Origin: Candidatus Aminicenantota bacterium
Lineage (GTDB): Bacteria; Acidobacteriota; Aminicenantia; Aminicenantales; Aminicenantaceae
DNA: 64,000 nucleotides
Direction of reading: 5' to 3'
Assembly: GCA_016927475.1 (NCBI GenBank)
Contig: JAFGMO010000047.1
Span: 1-64,000 of the forward strand
The position numbers were made by a program, and so were the translations under genes. How positions within the stretch are numbered: position 1 is the stretch's first letter; each line of letters starts with the position of its first letter. The notes beneath the pieces are model-generated. The model did no database searches, had not been told where the DNA came from, and worked only from the letters and a program-made list of their open reading frames with translations. Below are positions 1 through 64,000 of the stretch, piece by piece.

Positions 1-110
1 ACGATAAATCCTTCATTGATGACTCTTATGTCTTTGATGCAGAAAATCTCGCGGAGGTCCATTCCCTCAGGCAGGGGACGATGAAGAGGGATGGGCGTCC
101 CTCTAAATAA
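1..110 (+). CDS. C-terminal end of an unidentified protein (5' end outside window)
   Basis: Reading from base 3, an open frame of 35 codons runs from the window edge to a TAA at 108-110. The peptide (it ends in RDGRPSK) has the mixed acidic and hydrophobic make-up of a real protein tail, while the other two plus-strand frames are poorer or stop early. The frame is closed 224 bases before the next gene. Nothing in 35 residues lets me name a family. It could also be a chance open frame. Confidence 0.45.
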   Translation, partial: DKSFIDDSYVFDAENLAEVHSLRQGTMKRDGRPSK

Positions 111-150
111 AATAGTTTGATAAAAAGCGAAAAACCTTTTTTCACCTGTT

Positions 151-197
151 TTAACAACTTTTTTAACAAACTTTTTACAACTTCTTAACAACTTTTT
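151..197. repeat. T-rich imperfect direct repeats upstream of the nucleotidase gene
   Basis: The 13-base unit TTAACAACTTTTT occurs at 151 and again at 185. Between them lie two shorter variants with the same ACAA(A)CTT core. The stretch lies about 140 bases before the start of the 5'-nucleotidase-like gene, in a strongly A+T-rich spacer. It may be a regulatory or DNA-bending region, or simple slippage. Confidence 0.4.
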
Positions 198-334
198 CTG
201 TGTAAACATCTATCTTGATATAGCAAAAGGGCAATGACGGAAAACTGTAAAAATATTTCGAGAATAAGATAATGGATTTTTTCGTATTCAATGGATCTTG
301 TTTACATAAATAAAAATCAGAAAAGGAGGGTTTT

Positions 335-1936
335 ATGAACAAAAAAATCTTCTCAGGTGTTTTGGCTTTAGTTTTTCTTCTGGCCTTTGCCTGGACGTGT
401 TCAGCCGATGAGCTGAAGATTCTACACGTCAATGACACGCACTCTCACCTATTTCCCTTTGGGCCAAATGATGACTTCGGTGGACTCGCTAGAATGTCCA
501 CTCTCATCAAAAAGTTGAAAGGGGACAACGTCCTCACACTCCATTCCGGCGATGTTTTTGTTGGTACCTTCGCTTTCAACCGATACTTCGGCTACCCTGA
601 GTTGAAAATAATGGAGCAGCTTTACGATGTGATGTGCCTCGGAAACCATGAGTTTGATTTTGGCATCGATACCCTCGTCGATATTCTTAAGGGAGAAGAA
701 AGCCAAAGTGAAGAGGTTGAGCTTCCCATACTTTGCGCTAATCTTGAATTGCCTGCCGGGCATCCTCTCTTCGATTTTGTCCAATCCCAAATGATTTTGG
801 AAGTGGGAGGGATACGAGTCGGCTTGCTGGGTGTTGTCACGACGGATGAATACAACTATTCGCCCGATGTTTTGGCCGTTCTATCCGATCCTTACCAGGC
901 AGCGGGAGAAGCCGCTTATTCTCTTAAATACGTTGAGGGCTGCGATGTCGTAATATGCCTTTCTCATCTCGGCCTGATTCCCGACCGTCAGGGACTTTCC
1001 CAGGTCCCAGGTATCGATATCATCGTGGGAGGACATTCCCATGACCTGGTGGAAGCGGAGATCGTCAACGGAAAAATCATCGTCCAAGCCGGAGAATTCG
1101 GAAAATATCTCGGGGAACTCACTGTTGACGTGAACACAGAAAATAACTCCGTATCTTTGATTGAGCACACACTTCATCCGATAAACAGGAGAGTCAGGAA
1201 AGATCCCACCCTGCTTCAAAAACTGGCCATGATCAAAAACGGCATCCTCGATTTTTTTGGCCCGGTTTATTCCCAATCCGTGGCCAAGGCTCAGTGGGAT
1301 ATGGAAGAGCGTTTAGGGGAAACACCACCGCCATACAGAGATACGGCACTTGGGAATTTGGTGGCGGATGCCATAAAGACGGGAGTCAGCAATGCCGGTT
1401 ATCCTGTTGACTGCGCCATCGAAGCCAGTGGATTTATCGCTCACAAGGTTTACAAGGGAAAAATAGTCGGCAATGATATTTTACGGGCTGTTCCTTATTT
1501 TCCTTACGGCCGTTATCCGGACTCACGTTGGGGAGCCGCAATCAAAGTTGCCTTGCTGGCCGGGCAGCAGATATTGGCCGGTCTTGAATTTTCCGTTTCC
1601 CTCGTGGAATATACCGACGATTTATGTTTGCAGGTTTCCGGTATCACTTTTGAATACGATTCCTCCAAACCGCCAGCTCCTTTGGGCTCTTTGAGCAGAG
1701 TCGATCCTTTTTCGGTTAAAATCAATGGAGCCCCCATCAATCCCAACGGCCTCTATTGGGTGGCCATCAATGAGCATCTAGTGGAATTCCTGCAGTCTTT
1801 AGGTCTAGTTCCTTTCAACCTCATCGAGCCATCTCCTGCTATTTATGAGTACATTGCGGTTCACGATTTTATGAAACAACTGAAAAAAGTCACCTACACC
1901 TCGGAGGGACGCATCGTCGATAACGCTTTAAAGTAA
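335..1936 (+). CDS. Secreted bifunctional UDP-sugar hydrolase/5'-nucleotidase-like metallophosphatase
   Basis: Predicted periplasmic enzyme of the UshA/5'-nucleotidase family, which removes phosphate from extracellular nucleotides. Residues 1-24 form a signal peptide. The N-terminal metallophosphoesterase domain shows the dimetal motifs NDTH (D34, H36), SGD (D73), GNHE (N104, H105) and GGHSH near residue 233. The C-terminal part has the 5'-nucleotidase C-domain signature around DTALGNLVADAI. At 533 residues it is typical for the family. A strong AAAGGAGGG site lies 5-7 bases before the ATG. It stands alone on this strand. Substrate is inferred from family only; related enzymes include 2',3'-cyclic phosphodiesterases. 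Confidence 0.88.
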   Translation: MNKKIFSGVLALVFLLAFAWTCSADELKILHVNDTHSHLFPFGPNDDFGGLARMSTLIKKLKGDNVLTLHSGDVFVGTFAFNRYFGYPELKIMEQLYDVMCLGNHEFDFGIDTLVDILKGEESQSEEVELPILCANLELPAGHPLFDFVQSQMILEVGGIRVGLLGVVTTDEYNYSPDVLAVLSDPYQAAGEAAYSLKYVEGCDVVICLSHLGLIPDRQGLSQVPGIDIIVGGHSHDLVEAEIVNGKIIVQAGEFGKYLGELTVDVNTENNSVSLIEHTLHPINRRVRKDPTLLQKLAMIKNGILDFFGPVYSQSVAKAQWDMEERLGETPPPYRDTALGNLVADAIKTGVSNAGYPVDCAIEASGFIAHKVYKGKIVGNDILRAVPYFPYGRYPDSRWGAAIKVALLAGQQILAGLEFSVSLVEYTDDLCLQVSGITFEYDSSKPPAPLGSLSRVDPFSVKINGAPINPNGLYWVAINEHLVEFLQSLGLVPFNLIEPSPAIYEYIAVHDFMKQLKKVTYTSEGRIVDNALK

Positions 1937-2103
1937 CGATCATTTAATCCGCTGAAGAAGTAAAATCGGCGTAATCCTGGGACGGAATGCGGAGGAGGGG
2001 GAGGGAATATTGTCCCTACTCGCCGATGCGGACAAACAGGCCTTTTTTGTGGAAATTTCTAACTATGTTATTGCAAATAAAGATAATATCCGGGCGTCCC
2101 CTT

Positions 2104-3276
2104 TTAGTTCCAGTATACTTTAAAAACAACCAATCTCTTAAAAAAACTCCTTTTCTCCTGCAGACAATAAAGACGGCCATTTTTCATCCATGCATATAAT
2201 CCCAATCGATCATGGAGAATGTTTATATTTTTCCTTGCAATATGGATACCCCCTTTGTTGAATATATCATATATATATTCACCCGGATTTTCTCCCGGCT
2301 CGTATGTCATAACGAATAACCGGCCTTCCTCATCCGTGAAAAAAGAATGAAAAGGAGGCATGGTATCAGGAAAGGTTATTTTTTTCCTGGTTTCTGCATC
2401 TCTTGGACGCATAAATGCCATCATGTACTTTTTTTTGTACTCTTCAGAGACGGGAACAGGGGTGTATTCTTTATGTATTTTCCTGAGTAAATTTCCTTGG
2501 AGATCATACACACGAATCTCATAACCTTTGTCCTGAAAAGCCGTAAAGACCTTTCCATCAGAAACACATCCAAAATAAGTATGGTAAATTCCCTTAAATT
2601 TATTATGAAACTCCGGAAATGGAACCTGTGCCCGGTCTAACTCTTTGAGTTCTTCCAGCTCATTGTTGCACAGGCTCAAATAATACTGAGTACAGAAGCC
2701 GTTTTCTTTTGTGGGATATTCATGCATTGCTAACAGATATTGATTGTTTTCAAGAGAATAGGCACCCAGAACATGCCCTATGTATGTGTTAAACTTTTTT
2801 TCCTTTATTAATTTGCCTTCTTTACTGAAAATGGAGAGCTTATTGAGACTTCCCCCGGCAACGGCTATTTCATCTCGAGCTCCAACTAACAACGAACTGG
2901 GCTTGAGCATCTCCCCAGGACCTTCCCCTTTTCTCCCAAAAGTTGATATCAATTCTCCATGGCAGTCGAATTTGAAAACGAAGTCTTTTTCGGTGCGTCT
3001 ACTGAGAATGTATAGATTGTTTTCCGAATCGACATCAAAATTCCTTATAGTCATCAAACCAACATTCGCCAGCTTATCTTTTTCAGTATCAATAATTAAC
3101 TCTTCTTCAAGATGAATAATGCTTGGTTCTCCCTCAATCCTGTAAGGTTTTATATGGTTTACAATGATTTCCACTCCATCTTCCATGTGCTTTTCAACGC
3201 TTTGCTGTTTTTGTCCGCAGTATGAAACAAAAATAAGAATCAAAATAAGAGGAATCGTCTTTGATAAATTTGTCAT
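2104..3276 (-). CDS. Lipoprotein with predicted six-bladed beta-propeller
   Basis: The protein starts with a lipoprotein signal peptide ending in the lipobox VSYC, so the mature Cys is near residue 20. The body has successive blade-like repeats (for example VDSENNLYILSR, FDCHGELISTFG, YDLQGNLLRKIHKEY) with the phrase FGRKGEGPGEM. That phrase is typical of the six-bladed propeller (NHL/BF-type) lipoproteins abundant in Bacteroidota and Aminicenantes-like genomes. No catalytic motif is seen. A binding or scaffold role at the envelope is likely, but the ligand is unknown. It lies 23 bases downstream of the esterase gene on the same strand and could be co-transcribed. Confidence 0.75.
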   Translation of the reverse strand: MTNLSKTIPLILILIFVSYCGQKQQSVEKHMEDGVEIIVNHIKPYRIEGEPSIIHLEEELIIDTEKDKLANVGLMTIRNFDVDSENNLYILSRRTEKDFVFKFDCHGELISTFGRKGEGPGEMLKPSSLLVGARDEIAVAGGSLNKLSIFSKEGKLIKEKKFNTYIGHVLGAYSLENNQYLLAMHEYPTKENGFCTQYYLSLCNNELEELKELDRAQVPFPEFHNKFKGIYHTYFGCVSDGKVFTAFQDKGYEIRVYDLQGNLLRKIHKEYTPVPVSEEYKKKYMMAFMRPRDAETRKKITFPDTMPPFHSFFTDEEGRLFVMTYEPGENPGEYIYDIFNKGGIHIARKNINILHDRLGLYAWMKNGRLYCLQEKRSFFKRLVVFKVYWN

Positions 3277-3299
3277 TTTGTGCTGTTTAACGATCCTTT

Positions 3300-4937
3300 C
3301 TATGACTTTTTCATTTTCTCGATATGTGCGGCTATAAGTTTGATCGGGTCCGTGCCTGTAGGCCCCCAGCAGTGGGGCGCTCCATCCCCGTATTCCACAA
3401 GGCCCTCATAGTAGGGATCTTTAGTATTCTCCAGAAACTTTTCCAGATAACCGACAGCTATATTCAGATAATATGAATCCATATCACCCACATAGATGTG
3501 AAGCTTCCCTTTAAGTTTAGGTCCGATCCGGGACCAATTCTCTTCCATGTAATGGCGCAGGTCAAAGTGCTCCTTCCAGTAGGCAGCTACTTCGGGATCG
3601 ATCTCCCCGGTGAGTTTGTTCCAGAGCTCTTTGGGATAGCCGTCCTCGCCTACAGGCCCATAACAGGCCATATATATTTCCCACTGCCCACCGGAACGAC
3701 ATTTGTCCCCTACGGCCAGTTCGTAGTGGTTTTCATCCTTCATCATCTCTATGATCCGGCCATCCGGCCGCCGGAGCACGGGACGTTCCACCCTGAACCA
3801 TTCATAATCAGTGTGGTAAGCGTTTTTGTCCTTGGTGATATCTACCAAATGCTGGGCCCGGAAATCCACAGAATCCGGACAAAGGGAAAAGGTGCCCCCA
3901 AAAAAATCTGGATAAAAAACCTGAAGGGCAAGGGAGATCCAGCCCCCGGTCGATCCTCCTGAAAGCACCCGGGCATAGGGTTCACGGATAATCCGGAAAT
4001 TTTCCTCGATATAAGGGATAAGCTCCTTCATGATGGCATCCCCATAGGGTCCCAGATTGGGGGAATTCATGGCATGGGAGTCATCGTAATAGGGGCAGGG
4101 ATGCTGGAAAGTTACAGCCAACATTCGGGGGCATTCATCCGAATTCCAAAATTCAAAAAATTCATATCCTCTTCGCCCCCAACGGTCGTTTTCTTCCGGT
4201 TTTTCTTCTCTGAATCCGTAAGGTGCCCTCAAAGAAAAATGCCCCTGGATATAATTGACGGGATAATATTTTTCCGGATTCTCCTCATAGCCTTTAGGGA
4301 CCAGGACGGTCGCCCCGATATACATGGGCTGGCCCCAGAAATCAGACAACAGCTTGCTTTGAAACTTGATGCGTTTAACCCACTTGGTATCCGGAGGAAT
4401 ATCCACAGGAGGAATTACCTGATCACAAACCAGGCCGACCGTTTGGGGTTGAGAAGGATCGATGAGCACTTTTTGGACTTTGCTGTATAAGTTACCCGGG
4501 GAACGGAGCCAGTTCTGGCCTTCCCATTGGTCCTGATGGAGCCAGATGGTGTGGCCGTCGGCGCGTTCGAATTGGGTATAGATATTGATGAATCCCTGGA
4601 CAAAATATTCACCAGGCGGGATATCTTGAATGGTTTCCAGGGGAAACCCGAAGGATGATTGATCGATAACCGCAGCCTGGCCCGGCATTAATCGGGAAAC
4701 GTTTTGTCCCCAGAAGGGTATGCCCGAAGGCCGGCGCAGCTGGAAACGGGGTTCCCTCTCTCCATGGCGCGACAGCATAACATACACCCTTCCGGTCAAG
4801 GGGCCCTCAAAAACATCGGATGTAAATTGGACAGTAAATTTTAAATCCGCATTAAGACCGGCTTTATGGCCAACGCCAAAGCTGAACAAAAAACCGCAAA
4901 AAACAAATAAAGCTAAAAGTCCCGTTGTTTTTTTCAT
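3300..4937 (-). CDS. Secreted alpha/beta-hydrolase, putative esterase (esterase D-like)
   Basis: A 545-residue exported protein with an N-terminal hydrophobic signal segment. Its C-terminal half is a putative-esterase alpha/beta-hydrolase domain. The nucleophile elbow is GGSTGG near residue 330, with a downstream His in the HCWGP segment close to the C-terminus. The N-terminal about 170 residues form a beta-rich extension (LTGRVYVML, PGEYFVQGFINIY) that may be an immunoglobulin-like or substrate-binding domain. AAGGAA sits before the ATG. It clusters with two other minus-strand secreted genes, suggesting extracellular substrate degradation. The true substrate (acetyl- or feruloyl-ester, peptide or other) cannot be told. 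Confidence 0.75.
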   Translation of the reverse strand: MKKTTGLLALFVFCGFLFSFGVGHKAGLNADLKFTVQFTSDVFEGPLTGRVYVMLSRHGEREPRFQLRRPSGIPFWGQNVSRLMPGQAAVIDQSSFGFPLETIQDIPPGEYFVQGFINIYTQFERADGHTIWLHQDQWEGQNWLRSPGNLYSKVQKVLIDPSQPQTVGLVCDQVIPPVDIPPDTKWVKRIKFQSKLLSDFWGQPMYIGATVLVPKGYEENPEKYYPVNYIQGHFSLRAPYGFREEKPEENDRWGRRGYEFFEFWNSDECPRMLAVTFQHPCPYYDDSHAMNSPNLGPYGDAIMKELIPYIEENFRIIREPYARVLSGGSTGGWISLALQVFYPDFFGGTFSLCPDSVDFRAQHLVDITKDKNAYHTDYEWFRVERPVLRRPDGRIIEMMKDENHYELAVGDKCRSGGQWEIYMACYGPVGEDGYPKELWNKLTGEIDPEVAAYWKEHFDLRHYMEENWSRIGPKLKGKLHIYVGDMDSYYLNIAVGYLEKFLENTKDPYYEGLVEYGDGAPHCWGPTGTDPIKLIAAHIEKMKKS

Positions 4938-4991
4938 TCGTGTTCCTTTCCGGGCAAAAAACGACCCCTCCCCTTCAGATTATGCGTCTAC

Positions 4992-6140
4992 TCATCTGAG
5001 TTTTTCTTCTTCTTTTTCTCCCTGGTTTCTGGTCCGCCCGAGATCTCCAATCAGATGACTGGTCACAGAAGTCATGATCTCAGGATAAAATTTCGAATTA
5101 ACAACCTGAAAGCGAAAAATCCGGTGTGATCGAGAGGTGTTCTCATAAATAACATGAGTTTGATCGTCCACAGACAATGTTATTGGAATAAACCGGAAAA
5201 CCTCGCAGGCCTGAATCTCTTCTATAGGATAATCCGCAGAAATAGAAAGCCACTCCCCTTCTTTTTTTATGATCTTCCGGCCGGCCGCTTCTGTAAAAAC
5301 CGCTGCACACCAAAGGTTTCTTTTACCTGTAAGTATTCGCGCTTTTTCTCGCTCATCAACCTCAGCCTCAAGAAAACCAAGATGATCCGGCACATCTTTT
5401 TGCAGCAAGGCATAAATAAAAAAATTTATCACTCGGTCTGATGAATACTTTAAAAGATCGGCCTGCCCGGCTTTCCAGAATGACGCATTCCCCTTGTTCC
5501 TGAAGTTGCCCCCGTCGAAACATGGGACCCACCAGATGGGCAGGCCCGAATTCATGATCCGGATGAACGCATTGGGGTCCAAACCTACATTCCACTCCCG
5601 GGTCCCGGCATTCGCTTCACCGATAAATATCATCAGCCTGGAGACACGTTCTCTGAAAAGACCAGATCTCCTGTTAAAAGCAGCTGCTACATCACGAAGG
5701 CTTCCTACGGTGATGATCGTAACGGGCTCATGGGCTCGTTCAAGAATATCCAGAATCAGGCGTACCCCTTTCTGGTATTTTTCTGCCTCAGCGAGAGCCG
5801 CGTCTTCAGGAGATTTCAGCGGTTCGGATAATCCGATCCCCCAGGACACATCCCTTTCAGCTAAACAGTTCATCTGTTCCAACGGGATTCTACCCGGCTT
5901 GCTATCCTGCTTTTCTCCTTGATCCAGAACGATCCCCCGAATATCGAGTTCCTCAAGAGCATAGAGTGAAGCGATATCAAAATGATCGTCGGGGTCGTCA
6001 TAGGGATGGAATAGATCCGTGCAGTAGATGACCGGTACTTTAACCATTTCGTTTTTTTTGTCTCCTGTCAAACAGGAATATATGGATAACATAAAAATCA
6101 GAAAGAGGAAAAAAATCCAAAAATGGTTTTTCTTTAGCAT
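4992..6140 (-). CDS. Lipoprotein, nucleoside-hydrolase-like
   Basis: Lipoprotein signal peptide with lipobox IYSC, then a domain resembling inosine-uridine nucleoside N-ribohydrolases. It opens with a TDL..DDPDDHFD stretch where the family normally has the calcium-binding DTDPGxDD. A VTIITVGSLRDVAAAF helix-strand and an asparagine-rich NVGLDPNAF segment match the family's later conserved parts. I chose the ATG at 6140; two in-frame TTG codons up to 6158 would add six residues, and neither choice has a clear ribosome site. The altered Asp cluster means it may hydrolyse something other than nucleosides, or only bind. The gene lies 54 bases upstream of the esterase on the same strand. Confidence 0.68.
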   Translation of the reverse strand: MLKKNHFWIFFLFLIFMLSIYSCLTGDKKNEMVKVPVIYCTDLFHPYDDPDDHFDIASLYALEELDIRGIVLDQGEKQDSKPGRIPLEQMNCLAERDVSWGIGLSEPLKSPEDAALAEAEKYQKGVRLILDILERAHEPVTIITVGSLRDVAAAFNRRSGLFRERVSRLMIFIGEANAGTREWNVGLDPNAFIRIMNSGLPIWWVPCFDGGNFRNKGNASFWKAGQADLLKYSSDRVINFFIYALLQKDVPDHLGFLEAEVDEREKARILTGKRNLWCAAVFTEAAGRKIIKKEGEWLSISADYPIEEIQACEVFRFIPITLSVDDQTHVIYENTSRSHRIFRFQVVNSKFYPEIMTSVTSHLIGDLGRTRNQGEKEEEKLR

Positions 6141-6435
6141 GCCATTCTTTTTCAACAATCAGAACAAATCCTAACGGCATGAAATTTATATATTTTTATC
6201 GTCTCGTCTCCTGCAGCATTAAAACCTGAATAAAGCCTGCCATTTTTAATAATGCTCACACCACTAAAAACATCGCTTTTAAATGTCTGTAAAAATAAAC
6301 CTTCAAAATACGAAAATAATAAATAAATTTTTGTATTTTTTTATCAGATTTACCCCTGAAAATTAATATACCCGGTTCAGTTATTTTTGTCCAGAATACG
6401 CTTAGAAATAATATAGATGATTCTAAATGGGGAAA

Positions 6436-6822
6436 TCAGTTCCCACCTTGGATGAGGTTTCTGTTAAGGGCACCCTTGAACTCTCGAACGATTTTTTCTC
6501 CCATTTGTAAGAGATCGATGAATTGGTCCTTCTGGAGTACTTTGCAATCGACGCTGATACATCCGGCATACTCTCTTATCATAATGGTTAAACGGGGAGG
6601 AACATCTCCTCCAAAAGGATGGGTTCCCCTTTCCGCTCCTATAAATCCCGCCTCTTTGTCGATACTGTCGATTGTAAAAAGGATATCGTCAACAGCCCGA
6701 ATCGATGCCCGCCAAACCTCCTCAAAGGACCGGTTCTCCAGGAAAGTCGTCTCTGTTTTGACCGTTTGATTGATACATGAAATAGTAACCAAAACTAAAA
6801 TTACCAGTAAAACATTCTTCAT
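6436..6822 (-). CDS. Small lipoprotein of unknown function
   Basis: The 128-residue product has a short lipoprotein signal with lipobox TISC. The mature part has an alternating beta/helix pattern (ENRSFEEVWRASIRAVDDI, then IDKEAGFIGAERG), similar to small periplasmic lipoproteins that begin with a FxxVWxAxxxAL-type helix. A perfect GGAGG lies 5 bases before the ATG. The 295 bases between this gene and the nucleoside-hydrolase-like gene are A+T-rich and show nothing recognisable. Function is unknown. Confidence 0.65.
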   Translation of the reverse strand: MKNVLLVILVLVTISCINQTVKTETTFLENRSFEEVWRASIRAVDDILFTIDSIDKEAGFIGAERGTHPFGGDVPPRLTIMIREYAGCISVDCKVLQKDQFIDLLQMGEKIVREFKGALNRNLIQGGN

Positions 6823-7016
6823 AAAAACCTCCTGTCCTGTTTCTTCATCCCCGCTTTCAACGTGAATGATATATCCGGGCTCGTCATCTTAAGCATCATT
6901 TCATCTTTTATGTCCAGCAATTAACATGCCAATTCCACTACAGGGGTCATTGTCAAAAGATACTTTCTTTTTTGTCCTCCCTGGAGGACATATTTTGAGC
7001 ACGCCGTCTGCAAAGG

Positions 7017-9134
7017 CTAAAGCCTTAAGAGATAAGAAACCTTGAGAGTGATGGAATATCCTCCTTCTCTCTCAAACCCTTCTTTCCTCTGGCTTTTTTT
7101 ATAGCTAAGCTGGATGATGTTGCCGGCGCCGAAATAGTACCCTATGAGCACGTCCAGATTGTACTGATTCTCCCTCGTTTCACCAAAAAGCCGGGTGCTG
7201 AGAAAAAGGTTCCGTGTTATTTGATAATGCAGTGCCGTGGCATAGGTCAATCCGTCAAACACCACCTCTCCCGTCCTTTCCACAACCTGCCGAATCCAAT
7301 CTCCACTGACGGAAAACTGGAGATTGCTCATGGGCCTCAAAGTCAGCTCCGCTTCCAGACCAGTCTGCGAACCCGGCTCCACGGCTGTAAATTCATCATT
7401 ATATACCCCGCGTTTCTCCCAGCCCGCTTCGATGTCAATTTCTTTGAGAAATCCGCCGCGTTCCCAACTGAAATCTATATCACCACCGTAAGTTTTGATG
7501 AAATTATCTGTCCAGACCAATTCATTATCGGTGTTCACGATCTGGTGTTTGGATTTCCCGAGTTCAAATCTACCATTGATGTCGATCTGAGGGAAAAAAT
7601 CCAAAAAAAACATAAAATCTGCAGAGTTTCCCGTTAGGTGACCTGACGCATCCTGTCTGAGGGTTCCGGTCAAATCCATACTGAACCGTTTGACCGCCCC
7701 CCCGTTGAACCGCCAGGCATACCCGGCCATTCCTTCAAACGATTGATAGTCGATTCTTTCAATGAAACCTGTCCTGACATCGGCACCGGCTTCGATTCGC
7801 TGAAAATCAAAAGACAACTGCAGGCCCGCATCCGGCTCCCGGTTGAACTGGAGAAGATGAAGGCCGTTGTTCTTGTTGGGTAAATTTTTGTTGTAAGACA
7901 GGGCGCTGGCACCTCGAATATAGTAGATGTCCTTGAAATTAAAATTATAGTCAAGGGCGAAATTCCGGTTGTAGTCTTCCGAAGAGCTGCTTCCCGCATA
8001 GTAGATACCGATCTGAGAGTTTTTGAAGATGTCCTTTTGCACCCTGAGAACCGTGAAGAGGCTGTCACCGTCTTCCTCGTCATTCAGCGCCCCTAAGACA
8101 CCGAAGGAATAGCCCCCCGTCTTTCCGGATATTTTGGCGGCGATCTTGGGCGAGTCGATTCGCCTTGAGTAGAAAAGATTAAGACTGGAATTCCAGGAAT
8201 ATTCCTGTTCTGTGGCCAGCTTAAAATATTGGCTCCCCTCGGAAAAAAAGGGACGATTTTCCTGAAAATAGTTCTCATAAGGGGAAAGCTGGTAGATAAA
8301 AGGATCGGACTCCACCTCACTGAAATCGGGGCTGGCGGTCAGGTCCAGGATCAGGTTGGGAAGGATCCCGTACTTGACATCGATCCCCGCCGCCAGTTTG
8401 TTATCCTTGTCTCCGTCCCAGTGAGAGGTTCTGTATCCGGCATAAGGAAAAAATTCAAGGTTGTAACCCGGACGGATACCGGAGAGGCCCTGGAGCTCCC
8501 CTGATTGCTGAAGCAGAGACAAGTCCCGGCTGACATTTGTCCAGTAGTCTGTTTCATAAAGACGGTGGATATAACGTTTGAAGTTTATACCCCAGACCTG
8601 GTTGTTCTCAGGCGAAAAACGCAGGGATTTGAAGGGTATGGCCATTTCCGCCGACCAGCCGTCGTTTCGGACGACGGCTTCCGACTTCCAGATGGTTTCC
8701 ACCGAATTTTTTTGGACGCCCTTGGGATTGACGGTGAAACTGATACTGGTCCTTCGATCGTTGTATGTGTCCAGGATCAGGGTAATGGCGTCGTTGTTTT
8801 CATAATCATTGCGGGGAGTAAGCTCGGCCCAAATTTTATCAGGTTGAGTATCTTTCATCAGAAAGGCGAAATAAAGATAATGGCGGTCATACGTTGCCCA
8901 TACCAGGGTCTCCTCAGAAGCTTTGACCCCGTTTACAGGGTCATGCTGGATAAATCCGGAGGCGGGATGCAGATTTTCCCAACAGGTATCATCAATCCGG
9001 CCGTCGATTTTGGGGGGGATTTCAGCCGGGGAGATTTGGATGGTTTTTATGGAATCTTGGGCGAATCCTGCAGGTAAGGTGGAAAAAAGAATGACAAACA
9101 GGGTAATCAGCACCATAAAATGTTTTTGAACCAT
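7017..9134 (-). CDS. CBM9-like/DUF5916 outer-membrane protein
   Basis: After a signal peptide (cleavage near GFAQ), residues about 30-210 form a carbohydrate-binding family 9-like domain, with the signature KIDGRIDDTCWENL followed by TYDRHYLYFAF. The remaining 450 or more residues are a DUF5916-type region ending in amphipathic strands and a C-terminal aromatic-hydrophobic strand, as in outer-membrane barrels. I chose ATG 9134, which has GGAAGG 10 bases upstream and gives a clean signal peptide; the longest frame would begin at 9206. A paralogue lies at 53831-56479. The family is common in environmental diderms; the biochemical role is not established. Confidence 0.8.
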   Translation of the reverse strand: MVQKHFMVLITLFVILFSTLPAGFAQDSIKTIQISPAEIPPKIDGRIDDTCWENLHPASGFIQHDPVNGVKASEETLVWATYDRHYLYFAFLMKDTQPDKIWAELTPRNDYENNDAITLILDTYNDRRTSISFTVNPKGVQKNSVETIWKSEAVVRNDGWSAEMAIPFKSLRFSPENNQVWGINFKRYIHRLYETDYWTNVSRDLSLLQQSGELQGLSGIRPGYNLEFFPYAGYRTSHWDGDKDNKLAAGIDVKYGILPNLILDLTASPDFSEVESDPFIYQLSPYENYFQENRPFFSEGSQYFKLATEQEYSWNSSLNLFYSRRIDSPKIAAKISGKTGGYSFGVLGALNDEEDGDSLFTVLRVQKDIFKNSQIGIYYAGSSSSEDYNRNFALDYNFNFKDIYYIRGASALSYNKNLPNKNNGLHLLQFNREPDAGLQLSFDFQRIEAGADVRTGFIERIDYQSFEGMAGYAWRFNGGAVKRFSMDLTGTLRQDASGHLTGNSADFMFFLDFFPQIDINGRFELGKSKHQIVNTDNELVWTDNFIKTYGGDIDFSWERGGFLKEIDIEAGWEKRGVYNDEFTAVEPGSQTGLEAELTLRPMSNLQFSVSGDWIRQVVERTGEVVFDGLTYATALHYQITRNLFLSTRLFGETRENQYNLDVLIGYYFGAGNIIQLSYKKSQRKEGFEREGGYSITLKVSYLLRL

Positions 9135-9575
9135 TATGACTATTCCTTCCATTTTTTTTAGATGGGTGTTCAATTTTCTGTACTTATGCATTATGCAAAA
9201 ATCCACATTATTTATAGGTCTAATATTGTTCCGATTTCCCTTTTAAAGAGAAAAAGAACTTTAGAAGTCAGAGAAACAAAGAATAAATTTTGAAATTGTG
9301 TTCTAATAACAACATCACATTAAAATGGACAGAAAATAACTCCTTACTTTTTTGGACGACTCGTTTTGAGATTTCTTCCATATGAGTTTCAACTTCGTAT
9401 AAGAGGAAACCCTCCAAAAATAATATAAATATTTGTTTAACCAATGTTTTATCCCATACTCAGCTTTATATGCCATACCCCGGCTTTTCGGGGTATCCAT
9501 CCTTCTGATTCTGATACTATATGATTCTTATCCTTGAACTCAACGGTAAAACATGTTAGTTTTATATTAGAAACG
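9135..9575. other. A+T-rich intergenic region, no gene recognised
   Basis: About 440 bases of A+T-rich DNA between the divergent DUF5916 gene and the CxxCH protein. Two short minus-strand open frames (9315-9500 and 9449-9658) lack ribosome sites and recognisable motifs, and I regard them as chance. Promoters for both neighbours should lie here, but I could not assign them with confidence. Confidence 0.5.
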
Positions 9576-9863
9576 ATGAATTTACCGGGAATCAATAGAA
9601 ACAAGGGTTTCCAGCTCTTCTTTCTTTTCTTGTTTTTCACCATTACTCTTTTTATCAATTTTTTTCATACGGAATCATATTTCTCTGATTCGGACAAATG
9701 CCCGGCCTGTCATTTTCAAAATTCCGTTTTCAGCACCAGCCAGATCAATTTTTTCCATCTTCCCCCTCCTACTGTAAGTGGAATTTTAAATGCTGTTTAT
9801 TCTATTCAAATCACATATATCATCACGACCATTCCTTCCTCACGATCTCCTCCTGAAATATAA
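9576..9863 (+). CDS. Small membrane-anchored protein with CPACH motif and SRSPP tail
   Basis: The 95-residue product starts with a signal-anchor helix (about residues 12-30). It is followed by a short extracytoplasmic part with the motif DKCPACHFQ and a C-terminal SSRSPP. This build resembles small DUF2946-type proteins, which have a Cys motif, end in R-x-P-P and often sit next to TonB-dependent copper receptors. Here it directly precedes a TonB receptor (84-base gap, same strand). I used ATG 9576; a TTG at 9534 would add 14 residues. The ribosome site is weak. A role in metal binding or receptor assistance is inference. Confidence 0.55.
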   Translation: MNLPGINRNKGFQLFFLFLFFTITLFINFFHTESYFSDSDKCPACHFQNSVFSTSQINFFHLPPPTVSGILNAVYSIQITYIITTIPSSRSPPEI

Positions 9864-9947
9864 ACTCTCAACCAAATCTTTCTTGTCTTCAAAAAAACAG
9901 GAATAGATTTGGAACATCATCCCACTCAATCATTTCAGGAGTAAAAC

Positions 9948-12242
9948 ATGAATCGCAAAATTAATATATTATCTCTCATATTAGGCGGCCTTCTTTTCTC
10001 ATGGTTTTGTTATGCTCAAGAAACCTCTGACGCCCTTTTTGAAAGCCGGAGAAACCAGGTCAAATTTCTCAATCTCTCCGGAACCGTTAAATCCTATGAT
10101 GGGGAACCTATTCCCAAAGCCATTGTTTTGATCCCGGAAATCGGAAAATCCACAGAAACCGAAAAGGGAGGAACTTTCGAGATGCGAGCGATCCCGCCAG
10201 GAAAATATCATCTCGAAGTTTTTGCCACCGGTTTCATGGATTTCATATCTGATCACTTCAAACTCGATAAAAACCGCCTCACATTCAATATCACCCTCAT
10301 GAAAAAGCTCTCAAGGGAAATTGTTGTTACAGCAACACGCACACCAAAACTTTATGCCGAGGTGCCCGTTAAAACCGAAATTATCACCTCCAGAGAGATC
10401 GATCAAAAACAGGCCACGCAATTAGCCGAATCCCTATCTTTAACGACAGGGGTTCGCGTGGAAAACAACTGTCAGAACTGCAATTTCACTCAAGTCCGTA
10501 TCAATGGAATGGAAGGCAAATATTCACAAATTCTCGTGGATAATTCTCCTATCTTCAGTTCTATGATCGGCGTTTACGGCCTGGAGCAGATCCCATCGGA
10601 AATGCTCAACAGGATTGAAGTCGTCAAAGGAGGAGGATCCGCTCTTTACGGGGGAAACGCTGTTGCCGGAGTCATTAACGTCTTGACTAAAGAACCCATG
10701 AGCAATGGTTCGACTATGAGATTACACCAGGAATTCAATCACGGTAAGCCTTATACGGATATGGGGTTTCGAAGCAGTCTCGTTTCTACGGACGGAAATA
10801 CAAAGGCTTTCCTTTTCGCCAATTACAAGAGAAGAGATCCCGTCGACCTGAATGAGGACGACATCTCCGAAATAGGCCGCTTGAGAGGAACAAATTTCGG
10901 CTTGAATGTCTACAACTATTTCCCCGGCTTAAACGGTAAAGTCAAATTGGGGTTTTTTAAAATCGCTGAAGACAGAAGAGGCGGGGATCTTTTCGGCCTC
11001 CCCCCTCATGAAGCCCATATAGCCGAATGGATAAACTCCGATCTTTTAAATCTTTCTTTGGATTGGAATCATTATCTGACCAAAAGATTTTACTATAACG
11101 TTTCAATCTCGCACGTTCATGCAGAAAGAGACTCATATTACGGCTCCGATCAAGACCTTAATGCCTACGGTTCCACAAAAAATCCTGTGACATTTCTGAA
11201 TCTCCAAACAAATTACCAGAAAGGTTCCCACCTCATCTCTGCAGGCGTTCAATACAAAAGCGAAAAAATAGAAGATAAAGCCCTTGGATACGGCCGGGAA
11301 ATAAAAGATGAATACAACGAACTGGGATTTTTCCTTCAGGACGACTTTAAGTTAAGCAAAAAAATATCCTTTCTGGCAGGCCTTCGATTGTCCAAACATA
11401 CCCTTATCCAAAATGCCCTTGTGACTCCAAGAATGAGCTTCTTGTTAAATCCGACAAAAAATATCAGTTGGAGAACCACTTTCTCGACCGGTTACAGAGC
11501 CCCTCAAGTTTTTGATGAAGATCTGCATATCACCCAAGTCGGCGGCGAAGGAATGATCATTGAAAACTCCCCCGATTTAAAAGAAGAAAAATCTTACAGT
11601 TTAACCACTGGTATCGATTTCGGAAAAGAGATCGGAAAAAATCTCATCCAATTCAGTATTGAGGGTTTTACCACTCTGCTGACCAATGCTTTCATCCTTG
11701 ATGAAAAAGAATATTCTGCCGCCGAAAAAGCTATGGTCTTTCAACGAATAAACGGATCGAACGCAAAAGTGTATGGCTTATCCACGGATTTTGGATTAAG
11801 ATTCAATCCTTACTTTTCCTTCACTGCCGGCCTGACCATACAAAAAAGCAGGCTCGATGAACCGGAACCGGATTTTAACTCAAGAGATTTTTTCAGAACA
11901 CCCAATTCATATGGATATGCCCGCTTGAACTACGAAAACAAAAAAGTTTTTGATATTGACCTATCCCTGGAATATACGGGAAAGATGAAAATTCCGCATT
12001 TTGCCGGATACATAGAGGAAGACCGGCTGGAAACGGGACCGACATTTTGGGTCATAAATGCTAAGATGAAAAAACAGTTCCATTTCAGCCAGAGCAGTCA
12101 AGTGGGCATTTTTATCGGTGCCTACAATCTTCTGGATTCCTATCAGAAAGACTTAGATAAAGGATTTGCGAGAGACTCCGGATATGTTTATGGTCCCGCT
12201 CGTCCACGGTCCTTTTTCACGGGATTCGAATTTTCATTCTGA
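9948..12242 (+). CDS. TonB-dependent outer-membrane receptor
   Basis: A 764-residue receptor: signal peptide, a carboxypeptidase-like regulatory domain at about residues 42-118 (GTVKSYDGEPIPKA, IPPGKYHLEV), then the plug from about 125 (EIVVTATRTPK, a TonB-box-like region) to about 245. The plug contains the Cys pair NNCQNC near residues 173-178 and the RIEVVKGGGSALYGGNAVAG motif. The rest is a 22-strand-type barrel ending in a C-terminal Phe. AGGAG sits 7 bases before the ATG. The Cys pair and the Cys-containing small neighbour upstream suggest a metal or metal-complex ligand, but this is inference. TonB/ExbBD are not in the window. Confidence 0.9.
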   Translation: MNRKINILSLILGGLLFSWFCYAQETSDALFESRRNQVKFLNLSGTVKSYDGEPIPKAIVLIPEIGKSTETEKGGTFEMRAIPPGKYHLEVFATGFMDFISDHFKLDKNRLTFNITLMKKLSREIVVTATRTPKLYAEVPVKTEIITSREIDQKQATQLAESLSLTTGVRVENNCQNCNFTQVRINGMEGKYSQILVDNSPIFSSMIGVYGLEQIPSEMLNRIEVVKGGGSALYGGNAVAGVINVLTKEPMSNGSTMRLHQEFNHGKPYTDMGFRSSLVSTDGNTKAFLFANYKRRDPVDLNEDDISEIGRLRGTNFGLNVYNYFPGLNGKVKLGFFKIAEDRRGGDLFGLPPHEAHIAEWINSDLLNLSLDWNHYLTKRFYYNVSISHVHAERDSYYGSDQDLNAYGSTKNPVTFLNLQTNYQKGSHLISAGVQYKSEKIEDKALGYGREIKDEYNELGFFLQDDFKLSKKISFLAGLRLSKHTLIQNALVTPRMSFLLNPTKNISWRTTFSTGYRAPQVFDEDLHITQVGGEGMIIENSPDLKEEKSYSLTTGIDFGKEIGKNLIQFSIEGFTTLLTNAFILDEKEYSAAEKAMVFQRINGSNAKVYGLSTDFGLRFNPYFSFTAGLTIQKSRLDEPEPDFNSRDFFRTPNSYGYARLNYENKKVFDIDLSLEYTGKMKIPHFAGYIEEDRLETGPTFWVINAKMKKQFHFSQSSQVGIFIGAYNLLDSYQKDLDKGFARDSGYVYGPARPRSFFTGFEFSF

Positions 12243-12286
12243 CGGTTTTTGGAAGATACCCTCTAAACTGCGTCCCATTCCATAGG

Positions 12287-14896
12287 TTATTCGTGGCGCA
12301 GGGAATGAACGGGGTTGGCTAGGGCGGCCTTTACGGTCTGAAAAATTACGGAAAACAGCGCAACAACCAGGGCCAAGAACGCCGCCGAAAGGAAGGGATA
12401 TACTCCCACCTGCGTCCGGTAGGCGAAATCCTGAAGCCATTTTTTTACCACAAAAAAAGCAAGCGGCCAGGCAAAGATATTCGCCACAAGCACCCACCGG
12501 ACATAATTTTTGCTGAGGAGCATCACAATGGCCGTGACGCGCGCTCCCAACACTTTGCGGATTCCGATTTCTTTGGTCCGCTGCTCGGTGCTGTAGGCCG
12601 CCAATCCAAAAATACCCAGGCAAGCGACGAATACCGTAAACTCACAGAAGGATATAAGGAGGGATGATAACCGCCTTTCGTCTTCATAAGCCCTAAGATG
12701 AAGGTCTTCAGCATAGGCTGCATCAAAAATGCTTCCGGGCAGCAGGGCATTCCAGATTTCACGAATTCCCGCGAATACATCCTGGTTTCTTTCCCCGGAA
12801 ATACGAACAAGAAATTCACCGCCTGTATCATTTGCCTTGAAAATGACAATGGGATAGATGGGTGAATGGATGGAATTCGTGTTCCAATCCCGGAGGACGC
12901 CTATAATACGGTAGTCCTGACCGCTGCGGAATATCGTCTGTCCCAAGGGATTCTCAAAACCTAACTTCCTGACGGCTGTCTGGTTGATCAAAACAGCATG
13001 CTCATCCGAGGCGCGGCCCACCTCAAAATTCCTTCCATTGATCAGTTCCAATCCCATGGTAGGAATAAAATCCTCGTCCACCTCCATGGACTGCATGATG
13101 GTACCATCCTGGTCCTGTGCGTCTTTGGTTTTTATGGTGCTGATACTCCGGTTTTGGTTCGACGGAAACCTATCCATGAATGACACCGACAGAACTCCCC
13201 CCTGGTTGAGCAAGCGGGTCTTTACAGCCTGTATATTTGCCAGTCTCTGATGCCGAAGACTCAAAACGACCAGGTTTTTATGGTCGAAACCAAGGTCTTT
13301 GCTTTCGGAATACCGGACCTGTTTGCGCACGACCAGCGTGCAGATCATAAGAGCCGTGGCAATGAAAAATTGAATGCAAACCAGGACTCTTCTCAAACTT
13401 GACTTTGATCCACCCTGTGGAATCCCGGAACGGAAGATGCTCGCAGCGGAAAACCGGGAAAGGAAAAAAGCCGGATAGGCTCCGGCCAGCAAGCCGACAA
13501 CAAGAACCATACCCGCCAATCCCGGAAAAACCCAGGAACTGGAAAAAACATTCATGTTGATGCTTTGTCCCAGAAATAGGTCGAGGCGAGGCTTGAAAAA
13601 CCAGAACAGCAGAAGCCCCAATCCCATGGATATGGACGTGATGAAAACTGATTCCATTAAAAACTGCCTGATGAGGTGAGCCCTATCTGCGCCGCAGGTT
13701 TTTCTTATTCCGACCTCTTTCATTCTGCCGGCAATTTTCGCTGTTGATAAATTGATAAAATTGATGGCGGCGACCACCAGAATGAGCAGGGCAATCCCGG
13801 AAAAGATATAGATGCGGGTGATACTCCCTGAGCTGCCCAGGTCATTATTCATATTCGCACCTGCGAGCCCCATATAAATGCTGTCTAATGGCTGGAGGTA
13901 AAAAGAAACATCCTGTTCCTCTTCAGACAGATAAGAAAGGGCCAGGTCGGTGATCTTGGCGTTTACGTTTTTGGAATCGCTCCCCTCCCGAAGAAGAAAA
14001 AATGTCGTTACCGATCCCCAGCCCACCCAGCGGGTTATCGCCTCGCCATGCGTCTCCAAAAGTGTCGAAAAAGAGGCGATCATGGGGCTTTGAAGCACGG
14101 TATTGGACGGCATATTTTTATAAACACCTGTCACTTGAAAGTCATAGGCCCGGCCGATATTCAGCCTAATAATTTGCCCCAAAGGATTATTGTCACCAAA
14201 ATATTTCCGGGCCAGTCTTTCGTCGATGACTACGGTAAACGGAGTTTCAAGAGCTGAAGCCCGAATGCCGCGGACAAAAGGGATATCAAACACTTCCAGC
14301 ATTGCCTGTTCGGCAAAGAACATTTTTTCCTCTCTGAACTCCCTGTCCTCTATCTGAACGGGAACCTGGTAACGTCTCAAGACACGAACGCTTCTTTTTA
14401 CCTCCGGGACCGACTCCTCGGCCGCAGGACCGAAAGGTCCCGCCACCTCGGCGTTGTGGAGGACTCGACTCCCCATAGGAATGCGTCCGTTCACCCGGAA
14501 AATCCGGTTCTTTAAAGGATACATGGATTCAAAGCTCAGCTCATGAAACACATAACCCGCTATGAGCAAACAGCTCGCCAGCCCAACCGCCAATCCTAGA
14601 ATGTTGAGCAGGGCATATTTCTTGTTTCGAATCATGTTCCTGGTGGCCAATTTGAGATAATTTTTTATCATAGAGATACTCCCAAAAATATTAGTGACAA
14701 GAAACTGAGGAACGAATCCGATGGTTTGCGCCCAGTACCATAACCGGGCCGCTTTCCGGCTGCTGGATATGGCCATACTCCGGTAAATCTCTTCATAGTC
14801 GCCCACAATAGACACCCTTTCGCCGGGGGGAGATACTTTCCTTAGAAGCCAAGCGGCGATTCCAGGGGGTTTTTTCTCTTTTGTTTTCTTGATCAT
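12287..14896 (-). CDS. MacB-type ABC transporter permease with N-terminal permease-prefix domain
   Basis: An 869-residue FtsX-family permease. Residues 1-75 match the permease-prefix type 2 domain seen before such permeases (PPGIAAWLLRKVSPP through GDYEEIY). Two full modules follow, each with a MacB-like periplasmic domain and FtsX membrane segments. Near the C-terminus stands the typical phrase YSTEQRTKEIGIRKVLGA. There are about eight transmembrane helices. No ATPase lies in the same transcription unit; the nearest is the divergent gene at 15141. Family members act in mechanotransmission or export rather than classical import. It is convergent with the TonB receptor gene (44-base gap). Cargo unknown. 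Confidence 0.82.
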   Translation of the reverse strand: MIKKTKEKKPPGIAAWLLRKVSPPGERVSIVGDYEEIYRSMAISSSRKAARLWYWAQTIGFVPQFLVTNIFGSISMIKNYLKLATRNMIRNKKYALLNILGLAVGLASCLLIAGYVFHELSFESMYPLKNRIFRVNGRIPMGSRVLHNAEVAGPFGPAAEESVPEVKRSVRVLRRYQVPVQIEDREFREEKMFFAEQAMLEVFDIPFVRGIRASALETPFTVVIDERLARKYFGDNNPLGQIIRLNIGRAYDFQVTGVYKNMPSNTVLQSPMIASFSTLLETHGEAITRWVGWGSVTTFFLLREGSDSKNVNAKITDLALSYLSEEEQDVSFYLQPLDSIYMGLAGANMNNDLGSSGSITRIYIFSGIALLILVVAAINFINLSTAKIAGRMKEVGIRKTCGADRAHLIRQFLMESVFITSISMGLGLLLFWFFKPRLDLFLGQSINMNVFSSSWVFPGLAGMVLVVGLLAGAYPAFFLSRFSAASIFRSGIPQGGSKSSLRRVLVCIQFFIATALMICTLVVRKQVRYSESKDLGFDHKNLVVLSLRHQRLANIQAVKTRLLNQGGVLSVSFMDRFPSNQNRSISTIKTKDAQDQDGTIMQSMEVDEDFIPTMGLELINGRNFEVGRASDEHAVLINQTAVRKLGFENPLGQTIFRSGQDYRIIGVLRDWNTNSIHSPIYPIVIFKANDTGGEFLVRISGERNQDVFAGIREIWNALLPGSIFDAAYAEDLHLRAYEDERRLSSLLISFCEFTVFVACLGIFGLAAYSTEQRTKEIGIRKVLGARVTAIVMLLSKNYVRWVLVANIFAWPLAFFVVKKWLQDFAYRTQVGVYPFLSAAFLALVVALFSVIFQTVKAALANPVHSLRHE

Positions 14897-15140
14897 TAAA
14901 AATCCGTCGGAAACCGCTCAATTACTATTGGTTTCTAATATATATACGCAAAAAAATCAAAAAAGTTTGCCTTCTCAAGGAAAAAACAAGGCACCGGTGT
15001 TTCTAAACAGTACATTTTTATTCTCTTGATTTTTGCTTGATAAAACCTCTTATGACCGGCTGAAAAATGAAATCTTGCAAATAAACCCTTGTTGGAAAAT
15101 AATGAGATGAAGCCCAATCTCTGATAAAAGGGTGATCAGT

Positions 15141-15851
15141 ATGAGTCTTATTGTCACTCAAGATATCTGCAAAACATACCGTACCGGAGAAGTTGCGGTC
15201 GAAGCCCTCAAATCCGTGAGTTTCACCATCGAACCAAAATCGTTCGTCTCATTTGTTGGCCCCTCAGGCAGCGGCAAAACCACTTTGCTCAACCTGATCG
15301 GCTGTCTGGACCGCCCGACATCCGGAACTCTGGAAGTAGCGGGTATTCACATTTCCCGCCTCAACCGAAAGAAAGCCGCAGCTTTTCGCGGTTCCCACCT
15401 GGGATTCATCTTTCAGGATTTTAATCTTATCCCGGTCTTGTCCGTCTACGAAAACGTTGAATATCCTCTTCTTATGGTCCAAAACATTCCCGGCTCCGAA
15501 AGACGGAAACGCGTTCTCCATATGCTGGATGCCGTGGGAATGACCGATCAAAAGGATAAATACCCCGACCACATTTCCGGCGGCCAAAAACAGAGAGTCG
15601 CGGTAGCCCGGGCCTTGGTCACAAAGCCTCCGCTTATTCTGGCCGATGAGCCGACGGCCAACCTGGACAGCCAGACCGCATTTAAGGTCATTGATCTCAT
15701 GCATCACATGCGTGATGAATTTGGAGCAACGTTCGTTTTTTCAACCCATGACCGCAAGATTGTCCGAAGCGTGGAAACCATCTACAGCCTGACCGACGGC
15801 CGCATCAACACCCACGCCTCCTTATCCTCGCAAGGAGGAAACGATGCTTAA
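15141..15851 (+). CDS. LolD/MacB-like ABC transporter ATPase (locus 1)
   Basis: ATP-binding subunit with Walker [11 protein letters not shown]-loop in [15 protein letters not shown] signature SGGQKQRVA, Walker [14 protein letters not shown] and the H-loop STHD. Its sequence type is that of LolD/MacB, which drives FtsX-fold permeases. ATG 15141 has AAAGGG about 8 bases upstream; a GTG at 15132 would add three residues. It overlaps the next gene, the permease, by 8 bases, a sign of translational coupling. It heads the four-gene set ATPase-permease-LolA-like-barrel, paralogous to the locus at 28398-33613. Confidence 0.88.
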
Positions 15852-17082
15852 GCTTATGAAAATAGCTCTGCGTAATCTCCTTCGATATCACCGCCGTACC
15901 CTTCTCACGGCCTCGCTGATCGCCATCGGCGTCACCTTTGTGCTGGTTTTTATCTCGGCTTCAGGAGCGTTTAAAAACCTTATGATCGGCCAAATCACCG
16001 ATTCCATGCTCGGCCACATCCAGGTCCACCGCCGCGGATACATGGCATCCATCGACAGCCTGCCGCTCAATCTTAACCTCGAGCCCGGAGCCATGAATAA
16101 ATTGGAGGAAGCCCTCGCCAGCACTCCCGGGATCACCGCTGTTTCCCAGCGCATCAAATTTCCGGGCATGCTCAGCAACTTTATGGAAACGACCAACATC
16201 CGGATCAATGGTGTTTATCCCGAACGGGAGACGACCGCTGTTCCCCTGTTACCCGGACGGGTGAAAAAAGGCTCGCCTCAACTCCGTGAAGGCGAGTTAT
16301 TCGTTCCCGAGCTCTTGGCTGCGGGCATGAAACTTAAAGTGGGTGATCCAGTGGTCATTATCGCCACCAACCGCGACGGCTCCGTCAACGGCCGGCAATT
16401 TAAAGTGGGAGCGGTTATCGAGAGCGTAACCGGTCCGGGCGGACGGGACGGATACATGCACATCGAGGACGCCAGGGAAGTTCTTCGCATGGAAACACTG
16501 GAAATCAGCGAAGTCACCCTTCGCGTCCAGAATTTCTCCAAGCTTAACGAAACCGCTGAACAGCTTCGAGCCAATCTTTCCGGAGAAACCGATAAACAAG
16601 GTCGCCCTCTTTTCGATGTCCGCACCTGGGAAGATCTTTCTCCCTTTTCAAATGTCGCCCGTATGATCGATGTCATGTCTTTTTTCATCAGGCTCATGCT
16701 GATCGCCATCGTTTTGGTGGCCGTTATGAATGTCATGATCATGGCTGTTTTTGAAAGAATCAGGGAAATAGGCACCATCGCCGCTATCGGTACCAAGCCG
16801 GGACGCATTTTATCCCTTTTTCTCATCGAAGGCCTCCTTCTCGGTATATTCGGCACCGGAGCAGGTATCCTCCTGGCCGGAATGGCCACATTCGTTATCA
16901 ATGCCGCAAACATCTCATTCAACTTCGGCCGGCAGGTCGGTCTGGTGCTGTCTCCCCGTCTGGAACCCGGTCAAATCCTGATCGTAGCGGCCATCGTTAT
17001 TCTGGTCTCAACAGCGGCCGCTCTTCAGCCCGCTTTCCGGGCCTCTAGAATGGAGCCTGTAGATGCACTACGCCATGTATAA
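15844..17082 (+). CDS. LolE/FtsX-like ABC transporter permease (locus 1)
   Basis: A 412-residue permease with one N-terminal transmembrane helix (about 20-40), a MacB-like periplasmic domain, then three C-terminal helices. The coupling-helix phrase is FERIREIGTIAAIGTKPGRI, as in LolC/E. AGGAGG precedes the ATG, which overlaps the ATPase gene. Only one permease gene is present, so a homodimer is likely. The partner ATPase and the LolA-like gene 48 bases downstream argue that it extracts a lipidated or lipid cargo from the inner membrane. This is inference from the operon. Confidence 0.85.
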   Translation: MLKLMKIALRNLLRYHRRTLLTASLIAIGVTFVLVFISASGAFKNLMIGQITDSMLGHIQVHRRGYMASIDSLPLNLNLEPGAMNKLEEALASTPGITAVSQRIKFPGMLSNFMETTNIRINGVYPERETTAVPLLPGRVKKGSPQLREGELFVPELLAAGMKLKVGDPVVIIATNRDGSVNGRQFKVGAVIESVTGPGGRDGYMHIEDAREVLRMETLEISEVTLRVQNFSKLNETAEQLRANLSGETDKQGRPLFDVRTWEDLSPFSNVARMIDVMSFFIRLMLIAIVLVAVMNVMIMAVFERIREIGTIAAIGTKPGRILSLFLIEGLLLGIFGTGAGILLAGMATFVINAANISFNFGRQVGLVLSPRLEPGQILIVAAIVILVSTAAALQPAFRASRMEPVDALRHV

Positions 17083-17130
17083 AACAAACAGGCATTATTC
17101 AGGTTAACAAGAATCTGAAATGGAGCCATT

Positions 17131-17880
17131 ATGATAAAAAAAAGCTTAATCGCGGCCGGAGTATTGTTTTGTTCTCTTTCGGCGATTCCCCTTCCATCCC
17201 AGAATCCGGACGGGGACGCAATGCTTCGAAAACTGGACCGCAACCTCAATCCCGAATCCTTTGAAGCTTACCGCAAACTGATCAACATCGAGCCCAACGG
17301 CCGGAAAAAAGAATTCGTTCTTTATACCGTGAAAAAAGGCGCGGACCGGGTGGCAGCTCTTTTCCTTTCCCCTGCCAGTGAAGAAGGCCGGACCACCCTT
17401 CGACTTGACGAAAACATGTGGCTCTACATTCCCAATGTAGGCAAACCCATACGCATCACAAGCCTCCAGTCGGTCATCGGAGGAATCTTCAACAACGCCG
17501 ATATCCTGAGGTTGGACTATGCCGAGGAATATTCGGTGGAAAAAACGGAAGAACGGGACAAGGAATACCTCCTCCATCTTAAGGCCCGAACCCGGAACGT
17601 GGCTTATGACCGGTTGAGAATGTGGGTCGACAAATCCCGCATTCTGCCTAACAAAATCGAATGCCGCACCGAAGCGGACATGCTGATCAAAACCATTCAT
17701 TTCAAACAGATCAAGGACTTCGGGGGCGGTATTGTCCGGCCCTCCGTGGTCGAAACCGAAAGTCCCCTTCATGAAGGACATAAATCGGTCATGATCTTCG
17801 CCCAAATCAAGGCCCGAACGCTTCAAGACGAAGTATTCACCCTTTCCTTCATGCCAAACATGGAATCTTTGAGAAAGTGA
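17131..17880 (+). CDS. LolA-like outer-membrane lipoprotein-sorting protein (locus 1)
   Basis: A 249-residue exported protein: signal peptide (cleavage near PLPSQ), then a LolA/LolB-fold domain of the 'outer membrane lipoprotein-sorting protein' family. Diagnostic is ENMWLYIPNVGKPIRI followed by GGIFNNADIL, which aligns with MWNYLPKANKVMKI and FTNDDL of the locus 2 paralogue. Such proteins bind acyl chains in a half-barrel and move them across the periplasm. Its stop codon overlaps the GTG start of the barrel gene. It lacks a lipobox, so it is a soluble carrier rather than a LolB-type receptor. Confidence 0.8.
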   Translation: MIKKSLIAAGVLFCSLSAIPLPSQNPDGDAMLRKLDRNLNPESFEAYRKLINIEPNGRKKEFVLYTVKKGADRVAALFLSPASEEGRTTLRLDENMWLYIPNVGKPIRITSLQSVIGGIFNNADILRLDYAEEYSVEKTEERDKEYLLHLKARTRNVAYDRLRMWVDKSRILPNKIECRTEADMLIKTIHFKQIKDFGGGIVRPSVVETESPLHEGHKSVMIFAQIKARTLQDEVFTLSFMPNMESLRK

Positions 17881-19169
17881 ATCTCTTATTTTCTCTTATG
17901 TTGTCACTCACGATTGTCATTCCACTCGTACCACAGCAGGATTATTCTTTTGATTTGTCCGAGATTGAGAAAAAAAAATTTAACTTCGGCGGCTACGCCG
18001 AAGTTATCCCCTCTGTCTTCAATCTGAACACCGGTTCCCCTCTCTACCTATTGAGATATTACGACAGCCGGCCCGGAGATTACGAAGCCGGCCTCGACTT
18101 CCGGGTTCTTTTTGATGCCGGCTGGACCGAAGGGCCTTTTTCAGCAGACTTGCGGGCCAATCTGAGCTTGAACGGCAGCGAGGGGCAATGGAACGCCGGT
18201 TTTGACTTATACGAGGGAAAAATCGCCTGGAAACCCTCCCTTAATTTTTTTCTGGAAGCGGGCAAACAGCGCCTTAAATGGGGGAAAGGATATGCCTGGA
18301 ATCCCGTGGCGTTCATCGACCGTGTTAAAAATCCCAACGATCCCGAACTCGCCTTGGAAGGTTATACCGTCATACGGGCCGAGTATGTCAAAAGCTTCCG
18401 CGGACATCTTCGCACCCTTACTTTAACCGGGCTTCTTGTTCCCTCTGCATCATGGGTCAACGAAGACATCGGAGAAAAAGATACCTTAAATCTGGCTGGA
18501 AAAGTTTACCTTCTCTACGCCGACACCGACATAAATTTCATGTTTCTGGCAGGATCCGGAGTGGCGGAAAAATGTGGCCTGGACTTTTCCCGAAACCTGG
18601 TTTCAAACTTCGAGGTTCACGGTGAAGGGGCCTGGAATTTCGGCGAAAAGTTTTCCCTGCTGGACAACGAAGGGAAGCCCTTCGAAACCAAAAAAAGAGG
18701 ATTTTCCGGTCTGCTGGGTCTTCGCTACCTGGCCCCCACAAACACAACCTTTTTTCTTGAAATTTATCATAATGATCTGGGACTGAAAAAAAATGAGCTC
18801 CAGAAATATTACAGCTTCATAAACGAAGCCGCCGATCATTTCAACCTCAGCAGTGACCGGGCTCTAATGGAAAACCTTTCCGGCAAACAGGGAGCTTCCT
18901 ATCAGGGATTCACGCCCATGCAAAATTATCTTTTCCTGCGGGCTGTCCAAAAAGAGCCCTTCAATATTCTATATTTTTATCCCGCCATGACAGGCATCTT
19001 CAACCTGGATGACGGAAGCTTCCTGGCCACTGTTGAGCTGCTTTACAACCCCATCACCAATGTCGAACTGCGGGCACGGGCCGTTATTCTCCGGGGTGAC
19101 GGATTTTCGGAGTTCGGCGGCAAACCCAACAAGCACCGCTGGGAACTACGCCTGAGGGTGTATTTCTAA
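17877..19169 (+). CDS. Outer-membrane beta-barrel protein of the LolA/ABC locus 1
   Basis: A 430-residue protein with an N-terminal signal sequence, alternating amphipathic strands throughout and a terminal strand ending RLRVYF, the classic Phe-ended barrel signature. The segment GKQRLKWGKGYAWNPVAF matches GRQAIAWGSARVVNPTDI in the barrel at 28398-29657, so the two are homologous (DUF1302-like style). The GTG start overlaps the previous stop (GTGA), indicating coupled translation. Its position suggests it is the outer-membrane end point of the exporter encoded by the three upstream genes. Confidence 0.75.
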   Translation: MNLLFSLMLSLTIVIPLVPQQDYSFDLSEIEKKKFNFGGYAEVIPSVFNLNTGSPLYLLRYYDSRPGDYEAGLDFRVLFDAGWTEGPFSADLRANLSLNGSEGQWNAGFDLYEGKIAWKPSLNFFLEAGKQRLKWGKGYAWNPVAFIDRVKNPNDPELALEGYTVIRAEYVKSFRGHLRTLTLTGLLVPSASWVNEDIGEKDTLNLAGKVYLLYADTDINFMFLAGSGVAEKCGLDFSRNLVSNFEVHGEGAWNFGEKFSLLDNEGKPFETKKRGFSGLLGLRYLAPTNTTFFLEIYHNDLGLKKNELQKYYSFINEAADHFNLSSDRALMENLSGKQGASYQGFTPMQNYLFLRAVQKEPFNILYFYPAMTGIFNLDDGSFLATVELLYNPITNVELRARAVILRGDGFSEFGGKPNKHRWELRLRVYF

Positions 19170-19219
19170 AAGCGGACTTTTAGCTGCCATTACCTTTAAA
19201 GAAATGTCCTAATAAATTG

Positions 19220-19249
19220 TTGACACTCCTCCTTTTTTTTTAATATGAT
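19220..19249 (+). promoter_or_regulatory. Sigma-70-type promoter upstream of the IPT/BNR lipoprotein gene
   Basis: A perfect -35 TTGACA at 19220-19225 is followed, after 18 bases, by TATGAT (five of six consensus bases) at 19244-19249. A transcript from here would have a leader of about 160 bases before the ATG at 19418. Confidence 0.5.
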
Positions 19250-19417
19250 GCCGATGAGCAACGAGAGGATTATTAAAATTCAAAAATTTGCTATCCCAAC
19301 CGAATCCTTCGATATTTCACCTTTTTAATAATAAAAAAGCCGGTCTTATTCTTACCTGTATTAATGACCAGTCTTAGTGCATGTATACCAAAAACACACA
19401 AAAAAGGAGAAAATAAC

Positions 19418-21013
19418 ATGAAAATTTTCACCCGTTTTTTAGGCCTGTTCATCATCTTTTTCATCCTGATAAGCTGTGACAAAGGAGACGGCACAACGGA
19501 TGGGGATGGGTCCGGAACAAACCCGGTTCCTGTCCTGGCCTCGATCAGCCCAGCTTTCAGGGTTCAGCATTCCCCCACGTTCACACTGACCGCTTCAGGC
19601 AGCGGTTTTGTAAGCAGTTCCAAGATCGTCTTCAACGGAACGGAAATGGAAACCACATTCGTCAGTGCCAATGTGCTCACCTGCGAGCTTGAACCTGATG
19701 ATATCATCGAGAGCACCACCGCTCGAACCGCCGATCCCGGAAATATCGACGTCCAGTGTGAGGACGTTTCCGTATTTGTCCGAAGTCTCGCTCCCGGGGG
19801 AGGAGATTCAAGCCCCTTGAATTTTACCATTCGGACCAACCATTCCTTTGAGATCCTCAATGACTGGTGGGATGAGGAGGCCGAAATCGCCACGGACACC
19901 CAGGGAAAGATATATATCGCCGCCCGTGATGACGAACAGCAGGGAAGCACTTGGTATGAACGTGTTTATGTCCGTCACTCCTCGGACCACGGGGATAACT
20001 TCACCAAAATTAAGGCTTCGAATACCACGGGCGACGTCTATCGCCCGGTGATCGCCACCACCTTTCATATCTCCTTCGATTCCTCTGGCAGCACATCCTC
20101 CCAAGCCGACGATGATCCCGTTTATATCGCCTGGTTCGACGACTCCCAATACGGAGACAAAAAATGCGAAGTTTACTTCAGCCAATCTACGGACGGGGGA
20201 CAGACCTGGAGCGCCGAGCAGAACATATCCAACAGCGGCGGTAAGGTAAAATACAACCTGGGACCGCCCGATTTAACGGTTGATGGAAACGGCACAATCT
20301 ATTGTATTTGGACCGACTCTCGAAACAACGATAAATCAGAGATTTTTTTCACCAAAACAACGAGCTCAAGCCAACCTGAAGCTCAGGCTTTTACCTGGTC
20401 AACACCTAAAAAAATCAGCATCGAAAGTAGCCCCCGTATTTTCGTCGATGGAAACGGCTGTCTTTACGTCGTCAGCGATGCTTATGTTTCCGGGAATAGG
20501 GATATCCACTTTGTCTACTCGACCGACCAAGGAAACACATGGAGTATTCCCCAGAAGTTGAGCGGAGGCGTCAGCGGGGATAGCAGTCAAGACCCGGACA
20601 TCGCCGTCGACAGCGAGGGAACCATTCATATCGTCTGGAAATTATTTATTAGCGCAAACCAAAACGAAATTTATTACATAAAATCGACAAGTGGAGTCAG
20701 CGCTCAAAACGCAGGCATGTCCTGGGAAACACCGGTTAATCTGAGCCAAACGGGCAGCGTTTCCTATGATCCCCGAATCACCGTAGACTCGGCAGACAAT
20801 CTCAACATCCTCTGGGCGGAGTGGGCTGGCGACGATAACGAAGATCTTTATTACATCAGGTCGATCGACTACGGCCTAAACTGGACGACGATGATGAGTA
20901 TTTTGGACTATTACGTCGATTATCCGGCCATGGCCGTCGACAGGGACGGCAATATCAATATCGTCTGCGGAAGGTACGCCACGAATTTTATTCGAAGCAC
21001 CAGGTGGGAATAA
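19418..21013 (+). CDS. Lipoprotein with IPT/TIG domain and BNR (sialidase-like) repeats
   Basis: The start is ATG 19418, with AAGGAGA 7 bases upstream. This gives a lipoprotein signal with lipobox LISC. Residues about 35-145 look like an IPT/TIG immunoglobulin-like domain (PVLASISPAF, LTASGSGFVSSSKIVFNG). The remainder repeats Asp-box style motifs: SSDHGDNF, STDGGQTWS, STDQGNTWS, SIDYGLNWT, spaced as in six-bladed sialidase propellers. The catalytic Arg triad and Tyr/Glu of true sialidases are not evident, so a binding or adhesin role is as likely as glycosidase activity. It is a single-gene unit. Confidence 0.75.
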   Translation: MKIFTRFLGLFIIFFILISCDKGDGTTDGDGSGTNPVPVLASISPAFRVQHSPTFTLTASGSGFVSSSKIVFNGTEMETTFVSANVLTCELEPDDIIESTTARTADPGNIDVQCEDVSVFVRSLAPGGGDSSPLNFTIRTNHSFEILNDWWDEEAEIATDTQGKIYIAARDDEQQGSTWYERVYVRHSSDHGDNFTKIKASNTTGDVYRPVIATTFHISFDSSGSTSSQADDDPVYIAWFDDSQYGDKKCEVYFSQSTDGGQTWSAEQNISNSGGKVKYNLGPPDLTVDGNGTIYCIWTDSRNNDKSEIFFTKTTSSSQPEAQAFTWSTPKKISIESSPRIFVDGNGCLYVVSDAYVSGNRDIHFVYSTDQGNTWSIPQKLSGGVSGDSSQDPDIAVDSEGTIHIVWKLFISANQNEIYYIKSTSGVSAQNAGMSWETPVNLSQTGSVSYDPRITVDSADNLNILWAEWAGDDNEDLYYIRSIDYGLNWTTMMSILDYYVDYPAMAVDRDGNINIVCGRYATNFIRSTRWE

Positions 21014-21063
21014 CAAAATCTAAAGGCGGACATTCCTAAAGCTCTATGATATCCTGACGGCAG

Positions 21064-22152
21064 TCAACTAAGGAAACGAATCCTGGTGAATATATAATCC
21101 AGGTCTTCATCTTCCAGGATTTGTTTTTTATACATTGAAGCCTTGGGATCAGCCGGAACAAGGGGTATAGTGGGAGCTCTAAGGTATTTTTCGGTATTAG
21201 CCGAGATGCTCTCATCATAGACAAAGACCAACCTTATCCTTCTTTTCTCGAGCTCTATGCAGGTAATTCCGCTTCTGTGAAGACAGCTTCCGTCATTGGA
21301 ATAACAGGGTATCACCAGCTCAGGACCTCCGAAACCCGAGGACCAGTTTTTTTTACCTTCTTCTTGAACATGCTCGTCAAAATCCTTCTTAAGTTTCTTT
21401 ATTTGTTGCTCAATGTTTTGTTTAGCTTGCTCATTTGTTGACTGCACATATTTTCGCAGATTGTTTTCAATGTCAATCCTAATGCGATCCCCCTTAGTCA
21501 GGGATTCGAACATCGGCCGGTGCGTATGCCCAGCGATAAAAAGTATCTTGTGTTTTTTGGCCCATATGTAAAATTTCTCTTCATCTTTTCTTCTCTTAGT
21601 GTATCGCTTGGCCGGGCTGGTAAGGCTGGATATATCCAGGGGACGGGCTAAACAGCGGAGTACAATCCTTCCCACAATCCCCAGTGTGTCATTGAGAAAA
21701 TCACCCTGGTGCCCGTGCGCCAGGAAAATGTTGTTTCCTTCCCAGTCAAACCTTAACGCCTCATATACTGTCAGCCCGGGCATCACCTCGTGAAGATGCT
21801 TTTTCACTCTTCGGGGGCTCCTCCAATCGATATCGTGGTTCCCGTAGATTCGATAGTATCGTTTCTCAAACAGGAATCTTCTTTCTGAGGCATATACGTC
21901 ATTGTACCGCCGCTTTATTTTCTTGATTCCATACCTGTGAAGCTCTTCAAAATCTCCCAAAACAACGAGGGTGAATCCGGCTTCGTAATAATAATCCAAC
22001 GCTTTGAGGTAAAGTTGTTTATTACGGTCGAACTCCGGCATCCCGATATGCTGGTCGGAAAAAAACACATACCTGTCTTTTTGAGAATCGATCTTGATGG
22101 GATCTTTGATACTTTTATACAACCAGGTCAGTTTTTTTTCTTTAGCTCCCAT
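21064..22152 (-). CDS. Calcineurin-like metallophosphoesterase
   Basis: A 362-residue cytoplasmic protein (no signal peptide) with the complete metal-binding series: SDQHIG (residues about 32-37), GDFEE, GNHD, HGHQGD and GHTHRP. The insert between HGHQ and GHTH contains a basic helix. A coiled-coil-like stretch (QSTNEQAKQNIEQQIKKLKK) lies in the second half, which is unusual for this fold. A GGGGGAT site precedes the ATG. The substrate could be a UDP-sugar, lipid A precursor or nucleotide; the sequence does not decide. Confidence 0.8.
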   Translation of the reverse strand: MGAKEKKLTWLYKSIKDPIKIDSQKDRYVFFSDQHIGMPEFDRNKQLYLKALDYYYEAGFTLVVLGDFEELHRYGIKKIKRRYNDVYASERRFLFEKRYYRIYGNHDIDWRSPRRVKKHLHEVMPGLTVYEALRFDWEGNNIFLAHGHQGDFLNDTLGIVGRIVLRCLARPLDISSLTSPAKRYTKRRKDEEKFYIWAKKHKILFIAGHTHRPMFESLTKGDRIRIDIENNLRKYVQSTNEQAKQNIEQQIKKLKKDFDEHVQEEGKKNWSSGFGGPELVIPCYSNDGSCLHRSGITCIELEKRRIRLVFVYDESISANTEKYLRAPTIPLVPADPKASMYKKQILEDEDLDYIFTRIRFLS

Positions 22153-22167
22153 TGATTGATCCCCCTT

Positions 22168-22259
22168 TTATAAATTTTACAGACATCAACAGGCTATTTC
22201 AATACGATATTTCAATGATGGATATTTTCCGGCAACAAAGGTAATGAATGATGCAGGTT
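22168..22259 (-). repeat. Degenerate copy (D) of the AACCTGYATYATTCA-bounded element
   Basis: Reading minus strand, the end motif AACCTGCATCATTCA (22245-22259) overlaps the TAA stop of the SH3-barrel gene. The interior at 22170-22222 matches the interior of the copy at 23767-23912 but in inverted orientation, and the second end motif is missing. It looks like a rearranged or decayed copy of the family described at 57714 and 62252. Confidence 0.55.
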
Positions 22260-23553
22260 AGAACCTGTATCCGATACCAAAATTAAAGAAAATCCCGTTT
22301 CCCGACATCTCTTCGAAAGCAGCGGAAGGCACACCGGAATAACCATTTAGAGAGGCATCCTTCCAAGTATAATTCATCAGCCCTTCATATTTCATCTCAA
22401 TGAAATAGGACATTCTGGCTTGATGAAAAGCAATCCCTAGAAGGGCGTGCATTCCGAACGACCCTCCAAAAGTGATTTTGCCTTTAGAAGAGCCGATTTC
22501 TTCCTTATATTTCGGTCCAAGATAGGCTCCAGCTCCAGCCCCGGTGTAAAATTTAAAATTCCGTGAAGAAGGAAACTCGAATACCAACGTCATCTTTAGA
22601 GGGAAACGGGAAAAGCTCACGGAGTCATCCCCCGCCGTATCTCCCGAGCTTTGGTAGCCTATTCCCAATTCCAGCATCAGGTTTTGTAAGAAACGGTAAC
22701 CGAATAACAATTCAAGATTGACTCCTCCGCCCGGATAGATATTCACATCCTTATATTCATCATCTCCCGATTCTCTCTTTACATATCCTGTGAATATTTT
22801 GTCAAATCCTGCTCCGAATCCGACATACCCTTTGATATAGAGCTTTCGAACTTGCTGCCGTTTAATTGGTTCTTCTTCAGGAGGAGGCGGAGGGGGAGGA
22901 TAGATTTTCCGCTCCCGGGGGCGTTCTTCTTCAACAATTTCGGGGACTTCTTCTTTCTGTCTTTTTTCTTCAACCGCTTCCGGTTCAGACGTTGTTTCTT
23001 CTTCAACAACTTCAATTTTGTCCGCATGTATATATCCTGTTTCGCCGGTCTTTATTTCCACTCTGAACCAAGGTCCAATTTTTCGGGTTGAAAAAAGGAG
23101 GGACCCGGCAGGCGCCCGGGCGATTATTCCGCTTTGTTGATCCGGTGCACTCATAACCTCTCCTTGGGATGTAATAACCCGTATCATATTCTCTTCAAAA
23201 ATTTCTTCGAGGACTTCTTTTTCCTGCTGTTGAGGTGTCGCGGGTCTTCCGATCTCTTCGACAATGCTTTTATGGATATATCCGATTATTTTAAATCCCT
23301 GCTCCTTTTTGGGAAGCTCAACCTTATACCAATCACCCTTTTTTGCCTGATACGTAAGAACCGTTCCCAGAGGGATATGGGAAATCACTAAGCTATCGAT
23401 CAATGGCTTTAACCTTACATTTGCCTTCTCCACCAATACCCTTACTTTCATTTCATCGGAGGTAACTTCTTCGGCTTCAAGAATCGTCCAGGAACCTACT
23501 AAAATTAAAATGATGATAAAAAGCCCTCTCAGTCCATTATTTTTTTCTTCCAC
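22258..23553 (-). CDS. SH3-domain protein fused to an outer-membrane beta-barrel
   Basis: Order of parts in 431 residues: signal/anchor segment (10-27), first bacterial SH3 domain (about 35-100, VRVLVEKANVRLKPL), second SH3 domain (about 125-185, WFRVEIKTGETGYIHADKI), an acidic then proline-rich linker (KIYPPPPPPPEEE), and a C-terminal small beta-barrel (about 240-431) ending GIGYRF. Bacterial SH3 domains often bind peptidoglycan, so the protein may tie the cell wall to the outer membrane. The start is GTG with AAGGAG 10 bases upstream. Its stop codon lies inside a repeat-element end motif. Confidence 0.75.
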   Translation of the reverse strand: MEEKNNGLRGLFIIILILVGSWTILEAEEVTSDEMKVRVLVEKANVRLKPLIDSLVISHIPLGTVLTYQAKKGDWYKVELPKKEQGFKIIGYIHKSIVEEIGRPATPQQQEKEVLEEIFEENMIRVITSQGEVMSAPDQQSGIIARAPAGSLLFSTRKIGPWFRVEIKTGETGYIHADKIEVVEEETTSEPEAVEEKRQKEEVPEIVEEERPRERKIYPPPPPPPEEEPIKRQQVRKLYIKGYVGFGAGFDKIFTGYVKRESGDDEYKDVNIYPGGGVNLELLFGYRFLQNLMLELGIGYQSSGDTAGDDSVSFSRFPLKMTLVFEFPSSRNFKFYTGAGAGAYLGPKYKEEIGSSKGKITFGGSFGMHALLGIAFHQARMSYFIEMKYEGLMNYTWKDASLNGYSGVPSAAFEEMSGNGIFFNFGIGYRF

Positions 23554-24020
23554 TATTTAATTCTCCTTTCAGACTAGAAACCATCCTGTCACGACGGCTC
23601 GTCTTTGGTCTGTTACCGCCATAAGTTTTCAGGTCAAAAGAGCGGTCATTCGGGATATTTGTGAAATATCCGCGCCCGTTAAGAAAATTTTAATTTTTGA
23701 AACAACTTTTGATTCATGTGTTTTGAGGGTATCAAACATAAAGTATCATGTCAAAAAGCCTCTCTTAACCTGCATCATTCATAAATTTTGCCAACACCAA
23801 CAGATAATTTCAATATTATGTGTCATTTAATGATGGTTTTAAGTAAAATTGATAGTGAAACATTTTCCATGAACATTTTAAGAAAACATTGGCAAAATTT
23901 ACCTTTCAGGTTAATAAATAAGTTTTGAATGATTTTTTGACACAGCGCGAAGTCCTGTGTTATTTTCTCCCCTTCGTAAAATGTCTTTTTGACTAAGGAT
24001 CAATGAAAGTTGAATAGCGG
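23554..24020. other. Intergenic region holding repeat copy C
   Basis: This 467-base spacer separates the divergent SH3-barrel and MFS genes. It contains repeat copy C (23767-23912). Immediately before that copy is a six-codon open frame, ATG at 23748 to TAA at 23766-23768, whose stop is fused to the element end. The remainder is A+T-rich with no recognisable gene. Confidence 0.5.
23767..23912 (+). repeat. Short copy (C) of the interspersed stem-bearing element
   Basis: Starts with AACCTGCATCATTCA (23767-23781). A perfect 13-base inverted repeat follows: TAAATTTTGCCAA at 23782-23794 and TTGGCAAAATTTA at 23889-23901. It ends with CAGGTT at 23907-23912. The interior is closely similar to copy A at 57837-57957 read on the minus strand. 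It lacks the GC-rich module that copies A and B carry next to the second stem arm. It shows no coding capacity. Confidence 0.8.
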
Positions 24021-25391
24021 GTGAAAAACTTTGGGCCCAACAGAGCATCAAAAATTTTCGGCGGAGCGACTTTTTTTCTCTTCCTGGCCGTTCTTTTTTT
24101 CGATTTTGCCGACCAATCTCTTCTGAGCCCTCTGCTCAATCCACTGCTCTCCGACTTTTTTGGACGGATGGACGATGTCGTTCCCATGGGGTGGGTAAGT
24201 TTTGTTTTCACGCTTTTTTCCGCCCTGTCTATGATGGCGGCCGGTTTTTTTTCAGACCGTTATTCCCGAAAGAAAATTTGCCTTGCGGGCTGCCTTCTTT
24301 ACGGAACATCATCTATTCTGACCATTCTGACACCGCATGGCGGAACAGGATATTGTTTTTTCTTTATCACCAGGGCCCTGAACGGCATCGGTATCGGTGC
24401 CGTCCTTCCGGCTGTATTCTCCATGGTCGGAGACCTTGTTCAACCCCAGCGCAGGTCAACGGCCTTCGGTTTCATCTCCACAAGTATGCTGACGGGAAGG
24501 ATGGCCGGATTTATCATCGCTGCAGCTTTTCTGGGAACCTGGAGAACAGCATATCTATTTATCGGCATGATCAACATCTGCCTGGCTGCAGGGCTGCTTT
24601 TTTTTCGTGAGCCCAGCCGGGGATCAGGGGAAAAAGAGCTGCATGACCTGATCACCCATGGAGCGGAATATAACTTCCGGATCGGGAAAAAGGACCTTCG
24701 GCTTCTCTGGAAGAACAAAAGTAATTTTTGGCTCATCGCCAATTTTATTGATATGTTCCCAGCCTCAATTATTCTTTTTCTTGTCTTCAAATATATGGAA
24801 GACAAACATAATATGGGAGGCCAAACGATCAATATTCTTCTTATTATGATCGGCGTTTCCGGTGCTTTGGGGGCCATAGTTTTCGGCCGTTTGGGCGACT
24901 GGGCTTTCCGCAGGGACAAGCGGGCCAAAGCTCTGATCGCCCTTGTCTGTAATGCTCTTCCTATTATTTTCATGCTTATTTTTCTCAAAGCGAACTTCAT
25001 AATTCCCGAAGGTTCTTCTCTCGGCGGTATCCTTGCAGTTCCCGGGGTTTTACCCGTCATTTTTTTTATCGCCGTCGCCGTATTCATCAACCAGGGTGTC
25101 CATCCCAACTGGTATTCCTGTTTGGCAGACATCAACCTTCCTGAACACAGGGGAACCATCGTTTCCCTGGCATCAGTCATGGATATGGCGGGAAGCGCCC
25201 TGGGCCCCTTGATCGCTTCTTATATCGCCTCCCGTTGGGGAATTCAGGCGGCTATGAGGTCGGTGCTTTTTTTCTGGATCCTCAATATTTTTCTCTGGCT
25301 TCCGGTCATTTATCATATTCGCGGCGACCTCGATCGATCTGTTAAAATTATAAAAGGCCGGGCCGTGGAAATGAAAAGGGAAATGCCTTAA
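24021..25391 (+). CDS. MFS transporter
   Basis: A 456-residue major facilitator superfamily protein with about 12 hydrophobic segments. The loop 2-3 signature FFSDRYSRKKICLAGCLLYG is the usual GxxxDRxxRR-type motif. The second-half counterpart is GRLGDWAFRRDKRAKAL. The N-terminal FFDFADQSLLSPLLNPLLSDFF resembles Spinster-type or organic-anion MFS carriers. Start is GTG with only a weak ribosome site. It is 12 bases upstream of the lipid-kinase gene, so the two are likely co-transcribed. The substrate may be lipid-related given that partner (inference). Confidence 0.82.
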   Translation: MKNFGPNRASKIFGGATFFLFLAVLFFDFADQSLLSPLLNPLLSDFFGRMDDVVPMGWVSFVFTLFSALSMMAAGFFSDRYSRKKICLAGCLLYGTSSILTILTPHGGTGYCFFFITRALNGIGIGAVLPAVFSMVGDLVQPQRRSTAFGFISTSMLTGRMAGFIIAAAFLGTWRTAYLFIGMINICLAAGLLFFREPSRGSGEKELHDLITHGAEYNFRIGKKDLRLLWKNKSNFWLIANFIDMFPASIILFLVFKYMEDKHNMGGQTINILLIMIGVSGALGAIVFGRLGDWAFRRDKRAKALIALVCNALPIIFMLIFLKANFIIPEGSSLGGILAVPGVLPVIFFIAVAVFINQGVHPNWYSCLADINLPEHRGTIVSLASVMDMAGSALGPLIASYIASRWGIQAAMRSVLFFWILNIFLWLPVIYHIRGDLDRSVKIIKGRAVEMKREMP

Positions 25392-25403
25392 TATAAAAGA
25401 ATA

Positions 25404-26345
25404 GTGAAAGAGAAAAAAATCGCGGTTCTTCTCAATCCTTCAGCAGGAAAAGGGAAGGCTATCACTTTTAAAAAAAAGCTGGAACATTTTTTGGCTTCGT
25501 ACAACATTCAGCACGACCTGTACATCACCCAAAGCGAAGAAAATCTTCGACAGCTGACCCAGGATCTCAGCCGGAAATACGATATCCTGGCCGCAGCCGG
25601 GGGCGATTCCACATTTTTTATTATGGTTAATGAGATCATGCGCTGTGAACACAAACCGGCCCTCGGTTTGATCGGATTGGGCTCTTCCAACGACATCTCA
25701 CGTGAATTCCACCTGGTTCAGCTCAAAAAAGCCTGCAGGGCCATCAAATCCGGACGAACCCGGACCATCGATCTCGGCCGCATTGCAGACGACAGCGGCC
25801 ATATATGCTATTTTCTGGGCCATGCCAACATCGGATTAGGGACGGAAGTCAATCGGTATGTGGAAAAACTATTCAGAAAAAAACCATGGCTGGGGAAGAT
25901 GCAAACCCTGGCCGGTATGCTGGCTGTACGATCGGCTTACCGCCGCAAAGAAATTCCCTTGGCCCTTTCCGTCAAAACGAAACAAAACCGGGAAAGCGCT
26001 TTATATATGGCAGCCGTCTTCAGCAATATAAGCTTCTGGGCCACTGGAAGACATCTTATACCGCACGCCAGGCCCGACGACGGGCTCCTAGACGCCTGTC
26101 TCATCAAGGACTGCTCATTGCCCAAATTAGTCTGGCTTAACCTTCTGGCAGGCAAAGAGAGGCATGTCCACGCCGCTGAATTATCTTTTTTAAAATCCCA
26201 GGATTTTGTGGTGACTTCCGAGACACCATTCGCCGTTCAGACCGATGGAGAGATTATAGGGGGCTGGCAAAAGCCGAAAACATTTACCCGTATAAGTTTT
26301 GAGATCGCGCCCCGGTCGTTACGCATCTTCAGTGAGACAGGTTAA
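25404..26345 (+). CDS. Diacylglycerol kinase-family lipid kinase with altered glycine motifs
   Basis: A 313-residue protein of the DAGK/YegS fold. It has the N-terminal LNPSAGKGKA, nucleotide-binding AAGGDSTFFIMVNE near residue 65, GLIGLGSSNDISRE near residue 95, and the C-terminal PDDGLLDACLI and FAVQTDGE motifs of the second domain. In the family norm the first two read GGDGT and GTxND; here the Gly is Ser and the GT is SS. Length is normal. The GTG start lies 12 bases after the MFS stop. It is probably a lipid kinase or a binding protein derived from one. Both variant residues sit where ATP normally lies. Confidence 0.78.
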   Translation: MKEKKIAVLLNPSAGKGKAITFKKKLEHFLASYNIQHDLYITQSEENLRQLTQDLSRKYDILAAAGGDSTFFIMVNEIMRCEHKPALGLIGLGSSNDISREFHLVQLKKACRAIKSGRTRTIDLGRIADDSGHICYFLGHANIGLGTEVNRYVEKLFRKKPWLGKMQTLAGMLAVRSAYRRKEIPLALSVKTKQNRESALYMAAVFSNISFWATGRHLIPHARPDDGLLDACLIKDCSLPKLVWLNLLAGKERHVHAAELSFLKSQDFVVTSETPFAVQTDGEIIGGWQKPKTFTRISFEIAPRSLRIFSETG

Positions 26346-26423
26346 TCATTCTGGCCTCTTGAAAAAAAGGGTGCCATAAAGCAAATATCATCGATAAAAA
26401 AGAAACCTTTTGTCCCTTTTTTT

Positions 26424-26450
26424 CGTCTGAAAATAAGACGCTGGTTTTTT
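26424..26450 (+). terminator. Possible rho-independent terminator after the lipid kinase gene
   Basis: A 5-base stem, CGTCT/AGACG, with a 7-base loop is followed by CTGG and six T residues. The stem is short, so the call is tentative. It lies about 80 bases after the stop codon and before the next gene's ribosome site. Confidence 0.35.
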
Positions 26451-26508
26451 ACATTCAAAAATAAGAAGCCGGCAGCAATCTCATAATTTCCTTAAAAAAG
26501 GAGGACGT

Positions 26509-27387
26509 ATGAAAAAAATAGCCATGACAACCATTCTTCTTTTCCTCGCTGCGGGCCTTATGCCGGCCAAAGAACGGGTTGAGGCCGCAGAAATCATCAA
26601 ACAGATCAATGAAGGAAAGACCGTTTCATATGAAAATGCAGAAATTTTCGGGGACCTTGATCTTATCAGTCTGGATGAAGTAACGGAAAAAAAACCTTAT
26701 GGCAGTAAGACCACCTGGACCGAAATCCAAAAAAACCAGAGGCGGTGGCGGCATTCAACACGCACGTTCTGGTCCCATGTAAGAAGCCCGATTTCATTCG
26801 TCAACTGCACCTTCACAGGAAACGTCCTGGCCTATGAACACAACGAAAGATACAATGAAACCTACAACGTTGTTTTTCATGAAAACGTCAATTTCACGGG
26901 ATGCGCATTTCAGGGGAAATCCGCCTTTAAATACTGCATCTTCGAGGAAAACGCCTCTTTTGAAAACACAAGTTACCGGGATGAAGCTCTCTTCAAATAC
27001 AGCCGTTTTTCAGGGGATGTGAGTTTCGCCCGTTCTTCCTTCGAAGACCCGGCAAATTTCAAATACACCAAATTTCCGGGAAAAGCCGATTTCAGCGGCA
27101 CACGCTTTCAGGATGAGGCCAACTTCAAGTACACCGACTTTGACGGAAACGTAGTTTTCAGTGGCACCTCCTTCCAAGACGAGGCCAACTTCAAATACAC
27201 CAAATTTCCGCAAGGTGTAAATTTTAAAAGTGCCGTTTTTGAACGTTTTGTCAATTTCAAGTATGCCAAGTTCGAAGATCCCTTTAATTTTGATAAGGTT
27301 GAGATAAAAGGAGATGTGGACCTCAAATACACCAAGTACAATGGGAGATCTTTCAGCCGTTATCTTCTGGAAAACAGGCTTCCGTAG
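26509..27387 (+). CDS. Secreted pentapeptide-type (11-residue repeat) protein
   Basis: Signal peptide at residues 1-20. From V127 to about residue 280, fourteen consecutive 11-residue units follow one another without gap, with the pattern x-x-F-x-x-x-x-F-x-x-x (examples ANFKYTKFPGK, ADFSGTRFQDE, ANFKYTDFDGN). This is the F-rich variant of the right-handed quadrilateral pentapeptide-repeat helix. FKY-type and FSG-type units alternate in places, giving a 22-residue superperiod. An isolated unit, ISFVNCTFTGN, lies before the array. AAGGAGG sits before the ATG. Single-gene unit; function unknown. Most pentapeptide proteins are cytosolic, so export is notable. Confidence 0.8.
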   Translation: MKKIAMTTILLFLAAGLMPAKERVEAAEIIKQINEGKTVSYENAEIFGDLDLISLDEVTEKKPYGSKTTWTEIQKNQRRWRHSTRTFWSHVRSPISFVNCTFTGNVLAYEHNERYNETYNVVFHENVNFTGCAFQGKSAFKYCIFEENASFENTSYRDEALFKYSRFSGDVSFARSSFEDPANFKYTKFPGKADFSGTRFQDEANFKYTDFDGNVVFSGTSFQDEANFKYTKFPQGVNFKSAVFERFVNFKYAKFEDPFNFDKVEIKGDVDLKYTKYNGRSFSRYLLENRLP

Positions 27388-27470
27388 ACAGTAGACAGGC
27401 TGTTTGAGTTCAGGGTGCTGGCAAACTTTTCTTTAATAAGCTCACAACAACGAGAAATTCTTATATCTAG

Positions 27471-27500
27471 AAAAAAAGCGGGCCGGCTCATCACCGGCCC
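27471..27500 (-). terminator. Rho-independent terminator closing the TetR/ABC/LolA/barrel operon
   Basis: On the minus strand, the perfect 7-base stem GGGCCGG/CCGGCCC with a 7-base loop is followed by GC and seven T residues. It lies about 30 bases after the DUF4412 stop codon and so marks the end of the operon that begins at the TetR gene. Confidence 0.8.
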
Positions 27501-27530
27501 GTCTTATAAGCCGCGAATTTATAATAACTC

Positions 27531-28262
27531 CTATCTACGCATATCCTCCATGGTGAATTTGTCCTGCTTTGTATAATCGGCCGGCGGCTGGAAAATACCG
27601 GCACCCGCGGATTTTTCGGAAATCTCGACAACTTCCGTCGTGGTCCTGATAGTCGATCCCATCATTTCCATCTTGGTTTCACTGGCGATGTTGTAGCCGT
27701 TAATCTTCATGAACTCCTGAGCGGCCTCATCACTAAGCCTCATCTGTGTCTTGAGCATATTGGCCATCATGTTCTGGTTGAAGTCTTTCCAGTCGAAGGG
27801 GACATCCTTTGTGGCCCAGACCGTCATCTTCATTTTCATCATCATCACATCCATGTCAACATTATACCCTTCAGCACTCCACCTTCCGATTGTTTTTTTC
27901 TGGCCGAGCGGGGTCACCTTCACTTTAATCGAACCCATCATCGAGCTCATCATGGCCGCCATCTGTTCGGGCATGTAGTCATCCAGATTAACGGGGAGCG
28001 TCATGGGAATGTAGGTTTTGTTCTGGTGATTGACGAAATACAGGATCTTCTTATCCAGGTCAATAATAGAAGAATTTTCCGGCCCATGCATGGCATAACG
28101 GTTCTTCCCAATCCAGGTCTCCTGGATATCATCTTTGGCCGGTTGAGCTTGCCCCATCATGGAAACGGGGTCGGTATGCGTTTTTTGCTTGATATAAATC
28201 TCCGCTCCGGCGAATCCCGTGATAAAGGCCACGGCCAGGATTAAAGAACATAATTTTTTCAT
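27531..28262 (-). CDS. Exported DUF4412-type protein, last gene of ABC/LolA locus 2
   Basis: A 243-residue protein with signal peptide (cleavage near GFAGA). The body is DUF4412-like: Met-rich helices and strands such as MMSSMMGSIKVKVTPLGQKKTIGRWSAEGYNVDM and later KMEMMGSTIRTTTEVVEI. The fold resembles LolA-like half-barrels in its run of short strands (IDLDKKILYFVNHQNKTYIPM), so it may be another periplasmic lipid-binding partner; that is inference. AAGGAGG precedes the ATG. It follows the barrel gene by 135 bases and is followed by the operon's terminator. Confidence 0.72.
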   Translation of the reverse strand: MKKLCSLILAVAFITGFAGAEIYIKQKTHTDPVSMMGQAQPAKDDIQETWIGKNRYAMHGPENSSIIDLDKKILYFVNHQNKTYIPMTLPVNLDDYMPEQMAAMMSSMMGSIKVKVTPLGQKKTIGRWSAEGYNVDMDVMMMKMKMTVWATKDVPFDWKDFNQNMMANMLKTQMRLSDEAAQEFMKINGYNIASETKMEMMGSTIRTTTEVVEISEKSAGAGIFQPPADYTKQDKFTMEDMRR

Positions 28263-28397
28263 ACTGCCTCCTTATGAATATCCTCAAATATTCAAGTCAT
28301 ATTTTACTTCAATTTCATCCAACCTTCTAGCATTTTTTGCTTCGATCCGGACGACAGGGTAATAGGGAAGCAAAAACCGAAAAAAATCGTGCTTTTC

Positions 28398-29657
28398 TTA
28401 AAAATATACCCGGAAAGAAACAAAAAACATATCCGGATAGGTCCCGAATTCGGAGTGTTGCAAGATAGGCGGGATATCGATCGGGCCAAGGATTCTTTCC
28501 GGTTTTTTGCCGATTCCGACGTAGGCTCCGCCGGCAAGATAGATATTCTCCGATATATTAAAATCAAGCTTCGGTGCCAACATGAAAGAACCGTCGTTTG
28601 CGTTTATCAACACCAAACCGGTGAACGGCAGAAGGGGAGTTATCTGGTAGGTCACGCCCAGTGCCAGATAATGTCGTCCCATCAGGTAAACCGAACCCTG
28701 TCGAAAAGATGAACTTCTGAGAAGATTCATGTAATCTTCGGGCCGGCTTTTTCCGGCTGAACTGAAGTGGTATTCAACAAAACCGTATGTTTTTGCACTC
28801 AAACTGTAATCCATGCCTAAGGAAAGGCGGAAGTTGTCCCGCTCACCGGCATCCGTTTCCCGGTCAAAAAAATAAGGCCGGACATACGCCGCTTCAAACC
28901 AGAAACCTGCTCCACCTATCGATCTGGAAACATCAATCCCCACCAAAAAATGGTCAAAAAATTTCATCACCAGCAGGGATAGGTCTGTCTGGAAAAGATA
29001 CGTCTTGCCCCGAAGATAAACGGCGCTTTGGTCCGGCTTGAGATCCGGGCCGGCGACGAATCCCAGATCCAGTTCGTCCATCATGCCCAAAGGAATCCGG
29101 ATGCGCAGGGCATCCACTCCCCGTCTTTCCTCCGGATCAAGCTCATTAAAAGCAAAGGGAGCTATTATGTCCGTAGGATTGACGACGCGGGCGCTTCCCC
29201 AGGCAATAGCCTGCCGTCCTAAATAGATGTCGGCAAATGGCAACCTTACCGAAAAGAACAACCGGTCAAGATTGGAAAAAAGCCCGAAACTCCCGGTTTC
29301 CTTTTCCGGACCGGGGTAGATACGGTACCTGAAGTCATCGACTCTGTAGGCGGGAGGTGAAAAATCCATAAGAAAAATATTTTCTTCAAAAAAAGAAGGA
29401 TCCTGGATGCGGGGCGAAAGGTCATAGGCGGCGTGGAAATTTAGAGAATCCCCGATGCCGATCCTGAACTTCAACCTGATGCGGTTGTTCACCAAACCAA
29501 GGTCCGGGGGATGAAGAAGGTCATCTCCGATTTTATAAGCCGGTACGGCGAAAATGGTGGAAAAGTTCTTGTAATATCCTCCCAAAAAAAAATCCGCAGA
29601 AGCAGTCTTGAACAGAAAAATAAAGGCTCCGGCAAGAAGGAGGCACTTGTTTTTCAT
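28398..29657 (-). CDS. Outer-membrane beta-barrel protein of ABC/LolA locus 2 (DUF1302-like)
   Basis: A 419-residue barrel with a signal peptide, many amphipathic strands and a C-terminal FFVSFRVYF strand. The segment GRQAIAWGSARVVNPTDIIAPF is characteristic of DUF1302-like barrels and aligns with GKQRLKWGKGYAWNPVAF in the locus 1 barrel. The ATG overlaps the ATPase stop by four bases (ATGA), so translation is coupled. Its place next to a LolD-like ATPase, two permeases and a LolA-like protein suggests it accepts the transported cargo at the outer membrane. Confidence 0.78.
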   Translation of the reverse strand: MKNKCLLLAGAFIFLFKTASADFFLGGYYKNFSTIFAVPAYKIGDDLLHPPDLGLVNNRIRLKFRIGIGDSLNFHAAYDLSPRIQDPSFFEENIFLMDFSPPAYRVDDFRYRIYPGPEKETGSFGLFSNLDRLFFSVRLPFADIYLGRQAIAWGSARVVNPTDIIAPFAFNELDPEERRGVDALRIRIPLGMMDELDLGFVAGPDLKPDQSAVYLRGKTYLFQTDLSLLVMKFFDHFLVGIDVSRSIGGAGFWFEAAYVRPYFFDRETDAGERDNFRLSLGMDYSLSAKTYGFVEYHFSSAGKSRPEDYMNLLRSSSFRQGSVYLMGRHYLALGVTYQITPLLPFTGLVLINANDGSFMLAPKLDFNISENIYLAGGAYVGIGKKPERILGPIDIPPILQHSEFGTYPDMFFVSFRVYF

Positions 29658-30373
29658 CTTTCTTTGACCTCGTCTTTCAAGATTTTCCCGTCCTGAAGCG
29701 TAATAACCCTTCGGGCCCGTTCCACAACGATGTTATCGTGGGTGGAGAAAAGAAAGGTCATGCCCGTCTTCCGGTTGAGTTCTTTCATCATATCCAACAG
29801 CGCCCCTCCCGTCTTGGAATCCAGATTGGCAGTAGGTTCATCGGCCAGGATTAAGGCCGGCCTGGAAACCATGGCCCGGGCGATGGCCACTCGCTGCTGC
29901 TGCCCGCCGGATAATTTGGGAGGCAGTCTGTTTCCCATTCCCTGAAGACCGACTTCATCCAGTATCTCCAATACGCGCTTATGTCTCTCAAGCTTGTTTA
30001 CACCTTGAAGGAGCATGATGTATTCCACATTCTCTTCTACTCTCAATACAGGAATAAGGTTATAAGCCTGAAATATGAACCCGATGTTATCCCTTCGGAA
30101 ATCGGCCAGCTCTCTTTTTTTCATTTTGCTGAGCAGTCTGCCTTTAAGCCAAACTTCCCCTCTGGTTGCCGTGTCCAGGCCGGAAATGATGTTCAACAGG
30201 GTCGTTTTTCCGGAACCGGAAGGCCCGACGACGGCCGTAAACTCACCGGATTTCAGCCTGAGGTCGATTCCCCGGACGGCTTTGACTTCCAACCCATTGT
30301 CCTTATATGTTTTTTCCAGTCCTTCGGTATAAACGATGTAATCCTTTATTTTACGGACGTTCATCTCTTCCAT
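29654..30373 (-). CDS. LolD/MacB-like ABC transporter ATPase (locus 2)
   Basis: A 239-residue ATPase: Walker [11 protein letters not shown]-loop region FIFQAYNLIPVL, signature LSGGQQQRVA, Walker [15 protein letters not shown]-loop STHD. It is closely similar in type to the locus 1 ATPase. Start may be M1 or M4 (both ATG). It lies 16 bases after the second permease gene and overlaps the barrel gene by four bases. It would energise the FtsX-type permease pair encoded just upstream. Confidence 0.88.
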   Translation of the reverse strand: MEEMNVRKIKDYIVYTEGLEKTYKDNGLEVKAVRGIDLRLKSGEFTAVVGPSGSGKTTLLNIISGLDTATRGEVWLKGRLLSKMKKRELADFRRDNIGFIFQAYNLIPVLRVEENVEYIMLLQGVNKLERHKRVLEILDEVGLQGMGNRLPPKLSGGQQQRVAIARAMVSRPALILADEPTANLDSKTGGALLDMMKELNRKTGMTFLFSTHDNIVVERARRVITLQDGKILKDEVKER

Positions 30374-30389
30374 TTCTTCTTCCTCTCAA

Positions 30390-31616
30390 TCAAAGGCTTT
30401 TTCTCATGGCGTCGGTTACCGACATCCTGGCCGCAACCGTGGCCGGATATAATCCGATAATCAAGGTAAAAATAAAGACGGCCAGCGGATAAATGATGTA
30501 CTGCCGGATGTGGATAACCGGATAAAGCATCTCATAAATGGTCGACCCGGCAAATTCAATACCCCGGTAATCAACACCTGTTTTGGTAAATATAAATGTC
30601 AGCAGGAAACCAAGGACAGCCCCGACAAAAATACTAATCAGGGCCATGGCGCCCGCTTCCAGAATAATCAAGCGCCGCACGCCTCCCGGCCTCGTTCCCA
30701 CAGCCCGCAGTACTCCGAACTCAAACAGCCGTTCATATAGCGACATAAAAAGTGTGTTGACAACCCCAAAGGTAACAATGGCAAAAAGAATGACACCAAT
30801 GATCATAAGCATGATACCGGTCATCTCGAAGACCGATTTCAAGTCGGGCAAAAGCTCCGCCCAGGAAACCATCTCATTTCCTTCTTGAGAATATTTTTGC
30901 CAAAGTGGGAGATTTTCCTTTGCAGCATCTTCCATGTTTTTGAATTTAACAGCAATTTCATGGACATCGTTCTCCAGTCCGAGCATTTGCTGGGCCTTTT
31001 TGAGGGGAATAAAAGCCATGCCCGTATCCATTTCCCGGACGTTAAACGTGTAAATACCGGCAATTCGGAACATTTCCTGGGACAGGTCGCCGGTCCCCGC
31101 CTGGGCACAGGTAGCCACCACCCGGTCACCCAGTCCGACATCAAGGATCTCAGCCAATTTACTTCCGATAACAATGTCCCTTCCTGTCTCACTGGACAAG
31201 AACTCACCACGGTTTATGGCATCATCGATCCGGGATAGTTTCCTTTCCTTATCCGGTTCTATTCCTACCAGCAAAACACTATTGACATCCGCCGGGGAGG
31301 TTATCATACCGAAAGTCAAGGTTCTCAGTGCAAATCTATCCACCAAATCCTCCCCCTCAAGGCTTTTGACGACTGACGGCAGATTGTTGACGGTCTTCTC
31401 AACCTCCCGGGTCAGCCGGTAACCTTTCTGATGGATCTGTGCTTCTCCCAGGAAAGAAGAAGTGGCGGATTGTATCATGTTTTTTTTCATGCCGATGATA
31501 AAGGCATCACTGAAAATCAACGACGCCAGACCTAAACCGATGGCCACAGCCGTGATATAAGTCCGGCGTTTGTTTCTGAAAATGTTGCGCCAGGCAAGTT
31601 TGACAGGGTACCACAT
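30390..31616 (-). CDS. LolC/E-like ABC permease, second of pair (locus 2)
   Basis: FtsX-fold permease with an N-terminal transmembrane helix (AVAIGLGLASLIF), a MacB-like periplasmic domain, and three C-terminal helices. The coupling phrase is YERLFEFGVLRAVGTRPGGV. I chose ATG 31616, which has GAGGAG 8 bases upstream; two TTG codons before it would add two residues. It is 12 bases after the first permease gene. The two permeases differ enough to form a heterodimer, as LolC/LolE do. Confidence 0.85.
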   Translation of the reverse strand: MWYPVKLAWRNIFRNKRRTYITAVAIGLGLASLIFSDAFIIGMKKNMIQSATSSFLGEAQIHQKGYRLTREVEKTVNNLPSVVKSLEGEDLVDRFALRTLTFGMITSPADVNSVLLVGIEPDKERKLSRIDDAINRGEFLSSETGRDIVIGSKLAEILDVGLGDRVVATCAQAGTGDLSQEMFRIAGIYTFNVREMDTGMAFIPLKKAQQMLGLENDVHEIAVKFKNMEDAAKENLPLWQKYSQEGNEMVSWAELLPDLKSVFEMTGIMLMIIGVILFAIVTFGVVNTLFMSLYERLFEFGVLRAVGTRPGGVRRLIILEAGAMALISIFVGAVLGFLLTFIFTKTGVDYRGIEFAGSTIYEMLYPVIHIRQYIIYPLAVFIFTLIIGLYPATVAARMSVTDAMRKSL

Positions 31617-31628
31617 CAACAATTCTCC

Positions 31629-32846
31629 TCAATGAAAGCGCATGGACCGGGCCGGATCCGTCCTGGCCGCTTTGAGGGCGGGAAACAGGCTGACGAATCC
31701 CGCCGACAGAAGAACGATCAAAGCCGGAATGAAAAAACTTCTGGTGTTGATCTCCGACCTCATGGCCCGGATTTCTATTCCTCCATAGGTGATAGGATTG
31801 GAAAGGCTCAGACCATGTGACGCGAAATAGGTGTTGATTAAAAGCCCGGCAATAGCACCGGCCACAATACAAAAAAGGGCCAAAAAAGTTATTTCCAAAA
31901 GAACGATTCGAATAACCTGGGAAGGTTTTGTCCCGACCGCTCGAAGCACACCGTACTCTCTCTGTCTTTCGAGAACGGACATAAGAACCGTGTTCAGGAC
32001 TCCGACGGCGACAATGATGATGATCACGACAAGCATAATCCACATGCCTTCCTTATCGGCCTTCATAGCCATATAAAAGGAACGGGCAAACTCCTGCCAT
32101 GGTTCCACGGAAAGACGGGGATTATCCAACTTCTCCTCAATGATACGATGGATCCGCTCCACATCGTTCAGGTTATTAATGGTAACGGCAACCTCATGGA
32201 CACGTCCCTCGAGAACAAGAAATTTTTGGGCTTCTTCCAGGGGAAGATAAAAAGCGGTCCTATCCGTCATCTCATCGCCGCTTTCAGTGATACCAATCAA
32301 TCTGTAAATATCATTGGCTATGGAGCCGTCTGCAGCTTGGGAGATAACAACTATTTCATCCTCCACACCCGCCTTAAGAATCTCGGCCAATCCTTTTCCC
32401 AGGATAACTTCAGCGGCAGAAGCCGAAGAAAAAGCACGACCTTCAATTATTTTTTTATTGAAAGAAGTCGTTTTATTTTCCCTAACGGGGTCGATACCCA
32501 AAATCTGAACACCGGCCGTTTTGTCGTCCAAAGAAGCCAATCCGGCTGTATAAAGACGGGGAGTCCAGCTTTCAACACCAGAAACCTCCTCCAAGGTACG
32601 GTTGATTACGGACATATCATTTATGGTTTTATAGAGGGAAGGCCGGTCAAGGTAATCTTTTTCATGGATTTGGATGTGGCCCAACCGGTTTCTGGTGAAC
32701 ATATCAATGATTCCGTTATATGTCCCATCGGCCCAGCCTATAAAAAAAGCCGCCAGGATAAATCCGCCGAACATGCTCAATGCCGTAAAAAGAGTTCTTC
32801 TCCTTTGCCGGAAAATATTACGAAAGGCTATTTTCAGTAAAACCAT
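31629..32846 (-). CDS. LolC/E-like ABC permease, first of pair (locus 2)
   Basis: A 405-residue FtsX-family permease: N-terminal transmembrane helix (FTALSMFGGFILAAFFIG), a periplasmic domain of about 220 residues, then three helices with the coupling phrase LERQREYGVLRAVGTKPSQV. The ATG lies two bases after the stop of the LolA-like gene, so the genes are tightly coupled. Together with the next permease it matches the LolC/LolE arrangement. Confidence 0.85.
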   Translation of the reverse strand: MVLLKIAFRNIFRQRRRTLFTALSMFGGFILAAFFIGWADGTYNGIIDMFTRNRLGHIQIHEKDYLDRPSLYKTINDMSVINRTLEEVSGVESWTPRLYTAGLASLDDKTAGVQILGIDPVRENKTTSFNKKIIEGRAFSSASAAEVILGKGLAEILKAGVEDEIVVISQAADGSIANDIYRLIGITESGDEMTDRTAFYLPLEEAQKFLVLEGRVHEVAVTINNLNDVERIHRIIEEKLDNPRLSVEPWQEFARSFYMAMKADKEGMWIMLVVIIIIVAVGVLNTVLMSVLERQREYGVLRAVGTKPSQVIRIVLLEITFLALFCIVAGAIAGLLINTYFASHGLSLSNPITYGGIEIRAMRSEINTRSFFIPALIVLLSAGFVSLFPALKAARTDPARSMRFH

Positions 32847-32848
32847 GG

Positions 32849-33613
32849 TCAGATTCTCTTCCTTAGATTTCTTAAGGTAAAGATGTCCTTATCCAGCGTG
32901 ATATCAAACCGTATGGATTGATACCTGATGATGGTTTTGTGACCTGTCTTGTTCAATGGGGTTAGTTCCATCACCGAAGGAATCTCACGACCGTCAAAAT
33001 CTTTGATATCCTTAAAGACGATTTCCCTCATTAATTCTGATTTTTCATCGTAATATTTCTCCCAAACGGGAATAGAATCCTTCTCCCTTACGGCGATCAA
33101 AATATGCCCCCAGACTATCGGCAAATCCTCATGGGGCACACATTTTACATAGAGCAAACCCGGTTCCGGGTCGTCGACCTCCACCGGGGAATAATCATAA
33201 TCTTCAAAGATGGAAAATTCCTTGACCAGGTCGTCATTGGTGAAATCCGATCCCATCCAGGATCCCATCATCATCGACGGCGGTATCTTCATAACCTTAT
33301 TGGCCTTCGGCAGATAATTCCACATCTCGCTGCTGATGCGCAGTGTCGCCATGCCTCTTTCTTTTTTTGGTTCGAGGATACGGATAAACGTCTTTTCCAT
33401 TCCCTCTGTCCAAACATCCATCTTTAAGGTCCGGCTCCAGTGGGGGGTTATGATCTCCATTTCCATCCGGCCGGCACTTGTTTTGCTGCGGTAAAGGTCA
33501 TCGATTTTTTTGACGATAGTCTCAGCATCTCCTTCCTGAGCCTTTACCGAAACCCGGATAAAAAACAACATCAACAGCATTCCCGGCAGCATCACGGCTG
33601 TAATCCGTTTCAT
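32849..33613 (-). CDS. LolA-like outer-membrane lipoprotein-sorting protein (locus 2)
   Basis: A 254-residue exported protein with a signal peptide (cleavage near VKAQ) and a LolA/LolB-like domain. Key stretch: SSEMWNYLPKANKVMKIPP, then GSDFTNDDLVKEF, matching the locus 1 paralogue. The C-terminal strands (PSVMELTPLNKTGHKTII, YQSIRFDITLDKDIFTL) are typical of the family. AGGAGG lies 5 bases before the ATG. It follows the TetR gene by 66 bases and precedes the permeases by two. No lipobox, hence a soluble periplasmic carrier. Confidence 0.82.
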   Translation of the reverse strand: MKRITAVMLPGMLLMLFFIRVSVKAQEGDAETIVKKIDDLYRSKTSAGRMEMEIITPHWSRTLKMDVWTEGMEKTFIRILEPKKERGMATLRISSEMWNYLPKANKVMKIPPSMMMGSWMGSDFTNDDLVKEFSIFEDYDYSPVEVDDPEPGLLYVKCVPHEDLPIVWGHILIAVREKDSIPVWEKYYDEKSELMREIVFKDIKDFDGREIPSVMELTPLNKTGHKTIIRYQSIRFDITLDKDIFTLRNLRKRI

Positions 33614-33679
33614 TTTTGCCTCCTCTCGGCTCCTTTGCTTTTCTTATAAAACAATTCCGTACCAGGGTTTGTTTCTTTT

Positions 33680-34297
33680 CTATTCACGGCGAATTCCTTT
33701 TAAAATGGTTACTATCATGGCCTCGACCGCCCCCTCCATGTTAAAATTTTTCTTGTCAAGCAGCCACTGGATCATGACCCCGTCCATCATGCCGATCAAC
33801 ACCGAAGAAACCAGCCTGGGTTTGATATCGGGTCTAAAACTTTTATCCCGAATACCATCTTTCAGAATTTCTTCAAGCAGTTTCCCATATTCCTTGTAAA
33901 AATTTTTCAGCTCGTTCAGAATCGGTTTTTTTGATGCGCTGCTTTTCATTCCTTCGGCCCAAACATCAAAGATTAATTCGATAAAACCTTGATCATCCGA
34001 TTGGATCATCTTTACCAGAAGTCGAAAAATACCAGCAAGCTTTTTGTCAGCGGCTTGGGACGATGCGAGAACTACGGAAAAATCAAATCCCAGTGCCCGG
34101 ACAAAATAGGAAAATCCTTCATGGATGAGCTCTTCTTTTGTCGAAAAATATTCGTAAACCGTTCCTTTTCCAATGTTCGCTTCCATCGCCACATCGGAAA
34201 TGGTCGTCCGGGCGAATCCTTTTCGGGCAAAAACTTGAATCGCCGCCTTGATGATCTTTTCCTTCTTGGCTTCTTTGTCAACGATGATGGCACTCAT
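33680..34297 (-). CDS. TetR/AcrR-family repressor of ABC/LolA locus 2
   Basis: A 205-residue regulator. The N-terminal TetR DNA-binding domain reads KIIKAAIQVFARKGFARTTISDVAMEANIGKGTVYEYFSTKEEL, with the helix-turn-helix at TTISDVAMEANIGKGTVYEYF. The C-terminal domain binds an unknown ligand. I chose ATG 34297, preceded by GGAG; the longer frame from 34339 would run through the operator. A 20-base palindrome 10 bases upstream of the start is the likely operator, so the gene probably represses itself and the six genes behind it. Confidence 0.85.
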   Translation of the reverse strand: MSAIIVDKEAKKEKIIKAAIQVFARKGFARTTISDVAMEANIGKGTVYEYFSTKEELIHEGFSYFVRALGFDFSVVLASSQAADKKLAGIFRLLVKMIQSDDQGFIELIFDVWAEGMKSSASKKPILNELKNFYKEYGKLLEEILKDGIRDKSFRPDIKPRLVSSVLIGMMDGVMIQWLLDKKNFNMEGAVEAMIVTILKGIRRE

Positions 34298-34306
34298 TCC
34301 AACTCC

Positions 34307-34326
34307 ATGACCGACTGGTCGGTCAT
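34307..34326. promoter_or_regulatory. Predicted operator of the locus 2 TetR repressor
   Basis: The 20-base palindrome ATGACCGACTGGTCGGTCAT has two perfect 9-base arms around a 2-base centre. It lies between the -10 box and the ribosome site of the TetR gene, where binding would block transcription. Its TGACCGAC...GTCGGTCA form is usual for TetR-type operators. Confidence 0.75.
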
Positions 34327-34330
34327 TATT

Positions 34331-34359
34331 AGAGTACACCCAATTGTTTTTTGTGTCAA
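34331..34359 (-). promoter_or_regulatory. Promoter of the TetR/ABC/LolA/barrel operon
   Basis: On the minus strand, perfect TTGACA (34354-34359), a 17-base spacer and a weak TACTCT -10 (34331-34336). The operator palindrome begins four bases downstream of the -10 box, over the expected transcription start. Confidence 0.55.
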
Positions 34360-34459
34360 CTGGTTTTTATCATTAAAAAAAATCCCCTAAAAAATGTTTA
34401 GAAATAGGGAAAATTAAAGGAAGAATTTTTTTGATGATCTAACCTGAAAACTGCAGTAT

Positions 34460-34930
34460 TTATCTCAAGCCATGGAGGCTTTCACTTTCCAACCTGGCGA
34501 TAATGGATCGAATTTCCTCTTCGCTGGGAAGTTTCAACCTTGGTTCTTCGGGGACAATCTTTCTTTCAGCTTCCCTCTCCTTCATGAACGACTCCAGTTT
34601 GTTTTTTATCTTGCGGGTGATAAAGCGAATCATTCCCAGCTTGACTCCGGCTTCCGCCAGAACGGTCAGGGTTCCGTTCGGCAGGCTGCACTGACAGAAA
34701 CGCATTTTATCAAAATCAACGACAACGGACTCCAAAGACATTCTCATTTCCATGCCCATTTGAGCATGGAACTTGTAGCAATAAGCGATCGTCGGTCCCA
34801 AACCATCCACATCCAAGGAATAATCTCCGGCTGTGGCAATGGGAAATCCGTCTTCGTCAAGAAATATGATTCCCAGAATCATGGGGAACCTGAACATCAT
34901 TTCATCGAGAATTCGTTCCATTCCAGACAT
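34460..34930 (-). CDS. Roadblock/LC7-domain protein
   Basis: About 156 residues. The first 110 form a Roadblock/LC7 fold: MERILDEMMFRFPMILGIIFLDEDGFPIATAG is its typical opening, followed by SLESVVVDFDKMRF and GTLTVLAEAGVKLGMI strands. A charged helical tail with EEEIRSIIARLE follows. I chose ATG 34930; the open frame extends to 34987. Roadblock proteins usually regulate a small MglA-like GTPase, but none is encoded nearby, so the partner is elsewhere or the protein acts alone. Confidence 0.7.
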   Translation of the reverse strand: MSGMERILDEMMFRFPMILGIIFLDEDGFPIATAGDYSLDVDGLGPTIAYCYKFHAQMGMEMRMSLESVVVDFDKMRFCQCSLPNGTLTVLAEAGVKLGMIRFITRKIKNKLESFMKEREAERKIVPEEPRLKLPSEEEIRSIIARLESESLHGLR

Positions 34931-35244
34931 ATGCCGCTCTAAATAGGGAAAATTTGACCTAACAATAAACAGCAAATTATATGCCAAAAATCCATATTGA
35001 TATATTTCCTTTTATTTCAATGGGTTATATAATCAACCTCAATAATGCAGCTCCCTTGATAGCAAATATAATAACAATTTTTCTCCTTATTTGACAAAAT
35101 ATGTCAAAATTCCCAGCCAATGTTTTGATTTTCGATTCGACAGGTCCGGCCCGGCAAGAACAGGTGGGGCTGATTTAATTCGTCTATGAAACATCCTGTG
35201 GAAGCGGCCGGACTTGCAATTCCATTGGTAGACTCTTAAGATAT
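34931..35244. other. A+T-rich intergenic region with a TTGACA palindrome
   Basis: A spacer of 314 bases between divergent genes. It contains the palindrome TTGACA-AAATA-TGTCAA at 35091-35107. That could be a regulator site or a -35 element for the methyltransferase gene, but I see no good -10 box at the right distance. Nothing else is recognisable. Confidence 0.35.
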
Positions 35245-36111
35245 ATGAGCCCGATGAAGCGTTCAAAAAAGGACAAACAACACCTTCCCGATCCCCAAAC
35301 GGAGGAATACATCAAAAAATTAACCGTGACCGATCCCCTGCGTGAATCCCTCCTCCACCGGGTCATCACCGATCTCGAAATTTCCCCGGGAAGCAGGGGG
35401 CTTGATGCAGGCTGCGGTATCGGGTCTCAATGCCTGCTTCTGGCGGAAGCCGTGCAGAAAAACGGACAAGTTACAGGGTTGGACATAAATCCCGCATTCC
35501 TCGACTACGCCCGTTTGCGGGTCCGCTCTACCGGCCTTTCCGGCCGTATCAATTTCAAGGAAGGAGATATCCATGCCCTTCCATTCGAACGCGAATCTTT
35601 TGACTGGTTGTGGAGTGCGGATTGTGCCGGATACAGGGAACCGAATCCTCTTCCCCTGGTCCAGGAACTGATCCGGGTCGTCAAACCCGGCGGATTTATC
35701 GCTCTTCTTTATTATTCCTCACAGATGTTTTTCCCAGGATACCCTTTTCTTGAAGCGAAGCTAAATGCCGTTTTTCCCCGGTCCACCCCCTTTAATTCGG
35801 AAATGTTACCCGAAAGTCACTGCTTGAGAACAGCCGGTTGGTTTCGATCAGCCGGGCTTGTGAATATCCGTTCCGAAACCTTCTCCCGTACTCTGCAGTC
35901 CCCCCTTGAAGATAATATTCGTCTGGGTATGCTGGCCATGTTCGAAATGCTCTGGGAAAAGAACAAAAACAAGCTCTCCGGCGAAGACCGCAAGTTGTAT
36001 GAACATCTCACCCGGCCGGACTCCCCGGGTTTTATCCTAAACCTTCCAGATTATTACGGTTTTTTTACCTATAGCCTGTTCCAGGCGGAACGCCCCGCAT
36101 CCCCGGAATGA
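35245..36111 (+). CDS. Class I SAM-dependent methyltransferase
   Basis: A 288-residue cytosolic protein with the UbiE/BioC-type SAM fold. Motif I is LDAGCGIGSQCLLLAEA, motif II contains VTGLDINPAFLDYARLR, and EGDIHALPFERESFDWLWSADC covers motifs II-III, followed by RVVKPGGFIALLYYSS. The about 100-residue C-terminal helical extension is beyond the core. Acceptor substrate is unknown; a quinone, lipid or small molecule is possible. It is convergent with the receiver-domain gene 21 bases downstream. Confidence 0.8.
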   Translation: MSPMKRSKKDKQHLPDPQTEEYIKKLTVTDPLRESLLHRVITDLEISPGSRGLDAGCGIGSQCLLLAEAVQKNGQVTGLDINPAFLDYARLRVRSTGLSGRINFKEGDIHALPFERESFDWLWSADCAGYREPNPLPLVQELIRVVKPGGFIALLYYSSQMFFPGYPFLEAKLNAVFPRSTPFNSEMLPESHCLRTAGWFRSAGLVNIRSETFSRTLQSPLEDNIRLGMLAMFEMLWEKNKNKLSGEDRKLYEHLTRPDSPGFILNLPDYYGFFTYSLFQAERPASPE

Positions 36112-36132
36112 TATGCCGGTTAAAAACAAAAT

Positions 36133-36933
36133 TTATTTTTTCTCTAACAGTACGTCGATTAGATCCATAAGCTCATCCGTCTTGACCGGTTTTGAAAGAA
36201 AACCGTCGGCCATATGGTCCTCAGCAATATTTTTTGCATATTCGGGTTTAGTGAATTCTTCTCCGACGGCACTCACGATGACTACCGGTATCGACATGGT
36301 TTTTTTATCTTTCTTCAACTCCGCACAGGTTGAAAAACCATCCTTGTCCGGCAACATCACATCAAGCAGAATCACATCCGGCGTAAATGTCCGGGCCAGT
36401 TTTAATCCTTCCAAACTGTTTTCCGCTATAAAAACCTCCAACCCTCGAGCCTGAAGAAGTGTCTGCATGGACATAAGAATATCAGGATCATCATCAATAA
36501 CCAGAATGCTTTTTTCTATTTTGTGGGGAGAAGGAGAAGGAATTTTCCGGGAGATTGCAGATTTTATCTTGGATAGAAGTTCGTCTTTTTTCAGGGGCTT
36601 TTCCATGTAGTCGTCGGCCATATGATGTTTGGCGATTTTCCCCATGTAGTTTTTCGCCGACGCGGACTGAAGACTGGTGGCCATAATGACGGGAATAGAC
36701 ACCGTCCGGACATCATCCTTAAGATTGCGGCAAACCGCATAACCGTCCATGTCGGGCAGCATAAGATCAAGAATGATAACATCGGGTTTATCTTGGACAG
36801 CCTTGTCAAATCCCTCCTCCCCTGTACCGGCACCGAAGACACTGTACCCTGATGCGGTCAACATCAACCGTATGCTTTCAAAAAAATCCGGGTCATCATC
36901 GATGACCAAAATATTCTCTCTGTTTTTACTCAT
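36133..36933 (-). CDS. Tandem receiver-domain response regulator (two REC domains, no output domain)
   Basis: A 266-residue protein made of two complete receiver domains. REC1 (about 6-125) has acidic residues IDDDPD, phospho-acceptor D56 and KPLKK. REC2 (about 141-263) has IDDDPD, D191 and KPVKT. Both keep the Asp, Thr/Ser and Lys needed for phosphorylation. A Pro/Ser-rich linker separates them. With no DNA-binding or enzymatic domain it probably relays phosphate or acts by protein contact. No histidine kinase gene is adjacent. Confidence 0.85.
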   Translation of the reverse strand: MSKNRENILVIDDDPDFFESIRLMLTASGYSVFGAGTGEEGFDKAVQDKPDVIILDLMLPDMDGYAVCRNLKDDVRTVSIPVIMATSLQSASAKNYMGKIAKHHMADDYMEKPLKKDELLSKIKSAISRKIPSPSPHKIEKSILVIDDDPDILMSMQTLLQARGLEVFIAENSLEGLKLARTFTPDVILLDVMLPDKDGFSTCAELKKDKKTMSIPVVIVSAVGEEFTKPEYAKNIAEDHMADGFLSKPVKTDELMDLIDVLLEKK

Positions 36934-36991
36934 TTCCTTTACCTTTTTCGTTACCCATTTTCATATAAAGTGAGTGGAACATGTCCTTTTT

Positions 36992-37894
36992 TTATGCCAG
37001 CAACGCGCCGAGGGCGATGGACAGGAACTTGGATTCTTCGGTATCCGCCCGGGAAGTTAAAATACAGGGAACATCTGCCCCGACAACCAGGGCGGCAAGC
37101 CGGGCTCCGGCAAGGATTGTCAGCGACTTAAAAAAAACATTGGCCGTACAGATGTCCGGAAAAATCAGGATATCACAGTCACCTGCCACCGGGCTTTTGA
37201 ATTTTTTGATTTCGGCACTTTTTTTGGAAATGGCCAGATCAATGGCCAGGGGACCATCCACAACGGCACCCTTGATATGAGATCGCCCGGCCAGCTGTTT
37301 CATCAGCTTGCCGTCAATGGTTGAGTCAATCTTTGTACTGGGCTGCTCAACACAGGAAATGATGCCGGCTTTTGGCATGGTAATCCCAAGGGCCTTGGCG
37401 ATTTGAACACAATATTCCAACATAATCAGCTTTTCAGACAAACTGGGGGATACAAGAATGGCAACATCCGAAACAAAAAGAAGCTTGTGGTAGGACGGAA
37501 CCTCGATGACCATTACGTGAGTCAAAATCCCCTGTTCACCGACTAATCCCGACTTTTTATTTAGAATAGCCCTCATGTAATCCGCCGTGCCGATCAGTCC
37601 TTTCATTAACAGGTCCGCTTTACCGCTCACAACCAACTCGACAGCCTTGGGAGCCACTTTGTGGGCATCCGGTTCATGGCAAACGTCAAAAGACGAAGGA
37701 TCGATTTCGTGGTCGCGGGCGACCTTGAGAATTTCCCTTTCATCTCCGACGAGGGTGGCAACAACAATCTTTTCCTTGACTGCTCTGCCGATGGCCTCAA
37801 TAACGGAAGGGGCATTCCCTCCCGCGACAACAAGGCGCTTCTGCGAGTTTTTTACCCGCTCTGCGATCTCTTCCAGAGATCTGATCTTGCTCAT
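36992..37894 (-). CDS. ptb: Phosphate butyryltransferase (phosphotransbutyrylase)
   Basis: A 300-residue enzyme of the Ptb/Pta family, converting butyryl-CoA (often also branched acyl-CoA) and phosphate to acyl phosphate and CoA. Typical stretches: VVAGGNAPSVIEAIGRAV, ADLLMKGLIGTADYMRAIL, VEVPSYHKLLFVSDVAI and VAGDCDILIFPDICTANVFFKS. Normal length. Its ATG overlaps the buk stop by four bases, so the two are translated as a pair. With Buk it makes ATP by substrate-level phosphorylation, or activates butyrate in the reverse direction. Confidence 0.9.
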   Translation of the reverse strand: MSKIRSLEEIAERVKNSQKRLVVAGGNAPSVIEAIGRAVKEKIVVATLVGDEREILKVARDHEIDPSSFDVCHEPDAHKVAPKAVELVVSGKADLLMKGLIGTADYMRAILNKKSGLVGEQGILTHVMVIEVPSYHKLLFVSDVAILVSPSLSEKLIMLEYCVQIAKALGITMPKAGIISCVEQPSTKIDSTIDGKLMKQLAGRSHIKGAVVDGPLAIDLAISKKSAEIKKFKSPVAGDCDILIFPDICTANVFFKSLTILAGARLAALVVGADVPCILTSRADTEESKFLSIALGALLA

Positions 37895-38973
37895 GGTGCG
37901 TACTCCTTACTTTTTTCTTCCCCCTTGAGTACCCTTAATACTCCCAACGCCAACGCTTCCATCTCGTGGCTGCCGGGATAGACCATTATTTCGGCGATAA
38001 AACGGATATGGTCGGTAACAAGCCGGATGAAATCTTGATCGCGGGCTATGCCGCCGGTGAATACGACGGCGTCGACATCTCCCTTGAGGACGGCGGCACA
38101 GGCCCCGATTTCCTTTGAAACCTGGTAGGCCATAGCTTGATAGATAAGTTCCGCTTTTTGGTCGCCGTTTTTGATCATTTCTTTTACTTCCCGTATATCA
38201 CCTGTTCCCAGGTAGGCAGTCAGACCTCCCTGGCTCGATATCTTTTTGTTCATTTCCTCGCGGGAAAGCTTGCCTGAAAGAGCCCACTCCACAAGCGCCC
38301 ATGCCGGCAGCCCCCCGGAACGTGTGGGCGCCATGGGACCGTCGCCGTTAAAGGCATTATTGACATCAATGACCTGTCCTTTCCGGTGAGCCCCGATGCT
38401 GATACCCCCCCCGAGATGGACCACGATCAGGTTCAGATCTTCCAAACGCCGGTCAAGATCTTCGGCGGCCAGCCTGGCCACGGCTTTCTGACTCAAAGCA
38501 TGAAAAATGCTGATCCGGGAAATCTCAGGAATTCCGGATACCCGGGCCGTTTCTTCCATCTCATCCACGGTTACGGGATCGACGATATAGGCTTCCGCCC
38601 CAACCCGGGAAGCAAATTCATGGGCAAAAACCGCTCCCAGATTTGAGGCGTGTTTCCCATAAACACTATTCTTCAAATCTTTGAGCATTTTCCCATTGAC
38701 CCGGTATGTTCCGCCGGAAAGGGGCTTCATAAGTCCTCCTCGGCCGACGAACCCCTGAATCTCTTCCAGCCGGATACCGTTTTTGTCCAGGGTGTTTTCG
38801 ATAAGCTTCCCCCTGAACTTTTGCTGACTCATAATATCCGGAAACTTGGAGAGTTCCCCGTTGGAATGCATGACCTCTTCTTCAAAAAGACTATCCTTAT
38901 CCTTATAAACAGCGATTTTTGTGGATGTAGAACCAGGATTGATGACAAGAATCAGATGTTTTTTTTCACTCAT
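37891..38973 (-). CDS. buk: Butyrate kinase
   Basis: A 360-residue acetate/butyrate-kinase-family enzyme. N-terminal VINPGSTSTKIAVY is the phosphate-1 motif; GFVGRGGLMKPLSGGTYRV is diagnostic for butyrate rather than acetate kinase. VVHLGGGISIGAHRKGQVIDV and VVFTGGIARDQDFI complete the ATPase fold. It precedes ptb in one operon (buk-ptb order). The reaction is acyl phosphate + ADP = acid + ATP. Branched substrates (isobutyrate, isovalerate) are possible and fit with IcmF in this window. Confidence 0.92.
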   Translation of the reverse strand: MSEKKHLILVINPGSTSTKIAVYKDKDSLFEEEVMHSNGELSKFPDIMSQQKFRGKLIENTLDKNGIRLEEIQGFVGRGGLMKPLSGGTYRVNGKMLKDLKNSVYGKHASNLGAVFAHEFASRVGAEAYIVDPVTVDEMEETARVSGIPEISRISIFHALSQKAVARLAAEDLDRRLEDLNLIVVHLGGGISIGAHRKGQVIDVNNAFNGDGPMAPTRSGGLPAWALVEWALSGKLSREEMNKKISSQGGLTAYLGTGDIREVKEMIKNGDQKAELIYQAMAYQVSKEIGACAAVLKGDVDAVVFTGGIARDQDFIRLVTDHIRFIAEIMVYPGSHEMEALALGVLRVLKGEEKSKEYAP

Positions 38974-39352
38974 TTTTTATGATACAGAAAACCTCTCTAT
39001 TGTTATAAGCCAGAATTAATATGGGATCAAATTCGGCGAATCTCAAAAAGAACATCACAAATTTTTTCTTTCTTGAATAGTTTTCCACTATCTGTATATG
39101 AGAATTTGTGGTGTTCCCTGATATCCCTGTGCCCTCAAAAGAAAGGGATAATAATATCCCAGGAAATCAGGTTATTGAGGTTTTCAGAAATCCATTCCTC
39201 GTTTATGTATGATGACGTTAAAACACCACTATAAATACGCGAAAGTATATTATACACCTTTAGATTTAAAAATTTAACATATTATTCTTTTCTTTACCTT
39301 TACCCCCATAAAAAGATAGAATAGGTGCAATGCCGGCCCGAAGATAAGTATC
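38974..39352. other. Intergenic region with a nested inverted repeat
   Basis: A 379-base A+T-rich spacer between divergent buk and the glycine-zipper gene. It contains nested inverted repeats: outer CCTGAT (39117) with ATCAGG (39166), inner ATCCCT (39123) with AGGGAT (39144). Both neighbours' promoters should be here. No riboswitch or gene is recognised. Confidence 0.4.
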
Positions 39353-39898
39353 ATGAACAACTTTAGGAAAACCCTCCCTGCAATAGTCCTTCTCCTTTCG
39401 GTTCCTGTTTTGGTTGTCGCCTCCGATAAAAAAGGAGCGGACATCAAAGTAATAACAACCGAAGGAAGCCAGGCGCGGGGAGAATTGATCGCCATAAAAG
39501 AAAAGGCCATCCTTATCCTGGAACGGGATACGGGCCGGGATAATACTATTGTATTGACGGACATCGACGAAATCGTCATCGTGAAAAAATCAAAGCTGAT
39601 CTTCGGCACGGTTATGGGCACTCTTGCCGGCGGAGTTGTAGGAACGCTTATCGGGGTATTGGTCTCATTCACTCAGGACGAAAACGATAACACAAGCTGG
39701 GAATACGGCAAAAAAGGAGGTCCGATCGGCATGGCCGCAGGCGCTCTGGGAGGAGCCTATCTCGGAGGGCGGGCCGGAAAAGATGAGCGCATAAAATTCA
39801 GCCAACTATCCGCGGAAGAAAAAACAGCTTTTCTTAAAAAACTGAGAAATTTGGCCCGGATGGAAGGTCAAAAAAACATCCTTAAGCAACCTTTATAA
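39353..39898 (+). CDS. Exported glycine-zipper protein of unknown function
   Basis: A 181-residue protein. Signal peptide (cleavage near VVASD); then a small beta-rich domain (IKVITTEGSQARGELIAIKEKAILILER) resembling an Sm-like/SH3-like barrel; then two glycine-zipper hairpins (GTVMGTLAGGVVGTLIGVLV and GGPIGMAAGALGGAYLGGRAG); then a charged helix. Glycine zippers insert into or pack against membranes. Such proteins with an Sm-like N-part occur widely as uncharacterised envelope proteins. No link to neighbours is visible. Confidence 0.65.
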   Translation: MNNFRKTLPAIVLLLSVPVLVVASDKKGADIKVITTEGSQARGELIAIKEKAILILERDTGRDNTIVLTDIDEIVIVKKSKLIFGTVMGTLAGGVVGTLIGVLVSFTQDENDNTSWEYGKKGGPIGMAAGALGGAYLGGRAGKDERIKFSQLSAEEKTAFLKKLRNLARMEGQKNILKQPL

Positions 39899-40055
39899 TT
39901 CATGATCTGACCTGACGTTTTGGCGTCCGACTTAGTCTAATCCTCCGGCCGTATATAACAAAATTTATTCACTATTAATACTTTTACAAAAAGATGAAAT
40001 ATTCCCACATTTATGGTAAAAAGTACTCCTTTAGCCTGAGGTTAAAAAAGAAACA

Positions 40056-41150
40056 GTGATAGGTTTTTCTCCTAAAATGAAGACGACAAAAAAAATCATC
40101 ATCCTCATCGTTCTTATCTATCTTTTTATTCTTTCTATTCAGCTCATGGGGACTTCATTTAAGATGCTGGGAAAAGGATTCGCTGAAAGCCTGATTAGGA
40201 CGACATCCAACCCGATCGTCGGCCTTCTGATCGGTATCTTTGTGACCAGCATCATTCAGAGCTCCTCCACAACCACTTCGATCACCGTCGGCTGTGTCGC
40301 CGGCGGAATTATTGCCCTGCCTGGAGCCATTCCCATTATTATGGGAGCCAACATTGGAACCACCGTTACCAACGCCATCGTATCCATCGGTCATGTCACC
40401 CGAAAACAGGAATTCCAGCGGGCTTTTGCCGCAGGCACGGTGCATGATTTTTTCAATATCCTGGCCGTGATCATTTTTTTTCCGCTTGAAATGACGACGC
40501 ACTTTCTGGAAAAATCAGCAACAGTTTTGTCCAACTCCTTTGTCAATGTAGGTGGAATTACATTTCTGAGCCCTCTCAAGGTCATCACCGCACCCCTTAT
40601 CGAATTTTTCGAAAAATTGATTCCGGTTGCCTGGATCCTTATTATATTATCACTGGCTATTCTGTTTTTCGCCCTAACCCGTATTGTCAAAACAATGCGC
40701 TCTCTAATGCTGTCGAAAATCGAGGTTTTTTTAGACAAGTATCTCTTCAAGAATGACTTGACCGCTTTTATCCTCGCCGCTGTCGCTACAGCCATAATTC
40801 AAAGCAGCTCCATCACCATAGCTCTTATTATCCCCCTGGTAGGAGCCGGAGTCCTGACAGTACGTAGGATTTTTCCCTACACTCTGGGAGCCAACCTCGG
40901 TACGACCGTTACCGCCATGCTGGCCGCTTTCGCCACTTTGAATCCCGCCGCCGTAACCGTGGCCTTCACTCACTTTTTATTCAATATTTTCGGCATTTTC
41001 GTCATCTATCCCTTTAAAAAAATCCCTATCTGGCTGGCGGAAAATTTTGCCAAGGTAACAGCCAAATCTAAAAGAAATACCCTTATTTTTCTGCTCCTTT
41101 ATTTTTTGCTCCATATTTTGCCTCTGGCCTATCTAGTATTGTTGAAATAA
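40056..41150 (+). CDS. Na/Pi-cotransporter family protein (NptA-like)
   Basis: A 364-residue membrane protein with two inverted-repeat halves, each carrying the substrate-binding QSSS motif: SIIQSSSTTTSITVG in the first and AIIQSSSITIALIIP in the second. It also has GANIGTTVTN and GANLGTTVTA. These are hallmarks of the type II sodium/phosphate cotransporter (PF02690) family. About 8-10 hydrophobic segments. I kept the GTG at 40056; ATG 40077 is an alternative. It is followed by a PhoU-like gene on the same strand, as is common. Likely role: sodium-driven phosphate movement. Confidence 0.85.
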   Translation: MIGFSPKMKTTKKIIILIVLIYLFILSIQLMGTSFKMLGKGFAESLIRTTSNPIVGLLIGIFVTSIIQSSSTTTSITVGCVAGGIIALPGAIPIIMGANIGTTVTNAIVSIGHVTRKQEFQRAFAAGTVHDFFNILAVIIFFPLEMTTHFLEKSATVLSNSFVNVGGITFLSPLKVITAPLIEFFEKLIPVAWILIILSLAILFFALTRIVKTMRSLMLSKIEVFLDKYLFKNDLTAFILAAVATAIIQSSSITIALIIPLVGAGVLTVRRIFPYTLGANLGTTVTAMLAAFATLNPAAVTVAFTHFLFNIFGIFVIYPFKKIPIWLAENFAKVTAKSKRNTLIFLLLYFLLHILPLAYLVLLK

Positions 41151-41241
41151 ATTCTAGAAAATGATTATAGCTGGACTTATAATATATGAAGCGGGCATGA
41201 TAGCAATTTTTGCATAAACCGGCTTCAGGAGGTGGTTGAAA

Positions 41242-41922
41242 ATGTTTAAAAAAATCTTCGCTGTCTGGAGAAGGGAGAGTCTGCTCAATCAAGCCCTGGA
41301 ATGCACCGAAAAAATGTTCGAATTGGCGGCTGAAAACTTTAGGCTTGCCATATGCGGCTTAACCGAAAATTTGGACACCAAAAAGGCCAACATCTACATG
41401 ACTGACAGGGAAATCAATGACTGCGAAAAAAGTGTCCGCCGGAAAGTCCTGGAACACCTGACCATCAATCCCAAACAAGACCTAAGTTCCTCCCTCATTC
41501 TCATCACCGTCGTCAAAGACCTGGAAAGGATCGGGGATTATGAAAAAAACATCGTCGAGCTATCCTACCATCATCCAAAAACCCTCCCCCGCAATGTCTA
41601 CACAACGGAACTGATCGAAATTTCCAAATGTTTGACGGATATCCTTATCGACGCCAAACGGATTTTCATGGAAGCCGACCTTGAAAAAGCAAAATCATAC
41701 TATGCTTACTACCGGGAAGTAACACAAAAAACCGACGGAATAACCGAGAAAATACTGGAAGAAAAAAAGATTTCCGTTCGGGAGGCGGTCGTGGCTGCTC
41801 TGTTCTCCCGCTATCTGAAGAGAATATCAGCTCACCTGGCCAACATACTTTCGACGATCATCAATCCTTTTCATTTGGTCGGCTATGGACCGGACCAACA
41901 AAAGGGCGAAGAAATAGAATAG
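41242..41922 (+). CDS. PhoU-like domain protein
   Basis: A 226-residue, all-helical cytosolic protein with the PhoU repeat signatures DREINDCEKSVRRKVLEHL and LITVVKDLERIGDYEKNIVEL (E/D-rich metal-binding R-I-G-D motif), and a matching second half with FSRYLKRISAHLANIL. ATG 41242 has a strong GGAGG 9 bases upstream and is preferred over the TTG at 41236. It is paired with the Na/Pi transporter gene 92 bases upstream, so it most likely modulates that transporter in response to phosphate. Confidence 0.82.
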   Translation: MFKKIFAVWRRESLLNQALECTEKMFELAAENFRLAICGLTENLDTKKANIYMTDREINDCEKSVRRKVLEHLTINPKQDLSSSLILITVVKDLERIGDYEKNIVELSYHHPKTLPRNVYTTELIEISKCLTDILIDAKRIFMEADLEKAKSYYAYYREVTQKTDGITEKILEEKKISVREAVVAALFSRYLKRISAHLANILSTIINPFHLVGYGPDQQKGEEIE

Positions 41923-41932
41923 AGAAAATAAC

Positions 41933-44900
41933 TCAGAGCCTATCAGAACCGCCGGAATAATTCCCCTCATCGAACAATTCCTCAAGAGCCTTTACAACCG
42001 CCTCTTTTTGTTTTTTAAAAACGGACAAACGGTTCTTTTGTTTCTGAACCACTTCAGCCGGTGCCCTGTTGATAAAATGTTCGTTGGATAATTTTTTGGA
42101 ACAGGCATCAATTTCCTTTTCCAGGTTCTGAATTTCCCTTTGAAGACGTTCTTTTTCTTTTACATCATCAACGATGTCATGAACGTAAATACTTAGATCC
42201 CCCACGACCTTGGATGCCGAACCCCGGGGACGGCAGGCGGAAGGATCGATATGAAGCTTATCAATACGTGCCAACCGCTCTATGACATGGGCCCTGGACT
42301 TGAGATCCTCACATCGTTCATGGGAAGGTTTTAGGGTCACGATTATTTTCTCATGAGGTGAAATTCCGTGTGAGGCCCTGAGTTCCCTTACTCCGCATGT
42401 CGCAGCCTGCAGGTCGGCAAATGTTCTCATTAAAAACGGATCATCAAGAGAAGCGACCGGTTGAGGCCAGGAAGCCGTTATCAGCATCGGGGAGATTTTC
42501 TCCTCCTTCGTCAATCCCGGCAGTCCCCTTTCCGGAACCTGCTTGTTTAATTGAAGATAAAGGTATTCGGTGATAAAAGGAACAAAAGGATGCAAAAGCC
42601 GAAGGGTTTGGTCCAAGCAGGCTGCAAGAACCTGGAGGGCCACCCGGGCGGTCTCCGTTCTGGTTTCGGCCAGACGTGGTTTGATAAGCTCCAAATACCA
42701 GTCACAGAGTTCGCCCCACATAAAATCCCTGGCGGCACTCAGGGCGTTTGAAGGATTATAATCCTCTAGGGCCTTGGAGACTTCTCTTATCGTCCGGTTT
42801 AACGCGGATAAAATCCACCGGTCTTCCAGGGTAAGGTTTTTTTGTTTTATGTTCACCTTAGGAACATCGACCAGGTGCCCCAAGGCAAATCGGGCCGTAT
42901 TCCACAATTTATTGCAGAATTTGCTGCCGTCGGCAAAACGCTCGCTGATGAGCTTGGCGGCCGGCGTATCCGGCATCGTTCCAAGAACATCGAACTCGGC
43001 CTTGCAGTCAGAACACAGGTAGGTAAAAACACTGCGGCCGTGCTTGATTGCAGCCAGATCGTTATGAGAACCACATTGTGGACAGATTGCTGTCACGGGA
43101 AGACGAATATCCTGGTTTCCGGTCTGCATGTCGCATAAAATAAAACGCATGGCATCCACACCGTATGTTTCAATGATATCCACGGGATCGATGCCGTTTC
43201 CCTTGGACTTACTCATTCTTTCCCCTTTGCCGTCGAGAATATTAGCGTGAATGAAAACATCGGTAAAGGGAACGTCTCCCATATTGTAAAGCCCGGTGAT
43301 AATCATGCGGGCTACCCACAGGGTGATGATATCCCTTCCGGTTACCAGGCAGGAACCGGGATAAAAATAGGTCAAACAATCCGGCTGGCCGTTTTGAGGC
43401 CCTAAAGGGGCCCCTCCTTCCGTATCAGCCGTGGCCGGATCAGGCCAGCCCAGCGTAGAATGGGGCCAGATAGCCGAGGAGAACCATGTATCCAGGACAT
43501 CCGGATCCTGCATCAATCCTAAAGAATCAAGCAGCGTTTCTAGCTCTTTATCCTCGTTCAGAAGGCAGACATCAATCCAGAAGAGGCCTTCATCAACATC
43601 TTTGAGACGGGATATGTCAAATGAACCATCAACAAGCCGAGACCAACCCGTTTCTTTGTTGACAACACGAATGCCGGCTCCCTTATGGGACATATCCTTC
43701 AAAACCTTCTCAATAATTTTTGCCAGGATATCTTCGAGATCTTTTTTTTCGACCGTCCGGCTCCAAACAGGAATACGATGGCCCCACCAGAGCTGCCGGC
43801 TGATGGGCCAGTCGCGTTTTTCTTCGAGCCAGTCGAGGTAGGTTTTCACGAACCGTTCGGGATGAAAAGAAACCCGACCCTGTCGAACAGCATCGATTGC
43901 GGCTTGAACCAATCCCGAAGACCTGTGTTCCTTTGACGTTCCCCGGCCCATAACCACATCGTCCTCGATATCTCCCATTTTGATGAACCACTGGTCGGAA
44001 AGATAAGGTTCGATCGGCGTTTTTGACCGGTCACTGTGTCCGATCTCGATCTGCCGGTCCTCGATATCCCCCATCAAACCCTGCTCCTTCAGGTCGGAAA
44101 CCACCCTGTTCCGGGCTTCGTAACGATCGAGTCCGGCATAAGGCCCGGCGTTTTCGTTAAGAGTTCCGTCCGGATTGAGGATATTGATGATATCGATCTC
44201 CTGTTTATGGCGGATCCAGACTTCGTAATCGTTCGGATCATGTGCCGGAGTGACCTTGACGCAGCCCGTTCCCATCGACGGTTTGGCCCATTCGTCAAGA
44301 ATCAGGGGAAGGGAACGGTTCAGAAGGGGAAGAAGCACTTTCCTTTTGTCCCTGGCCATATCACGTAAGTGAAGAAGCCCGGAAAGTTTGTCTCTGAGTC
44401 TTGTTTCGATATCCGCTATTTGCGCCTCGATCTGGGCTTTTTCCCGGGCGGGAGCTTTTTTGATGTCCTGTTTCAGCTTTTCCAGATCCTCTTCAAGGGC
44501 TCCTTTGGGATCGGGATGGACGGCTACCGCCGTGTCCCCCAGCATGGTTTCGGGCCGCGTCGTGGCGACGACCACAGTGGCCGGATCGTTCGGACCGGGG
44601 TCAATGACGGGATAGTGGAGATGCCAGAAAAAACCCTGCACAGTCTCATGGTAGACCTCATCATCCGAAATACTTGTCTGAAGAAAGGAATCCCAATTGA
44701 CCAAACGTTTTCCCCGGAAAATCAGGCCGTCCCTGAACATACGGAAAAAAGTGTGCCGGACAGCCCGGGAACAGACGGCATCCATCGTGAACCGCTGTCG
44801 CTCCCAGTCGGCGCTGCAGCCCATCCGCTGCTGCTGCTCTACGATCCGAGCCTGGAACTGGTCCTTCCATTTCCAGATGCGCTCCACCAAACCTTCACGC

Positions 44901-45235
44901 CCCACATTATGCCGGGTCAATCCTTCCAGTTCTTTAAGACGTTTTTCGACAACGGCTTGCGTGGCGATTCCGGCATGATCGGTTCCGGGCATCCAAAGGG
45001 CCACGTCGCCTTTCATCCTGTGCCAGCGGATGAGCATATCCTGCATGACATTATCCATGGCGTGCCCCATATGGAGGGCACCAGTCACATTCGGCAAGGG
45101 CATCATGATGACATAGGATTGCCGCTTGTGGTCTGGGACGGCGTGAAAAGAGCCGCTATCCAGCCATTTAAGGCTTATGTGTTTTTCAAATTCCGCGGGA
45201 CTGTAGGTTTTTCCCAGTTTGTATTGCTTGCTCAC
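41933..45235 (-). CDS. valS: Valine--tRNA ligase (with two insertions)
   Basis: A 1100-residue class I synthetase. HIGH motif as PLPNVTGALHMGH near residue 50, KMSKS as GERMSKSKGN near residue 675, editing-domain TTRPETMLGDTAVAVHP and GTGCVKVTPAHDPNDYEV. The C-terminal coiled-coil arm is also present (KEKERLQREIQNLEKEI). It is longer than the usual 880-950 residues because of two inserts: a charged coiled-coil-like segment in the editing domain (about residues 245-290), and a four-Cys zinc-ribbon-like segment (CPQCG...CSDC, about 715-745) just after the catalytic core. GTG start. Convergent with the phoU-like gene, 10 bases apart. Confidence 0.95.
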   Translation of the reverse strand: MSKQYKLGKTYSPAEFEKHISLKWLDSGSFHAVPDHKRQSYVIMMPLPNVTGALHMGHAMDNVMQDMLIRWHRMKGDVALWMPGTDHAGIATQAVVEKRLKELEGLTRHNVGREGLVERIWKWKDQFQARIVEQQQRMGCSADWERQRFTMDAVCSRAVRHTFFRMFRDGLIFRGKRLVNWDSFLQTSISDDEVYHETVQGFFWHLHYPVIDPGPNDPATVVVATTRPETMLGDTAVAVHPDPKGALEEDLEKLKQDIKKAPAREKAQIEAQIADIETRLRDKLSGLLHLRDMARDKRKVLLPLLNRSLPLILDEWAKPSMGTGCVKVTPAHDPNDYEVWIRHKQEIDIINILNPDGTLNENAGPYAGLDRYEARNRVVSDLKEQGLMGDIEDRQIEIGHSDRSKTPIEPYLSDQWFIKMGDIEDDVVMGRGTSKEHRSSGLVQAAIDAVRQGRVSFHPERFVKTYLDWLEEKRDWPISRQLWWGHRIPVWSRTVEKKDLEDILAKIIEKVLKDMSHKGAGIRVVNKETGWSRLVDGSFDISRLKDVDEGLFWIDVCLLNEDKELETLLDSLGLMQDPDVLDTWFSSAIWPHSTLGWPDPATADTEGGAPLGPQNGQPDCLTYFYPGSCLVTGRDIITLWVARMIITGLYNMGDVPFTDVFIHANILDGKGERMSKSKGNGIDPVDIIETYGVDAMRFILCDMQTGNQDIRLPVTAICPQCGSHNDLAAIKHGRSVFTYLCSDCKAEFDVLGTMPDTPAAKLISERFADGSKFCNKLWNTARFALGHLVDVPKVNIKQKNLTLEDRWILSALNRTIREVSKALEDYNPSNALSAARDFMWGELCDWYLELIKPRLAETRTETARVALQVLAACLDQTLRLLHPFVPFITEYLYLQLNKQVPERGLPGLTKEEKISPMLITASWPQPVASLDDPFLMRTFADLQAATCGVRELRASHGISPHEKIIVTLKPSHERCEDLKSRAHVIERLARIDKLHIDPSACRPRGSASKVVGDLSIYVHDIVDDVKEKERLQREIQNLEKEIDACSKKLSNEHFINRAPAEVVQKQKNRLSVFKKQKEAVVKALEELFDEGNYSGGSDRL

Positions 45236-45307
45236 AACTCAACATTCCTTTCTTCGGCACATATGGGAGTATTATACCAGCTATCGAAAATATTGGAACA
45301 ATAAAGG

Positions 45308-46558
45308 TCAGCGGCGTTCCCGCAAGATCATACTCAGCTCTTGACTTCTACCGTCCCGGACGACTGTCAGCCGGACGTTGTCCCCGACTCTTTTGCTCAA
45401 TAGCTGAAGTTTGACATCACCCACGTTCTTCAGGACAACACCGTCGACAGCCAAAACGACATCTTCCGGCCGCAGACCGGCTTCCCAGGCCGGGCTCTTT
45501 TTCTCCACATAGACAACGATAAATCCTTCCACCTTGTCCAAACCCAGTAAGCGGGCCGTTCGGTTGGTGACTTCCCGAAGCTGAAAACCGAACCAGACTG
45601 CCCGAACCCGGCCGTAGCGTTCGACATCATTCAGGACCAGCTTACACTTGTTGATGGGAATGGCAAAACCTATACCCAGCGACCCTCCGGACTTGGTGAC
45701 GATAAAGGTGTTGATGCCGATGACTTTTCCTTCGGCCGAAACCAAGGGGCCTCCGGAATTTCCCGGATTGATGGCGGCATCGGTCTGAATCATATCCTGG
45801 TAGATATGCTCATCTTCATTGGCCGGACTGAAAGAGCGGTTAACGGCGCTGACGACTCCGACGGTCACCGTGGGCTGGGGATCTTTCAGGACATTACCGA
45901 AAGGATTTCCGATTGCTATCGCCCACTCTCCAATGATCAGATTGTCGGAATCCCCCAGCTCGGCATAGGGAAGGTTGTTTTCTCTAATCTTGAGGACGGC
46001 GATGTCCGTATAGGGATCCGAGCCGAGAAGCTCGCCCTTGTACTGGCGGCCATCGCTGAGGGTCAGGAAAAATTCTTCTCCTTTGTCGACGACATGGTGG
46101 TTGGTAAGGACATAACCGTCCGGACTTATAATGATGCCGCTTCCCAGGCGGGGAATTGTCTGGCGGTATTGACGCGACGGATAGAGGTCCCGGAAAAAGG
46201 AATCAAAAAAATCATCATAAAAAGGCCGCAACTCCCGGTAGGTTTGCGTGATCGTCGCCCCGACACTGACCACGGCAGGCCCCACTTTTTGAGCGGCCTG
46301 AACGATGGCATTACGCCTGGATACGCTGACCTCTTCCTGAACCTGCGAAGAGGAAAAAGAGGAAGAAGGAGCGGAAGACGAAACGGGCTGAACCGCTTGA
46401 GTATTGACGGTATCTAATGAAGGCTGCGAAACAGGTTCGGAAGATCCCGTAAAGAAAATTTTATAGATAAGCAGTCCCAACGCCAAACCAATAACAAGGC
46501 TAAGAAAAAAAGACAGAAACTTACTTCCCGATTTCATGTTTTCTTTAGAATTGTTCAT
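45308..46558 (-). CDS. HtrA/DegP-family periplasmic serine protease with PDZ domain
   Basis: A 416-residue protease: N-terminal membrane anchor (about 14-36), Ser/Pro-rich linker, trypsin-like domain with triad H155 (in TNHHVV), D185 (in DPYTDIAV) and S268 (in NPGNSGGPL), then a single PDZ domain (about 320-412; AGLRPEDVVLAVDG). One PDZ and a membrane anchor make it DegS-like in build, though general DegQ-type function is possible. It acts in envelope protein quality control. It is 72 bases downstream of valS on the same strand and has its own promoter at 46579-46607 on the minus strand. Confidence 0.9.
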   Translation of the reverse strand: MNNSKENMKSGSKFLSFFLSLVIGLALGLLIYKIFFTGSSEPVSQPSLDTVNTQAVQPVSSSAPSSSFSSSQVQEEVSVSRRNAIVQAAQKVGPAVVSVGATITQTYRELRPFYDDFFDSFFRDLYPSRQYRQTIPRLGSGIIISPDGYVLTNHHVVDKGEEFFLTLSDGRQYKGELLGSDPYTDIAVLKIRENNLPYAELGDSDNLIIGEWAIAIGNPFGNVLKDPQPTVTVGVVSAVNRSFSPANEDEHIYQDMIQTDAAINPGNSGGPLVSAEGKVIGINTFIVTKSGGSLGIGFAIPINKCKLVLNDVERYGRVRAVWFGFQLREVTNRTARLLGLDKVEGFIVVYVEKKSPAWEAGLRPEDVVLAVDGVVLKNVGDVKLQLLSKRVGDNVRLTVVRDGRSQELSMILRERR

Positions 46559-46578
46559 TCTCGATTCTCCTCGTTATT

Positions 46579-46607
46579 ATAATGAAAAGGCAAATCAGAA
46601 CTGTCAA
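46579..46607 (-). promoter_or_regulatory. Promoter of the HtrA-family protease gene
   Basis: On the minus strand, TTGACA (46602-46607), a 17-base spacer and CATTAT (46579-46584, four of six consensus). It lies about 20 bases before the start codon's upstream region, and ACGAGGAG follows as the ribosome site. Confidence 0.5.
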
Positions 46608-46746
46608 GTCTAACATTCAGGATGTAAGCTTCCTTATTTTTAAAAAACGGAAAACAGCCAGGTCGATTTAGTAACCATGAAAGAAGGCGGACTGGAATAC
46701 CCATTTACAGGACCGCATCTCTCTTCTTAGCCGTTATTTTAAATCA

Positions 46747-49146
46747 TTATTCATACTTCAGGCTTTGGGCGGGATTGGTTAAAGATGATTTAACCACCTG
46801 AGAGCTCACGGTTAAAACAGCGATAACCAGGGCGGCCGTCCCGCTGACCAAAAAAATCCAGATGGGAAGGGAAGTCCGGAAGGCGAAACCATGGAGCCAG
46901 CGGTTCATGATCCAGTAGCCCAGGGGCCAGGCGATCACATTGGCTATCATCACCCATTTGATGAAACGGCCGGTAAGAAGCCACATGATATGTGACAGCG
47001 GCGCTCCCAGTATTTTACGGATGCCGATCTCTTTGGTCCGCTGCTCTGCCATAAAAGCGGCCAAACCAAAGAGGCCCAGGCAGGAGACAAAAATCGCCAG
47101 ACAGGAAAAGAGGGTGACGATCCTTCCGGCACGGTTGTCGTTCTGATAGAGGCTGTCGACCTTTTCATCCAGGAAGCTGAACTCAAAGGGAAGTCCGGCC
47201 GACACAGACTCCCAAGTTTTTCGCAGATAAGAGAGTACGGAGGAGGTGTCTTGCGAGTTTATCTTCACAAGCAGAAAGGGTTTCCGCGTGGAATCGATAG
47301 CCTCGGTTAGAAGGTAGCCCATGGCCCTGACATCCCGGTGGAGGGGCTCGAAGTGAAAATTATCAATAATCCCGATGATGGTCAGATTCTTTCGAGTCCA
47401 CCAGATCCGCAGCTTTTTCCCGACCGGCTCGGGAATCCCGAAATATTCAGCGGCCTTTTTGTTAATGACCACGGCCTCCTTGTCGGAAGGGATCTCCCGG
47501 GACATAAAGCGGCCTTCTATCATTCGAATATTCAGGGTTTCGGCAAAATCCTGGTCACAGGTCAAAAAATTCATATTTAGAGGACGCTGCCGGTCCACAC
47601 CCTCCACGCCGATCCCCCAGTTCGGTGTGCCGCGTCCGGGAATCGACCGGACAGCCGTCACTCCGGTAACCTCAGAACTTTGCTTCAACTTCTGTGAATA
47701 GGCCTCCAACCGGCCCTCCAGGGTATCGGCATTGTGAATAACCACGACATGTTCTTTATCGAAGCCCAATCGCTTATTCTTGATATAATCCAGCTGACGA
47801 AAGATAACCAGGGACCCGATAATGAGCAGGACAGACATGGTAAATTGGAATACAACCAATCCGTTGCGCAGCGAGAGCATTCCATGCCCTTTCCTTGAAA
47901 AGGATGATCCCTTAAGAACATCGGTCAGTTTAAAAGAGGACAGGAAAAGGGCCGGATAAAGGCCGGCCAGGATACCCATCAGCAGAGACAGGGCCAGGAG
48001 CCCGGGAAAAACAAAGGGATTTTTAAAATAAGAAAGGCTCAGGATTTTCCCTGTCAGGCTGCGGTAGAGGGGAAGAGTGGTCAGGATCAAAATAACGGCG
48101 AAAACCAGAGCTATCAAGCTCATCAGGACGGATTCGCCCAAAAACTGCTGTATAAGATGCCTTCGCAGCGATCCGACGACCTTGCGCAATCCTACCTCTT
48201 TGGCGCGGCGGGCGGAACGGGCTGTGGCCAGGTTGACAAAATTGATACCGGCAATAAGGAGAACGAGAACGGCCACAACAGAGAATATTCTGATATAGGT
48301 TACGCTCCCGTTGGGTTGGTTGCCCGTCACCAGGTCAGAGTGAAGGTGAATGCGAGTGATGGGTTCCAGGGTCCAGACCCAGGGGATATGCTCGCTCCCT
48401 CCTTCGCAATATAGCTTGTCGATCTCAACAAGTTTTTCCTCCATAAGCTCTTCCGTCACGCCTTTCTGAAGAGTGACATAGGTTGTATAGTTATTCCATG
48501 TCCAACCCAGGCTTGGTTGCGGGTAAATGGTTTTCATGGAAATAAGAATGTCAAACCGGAAATGTGAGTTTTCAGGAATATCTTCCATCACACCCGTAAC
48601 CTTGAATAATACTTTCTTACCCAGGGCCTGCATCTCGATTGTTTTTCCCAATGGATCTTCATGTCTGAAATATTTTTGAGTCAGTGACCGGGTCAAAACC
48701 AGCGCATTGGGTTCCTTGAGTGAAATCTCAGGACTTCCCTTGATAAGGGGGAAGCTGAAGACATCAAAAAATGACGGTTCCGCGCAGAAGACATCTGTTT
48801 CCTTGAACACGATATCCTGATTTCTAATGATCACATCGCCCAGAGGACCCGTGATCTGGGTGACGGCCTCGACCTGGGGATATTTATCCCGGATGGTCTG
48901 GGCCAAGATGAAGGGTGTTCCCAACTGGTGGATACGGGATTCTCCTTTGTTCGACCAGTCGGCCGTGATCCGGTAGGTGCGCTCAGCCTTCTCGTGAAAT
49001 TTGTCATAACTTTGCTCATTGGCCGTATACAGAAAAATCAAGACACTGGCCGCTATTCCGACAGCCAATCCCAGAATATTGACAAAGGTATAACCTTGAT
49101 GTTTGCGCAGATTCCTAACGGCAACCTTCAAATAGTTTTTAATCAA
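46747..49146 (-). CDS. MacB-type ABC transporter permease (no prefix domain)
   Basis: About 800 residues of two FtsX/MacB_PCD modules. N-terminal KNYLKVAVRNLRKHQGYTFVNILGLAVGI is a standard opening; the second module ends with MAEQRTKEIGIRKILGAPLSH and a final transmembrane pair. I chose TTG 49146: the only good ribosome site, GGAGGG, ends 6 bases before it and would lie inside the coding part if the TTG at 49164 were used. No ATPase gene is adjacent. It resembles the permease at 12287-14896 but lacks the prefix domain. Cargo unknown. Confidence 0.82.
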   Translation of the reverse strand: MIKNYLKVAVRNLRKHQGYTFVNILGLAVGIAASVLIFLYTANEQSYDKFHEKAERTYRITADWSNKGESRIHQLGTPFILAQTIRDKYPQVEAVTQITGPLGDVIIRNQDIVFKETDVFCAEPSFFDVFSFPLIKGSPEISLKEPNALVLTRSLTQKYFRHEDPLGKTIEMQALGKKVLFKVTGVMEDIPENSHFRFDILISMKTIYPQPSLGWTWNNYTTYVTLQKGVTEELMEEKLVEIDKLYCEGGSEHIPWVWTLEPITRIHLHSDLVTGNQPNGSVTYIRIFSVVAVLVLLIAGINFVNLATARSARRAKEVGLRKVVGSLRRHLIQQFLGESVLMSLIALVFAVILILTTLPLYRSLTGKILSLSYFKNPFVFPGLLALSLLMGILAGLYPALFLSSFKLTDVLKGSSFSRKGHGMLSLRNGLVVFQFTMSVLLIIGSLVIFRQLDYIKNKRLGFDKEHVVVIHNADTLEGRLEAYSQKLKQSSEVTGVTAVRSIPGRGTPNWGIGVEGVDRQRPLNMNFLTCDQDFAETLNIRMIEGRFMSREIPSDKEAVVINKKAAEYFGIPEPVGKKLRIWWTRKNLTIIGIIDNFHFEPLHRDVRAMGYLLTEAIDSTRKPFLLVKINSQDTSSVLSYLRKTWESVSAGLPFEFSFLDEKVDSLYQNDNRAGRIVTLFSCLAIFVSCLGLFGLAAFMAEQRTKEIGIRKILGAPLSHIMWLLTGRFIKWVMIANVIAWPLGYWIMNRWLHGFAFRTSLPIWIFLVSGTAALVIAVLTVSSQVVKSSLTNPAQSLKYE

Positions 49147-49302
49147 AGCTTCCCTCCTGGGCAAACATTAAAAAAATCCGGACAAGTCTTGCTTCATTTT
49201 TTCCCTGGTTATATAGGAAAAGACCTGGGCAGAATTGTCATATTGGTATAGACGGAATCAATCATCAAAAGGTTTCTGGAATCAGGTTTCTGCTTGACCC
49301 AT

Positions 49303-49656
49303 TCAGGAAGACAGCCATTCCACAGCCGCATCCGTATCGGTGAAAAAACGCACCTGGTTTTGCTTGTTGCACTCATACATAAATTCTTCAAAACGCTTAT
49401 TTTTCTTTTCACCGGAGTCCAAAACGACCGCTGCCCTGGCGTGATACACGGCAATCTTTTGAAAAACAGCTCCGGCAAGCCCGGTTTTTAAGTTAAATAA
49501 ATCCGCGGGAAAATTACTTTCATAAAACAGGAAACGATTGGTATCGTGTTCATAGCTTAGACCAAATAGGTCTACAATATCCCTCTCTGATGAAACGATG
49601 ATGTTTCCCGGAGTCCCTTCCAGATAGGTTTTGCCGTTTGCCTTTTTCGCCATCAT
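49303..49656 (-). CDS. DUF4180 protein
   Basis: A 117-residue cytosolic protein. The features match DUF4180: start region GNIIVSSERDIVDLFG, central LFYESNFPADLFNLKTGLAGAVFQKIAVYHARAAVV, and end RFFTDTDAAVEWL. The fold is probably STAS-like alpha/beta. It begins five bases after icmF ends and is therefore the last gene of the TetR-icmF unit. Function unknown. The placement may mean a role in mutase assembly or regulation, or chance. Confidence 0.75.
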   Translation of the reverse strand: MMAKKANGKTYLEGTPGNIIVSSERDIVDLFGLSYEHDTNRFLFYESNFPADLFNLKTGLAGAVFQKIAVYHARAAVVLDSGEKKNKRFEEFMYECNKQNQVRFFTDTDAAVEWLSS

Positions 49657-49661
49657 TTCTT

Positions 49662-52600
49662 TTACATGTTGCGGCGGTACTGACCGCCGACCTCAAACAG
49701 CGCCTGAGTGATCTGGCCGAGGGAACAGGTGCGGACCGTGTTCATCAGTTCGGCGAAAATATTCCCGCCGGAAAGAACAACCTCTTGAAGTTTTTTCAGG
49801 GCTTTCGGGGCTTCTTTGGCATGCTCCTTGTGGAAGGCGGCCAGCCTCTTTATCTGGGATTCCTTTTCCTCTTCGGTCGACCGGGCCAAGGGAATGCAGA
49901 GGTTGCCTTCCGTGGATTCGGTCCCATCAAAATCGGCTTCCGGACTGCGGAACACATTGACCCCGATGATGGGATATTTCCCTTCATGTTTCAGGATTTC
50001 ATAATGGATCGATTCGTCCTGAATTTTATTTCTCTGGTAGCCCCTCTCCATGGCGCCCAGCACACCCCCACGTTCGCTGATCCTGTCGAATTCCATAAGA
50101 ACGGCTTCTTCGACAAGCCGGGTCAGCTCTTCGACGATAAAACTTCCCTGGTTGGGATTTTCATTCTTAGCCAGACCCCATTCCCGGTTGATGATGAGCT
50201 GGATAGCCAGGGCTCTTCGGACCGATTCAGGCGTGGGCGTGGTTATGGCCTCATCGTAGGCATTGGTGTGAAGACTATTGCAGTTGTCATAGACAGCGCA
50301 TAAAGCCTGAAGCGTCGTCCTTATATCATTGAATTGAATCTCCTGACTGTGAAGGGAACGTCCGGAAGTCTGGATATGATATTTCAGCATTTGGGCGCGG
50401 GGAGGGGCTTTATACTTTTCCCTCATAGCCACGGCCCAGATGCGCCGGGCCACTCTTCCCAGGACCGTGTACTCGGGTTCCATGCCGTTGGAGAAGAAAA
50501 AGGAAAGATTGGGCCCGAAACTTTCAATGGGCATCCCGCGGGAAAGATAATACTCGACATAGGTGAATCCATTGGACAGGGTGAGAGCCAACTGGGTGAT
50601 GGGATTGGCGCCCGCCTCGGCGATGTGGTATCCGGAGATGGAAACCGAGTAAAAATTACGCACGTTGTTCTCAACGAAATATTCCTGAATATCTCCCATC
50701 ATTTTCAGGGCAAAATCGATAGAAAAAATGCAGGTGTTCTGACCCTGGTCCTCCTTGAGAATATCAGCCTGGACCGTTCCCCGGCTCTGGGACAGAACGT
50801 GAGCCTTTATCTTTTCGTACTCGTCGGGAGTGGGAGATTTACCTGTTTCATATTTAAACTTTTCGACTTTCTGATCGATGGCGGCGGTTAGAAACATGGC
50901 CAAAATCATGGGAGCGGGCCCGTTGATGGTCATCGAAACCGAAGTCTGAGGGGAACTCAGGTCAAAACTATCGTAGAGTACTTTGACGTCATCCAGTGTG
51001 CATATGCTGACTCCGGAATTCCCCACTTTACCGTATATATCAGGCCTGCGGCCCGGATCGAAACCGTAAAGAGTGACGGAATCAAAGGCCGTCGATAAAC
51101 GTTTCGCCTCATAGGCTTCGGACAGAAGCTTGAAACGCCTGTTTGTCCGGGCAGGATTTCCTTCTCCGGCGAACATCCGGGTGGGATCTTCCCCCACCCT
51201 TTTCAAAGGAAATACCCCGGCCGTAAACGGAAAATAACCAGGAAGATTTTCCTCGCGCATCCAGCGGTATATTTCCCCAGGGTCCTCAAACCTTGGCAGG
51301 GATATCTTGGGAATTCTCTGCCGGGAGAGGGATTCGATAAACAAAGGCCTCCGTATTTCCCGGTCCCTGACCTTGTAAGCAAGCTCATCTCCGGAATAGT
51401 CTTTTTTAAGGCGTTCCCATTCTTTAAGAACTTCCTGCGTGTTTTCGTCAATATCCGTTTCTGCCGCCGTGACTTCATCCCTAAACCTTTTTAAAAGTTC
51501 CTTCGAAGTTTTTTCCCCTTCTTTTTCCTTCAGGACGCCGGCTGCTTCACGAAGATGCCAGGCACGGCGAACAGCGGCAGCCTGTTCCGCCGTTTTGCGG
51601 TGATAGTCACGAACGGTTTCTGCGATTTCGGCCAGGTAACGTGTCCGTTCAGGAGGGATGACGATGGTTTTGGAGCTGGATGTTTTTACCGTTGCTTCGG
51701 GAAGTTTCGAAGGGAAGGAAACTCCGGTTTTTTCTTCGACGCTTCTCAGGATGGCCTTATACAGGGCCGTCACACCGTCGTCGTTGAACCTGGAGGCAAT
51801 GGTCCCGAAAACGGGCATGTCTTCAAGCGGTTTGTCAAATAAGTCCCTGTTGCGCTGTACCTGCTTACTGACATCCCTTACAGCATCCTCACCGCCCCTT
51901 TTCTCGAATTTATTGATGACAACCAAATCCGCATAGTCAAGCATATCAATTTTTTCAAGCTGGGAAGCGGCCCCGAATTCACTGGTCATGACATAAAGGG
52001 AAACATCGGCCAGGTCGATGATGTTGGAATCCCCCTGGCCGATACCCGCCGTTTCGACGAATATCATGTCAAACCCGGCTGCCTTCAGGATGGAGATGCA
52101 ATCGGGAAGAGCACGGGAAACTTCACGTCCCGAAGTCCGGGTGGCTAAAGAACGAAGGTAAACCCGGGGATTGAAGATGGAGTTCATGCGAATCCTGTCT
52201 CCCAAAAGCGCTCCGCCGCTCTTTCTTCGTGAAGGATCACAGCAAACAACGGCTACATGTACCTTTTTCAGGTCATGAAGGATTCGCAGGACCAATTCAT
52301 CCAACAGCGAAGACTTTCCCGCACCGCCCGTTCCGGTGACGCCGACAACGGGGATCTTTTTTTTCTCCGCCTTTTGATCAATCTCCTTTCTTATATGAAC
52401 ATGCCTCCCCGGCTTGAAGCCGTCCGGTCCTTCTGCGGAGGTAATGAAGCGGGCCACCATTCCTTTATCATCGGAATTCAGTTTTTCAACATTCAAAGGA
52501 TTATTTTCCCAAAGGATAAAGTCCATCTTCTCCATCATATGATTGATAATGCCCTGCAGTCCCCACTTCCTGCCGAATTCGGGGGAATATATCTTGGTTA

Positions 52601-52955
52601 CCCCATAGGCTTCTAATTCTTTGATCTCTTCCGGAATAATGACACCGCCTCCTCCTCCAAAAACCTTAATCCGGGAGGCCCATTTTTCCTTCAGCAGGTC
52701 GATCATGTATTTGAAAAATTCGATGTGTCCTCCCTGGTAACTGGAGACGGCTATACCCTGAACGTCTTCTTCGACGGCCGCACCGACGATTTCCTGGACC
52801 GACCGGTTGTGTCCCAGGTGGATGACTTCGGCCCCTGTGCTGAGCAGCATTCTGCGGATGATATTGATGGACGCATCATGGCCGTCAAAAAGAGATGTAG
52901 CCGTAACGACCCTTATGTGATTTTTCGGCTTATAAGGTTTGATATTATTTTGCAT
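49662..52955 (-). CDS. icmF: Fused isobutyryl-CoA mutase (IcmF)
   Basis: A 1097-residue fusion: B12-binding domain (about 12-145; base-off ligand H26 in SLFDGHDAS), a MeaB-like P-loop GTPase domain (about 200-420; [12 protein letters not shown] with K214, then [23 protein letters not shown]), a linker, and a C-terminal TIM-barrel mutase domain ([11 protein letters not shown]-type start, [22 protein letters not shown]). Length and order are those of IcmF. It interconverts isobutyryl-CoA and n-butyryl-CoA with adenosylcobalamin, with the GTPase acting as built-in chaperone. A GGGGG site precedes the ATG, 36 bases after the TetR gene. Some IcmF enzymes also act on pivalyl- or isovaleryl-CoA. Confidence 0.93.
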
Positions 52956-52991
52956 TATTGCCCCCTAATAAATAAGAATAAAGGGTAAAAC

Positions 52992-53642
52992 TCATGTTTG
53001 GGCCATCCCTTTGAGAATGAAACGCGTCTGCCGCCGCGTATACTCCTCGATGGAATAATGCCTGGATAAAAACCAGCGGCGAAAGGTCCACATATGTCCC
53101 AGAACCGTGATGTTGTGGGCCATAAGCTCGACTGAAGGATTTTCCTTACGGGGAACGACACCCTCAGTCATCAATCTCTTGATACAATCGATAAAAATAC
53201 CTGTTATCTTGACCTCGTTGTCCAGAACACGTTTTCTCCATGGAGGAGGAAGAGCGCGGCTCTCTTGATAAATAAGAAGAATATGGTTGCTCATTCGATG
53301 ACAAACAAGAAAATAACGGCGGATCATTTCCGCCAGAACGTCACGCCCGCCTCCGGCCTTCTCCATAGCCTGGCTCACTCCTCGCTCGACTTCGGCATGG
53401 ATGGCTTCACAGACAAGATAAAGAATGTCTTCTTTTGAGGCGACATACTCGTAGAGAAGGCCGATGGACATCCCCGAAGCCCCGGCAATTTCCCGGGTTG
53501 TGGTTTTATGAAATCCCTTCTCGATAAAAAGCCGGACCGCGGCATCCACGATCTGCCGTCTTCTCCGGTCAACCAACATACGGTCCTTGATTTGGGTGGG
53601 TATGACCGCGTCGGCGCCGGGATCGCTTTGGCTTCGGGTCAT
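52992..53642 (-). CDS. TetR/AcrR-family regulator of the icmF operon
   Basis: A 216-residue regulator with the TetR DNA-binding domain IVDAAVRLFIEKGFHKTTTREIAGASGMSIGLLYEYVASKEDIL (helix-turn-helix at TTTREIAGASGMSIGLLYEYV) and a helical ligand domain. AAGGA precedes the ATG by 8 bases. It is the first gene of the unit with icmF and DUF4180. Its own promoter carries a palindrome typical of TetR operators of fatty-acid or acyl-CoA regulators (GAGCGCTC core). An acyl-CoA ligand is a reasonable guess from context. Confidence 0.85.
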   Translation of the reverse strand: MTRSQSDPGADAVIPTQIKDRMLVDRRRRQIVDAAVRLFIEKGFHKTTTREIAGASGMSIGLLYEYVASKEDILYLVCEAIHAEVERGVSQAMEKAGGGRDVLAEMIRRYFLVCHRMSNHILLIYQESRALPPPWRKRVLDNEVKITGIFIDCIKRLMTEGVVPRKENPSVELMAHNITVLGHMWTFRRWFLSRHYSIEEYTRRQTRFILKGMAQT

Positions 53643-53659
53643 ATGATCATCCTTCTACG

Positions 53660-53679
53660 TTGAGTGAGCGCTCAATCAA
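53660..53679. promoter_or_regulatory. Predicted operator of the icmF TetR regulator
   Basis: A 20-base imperfect palindrome, TTGAGTGAGCGCTCAATCAA, with nine of ten positions paired around a GAGCGCTC centre. It lies just downstream of, and touching, the -10 box of the TetR-icmF promoter. Confidence 0.75.
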
Positions 53680-53707
53680 TCTACCAAACTCCACCTTAGC
53701 TTGTCAA
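53678..53707 (-). promoter_or_regulatory. Promoter of the TetR-icmF-DUF4180 operon
   Basis: On the minus strand, perfect TTGACA (53702-53707), an 18-base spacer and TAGATT (53678-53683, four of six consensus). The predicted operator overlaps its downstream edge, so repression by blocking RNA polymerase is expected. Confidence 0.55.
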
Positions 53708-53830
53708 GTGATGTTTTTTGAACAAAATAAAGTAAACAATTTTATCCTTTTCTTCGTTTATATGAAGTGGCCATCATTTTATCAGACAAAAAATTAACCC
53801 GGGTTTTCATCCTGAGTTAAGGAAATATGG

Positions 53831-56479
53831 ATGAAAAACACGTTGATTATTTTCTTCATTTTTTACCCACTTTGGGCTTCCGCCGGGCCGGTCAAGGTGC
53901 AGCAACCCCCCAATGTCAAGGCCCTTCGAGCGGAACAACCTGTCAATATCGACGGCATTTTGGATGAGACTATATGGAAGCAGGAGGGAAACAGCACCTT
54001 CATCCAATCCGATCCCATTGACGGCGGAGAGCCGTCGGAAAAAACAACGTTCTGGGTCGCCTATGACGAAAAAGCCCTCTACATAGCGGCTTTTTGTTTT
54101 GACCGGCAGCCGGAAAAAATCATCTATCGCCTCGGCCGCAGGGATGATTTTGTCGATTCCGACTGGTTCATTTTTGCCGTAGATCCTTACCTGGACAAAC
54201 GATCGGGATACCAGTTCGCCGTCAATCCAGCCGGATCGATCGTCGACTGGACCCTATACAATGACATAGACCAGGACTCCACCTGGGACGGCATCTGGGA
54301 CTGGGCAGCCCACATCAACGACAAAGGATGGACGGTTGAGATCAAAATTCCCTACAACCAGCTCCGGTTCCCCGCCAAAAACCAATATGTCTGGGGCGTC
54401 AACTTTCGAAGGATCATTCACCGAAAAAACGAAAAGCTGGGATACGTCTGGGTTCCCAAGGAAGACAGCGGCTATGTCTCACGCTTTGCCCGTTTAACGG
54501 GAATCAAAAATATCAATCCCGGTCGTCATCTGGAATTTTTTCCCTATTCCGTAGGCCAGGCCCGCTTCAACCCCTGTGAAGAAGGCAATCCTTTTCGAAC
54601 AGGAAGCCGGTTTGGAGGCAACCTCGGCTTTGATTTAAAACTGGGGCTGAAGAGCAACCTCACCCTTGACGCAACCGTTAACCCGGATTTCGGACAGGTG
54701 GAAGTCGACCCGGCCGTTATCAACCTCAGTGCTTTTGAAACCTACTACGAGGAAAAAAGACCTTTTTTTATCGAGGGTGCCAGTCTTTTCAATAATTTTG
54801 GAAGGGGCGGCGTCAACATCAATGCCAACATCAACTGGAGCAATCCCCGGTTCTTTTACAGCCGCCGGATCGGTCGTCCTCCCCAGGGGGTTGTCTCGCA
54901 AAGCGGTTATGTGGATTATCCGGACCGGTCGACTATTCTCGGCGCGTTTAAACTCACGGGAAAAATATTCGGAGCTTGGAATATCGGCTTCATAAGCGCT
55001 CTCACGGCCCGGGAATATGCTGATATCGACAGCGGCGGCCAACGGTTTCAGGAGGAAGTTGAACCCTTAAGTTTTTTTGGCATCATCCGGGCCCAGAAAG
55101 AATACGATGAAGGGGCCCGGGGAATCGGATTTATCGGAACATCGGTTTTTCGTGACCTGGAAAGCGGCGATTGGGATGTACCATTCGCTCGAAACGCCCT
55201 GGGATGGGCCCTGGACTGCTGGACCTTTTTTGACAAAGACAGGACCTGGCTCCTGAGCGGATGGTTCGGTGGGACGAGTATTCAAGGAGACAAATCAACC
55301 ATTTTTTCCCTCCAGCAGTCTCCCCTTCACTACTTCCAGAGGCCCGACGCCGAACACGTCACATTGGATGAAAACGCCACCTCCCTCAGCGGATGGGGGA
55401 CCCGCTTTATGCTCAATAAACAAAAAGGCAATACCCTGATTAACTTCGCCTTGGGCGCCCTCTCTCCGGGATTCGATCCCAATGACACGGGCTTCCAGAA
55501 CGGCACCTCAGATCATATCAACTCCCATCTTTTAGTCGGTTATCAGCAGCCCCAGCCGGGAAAACTATTGAGAAGCTGGCTTGTCTTAGGGGGACCTTTC
55601 CGCACCTATGACTTCGGCGGCAACAAAACCTGGGACGGCTATCTCCTCGTCCTTGACGCTGAGTTTCTCAATTATTGGTTTTGTGAAACCATGCTGGCTT
55701 ACAATCCCGAAACCATCAGCAACACCTTGACGAGGGGCGGCCCCCTGGCCGTTATTCCCTACGGCTACCAGGTCGACTTGACCATCAACAGCGACAGCCG
55801 AAAAAGGGTAGTTTTGTCCTCTTACAACAGCCTTTACCGGCGTCCGGACGAAGGACAAAGCTTCAACACCAGCCTATCTCTTCGCTGGAAGCCACGGAGC
55901 AACTTTGACCTATCCATCGGCCCGGAGATTTACCTGAGGAAATCCGACCTTTATTGGGTCACCAGTCAAAAAGATGCCCTGATGACGGACACCTTCGGGA
56001 CAAGGTATGTTTTCGGCCGGCTGGAACAAACCACGGTCTCCGCCAACATACGGGTAAACTGGATTTTCACTCCCCGCTTAAGCCTTCAAGCTTATCTCCA
56101 ACCCTTTCTGGCCGTCGGTAAGTACGACACATTCAAAGAACTAGCCCGCCCCAAAAGCTTTGACTACAACATTTACGGTGACGGAGAGTCCACAATCGCT
56201 TTCGAAAACGGCGTCTACATAGTCGATCCGGATGGCCCCGGTCCCGCAGCGGCCTTTGATTTCAGCAATCCCGACTTCAACTTCAAATCTCTTCGGGGAA
56301 CGGTCGTCCTCAGGTGGGAATATTTACCGGGATCCCTCTTGTATTTTGTTTGGACCCAGAGCCGGGCGGACACGGCCCACCCGGGCAATTTCAACCTGAC
56401 CCGCGACCTGGGCGACTTGTTTACGGCTCCAGGAGATAATATTTTTCTGGTGAAGGTATCCTATAGATTTAATTTGTGA
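53831..56479 (+). CDS. CBM9-like/DUF5916 outer-membrane protein (second copy)
   Basis: An 882-residue protein with a signal peptide (cleavage near WASAG), then a CBM9-like domain (about 30-215: VNIDGILDETIWKQE, FWVAYDEKALYIAAFCFD), then a DUF5916 region of strands ending in LVKVSYRFNL. The phrase YYEEKRPFFIEGASLFNNF is shared with its paralogue at 7017-9134 (YFQENRPFFSEGSQYF). It is about 175 residues longer than that copy, the extra length lying in the barrel half. AAGGA is 8 bases before the ATG. Divergent from the TetR-icmF unit. Role unknown; probably a surface protein. Confidence 0.82.
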   Translation: MKNTLIIFFIFYPLWASAGPVKVQQPPNVKALRAEQPVNIDGILDETIWKQEGNSTFIQSDPIDGGEPSEKTTFWVAYDEKALYIAAFCFDRQPEKIIYRLGRRDDFVDSDWFIFAVDPYLDKRSGYQFAVNPAGSIVDWTLYNDIDQDSTWDGIWDWAAHINDKGWTVEIKIPYNQLRFPAKNQYVWGVNFRRIIHRKNEKLGYVWVPKEDSGYVSRFARLTGIKNINPGRHLEFFPYSVGQARFNPCEEGNPFRTGSRFGGNLGFDLKLGLKSNLTLDATVNPDFGQVEVDPAVINLSAFETYYEEKRPFFIEGASLFNNFGRGGVNINANINWSNPRFFYSRRIGRPPQGVVSQSGYVDYPDRSTILGAFKLTGKIFGAWNIGFISALTAREYADIDSGGQRFQEEVEPLSFFGIIRAQKEYDEGARGIGFIGTSVFRDLESGDWDVPFARNALGWALDCWTFFDKDRTWLLSGWFGGTSIQGDKSTIFSLQQSPLHYFQRPDAEHVTLDENATSLSGWGTRFMLNKQKGNTLINFALGALSPGFDPNDTGFQNGTSDHINSHLLVGYQQPQPGKLLRSWLVLGGPFRTYDFGGNKTWDGYLLVLDAEFLNYWFCETMLAYNPETISNTLTRGGPLAVIPYGYQVDLTINSDSRKRVVLSSYNSLYRRPDEGQSFNTSLSLRWKPRSNFDLSIGPEIYLRKSDLYWVTSQKDALMTDTFGTRYVFGRLEQTTVSANIRVNWIFTPRLSLQAYLQPFLAVGKYDTFKELARPKSFDYNIYGDGESTIAFENGVYIVDPDGPGPAAAFDFSNPDFNFKSLRGTVVLRWEYLPGSLLYFVWTQSRADTAHPGNFNLTRDLGDLFTAPGDNIFLVKVSYRFNL

Positions 56480-56512
56480 ATAGTACAGACTCATTTATTT
56501 GTCTGAATTTTT

Positions 56513-57664
56513 TTATGATTCGCCTTTGAAGGCCAGCGAGATGAGGGGGGGAGTGAGCACCGTGGTGAGGAGCGACATGCCCAGAACAATGGTGTAAAGG
56601 TCCTGAGTAATGGTATGAAGCGAAAGGCCGATCAGGCCGACAATGATCCCCACTTCTCCCCGGGGGACCATGCAAACGCCAATCTGGAACCGGGTTTTAC
56701 TTTTTTCCCTGAAAGACGCGACAACCGCGCCCAGCATTTTGCTGAGAACGGCTACAGCGGTAATGGCCAGGACCAGCCCCAAAGTCCGGAAATTCAAAAA
56801 GGCCCTCGGGTCCAGGTGGGCCCCCATCATAACGAAGAAAAAAGGCAGAAAAAATTCGCTGACGTATTTCACCTTTGCTTCCAGATCATAGACGCCCGCC
56901 AGCTCGTCAATCATGATTCCCGCCATAAAAGAGCCGATGATGGCCGCCAGACCGATCACATCGGCCAACTCGGCCAAACCCAGGCAAAGGATCATGGACA
57001 GGACAAACGGTCCTTCCGGAATATTCAACCGCTCGACCCATTTGCGGGTCCGTTTCGCCAGCTTGGGCCCCCAGATGGTCAAAAACCCGACAAACACCAG
57101 GCTTTCCAGTACCAGCAGGATGAATTCCACCACCTGAAACTTACCCCGGGCAAGCCCTCTGACGACAGCCAGAATCAGAAGGGCCAGAATATCATCGAGC
57201 ACCGCCGCTCCCAAAACGATACAGGCGACTTTATGCTTGATCAACCCCATATCCTGGAGAACCTTGACGGAGATGCCAACGCTGGTGGCCAGTATGGCTG
57301 TGGCCACAAACAGGCTCTCAACAACACCAAAGCCGAAGAGCATCATCAGCGCAAATCCGAGGATCAAGGGGAAAATGACCCCGAGCAGCCCTACCAGAAT
57401 AGCCGTCCGGCCCACGGCGAAAAGGTCTCTGACACGAATCTCCAGTCCGACATAAAACATGAGTATGATGACCCCGATCTCCGCAAAAGACATCAGAACA
57501 TGGTTCGAAGTATGGATGACACCCAAAACATAATTTCCCAGCAGCATTCCGGCTATCAGCTCCCCGATGATCGGAGGCATTCGAAGGCGGACTCCGATTT
57601 CCCCCAGGAGTTTGGCCGCGGCAAAGATGATGAATATGTCAAAAAGCAGGTTTCCGTTTTCCAT
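56513..57664 (-). CDS. CPA2-family cation:proton antiporter (Kef-type membrane domain)
   Basis: A 383-residue membrane protein with about 12 hydrophobic segments. CPA2 features: RMPPIIGELIAGMLLG near the start, ILMFYVGLEI, ATSVGISVKVL, AAVLDDILALLIL (the ion-binding Asp pair), AAIIGSFMAGIMID, and PRGEVGIIVGLIGL. The C-terminal cytosolic TrkA/RCK domain of true Kef proteins is absent, so it ends right after the last helix. It exchanges Na+ or K+ for protons. The 306 bases upstream are occupied by repeat element A. Confidence 0.88.
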   Translation of the reverse strand: MENGNLLFDIFIIFAAAKLLGEIGVRLRMPPIIGELIAGMLLGNYVLGVIHTSNHVLMSFAEIGVIILMFYVGLEIRVRDLFAVGRTAILVGLLGVIFPLILGFALMMLFGFGVVESLFVATAILATSVGISVKVLQDMGLIKHKVACIVLGAAVLDDILALLILAVVRGLARGKFQVVEFILLVLESLVFVGFLTIWGPKLAKRTRKWVERLNIPEGPFVLSMILCLGLAELADVIGLAAIIGSFMAGIMIDELAGVYDLEAKVKYVSEFFLPFFFVMMGAHLDPRAFLNFRTLGLVLAITAVAVLSKMLGAVVASFREKSKTRFQIGVCMVPRGEVGIIVGLIGLSLHTITQDLYTIVLGMSLLTTVLTPPLISLAFKGES

Positions 57665-57713
57665 TTGTATTTACGCTTCCATTCTTTTCCCGAAAATTTC
57701 TAGCCCGATATTT

Positions 57714-57972
57714 AACCTGTATTATGCACGAATCGAGGTTGCCGCAGATGTGAGGCGTCGATGTACGAAGCTGTGCTGGTTCGCCGCGAGTCCGTCGCAA
57801 CGAAACAGATGCGGAAAGATCGTTTCGCCTGAAAGGTAAATTTGGCCGATATTTTCTTGAAAATGGTCATGGAAAATGTTTCATTGCCAATTTTATCTAA
57901 AATCAATATTAAATGACACATGCTGTTGAAATTATCTGTTGGTGTCGGCCAAATTTATGAATAATGCAGGTT
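57714..57972 (-). repeat. Long copy (A) of the interspersed stem-bearing element
   Basis: A 259-base element. Its ends are inverted repeats: AACCTGTATTATGCA at 57714-57728, and AACCTGCATTATTCA on the minus strand at 57958-57972. Inside, next to the second end, is a perfect 13-base stem (TAAATTTGGCCGA 57837-57849 with TCGGCCAAATTTA 57945-57957) around a 95-base interior. Next to the first end is a GC-rich module (57720-57835) with CCGCA/TGCGG closing arms and an internal CGAAGC...TTCG hairpin. The element fills the spacer between two minus-strand genes and overlaps the TAA stop of the upstream one. No open frame. Confidence 0.82.
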
Positions 57973-59248
57973 AAGAGACATCCCTAATTTTCCATACTTG
58001 GATAACGGGTTTATCTCCGTCAGCAAAGGGCTCGAACACATAAAAAATTCCTCTTTCCTCGTCGAAGCAACACGCTCCCAAGTGGTGTTTCTGCTGGACG
58101 GACCGGATGCCTAACAACCGTTCATCGATATCAAGCCAGTCGAAAGGCTGAGGTTCCCAGGTTTCCATCTCCCCCAGAGCCACTCTGGCCAGGTCGGCCG
58201 GGTCATAAAAAATGAAACGTCCGGCAAATTCCGATGACCACCAACCCCTATCCCCTTGACATTCCAGGCAGGGGCCATTAGCGTCCCCGTACCAGCAGTC
58301 CCCCAATCCCTTGGTCCCGATAAAAATCACCGCCGCTCTGTTGCCCCGGTGCAGCCATGCTCCACCCGTCCATTCATCGGAATGATGGTAGCCTTCCATG
58401 GTATGCTGCTCCACATCGTAATCCTCCGAAGATGTGTAACACAGCAAGGTTATGAACTCCAAAACAGACCCGTCCGGCGGCGGATTTCCTTGATTCCAAG
58501 GTCCGTAGGCGAATAACGCCGGACCCTGGCCCGACCAGCCGCCGTCGCGGAAACGTCCGCAGCCCAGCCGCATACCGGGTGTATAAGTATCCGCCCAGAC
58601 TTTCTGAACGGCAAAAATATAATCGTTGGTGTTATACTCGTGGTGAGGCGTGTTTATAAACCAGGCGCCCCTTAATTGAGGATCGGCCAGGTTCAGTCCG
58701 CACCAGCCATGGGTCAGGTCCGAAACTTCCTGAAAATGAGCTCCCCAACAAAGGTAAAGCTTCCCGCCGGACTGGCCTTCTTGGGCCGGAAAATATTCCA
58801 TGCCTGTCCGCGGAATTTCAAAAGTGCCGACCTGAAAAATATCCCGAAAATGCTGTAGGGTCGCCGAGACTGGGAAAGATCCTCCACGGTTAAACACTAG
58901 TTCCCTTCTTTCCGAAACCGCAGCAGGTGCGGGGATGGAAATTTCGCTTACTTGGTGCTCCCAGGCATGACCGGTGCCGTAAATCGAACCGGGATACCCA
59001 TCTTCAGGCCCCTCGGAATCACCTCCGGGATAATAAGTCATAGCCCAGCCCCCGTAGGCCCAGGACCGGACCTCGGACCCGGCTTCTCCTTCAGGAAGCC
59101 TGAACACACCCGCATATTCCAGATCCTGGGGCCGAAGAAGGTCAACGGGAAGAACATCATGAGTATTTTCTCGATCCGATTTGCCGGATCCACAACCATT
59201 GAAAAATACCAGCCCTATAAAAAAGAATATTATGCTGAGGTTTCTCAT
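57971..59248 (-). CDS. Lipoprotein of unknown function, Trp/Gly-rich
   Basis: A 425-residue lipoprotein (lipobox FNGC). The mature protein is beta-rich and unusually rich in Trp, Gly, Tyr and His (SWAYGGWAMTYYPGG, TGGAWLHRGN, GWWSSEFAGRFIFYD). Several Cys occur in the second half (GDCWYGDANGPCLECQG, GACCFDEE). The pattern of DLEYAGVFRLPEG at the start and IFYVFEPFADGDKPVIQVW at the end suggests a propeller-like fold, but I do not recognise a family. Its stop lies inside element A. The next gene upstream (corrinoid protein) ends 29 bases before it on the same strand. Confidence 0.65.
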   Translation of the reverse strand: MRNLSIIFFFIGLVFFNGCGSGKSDRENTHDVLPVDLLRPQDLEYAGVFRLPEGEAGSEVRSWAYGGWAMTYYPGGDSEGPEDGYPGSIYGTGHAWEHQVSEISIPAPAAVSERRELVFNRGGSFPVSATLQHFRDIFQVGTFEIPRTGMEYFPAQEGQSGGKLYLCWGAHFQEVSDLTHGWCGLNLADPQLRGAWFINTPHHEYNTNDYIFAVQKVWADTYTPGMRLGCGRFRDGGWSGQGPALFAYGPWNQGNPPPDGSVLEFITLLCYTSSEDYDVEQHTMEGYHHSDEWTGGAWLHRGNRAAVIFIGTKGLGDCWYGDANGPCLECQGDRGWWSSEFAGRFIFYDPADLARVALGEMETWEPQPFDWLDIDERLLGIRSVQQKHHLGACCFDEERGIFYVFEPFADGDKPVIQVWKIRDVS

Positions 59249-59277
59249 AATTTTCCCGCTTTATAGGCAAAAAAAAT

Positions 59278-59973
59278 TTAAACAGATTCCCCGGTGGATC
59301 CTTCTTGAAGCAGAACACCGTCCAGATATTCAAGAGATCCCTGCGGATCGGGAAAATAAGCATCGGCACCTATTTTCGCTGCAAAGCTTTCCGTCAAAGG
59401 AGCGCCGCCAACGATAACCTTGACCTTCGGGAACCGGCCCTTAACGGCCTCCGTGATTTTTTCCATGTTGACCATGGTCGTCGTCAAGAGGGCGCTGAGT
59501 CCCACGGCACGGGGCTGATATTCTTCGACCGTCTTCAGGAACATATCACTTTTAACGTCGACGCCCAAGTCAATAACATCCCAACCTCCCCCCTCGAAAA
59601 ACATACCGACAATTTTCTTCCCGATATCATGAAGGTCCCCGGCGACGGTACCCAAGACGATTATTCCCTGATGGCGGATTTTCCCTGACTGGAAATGAGG
59701 GCGAAGATGCTCCATAGCCGCCGTCATAGCCTTGGCCGCCATGAGGACATCGGGAAGGAAAATCTCATTGTTACGGAACAACCTCCCCACTTTTTCCATC
59801 CCTTTGATCAATCCCTTCTTCAATACGATACCCGGTTCGGTTTCCTTTTCCAAGGCTCGTTTTGTGAGTTCATCTGCCCCCGGTTGTCCTTTCATCTCTG
59901 CAGGGTGATTTGACGCAGCACTGATTTTTCCCTTTTCAATACATAAGGCGATCTGTTCGATGATATCGTCCAT
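59278..59973 (-). CDS. Corrinoid (B12-binding) protein of methyltransferase type
   Basis: A 231-residue two-domain protein. The N-terminal helical 'cap' domain (about 1-95) reads GMEKVGRLFRNNEIFLPDVLMAAKAM. The B12-binding domain (about 100-230) has the base-off motif DLHDIGKKIV (ligand H115) and VIDLGVDV, SALLTTTM, VGGAPLT. This is the MtaC/MtbC/MttC family and the cobalamin part of MetH. I chose ATG 59973, preceded by AGGAAGG; the frame extends to 60003. The residues before the cap are about 25 longer than usual. No partner methyltransferase gene is next to it in this window. Confidence 0.85.
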   Translation of the reverse strand: MDDIIEQIALCIEKGKISAASNHPAEMKGQPGADELTKRALEKETEPGIVLKKGLIKGMEKVGRLFRNNEIFLPDVLMAAKAMTAAMEHLRPHFQSGKIRHQGIIVLGTVAGDLHDIGKKIVGMFFEGGGWDVIDLGVDVKSDMFLKTVEEYQPRAVGLSALLTTTMVNMEKITEAVKGRFPKVKVIVGGAPLTESFAAKIGADAYFPDPQGSLEYLDGVLLQEGSTGESV

Positions 59974-60043
59974 CTTCCTTCCTAACATATGTTGATTTTT
60001 CAACCTGCTCCCCCCGGATATAAGAGGGAACCTTCTGGCTTCC

Positions 60044-61051
60044 TTAAAAAACTACGCGGTTTTTTCCCTGGGACTTGGCCTGGTAAAGGTTTTCATCCGC
60101 CTCTCTAATGAGTTTATAGAGCGCCCTCTGAACATCACCGACAATCCTTCCCGATGAGACACCGATGCTGATCGTTACAGGGCGGGGATCACGTACCTCC
60201 CCGGCAATACATTTCCTTAACTTATCCGCCAGTCCGAAAATCGAGTTAACATTGACCGGGGATAAAAAAATCAAAAATTCCTCCCCGCCATATCTCCCCA
60301 GAATATCTGAGGTTCGAATATTTTTTTTGAGAAGCACGGCCACCTTGCTCAAAACACGGTCCCCGGAATAGTGGCCGAAGCTGTCATTGAGGTTTTTGAA
60401 ATCGTCGATATCGATCATTACGACGGCGACCTGGCTGTTGCTCCTCTGGGCAAGATGGGAGGCAATGTCAAGACTGTGGAAAAGTCCCCGGCGGTTCAAA
60501 ATGCCCGTCAACACATCATGAAAACTTTTGTTGAGCTGTTCCTGCGTTTGAATCCACATTTTTTGAAAAGATTCTCCCAGCACTTGAAAATACAATGATT
60601 TTTTCCCCAGATCAAGCAGATGCCGGTTAAAATTCAGGAGATGGCTTTCATAGTTTTTGATCGGCGACGTACTCCCCGCCTCCTGTTTGACAAACCTAAA
60701 AAGGTACAGAAAGGCAGGATGCATCAAATGCATCTCCAAGCGGGCGGCCAGCAAAAAGCTCTCCGAAGTTTTTGGAGAGGAACGGGCCTGTTCCAGTAAA
60801 GCCTCAGCCACGGGTTTGATTTTCTCAAGTTCTTCAACCAATTTATCCGGATCATCGAAAAGTTGTGGAAGATTGTTTGATTCGGCTTCCTTTTCCAGCT
60901 CAAGCCAGTAAAGGACATGGGTTTTTTCCTCTTCATGCATTTTTCGCCAGAGTTCCCTCACCCAGGGAACTTCCGCCACGGAAGCAAGGGCATCATAGAC
61001 CTTCTCGGCTATCTGATCCAGTGATAAGCATAAACTGATAATTTTTTTCAT
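60044..61051 (-). CDS. Diguanylate cyclase with N-terminal ferritin-like domain
   Basis: A 335-residue cytosolic protein. The C-terminal GGDEF domain (about 175-335) is complete: DIDDFKNLNDSFGHYSGD, active-site GGEEF at 255-259 and an inhibitory-site RxxD (R246-D249) at the right spacing, so it should make cyclic di-GMP and be product-inhibited. The N-terminal about 165 residues are helical with ferritin/rubrerythrin-like metal ligands: E16 on helix 1, E42-x-x-H45 on helix 2, E106 on helix 3, and E135/H137 on helix 4. A di-iron redox or oxygen sensor controlling the cyclase is inferred. Confidence 0.8.
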   Translation of the reverse strand: MKKIISLCLSLDQIAEKVYDALASVAEVPWVRELWRKMHEEEKTHVLYWLELEKEAESNNLPQLFDDPDKLVEELEKIKPVAEALLEQARSSPKTSESFLLAARLEMHLMHPAFLYLFRFVKQEAGSTSPIKNYESHLLNFNRHLLDLGKKSLYFQVLGESFQKMWIQTQEQLNKSFHDVLTGILNRRGLFHSLDIASHLAQRSNSQVAVVMIDIDDFKNLNDSFGHYSGDRVLSKVAVLLKKNIRTSDILGRYGGEEFLIFLSPVNVNSIFGLADKLRKCIAGEVRDPRPVTISIGVSSGRIVGDVQRALYKLIREADENLYQAKSQGKNRVVF

Positions 61052-61188
61052 CTTTTATCCGTCAAAATTTAGAATTTTCTCTCCATAATCAGGCAAAGAA
61101 CGCGGCCAAAAAAAACGTTCTTCACTATATAATAGTCCAACCGTCAACAGATAAAAAGTCCCTTTTTCCAGGTAAACAACAAATATGC

Positions 61189-61194
61189 TATAAT
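61189..61194 (+). promoter_or_regulatory. TATAAT -10 box directly before the SGNH gene
   Basis: A perfect TATAAT ends six bases before the GTG start at 61201, and no ribosome site is present in between. If transcription begins about six bases downstream of the box, as usual, the mRNA would start at the GTG and be leaderless. No clear -35 is seen. Confidence 0.35.
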
Positions 61195-61200
61195 TCCGCC

Positions 61201-62241
61201 GTGTTTTCGTCAATCCAAAAAATATTCAAACGAATCGCCGTCATTCTAGGGGCTGTTTTATTATCCCTTTTCCTTCTGGAAGGCGGCATAAGATTATTTT
61301 ATTCATTCAAATTCAGGCCTAAAGGGGTATCACACATTCCTGCCTCAAAAACCTACCGTATCGCTGAGAATAAAAACATCAAATACGAGCTGATCCCTGA
61401 ATCCAAGGCTAAGGTCGACGGTATCACTTACAAGATCAACGCTTTCGGATTCCGTGATAAAAAATACAGAGTCCGAAAAGATCAAGAGCAAAGAATCATT
61501 TTCGCCGGGGATTCCCTGACATACGGCTGGTGTCTTCCTCTCGAAAAAACATACCATAAGCAGCTTGAGGACCGGTTGAAAGCCGGAGGATATGCGGTGG
61601 AAGTGATGGGGATGGGAGTAGTCGGGTACAACCTTGTCCAGGAGTATTTTCTTATCAAAGATCATGCCCTTCGTTTTTCTCCCGATCTCGTCGTGCTTCA
61701 GATAGGACCCAATGATTTTGAAAGAACAGTGGACATCACTCTTCATGGAAAAACCAACAAATTTGTTCTCATTCCCTATCACGACCTTTCCATTCCTTAC
61801 ATGTTGAAAAAAGGCGGCTTCAGCCGTTTTTTGATGAAAAGTTCTCATCTTTTCAGATTCATAAATCTTAGAATTTTCTGGCTGAAAAAAAAGAAGGACC
61901 CGGACTTTGCCCCAAAAGACGTCAACCTGCTGGGAGAAGAACAGGCTTTCCACTACCTGGAAAAAATAAAAGATTTGCTGGACAGCCAAGGCATCCCTCT
62001 GGCTGTGGTAATCTTTCCCTACCGAAAAATCGAGCCGTCATATATCTATGCCGGCCTCACTCAAAAACTGAAAAGATTTCTCGAAGAAAAAAAGATACCA
62101 TTCCTCGACCTTTATCAGGCTTTGAACGGGAAAAAAAACCAAGATATTTGGATCGACCGGATCCATCCCAACTCCAAGGGAAACACGATCGTAGCTGAAA
62201 AGATTGAGGAGTTTATCATCCCCCTTTTGTATCCAAAATGA
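61201..62241 (+). CDS. Membrane-anchored SGNH/GDSL hydrolase
   Basis: A 346-residue protein with an N-terminal signal-anchor (about 10-34). The SGNH hydrolase domain contains FAGDSLTYG (catalytic S105), MGVVGYNLVQE (block II Gly), LQIGPNDF (block III Asn) and WIDRIHPNSKGN (catalytic Asp/His near 318-321). Such proteins are found with carbamoyltransferases and DUF5989 proteins in cell-surface polysaccharide gene sets, as here, although those two genes face the other way. It probably deacetylates or esterifies a surface glycan; the substrate is inferred. Confidence 0.82.
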   Translation: MFSSIQKIFKRIAVILGAVLLSLFLLEGGIRLFYSFKFRPKGVSHIPASKTYRIAENKNIKYELIPESKAKVDGITYKINAFGFRDKKYRVRKDQEQRIIFAGDSLTYGWCLPLEKTYHKQLEDRLKAGGYAVEVMGMGVVGYNLVQEYFLIKDHALRFSPDLVVLQIGPNDFERTVDITLHGKTNKFVLIPYHDLSIPYMLKKGGFSRFLMKSSHLFRFINLRIFWLKKKKDPDFAPKDVNLLGEEQAFHYLEKIKDLLDSQGIPLAVVIFPYRKIEPSYIYAGLTQKLKRFLEEKKIPFLDLYQALNGKKNQDIWIDRIHPNSKGNTIVAEKIEEFIIPLLYPK

Positions 62242-62251
62242 TGCAGGCTTG

Positions 62252-62512
62252 CCTGTATTATTCACGAGTCAAGCTTGCCGCAGATGGGAGGCGTCATCGT
62301 GCGAAGCTGTGCTAGTTCACTGCGAGCACGACGCAACGAAGCAGATGCGGTGAGATCGGCTAGCCCGGAGGGTAAAAAAGGCCGATTATATATTTCAACA
62401 TCACTTCATTTTCAGCATAAACCACTTATATCTATTCTGGGTACAAATTTTTCAAATTTACCTAAAATAAAGATTTATATGTGGTATCGGCCTTTTTTAT
62501 GAATGATGCAGG
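62252..62512 (-). repeat. Long copy (B) of the interspersed stem-bearing element
   Basis: A 261-base element between convergent genes. The ends are inverted repeats: CCTGTATTATTCA at 62252-62264, and CCTGCATCATTCA on the minus strand at 62500-62512. A perfect 14-base stem joins TAAAAAAGGCCGAT (62373-62386) and ATCGGCCTTTTTTA (62486-62499). The GC-rich module at 62265-62372 is clearly similar to that of copy A (CCGCAGATG, GAGGCGTC, CGAAGCTGTGCT, CGCAACGAA, CAGATGCGG), while the interior of the stem differs. It begins 10 bases after the SGNH stop and ends at the TGA of the DUF5989 gene. No open frame. Confidence 0.82.
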
Positions 62513-62692
62513 TCAGAATAGGGTATATATAAACGGCGCCACAGCCGAACCCTGAGTGAAAAGAAGCAAAAGGCCAAACAAAACCAGGATGACGATCATG
62601 GGGATCAGCCACCACAATTTTCTTTTCCATAGGAAGTGAAGAAGCTCCCCCAAAACACCCATTTTTCTGCCCAGTTTCTTGAATCCAGCCAT
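62513..62692 (-). CDS. Small DUF5989 membrane protein
   Basis: A 59-residue product starting MAGFKKLGRKMGVL and ending APFIYTLF, with a single long hydrophobic helix (about 28-45) after a basic, Trp-rich segment. The ending SAVAPFIYTLF is typical of DUF5989 proteins, which commonly sit between a carbamoyltransferase gene and an SGNH hydrolase gene. It lies 47 bases after the carbamoyltransferase gene on the same strand. It is too short for most gene callers. The function is unknown; it may anchor or regulate the glycan-modifying pair. Confidence 0.8.
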   Translation of the reverse strand: MAGFKKLGRKMGVLGELLHFLWKRKLWWLIPMIVILVLFGLLLLFTQGSAVAPFIYTLF

Positions 62693-62739
62693 ATTTCTTC
62701 TCCGCTTGAATGTTTTTTAAAATGTTCGAATTCTACGGA

Positions 62740-64000
62740 TTATTTTTCTATTAAATAATTCTCCATCACAAGCATGTCAATACCGCTCTTACGAAACGTT
62801 TGAAAAGCATTAAAGGGAGAATTAACGATAGGCTCTCCCCTCAGGTTGAAAGACGTATTCAGAAGAACCGGAACTCCCGTCGCTTCACCGAAACGGCGCA
62901 CGAGTTCATAATACCTTGGATTCCAACTCTTCCTTACCGTCTGCAGTCTCCCGGTTCCCATATGATTGACGGCTCCCACCTGCTCTCCCCGTCCCTCGAG
63001 TAAGGGAAGAACAAGAAGCATAAAACGGGCCGGATACTGTTTCTCTGCCCCACGGGCATCGAAAAAATCAGCCGCTCTTTCTTCTAGAACGACGGGTGCA
63101 AAAGGGCGGAAAGGCTCCCTGAATTTGATCTTGATGTTTACCGTATCCTTCATCTCCTCGGACCGGGGATCGGCCAGAATGCTGCGGTTACCCAATGCCC
63201 GGGGTCCCCATTCAAAGCGTCCCTGAAACCAGCCGATGACTTTTCCTGCCTGAATCTCCTCCACCACTCTGTCTAAAAGTTTGGAATCATCCGTATAACG
63301 TTTATAAGATATCTGCTCCTTATCAAGAAAATCTTTTATTTCATCTTCAGAATAGGATTTTCCCCAGTATGCGTGTTCCATAATAAAACCACGAGGATTA
63401 CCTAAAATCCCATGATAAGCATACAGGGCCGCACCTAAAGCACCTCCTCCGTCTCCCGCAGCCGGTTGGATATAAACTTCCTCAAAGGGTGTTTCTCGAA
63501 GAATCCGGCCGTTGGCCACCGAGTTTAATGCCACTCCGCCGGAGAGACAAAGCCTTTTCTGGCCGGTTCTTTCATGAAGCGAACGGACCAGCTTAAGGAG
63601 AATTTCCTCGGTTACCCTCTGAATGCTGGCCGCGACATCGGCATAATGTTCGTTCTCCCTACAGCGCTCTTCATAATTGGCCGTCCTTTCCCCGAAATAG
63701 GCGGGATATCGGGTATCCGAGGTGAAAAACGGGGTTTCAGGAGTCCGTGGTTTTCCGAAGAGGTTCGCAAACCTTGCATTAAACGTCTTTTCATCGGAAT
63801 GGTGATACGAAAAATATTCCATGTTCAGCCGAAAAGACCCGTCATCGGCTACATCGATGAGATGGTCAAAAATCCTCTCGACAAACTTCGGTTTGCCGTA
63901 AGGGGCCATTCCCATAACCTTGTATTCCCCGTTGTTTACCTTGAAACCGAGGAATGCGGTAAAGGCGCTGTATAAAAGGCCCAATGAGTGAGGAAACCGG
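62740..64000 (-). CDS. Carbamoyltransferase, NodU/CmcH/TobZ family (5' end outside window)
   Basis: At least 420 residues reading from the right window edge. The sequence begins RFPHSLGLLYSAFTAFLG, the interior of the Kae1-like N-terminal domain, so the TTG at 63984 is not the start. MGMAPYGKP, RLCLSGGVALNSVANGRIL and QPAAGDGGGALGAALYAY follow. The C-terminal carbamoyl-transfer domain has GWFQGRFEWGPRALGNRSILADPR and VLLNTSFNLRGEPIV. This family transfers carbamoyl from carbamoyl phosphate to hydroxyls of sugars or antibiotics. Paired with DUF5989 and an SGNH hydrolase, a surface-polysaccharide role is likely. Confidence 0.92.
   Translation of the reverse strand, partial: RFPHSLGLLYSAFTAFLGFKVNNGEYKVMGMAPYGKPKFVERIFDHLIDVADDGSFRLNMEYFSYHHSDEKTFNARFANLFGKPRTPETPFFTSDTRYPAYFGERTANYEERCRENEHYADVAASIQRVTEEILLKLVRSLHERTGQKRLCLSGGVALNSVANGRILRETPFEEVYIQPAAGDGGGALGAALYAYHGILGNPRGFIMEHAYWGKSYSEDEIKDFLDKEQISYKRYTDDSKLLDRVVEEIQAGKVIGWFQGRFEWGPRALGNRSILADPRSEEMKDTVNIKIKFREPFRPFAPVVLEERAADFFDARGAEKQYPARFMLLVLPLLEGRGEQVGAVNHMGTGRLQTVRKSWNPRYYELVRRFGEATGVPVLLNTSFNLRGEPIVNSPFNAFQTFRKSGIDMLVMENYLIEK

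Follow-up and report, generated by a model that had tools for sequence, protein, structure and literature searches.

Do the four adjacent genes at positions 15141-19169 of a 64,000-nucleotide stretch from a Candidatus Aminicenantota bacterium (hereafter, the window) form one transport system, and what would such a system move? The initial annotation had read this locus (locus 1) as a minimal version of an exporter also encoded at a second locus on the minus strand (locus 2, 28398-33613). We examined the parts, their inheritance and the known systems that they resemble.

Gene content of locus 1

Open reading frames and family matches agree that an ATPase, one permease, a LolA-like carrier and a barrel follow one another at locus 1 (Table 1). 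Both described overlaps are present, of 8 bases between the ATPase and permease ORFs and of 4 bases between those of carrier and barrel, but permease and carrier are instead separated by a 48-base gap. The permease matches FtsX (PF02687, E 1.3e-12) and periplasmic MacB_PCD (PF12704, E 4.7e-12), which together are the domain set of the type VII ABC superfamily, and presumably acts as a homodimer. The top NCBIfam model for the ATPase is LolD (TIGR02211; 216.6 bits, under the cut-off of 307.75), and the protein is 40% identical to E. coli LolD; the closest model for the permease is lolCE (TIGR02212; 121.4 bits, under the cut-off of 362.45).

The carrier matches the solved LolA-superfamily structure 3buu by profile (E 2.5e-43) and PF17131 alone at E up to 0.1, with no match to PF03548 (canonical LolA). 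These two matches place it among LolA-superfamily periplasmic carriers of the kind found in AmeABCD-like systems, and its AlphaFold2 model has a mean pLDDT of 80. The MW-Y-P...F-N-D signature noticed in the carriers of both loci forms part of PF17131 conservation. M96, W97, F120, N121, N122 and D124 are invariant in 45 rows, while no Cys or His is conserved in at least 90% of them.

The AlphaFold2 model of the barrel (mean pLDDT 87.7) resembles the outer-membrane channels AlgE and OprD/Occ: AlgE is the top Foldseek match (E 8.9e-12) and a BenF-like porin was matched by VIA-align 2 (Z 23.5, rmsd 3.1, 310 aligned), with Omp85 absent among the fold matches listed. The protein has no Pfam family, three of 19 family members weakly match Wzi (best E 0.0045), and a PDB sequence search with the barrel gave no match. 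G129, K130, W135, G136, Y139, A140 and P143 are invariant in 45 rows.

Table 1. Features of loci 1 and 2 in the window
Feature	Position	Strand	Basis
ABC ATPase of locus 1 (LolD/MacB-like), 236 aa	15141..15851	+	PF00005 (ABC_tran), E 3.9e-34
Single permease of locus 1, type VII (FtsX/MacB-fold), 412 aa	15844..17082	+	PF02687, PF12704
Shortened hairpin ATNRDGSVNG at LolC's LolA-binding Hook site	16363..16392	+	Alignment with E. coli LolC/LolE and the genome's LolF-like protein
Second transmembrane segment of locus 1 permease, Met at 274, 278, 285, 295, 298, 300	16654..16764	+	Conserved in 45 type I permeases
Permease-carrier gap of locus 1, 48 bases	17083..17130	.	Spot of exported NifX-like gene in relatives; gene absent here
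LolA-like periplasmic carrier of locus 1, 249 aa	17131..17880	+	PF17131, E 1.9e-40
Carrier signature block M96-W97 ... F120-N-N-A-D124	17416..17502	+	Conservation in 45 rows
Predicted outer-membrane beta-barrel of locus 1, 430 aa, about 18 strands	17877..19169	+	AlphaFold2, Foldseek
Barrel signature GKQRLKWGKGYAWNP	18261..18305	+	Conservation in 45 rows
Barrel of locus 2	28398..29657	-	Family profile against type I barrels, E 2e-6
ATPase of locus 2	29654..30373	-	PF00005, E 1.1e-35
Second permease of locus 2	30390..31622	-	PF02687, PF12704
First permease of locus 2	31629..32846	-	PF02687, PF12704
LolA-like carrier of locus 2 (type II)	32849..33613	-	PF17131, E 9.7e-45

Locus 2 and the other carrier sets of the genome

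Locus 2 carries two permease ORFs, as the initial annotation had stated, against one at locus 1. Identities between the loci are 46% for the ATPases, 28% and 25% for the permeases and 26% for the carriers (E 8e-17); the barrels share 24% over their C-terminal part (E 0.003 in a 13-protein database; profile-profile E 2e-6). Each locus has its own orthologues, and the two carriers are set apart by long branches in the tree, whose depth led us to reject a recent local duplication. The loci are ancient separate lineages, and locus 1 is no cut-down version of locus 2. To call both the same exporter also goes further than the data, as the types differ in permease, hairpin, barrel and neighbours.

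The presence of two sets within 20 kb, which had been offered as pointing to a system, is weak evidence when taken alone; the argument gains its force from the five carrier sets of the genome (four ABC-driven and one, C14, RND-driven) and from an order that is constant across phyla. All five strong PF17131 genes of the genome lie within such sets, and six weak matches (23-33 bits, two of them barely above the cut-off of 30) lie outside them. The ABC motor is not a fixed part of the system: the C14 set and types IV and V pair the same carrier and barrel with an RND pump.

Architecture types were assigned from gene order (seven of 70 rows remained without type). The barrel signature G-(K/R)-Q-..-WG-..-NP noted for both loci is genuine and recurs, slightly altered, in barrels of types I, II, IV and V. 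By profile, the type I barrel is kin to those of type II (E 2e-6), type IV (E 3e-11) and type V (E 7e-9, over 84 columns only); type III barrels showed no detectable kinship to it by profile (E 0.28). All six type V barrels match DUF1302, a Pfam match that the locus 1 barrel lacks, its profile link to the type V barrels having an E of 6.6e-9 over 84 columns.

Gene order and co-inheritance

Roughly 115 strong PF17131 matches were listed in relatives, and the regions of 60 plus 9 more were examined. A permease or RND gene lies at most five genes from the carrier in 67 of the 70 carrier rows (genome and relatives), and an RND pump stands in place of the ABC parts in 23 of the 70 (types IV and V). 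The proximity counts and the five sets bear out the view of a system rather than of chance neighbours. The type I loci comprise the best 80 of at least 556, and this choice accounts for their high identity; 36 of the 80 stayed out of the four-tree comparison, since a contig end truncated a gene or the ORF caller, which discards genes beneath longer antisense ORFs, missed one. In alignment A5 the N-terminus of the third row is truncated, its start having been guessed. The order ATPase-permease-carrier-barrel is found in all 44 complete type I operons outside the window (among these best 80 of at least 556 loci), with genes mostly overlapping or tightly spaced, and their hosts belong to seven phyla, going by record titles.

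Trees of all four families, the test proposed with the initial annotation, recovered the same architecture clades in each. Changes of architecture label exceeded the minimum little or not at all (carrier 6 versus 5, ATPase 4 versus 4, permease 8 versus 6, barrel 5 versus 5); the carrier tree omits nine of the 70 rows, which fell outside 200-330 aa. The 45 type I operons, which also supplied the conservation counts for carrier, permease and barrel, gave correlated gene trees (r 0.78-0.89) with 19-25 of 42 splits in common and three at most when shuffled; much of this congruence may be simple species history. Because the trees of the four families are congruent and the architecture clades match, we share the view that these parts move together as one unit.

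The permease hairpin

The Hook, residues 167-179 of E. coli LolC, enters LolA (PMC10865981). The corresponding loop is shorter by about six residues in every aligned type I, Ib, II and III permease, and full in the genome's LolF-like protein. T175, N176, G179, S180, N182 and G183 of the hairpin are invariant in 45 type I permease rows. Loop length alone is insufficient as a criterion, since in the sequence alignment the loop of LolE is almost as long as that of LolC, and yet LolE does not bind LolA. Because about six Hook-loop residues are missing from these permeases, docking of the carrier would, judging from the alignments, have to differ from that in Lol. In the second transmembrane segment M285, M295 and M298 are replaced in the displayed type Ib, II, III and LolC/E rows, and the other Met residues are partly kept.

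Alternative readings

Chance neighbourhood, or a conserved order without common function, is almost certainly wrong: order can survive through descent in related genomes, but here it is constant in seven phyla (by record title) and five sets occur in one genome, the carrier clade follows the architecture, and in other loci an accessory domain of the operon forms one protein with the carrier. A tripartite efflux pump of the MacAB-TolC kind, for drugs or peptides, suggested by the MacB_PCD and FtsX domains of the permease, is very improbable; ATPase and permease are separate proteins, the 44 complete operons hold no conserved adaptor gene and the barrel model resembles porin-like channels. The missing adaptor and the barrel fold led us to reject it. 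A duplicate Lol system for a special lipoprotein class, in which the barrel would serve as a surface translocator or an insertase, would fit the LolD-like ATPase, the permease nearest to lolCE and the LolA-like carrier, and a related proposal has been published for Borrelia BBJ23-29 (PMC13078400). We regard it as quite unlikely, since ATPase and permease score far under the Lol equivalog cut-offs, the carrier lacks a PF03548 match, the Hook loop is shortened and near-canonical LolF/LolD-like and LolA genes lie elsewhere in the genome (PF03548 on C9 and another part of C70). At 355 bits, the LolF-like protein of this genome falls narrowly below the lolCE cut-off of 362.45. Because of these separate genes locus 1 is not the sole candidate lipoprotein sorter, and together with the sub-cut-off scores and the short Hook loop they led us to reject it as the housekeeping Lol system.

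In 15 of 61 related loci a gene lying between those for permease and carrier encodes an exported-looking Nitro_FeMo-Co (NifX-like) protein, so judged by eye from its hydrophobic N-terminus and from sites that resemble cleavage sites; in five more loci, all from Planctomycetota, the domain is fused to the carrier. For a plain lipid shuttle one would not expect some family members to have such an exported domain. A metal shuttle, in which the NifX-like domain would hold metal and the carrier shield the rest of a metal-sulfide, metal-cofactor or metal-binding lipid cargo, draws on these arrangements, on the correlation of the NifX-like tree with that of the carrier (r 0.84, n=23) and on the Met residues conserved in the second transmembrane segment of type I permeases. 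Of the Pfam families seen in 83 co-directional flanking genes, Metal_resist is the most frequent with seven members, accompanied by three ZraR-like regulators and three arsenite-methyltransferase-like proteins. Binding of Fe-S material is described for IssA, NifB, NifX and NafY, which belong to the superfamily of the NifX-like domain (PMC5524996). The reading is nevertheless unlikely: the domain is missing in 41 of the 61 named loci and in the window, its Cys is not kept, the carrier has no conserved Cys or His, the flanking metal genes are a minority counted without a background control, and Met in a membrane helix may have a hydrophobic role alone. In the organism's own 95% complete genome PF02579 gave four matches, none of them exported-looking, and thus no exported NifX-like partner. 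Published expression studies of other NifX-like genes had no bearing on the matter. That type I is a new class of envelope shuttle, joining a hydrophobic carrier to a metal-cluster-binding NifX-like domain and moving metal-sulfide or metal-lipid material outward, we hold to be distinctly improbable; if true, it would bear on detoxification, or on mineral or electron chemistry at the cell surface.

A probable trans-envelope shuttle and its known relatives

The reading that we favor, and consider probable, is that locus 1 encodes a conserved trans-envelope shuttle in which a carrier takes greasy or amphiphilic cargo outward to a barrel. The analysis shows what the parts are, that their order is constant and that they are inherited together; it also shows a predicted barrel fold and a carrier akin to solved LolA-like proteins. 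In the proposed cycle the motor would draw an amphiphile out of the inner membrane, and the LolA-like carrier would receive it in its half-barrel and shield it across the periplasm. The carrier would then dock on the 18-stranded barrel, which would insert the cargo in the outer membrane or free it outside. With docking and release at the barrel, the latter would thus, by analogy, take the place of LolB in lipoprotein sorting. Export direction, lipid-like cargo, homodimerization and the handover from carrier to barrel are what we infer from these parts.

Among the closest described counterparts is AmeABCD of Castellaniella defragrans, an efflux system for apolar monoterpenes with a DUF1302-family barrel; its deletion lowered monoterpene tolerance and raised Nile Red accumulation (PMC6394551). 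Like it, locus 1 combines a barrel, a LolA-superfamily carrier and an energized inner-membrane pump in one operon. The likeness is strongest in type V loci (RND-carrier-DUF1302 barrel), of whose barrel profile the type I profile is a distant relative. Locus 1 differs in having an ATP-driven type VII ABC motor rather than RND/HAE3, a PF17131 rather than a DUF1329 carrier, a barrel without Pfam family and no fourth gene as AmeC candidate. Borrelia BBJ23-29, for which non-polar ligand export has been proposed, likewise joins a type VII ABC ATPase and permease to a LolA-like carrier and an outer-membrane barrel, but there the barrel belongs to the Omp85 family and the cluster includes two TPR proteins (PMC13078400), whereas the locus 1 barrel model is AlgE/OprD-like among the matches listed and there is no extra gene. 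With LolCDE/LolDF-LolA-LolB, locus 1 shares the ABC fold class, the LolA-like carrier and, putatively, hydrophobic transfer from the inner membrane to the carrier; in contrast, it scores under the equivalog cut-offs, has a short Hook loop, and holds a barrel, and no LolB, among the four genes of its operon. The iron-regulated TetR-MMPL-LolA-like operons of Porphyromonas and Prevotella follow the type V order, with an RND-type motor and a LolA-like protein; their core is RND rather than ABC and their last gene is annotated only as hypothetical (PMC10434189, PMC10470040).

Implications

Taken together, the sets suggest one carrier-barrel module served by three motors: ABC with one permease, ABC with two, and RND. 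The RND-driven form is already known (AmeABCD); among the papers listed by searches of open-access full text, none described an operon of ABC parts, PF17131 and a porin-like barrel, or a NifX-LolA pairing. The PF17131 family, of which 3buu is described just as an uncharacterized LolA superfamily protein, thereby becomes one component of a defined, testable system of motor, carrier and outer-membrane acceptor. The fusion of NifX-like domain and carrier offers a concrete point of entry to the cargo, and a module with three motors is relevant to the passage of lipids and other hydrophobic molecules through the periplasm where no bridge exists.

Organization of the two loci and of further sets in the genome

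The four open reading frames of locus 1 lie where the initial annotation had placed them, with an 8-base overlap between ATPase and permease and a 4-base overlap between carrier and barrel, and by the same ORF calls a 48-base spacer, which that annotation leaves unmentioned, lies between the permease and the carrier. Pfam assigned the ATPase to ABC_tran, the permease to the type VII domains FtsX and MacB_PCD, and the carrier to LolA_like (PF17131); the search returned no family for the barrel. Identity between loci 1 and 2 is 46% for the ATPases, 28% and 25% for the permeases, 26% for the carriers and 24% for the barrels.

The source assembly (4.99 Mb, 94.8% complete), which has the window on contig C70, contains 11 PF17131 matches, of which five are strong, at 131-202 bits, and six weak, at 23-33 bits. 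The strong genes all belong to sets (locus 1, locus 2 and one each on contigs C58, C83 and C14), and the weak ones all lie outside such sets. The C58 set has the gene order of locus 1, the C83 set reads barrel-ATPase-permease-permease-carrier, and the C14 set reads carrier-barrel-RND pump-UbiA-like gene. Two canonical LolA genes are located away from the sets, and a LolF-like permease (355 bits, cut-off 362) has a LolD-like gene adjacent. Among the matches listed in the genome-collection scan, the closest relatives of locus 1 belong to Candidatus Aminicenantes.

Coordinates of features in the window and in fetched loci (L-numbers)
Feature	Location	Strand	Remark
Locus 1 set	window 15141-19169	+	
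Second membrane segment, locus 1 permease	window 16654-16764		
Locus 1 barrel	window 17877-19169		
Locus 2 set	window 28398-33613	-	two permeases
TetR-like regulator	window 33680-34339		upstream of locus 2 carrier; label from its sequence
DUF4412 protein	window 27531-28262		directly downstream of locus 2 barrel; E 7e-8
Large FtsX-type permeases	window 12287-14896; L012:8105-10726		34% identical; taken by us to be ADOP; adjoin two of five sets
Carrier-barrel module, C14	L013:7242-12979		driven by 948-aa MMPL/RND pump with sterol-sensing-domain match; adjoining UbiA-like prenyltransferase (presumed label)
Peptidase_M1-domain protein	L105:7700-9862		720 aa; between carrier and barrel, Nitrospirae type I operon
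Nitro_FeMo-Co-carrier fusions	L085:2366-3421; L097:2253-3308; L099:6614-7669; L115:2777-3871; L130:6614-7669		

Architectures and gene trees

PF17131 occurs in 57 of 60 related genomes. Across the 70 carrier rows from this genome and its relatives, a permease or RND gene lies at most five genes from the carrier in 67, and in the three exceptions (L025, L032 and L055) the carrier is at or near a contig end. Gene order sorted these rows into ATPase-permease-carrier-barrel (type I, 15 rows), carrier-permease-permease-ATPase-barrel (type II, 4), barrel-ATPase-permease-permease-carrier (type III, 21), carrier-barrel-RND (type IV, 8) and RND-carrier-barrel (type V, 15), leaving 7 without a type. With type labels that themselves derive from gene order, the types are separated by six label changes on the carrier tree (61 rows; minimum 5), four on the ATPase tree (minimum 4), eight on the permease tree (minimum 6) and five on the barrel tree (minimum 5). 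Types II, III, IV and V each form one side of a branch of the carrier tree, while type I is split in two, the locus 1 group and, apart from it, a small one that includes C58.

The scan yielded at least 556 carrier relatives, of which the best 80 were taken; over their best segments these share 63-79% identity with the query carrier and, by record titles, they come from Aminicenantes, other Acidobacteriota, Planctomycetota, Deltaproteobacteria, Nitrospirota, Nitrospinota, Omnitrophota, Auribacterota and Calditrichota. Among these best 80 of at least 556, gene order is identical in all 44 loci with four called genes. These 44, together with the window, gave 45 type I operons, in which patristic correlations for the six family pairs range from 0.78 to 0.89 (each p 0.001, 999 permutations) and trees have 19 to 25 of 42 splits in common, against shuffled means of 0.12 to 0.22 and a maximum of 3. 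Seventeen splits are common to the four trees, including one that unites Omnitrophota (in which we place Aadella), Auribacterota and a Thermodesulfovibrionia, and the window operon groups with Aminicenantes in every tree. The trees of the four families, which the initial annotation had taken to travel as a unit, are congruent, and the clearly different histories that it had named as counter-evidence were not seen. Shared species history can account for part of this agreement within type I. The operon itself is real and conserved.

Mean pairwise identity over the 45 operons is 70% for the ATPase, 68% for the permease, 73% for the carrier and 55% for the barrel. The window barrel is unusually divergent, averaging 42% to its orthologues versus 68% for the window carrier; since carrier, permease and ATPase average 63-68%, the sequences suggest that the outer-membrane part of this operon changes faster.

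Barrel and permease

The locus 1 barrel was modelled with ~18 strands (mean pLDDT 87.7). Foldseek matched it best to the alginate exporter AlgE (E 8.9e-12), and VIA-align 2 ranked BenF-like and Occ channels highest (Z 23.5, rmsd 3.1, 310 aligned), above AlgE (22.2) and Wzi (19.4); such likeness of a predicted fold proves no function. The type I barrel profile matched those of types II (E 2e-6), IV (3e-11) and V (6.6e-9, over 84 columns only), and had no detectable relation to type III in the same comparison (E 0.28). Types II and IV matched each other at E 1.4e-19, and all six type V barrels matched DUF1302.

Relative to E. coli LolC and the LolF-like protein of the genome, the Hook loop is about six residues shorter in permeases of types I, Ib, II and III; in LolC this loop (167-179) inserts into LolA (PMC10865981). 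At this position the type I rows shown have a short hairpin, ATN(R/K)DGS(V/I)NG. LolE does not bind LolA, yet its loop is almost as long as that of LolC; loop length alone is therefore not decisive. Moreover, six Met residues are conserved in the second membrane segment of type I permeases. This conservation is partly type I-specific: in the rows shown for types Ib, II and III and for E. coli, none has Met at the positions of M285, M295 and M298.

Proposed mechanism and the NifX-like partner

Most likely, the ABC complex would pull an amphiphile out of the inner membrane, the carrier would shield it during its passage through the periplasm, and at the outer membrane the barrel would receive it. 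This scheme is proposed because of the known mode of work of type VII transporters (PMC12646458), the LolA fold, and AmeABCD, which combines an RND pump with a LolA-superfamily protein and a barrel of the DUF1302 family and protects against monoterpenes (PMC6394551). A DUF1302/DUF1329 pair is required by P. putida on Tween 20 (PMC10866462), and the nearest ABC version in print is the Borrelia BBJ23-29 proposal, whose barrel differs (PMC13078400). We infer export, not uptake, as the direction, and likewise the nature of the cargo. The sources searched contained no published description of this operon.

Of 72 named loci in which a carrier was called, 18 encode a Nitro_FeMo-Co (NifX-like, PF02579) protein directly upstream of it. 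In 61 loci the permease was called as well; 15 of these have the protein between permease and carrier, and 41 have neither a separate nor a fused domain. The proteins are mostly 118-146 residues long, with a hydrophobic, signal-like N-terminus in most; two members matched PF02579 at E 4e-15 and 2e-12. The domain tree tracks that of the carriers (r 0.84, p 0.001, n=23), and six changes on the operon tree are needed to explain where the domain is present, which is in 14 of 45 operons. Locus 1 has no NifX-like gene, and none of the four PF02579 matches in its genome looks exported. By raw counts, the commonest Pfam family among 83 co-directional flanking genes is Metal_resist (7), and ZraR-like regulators, arsenite-methyltransferase-like proteins, rhodaneses and multihaem-type cytochromes number three each. 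In the same superfamily, NifB, NifX and NafY handle Fe-S clusters and IssA stores thioferrate (PMC5524996). In five Planctomycetota loci the domain is fused in frame to the carrier N-terminus, the carrier having lost its own signal-like stretch, and this NifX-carrier fusion is the part of the finding most worth pursuing.

Follow-up and report, generated by a model that had tools for sequence, protein, structure and literature searches.

The repeat copies found in the window, by which we mean the whole analysed stretch of 64,000 nucleotides, are members of a large family of MITEs in uncultured Aminicenantes bacteria. Taken together, the evidence favours reading them as IS1380-family MITEs whose plus-strand fold, most likely RNA, has been under selection; a probability of about 0.62 is given to this joint reading. 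Arguments over whether small bacterial repeats are DNA debris or have an effect as a folded strand commonly rely on predicted folds. The Aminicenantes family offers a strand-resolved test of this question, in which an excess of G.U over A.C indicates that one strand has been selected in single-stranded form.

The Copies in the Window

Copy A, located by a profile match and from its sequence, covers positions 57716-57970 of the plus strand and is made up of a split left terminal repeat, a hairpin module, an AT-rich part and a right terminal repeat. It lies between the two halves of a TTAA target-site duplication (57712-57715 on the left, 57971-57974 on the right), which is recognised from the sequence and from the 4-bp duplication seen family-wide. 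The outer left terminal repeat CCTGTATTATGCA (57716-57728, plus strand) is followed by the hairpin I module (57729-57836, plus strand), which was delimited by its fold, by covariation, by the covariance model R1 and by comparison with the module-free copy L242. The module consists of a long hairpin, whose variable helix has its arms at 57759-57766 and 57790-57797, and the mini-hairpin CCTGAAAGG, and it is inserted within the left terminal repeat. The inner half of that repeat forms the left arm of stem II, TAAATTTGGCCGA (57837-57849, plus strand). Across a loop of 95 nucleotides it meets its exact complement TCGGCCAAATTTA (57945-57957, plus strand), the inner half of the right terminal repeat; both arms were assigned from sequence and covariation. 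The outer right terminal repeat TGAATAATGCAGG (57958-57970, plus strand) closes the element. The right TTAA of copy A (57971-57974) is also the stop codon of a minus-strand ORF (57971-59248), and other copies of the family likewise begin no more than a few bases from a stop codon.

Copy B (62252-62512, plus strand; profile match and sequence) has its hairpin I module at 62265-62372 (plus strand), as placed by alignment, and its stem II arms TAAAAAAGGCCGAT and ATCGGCCTTTTTTA at 62373-62386 and 62486-62499 (plus strand) around a loop of 99. Its AT-rich interior differs, and identical 4-bp flanks are absent. Copy C (23769-23910) is a shortened element that lies on the minus strand relative to copy A, with TTAA flanks at 23765-23768 and 23911-23914. 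In plus-strand reading its stem II arms are TAAATTTTGCCAA (23782-23794) and TTGGCAAAATTTA (23889-23901), with a loop of 94. It does not have the hairpin I helix and begins, at its left end, with the mini-hairpin CCTGAAAGG of the hairpin I module. Because copy C stops at the mini-hairpin and carries its own TTAA duplication, it was apparently already shortened when it moved. A weak remnant of a related element was also found at 22167-22257 (plus strand), where a minus-strand profile match (22167-22250) is joined by right-end-like sequence ending at 22257.

The sequence-only reading had described perfect stems in copies A, B and C, with arms that vary between the copies while pairing is kept within each. 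Both statements agree with the sequence: all six arms lie where they had been placed, and each is perfectly paired. The stem so described is stem II, which the terminal inverted repeats form with their inner halves. The principal structured element is the hairpin I module beside it, which that reading did not contain; it stands directly to the left of the stem II left arm in copies A and B and is missing in copy C.

Family Size, Hosts and Anatomy

The window's own genome (5.0 Mb in 104 contigs) was searched at the DNA level, which yielded 335 first-look candidates, of which 40 were scored copies. Pattern searches returned 94 left ends and 49 right ends (none with a control pattern), and 242 unique left ends were collected after the loci had been fetched, 98 of them in the window's own genome. 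At least 112 stretches were found in a pattern scan of species genomes. Among the matches listed, the hosts are Candidatus Aminicenantes MAGs, with one exception that is named only Acidobacteriota. Many contigs of the window's own genome start or stop inside a copy (e.g., C7, C15, C39, C48, C78 and C104); the repeat therefore probably breaks the assembly, and the copy numbers are lower bounds.

The elements are 167-366 bp long, mostly 251-255 bp, and occur in many copies without a transposase gene. On the left, the consensus reads CCTG[GT]ATTATTCA, then a module of about 107 nt, then TAAATTTGGCCGA or a variant of it. On the right, an interior of variable length is followed by the complement of the left arm and by TGAATAATNCAGG. 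The 13 outer column pairs of these terminal inverted repeats are mostly complementary. In most copies the left terminal repeat is split by the hairpin module, as can be seen from the module-free copies (L242), which show the uninterrupted end CCTGCATCATTCATAAATTTGGCC. Subfamilies differ in the sequence of stem II, the inner part of the terminal repeat. The purine-rich internal loops of hairpin I (GA/GA and GAA/GA) are conserved. It also has a helix that is hypervariable yet almost always paired, and the mini-hairpin comes after it.

Several variants of this layout were observed. Several copies have a G-rich insert, e.g., GGGTTAGGTTGGGTCGG or GGGGCTAGGCCGGGTCGG, in the left arm of hairpin I, the right arm or both (L010, L014, L025, L174, L183, L190, L195, L200, L221 and L223); the inserts are non-complementary between the arms, and a two-layer G-quadruplex would be possible. 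In L169, L238, L198 and L213, hairpin I is interrupted close to its tip by another palindromic repeat, of the GTCATTGCGAG ... GGCAATCTCC type. Tiny derivatives with internal deletions (about 67-84 bp; L150:617-683 and L217) retain both ends and the YTAR flanks.

Mobility and a Probable Transposase Partner

Identical 4-bp flanks were found in 48 of 141 elements, where 11.6 were expected. In the same 141 elements, flank identity at lengths of 2, 3, 6 and 8 was at or near chance, and a length of 5 was seen once; the target duplication is thus of fixed length. Target sites are mostly TTAA, TTAG, CTAA and CTAG (YTAR). Relatives within the same bacterial family have IS1380-type transposase genes (PF13701) close to similar ends. 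At one such locus, L253, an intact ORF of 446 aa that matches PF13701 stands between CCTGAATAATTCATAAA and TTTATGAATAAATCAGG. These ends match those of the MITEs over about 17 bp and are not identical to them; the two ends of L253 itself also agree over only about 17 bp and diverge further in.

In the window's own genome, searches with PF13701, PF01609 and PF13546 did not find an intact autonomous partner with matching ends. PF13701 gave one broken gene (L031/L032, G000:C74:26843-27975) with no recognisable matching ends, PF01609 gave two other transposases where matching ends were absent, and PF13546 gave no match. No recognised transposase was seen in the regions adjoining solitary ends. The window's own genome has only the broken IS1380-type gene, and we infer that the MITEs may be mobilised in trans by an IS1380-type transposase.

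The earlier likening to REP/MITE elements therefore divides. The terminal inverted repeats, the 4-bp target duplications and the IS1380-type partner in a relative bear out the MITE half. The REP half is unsupported, since the elements make 4-bp target duplications, and REP/RAYT and IS200/IS605-type repeats were set aside for the same reason.

Covariation of the Two Stems

Covariation was measured on an alignment of the 142 elements that have both hairpins. The null alignments kept the tree and the substitutions and moved the substitutions to other columns, using our own R-scape-like implementation and not R-scape. Seven column pairs covaried significantly. Each of them corresponds to a base pair of the folds: the hypervariable helix of hairpin I accounts for four, stem II for two and the mini-hairpin for one. 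Under a null that keeps column rates, six of the seven were still significant. The suggestion that pairing itself is under selection is upheld: the check proposed with it, which asked for further copies, a covariance model and covariation beyond phylogenetic noise, came out in its favour.

In the same 142 elements, the ten inner pairs of stem II were kept within a copy at 0.957 in the window's own genome and 0.946 in other genomes, compared with 0.872 and 0.836, respectively, when the arms were taken from different copies. The perfect pairing of copies A, B and C does not extend to the whole family: with G.U counted, all ten inner pairs are intact in 39 of 61 copies in the window's own genome and in 50 of 81 elsewhere. 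Hairpin I covaries more strongly than stem II. Among 68 diverse sequences, 96.3% of its cells were paired, both sides had changed in 21 of 33 pairs, and 246 cells were doubly changed; shuffles gave 82 such cells, and slid structures no more than 43. Folded as RNA, two consensus-like module sequences reached z-scores of -4.4 and -5.0, and one of them, on its reverse strand, -3.5.

Strand Bias and the Nature of the Fold

Where selection acts on pairing within a single strand, more G.U (G.T) than A.C intermediates are to be expected, since a G.U on the opposite strand appears as A.C. Departures from Watson-Crick pairs were counted on ancestral states reconstructed by parsimony, with p-values that treat the events as independent. 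Changes to G.U versus A.C stood at 126.6:44.6 in hairpin I (p 2e-10) and at 46.7:16.5 in stem II (p 1e-4). The excess of G.U is about threefold; it is present in both arms overall, and in the window's own genome and the other genomes separately, with column-bootstrap intervals that lie above 0.5. On internal branches, the ratio of G.U to A.C over all stems was 5.4. Two positions of the outer terminal repeats are G.U in many copies and A.C in hardly any. Mutation bias does not account for the excess, because unpaired control columns showed the opposite direction (198:253 on terminal branches) and the AT loop showed no bias (105:118).

The direction of neighbouring genes was also considered. Copies co-directional with both neighbours had a G.U:A.C count of 21:20 and antisense copies one of 25:11, and the orientation of insertions showed no clear bias (simple ORF calls). 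Selection through readthrough mRNA of the neighbours was rejected, as no consistent effect of neighbour orientation on the wobble bias was seen. Given the G.U excess and the failure of neighbouring genes to account for it, the fold of the plus strand seems to have mattered by itself. One particular strand, the plus strand, thus seems to have been selected to fold in single-stranded form, as RNA or as single-stranded DNA.

Between these two, RNA is probably the form concerned. The conserved internal loops of hairpin I (GA/GA and GAA/GA) resemble RNA motifs, and single-strand transposition of the IS200/IS605 type is not known to leave target duplications. That the strand acts instead as single-stranded DNA, for example as a hairpin exposed during replication or transposition, is somewhat unlikely. 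Such a role would fit a wobble bias that is independent of the direction of neighbouring genes, and DNA hairpins also tolerate G.T, so that the asymmetry alone cannot separate the two. However, the 4-bp (or 3-bp) duplications are of the kind that DDE transposons make and speak against the single-strand mode.

It is less probable still that the arms of stem II have to match the same transposase and therefore change together without folding. It is true that stem II consists of the inner terminal-repeat halves and that the subfamilies differ within just this region. However, such co-evolution of transposon ends leaves hairpin I unexplained, which is present in one end only and yet covaries most. 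The IS1380 relative, with ends that agree over no more than the 17 bp or so given above, indicates that the transposase does not require matched inner arms, and stem II has a G.U excess of its own. Hairpin-templated correction, in which template switching copies the mutations of one arm to the other without functional selection, could have contributed and would suit the near-perfect arms of many copies, the frequent changes on both sides on single branches and the alleles of the hypervariable helix that differ at several positions in both arms, but as the explanation it is unneeded and very improbable, since it predicts equal numbers of G.U and A.C intermediates and not the strand-specific, threefold difference observed, nor does it predict conserved unpaired internal loops.

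For a selected plus-strand fold, the following course of events can be proposed. An IS1380-type transposase would join the CCTG...CAGG ends to YTAR/TTAA targets. The module of about 107 nt in the left terminal repeat would fold into a long hairpin and then a mini-hairpin, and the inner halves of the terminal repeats would form stem II as a second stem. Substitutions would survive where pairs are kept, with G.U as a tolerated intermediate. The fold might serve as a compact transcript that makes insertions harmless, or alternatively as an RNA that aids the spread of the element; either use is a candidate role suggested by the model.

The Same Core in Other Acidobacteriota

When the covariance model R1 (hairpin I) was run against 247 Acidobacteriota genomes, strong matches were found only in three genomes of the window's own bacterial family, and weaker ones in other Acidobacteriota families. 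Three of the weaker matches (37-42 bits) align with the model from end to end and show both the core GAUGCRAGGCG ... GCAACRMAGCAGAUG and a mini-hairpin. A pattern search for the core found it in 12 of 396 genomes, with no hits for a control pattern, and several distant Acidobacteriota genomes have dozens of core matches. Outside Aminicenantales, the core sits in repeats with other ends, e.g., GGGCTCGCGCAGAAATAA, GAGCCTGTCCGAGTATTA, CAGGCCGTGGTGGAAGTGTG and GTACAGCTCCCCGGAAATT. One distant core-bearing family has 3-bp duplications (TAA or TTA; 16 of 22 vs 8.7 expected). In core-bearing families flanked by CTAG, this motif is nearly constant and masks any duplication. The wobble bias of the distant families comes mainly from one conserved G.U pair. 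In L333, L343 and similar elements of other Acidobacteriota, the second hairpin seemingly carries the core motif on the opposite strand; such elements would thus hold two inverted core copies.

No related sequence was found in phages, plasmids or viral contigs at the sensitivity used. Rfam gave no match at gathering score in the window and none up to E=5 for copy A, and the distant relatives had chance-level matches only. In the literature searched, no paper was found on Aminicenantes MITEs, nor one containing the core strings. The occurrence of a core that is absent from Rfam within repeats of unrelated ends points to a module with a role of its own. The core may have spread by capture, or the ends may have been replaced. 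It is tentatively suggested that the hairpin core and mini-hairpin form a structured RNA module (or one of single-stranded DNA) that is undescribed and evolves independently. Across Acidobacteriota it would be carried by several MITE families whose ends are unrelated and whose duplications differ in length, and it could have a function of its own in helping these elements to spread or to be tolerated.

Comparison with Known Systems

The nearest precedents for folded MITE transcripts are ERIC and NEMIS. Like the Aminicenantes family, ERIC/IRU and NEMIS/Correia are small and non-coding, end in terminal inverted repeats and are flanked by target duplications (PMC2229807). Their transcripts are predicted or have been shown to form long stem-loops, and for the RNAs of ERIC and NEMIS, effects on mRNA stability or on RNase III cleavage have been reported (PMC2229807). 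Unlike these, the Aminicenantes family has other hosts and other ends; its stem is split by a separately covarying hairpin module, its wobble bias is resolved by strand, and its core is common to repeats with unrelated ends.

The IS1380 family (piggyBac relatives) shares the CCT-ends, the 4-bp duplications and the TTAA-like targets, and related piggyBac elements target TTAA, TTAG, CTAA, TCAA and GTAA (PMC10813416). Unlike IS1380, the Aminicenantes MITEs have no transposase gene and carry a hairpin module inside the left end. The stem-loop repeat families of bacterial genomes (PMC2267715) are likewise genome-wide repeats with a predicted common secondary structure. The text of that paper makes no mention of "compensat-", "covariation" or "Acidobacteri-", whereas the Aminicenantes family was tested for covariation and strand. 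What is unusual here is the strand-resolved signal, together with a core that is common to repeats with unrelated ends; the feature is real and well supported.
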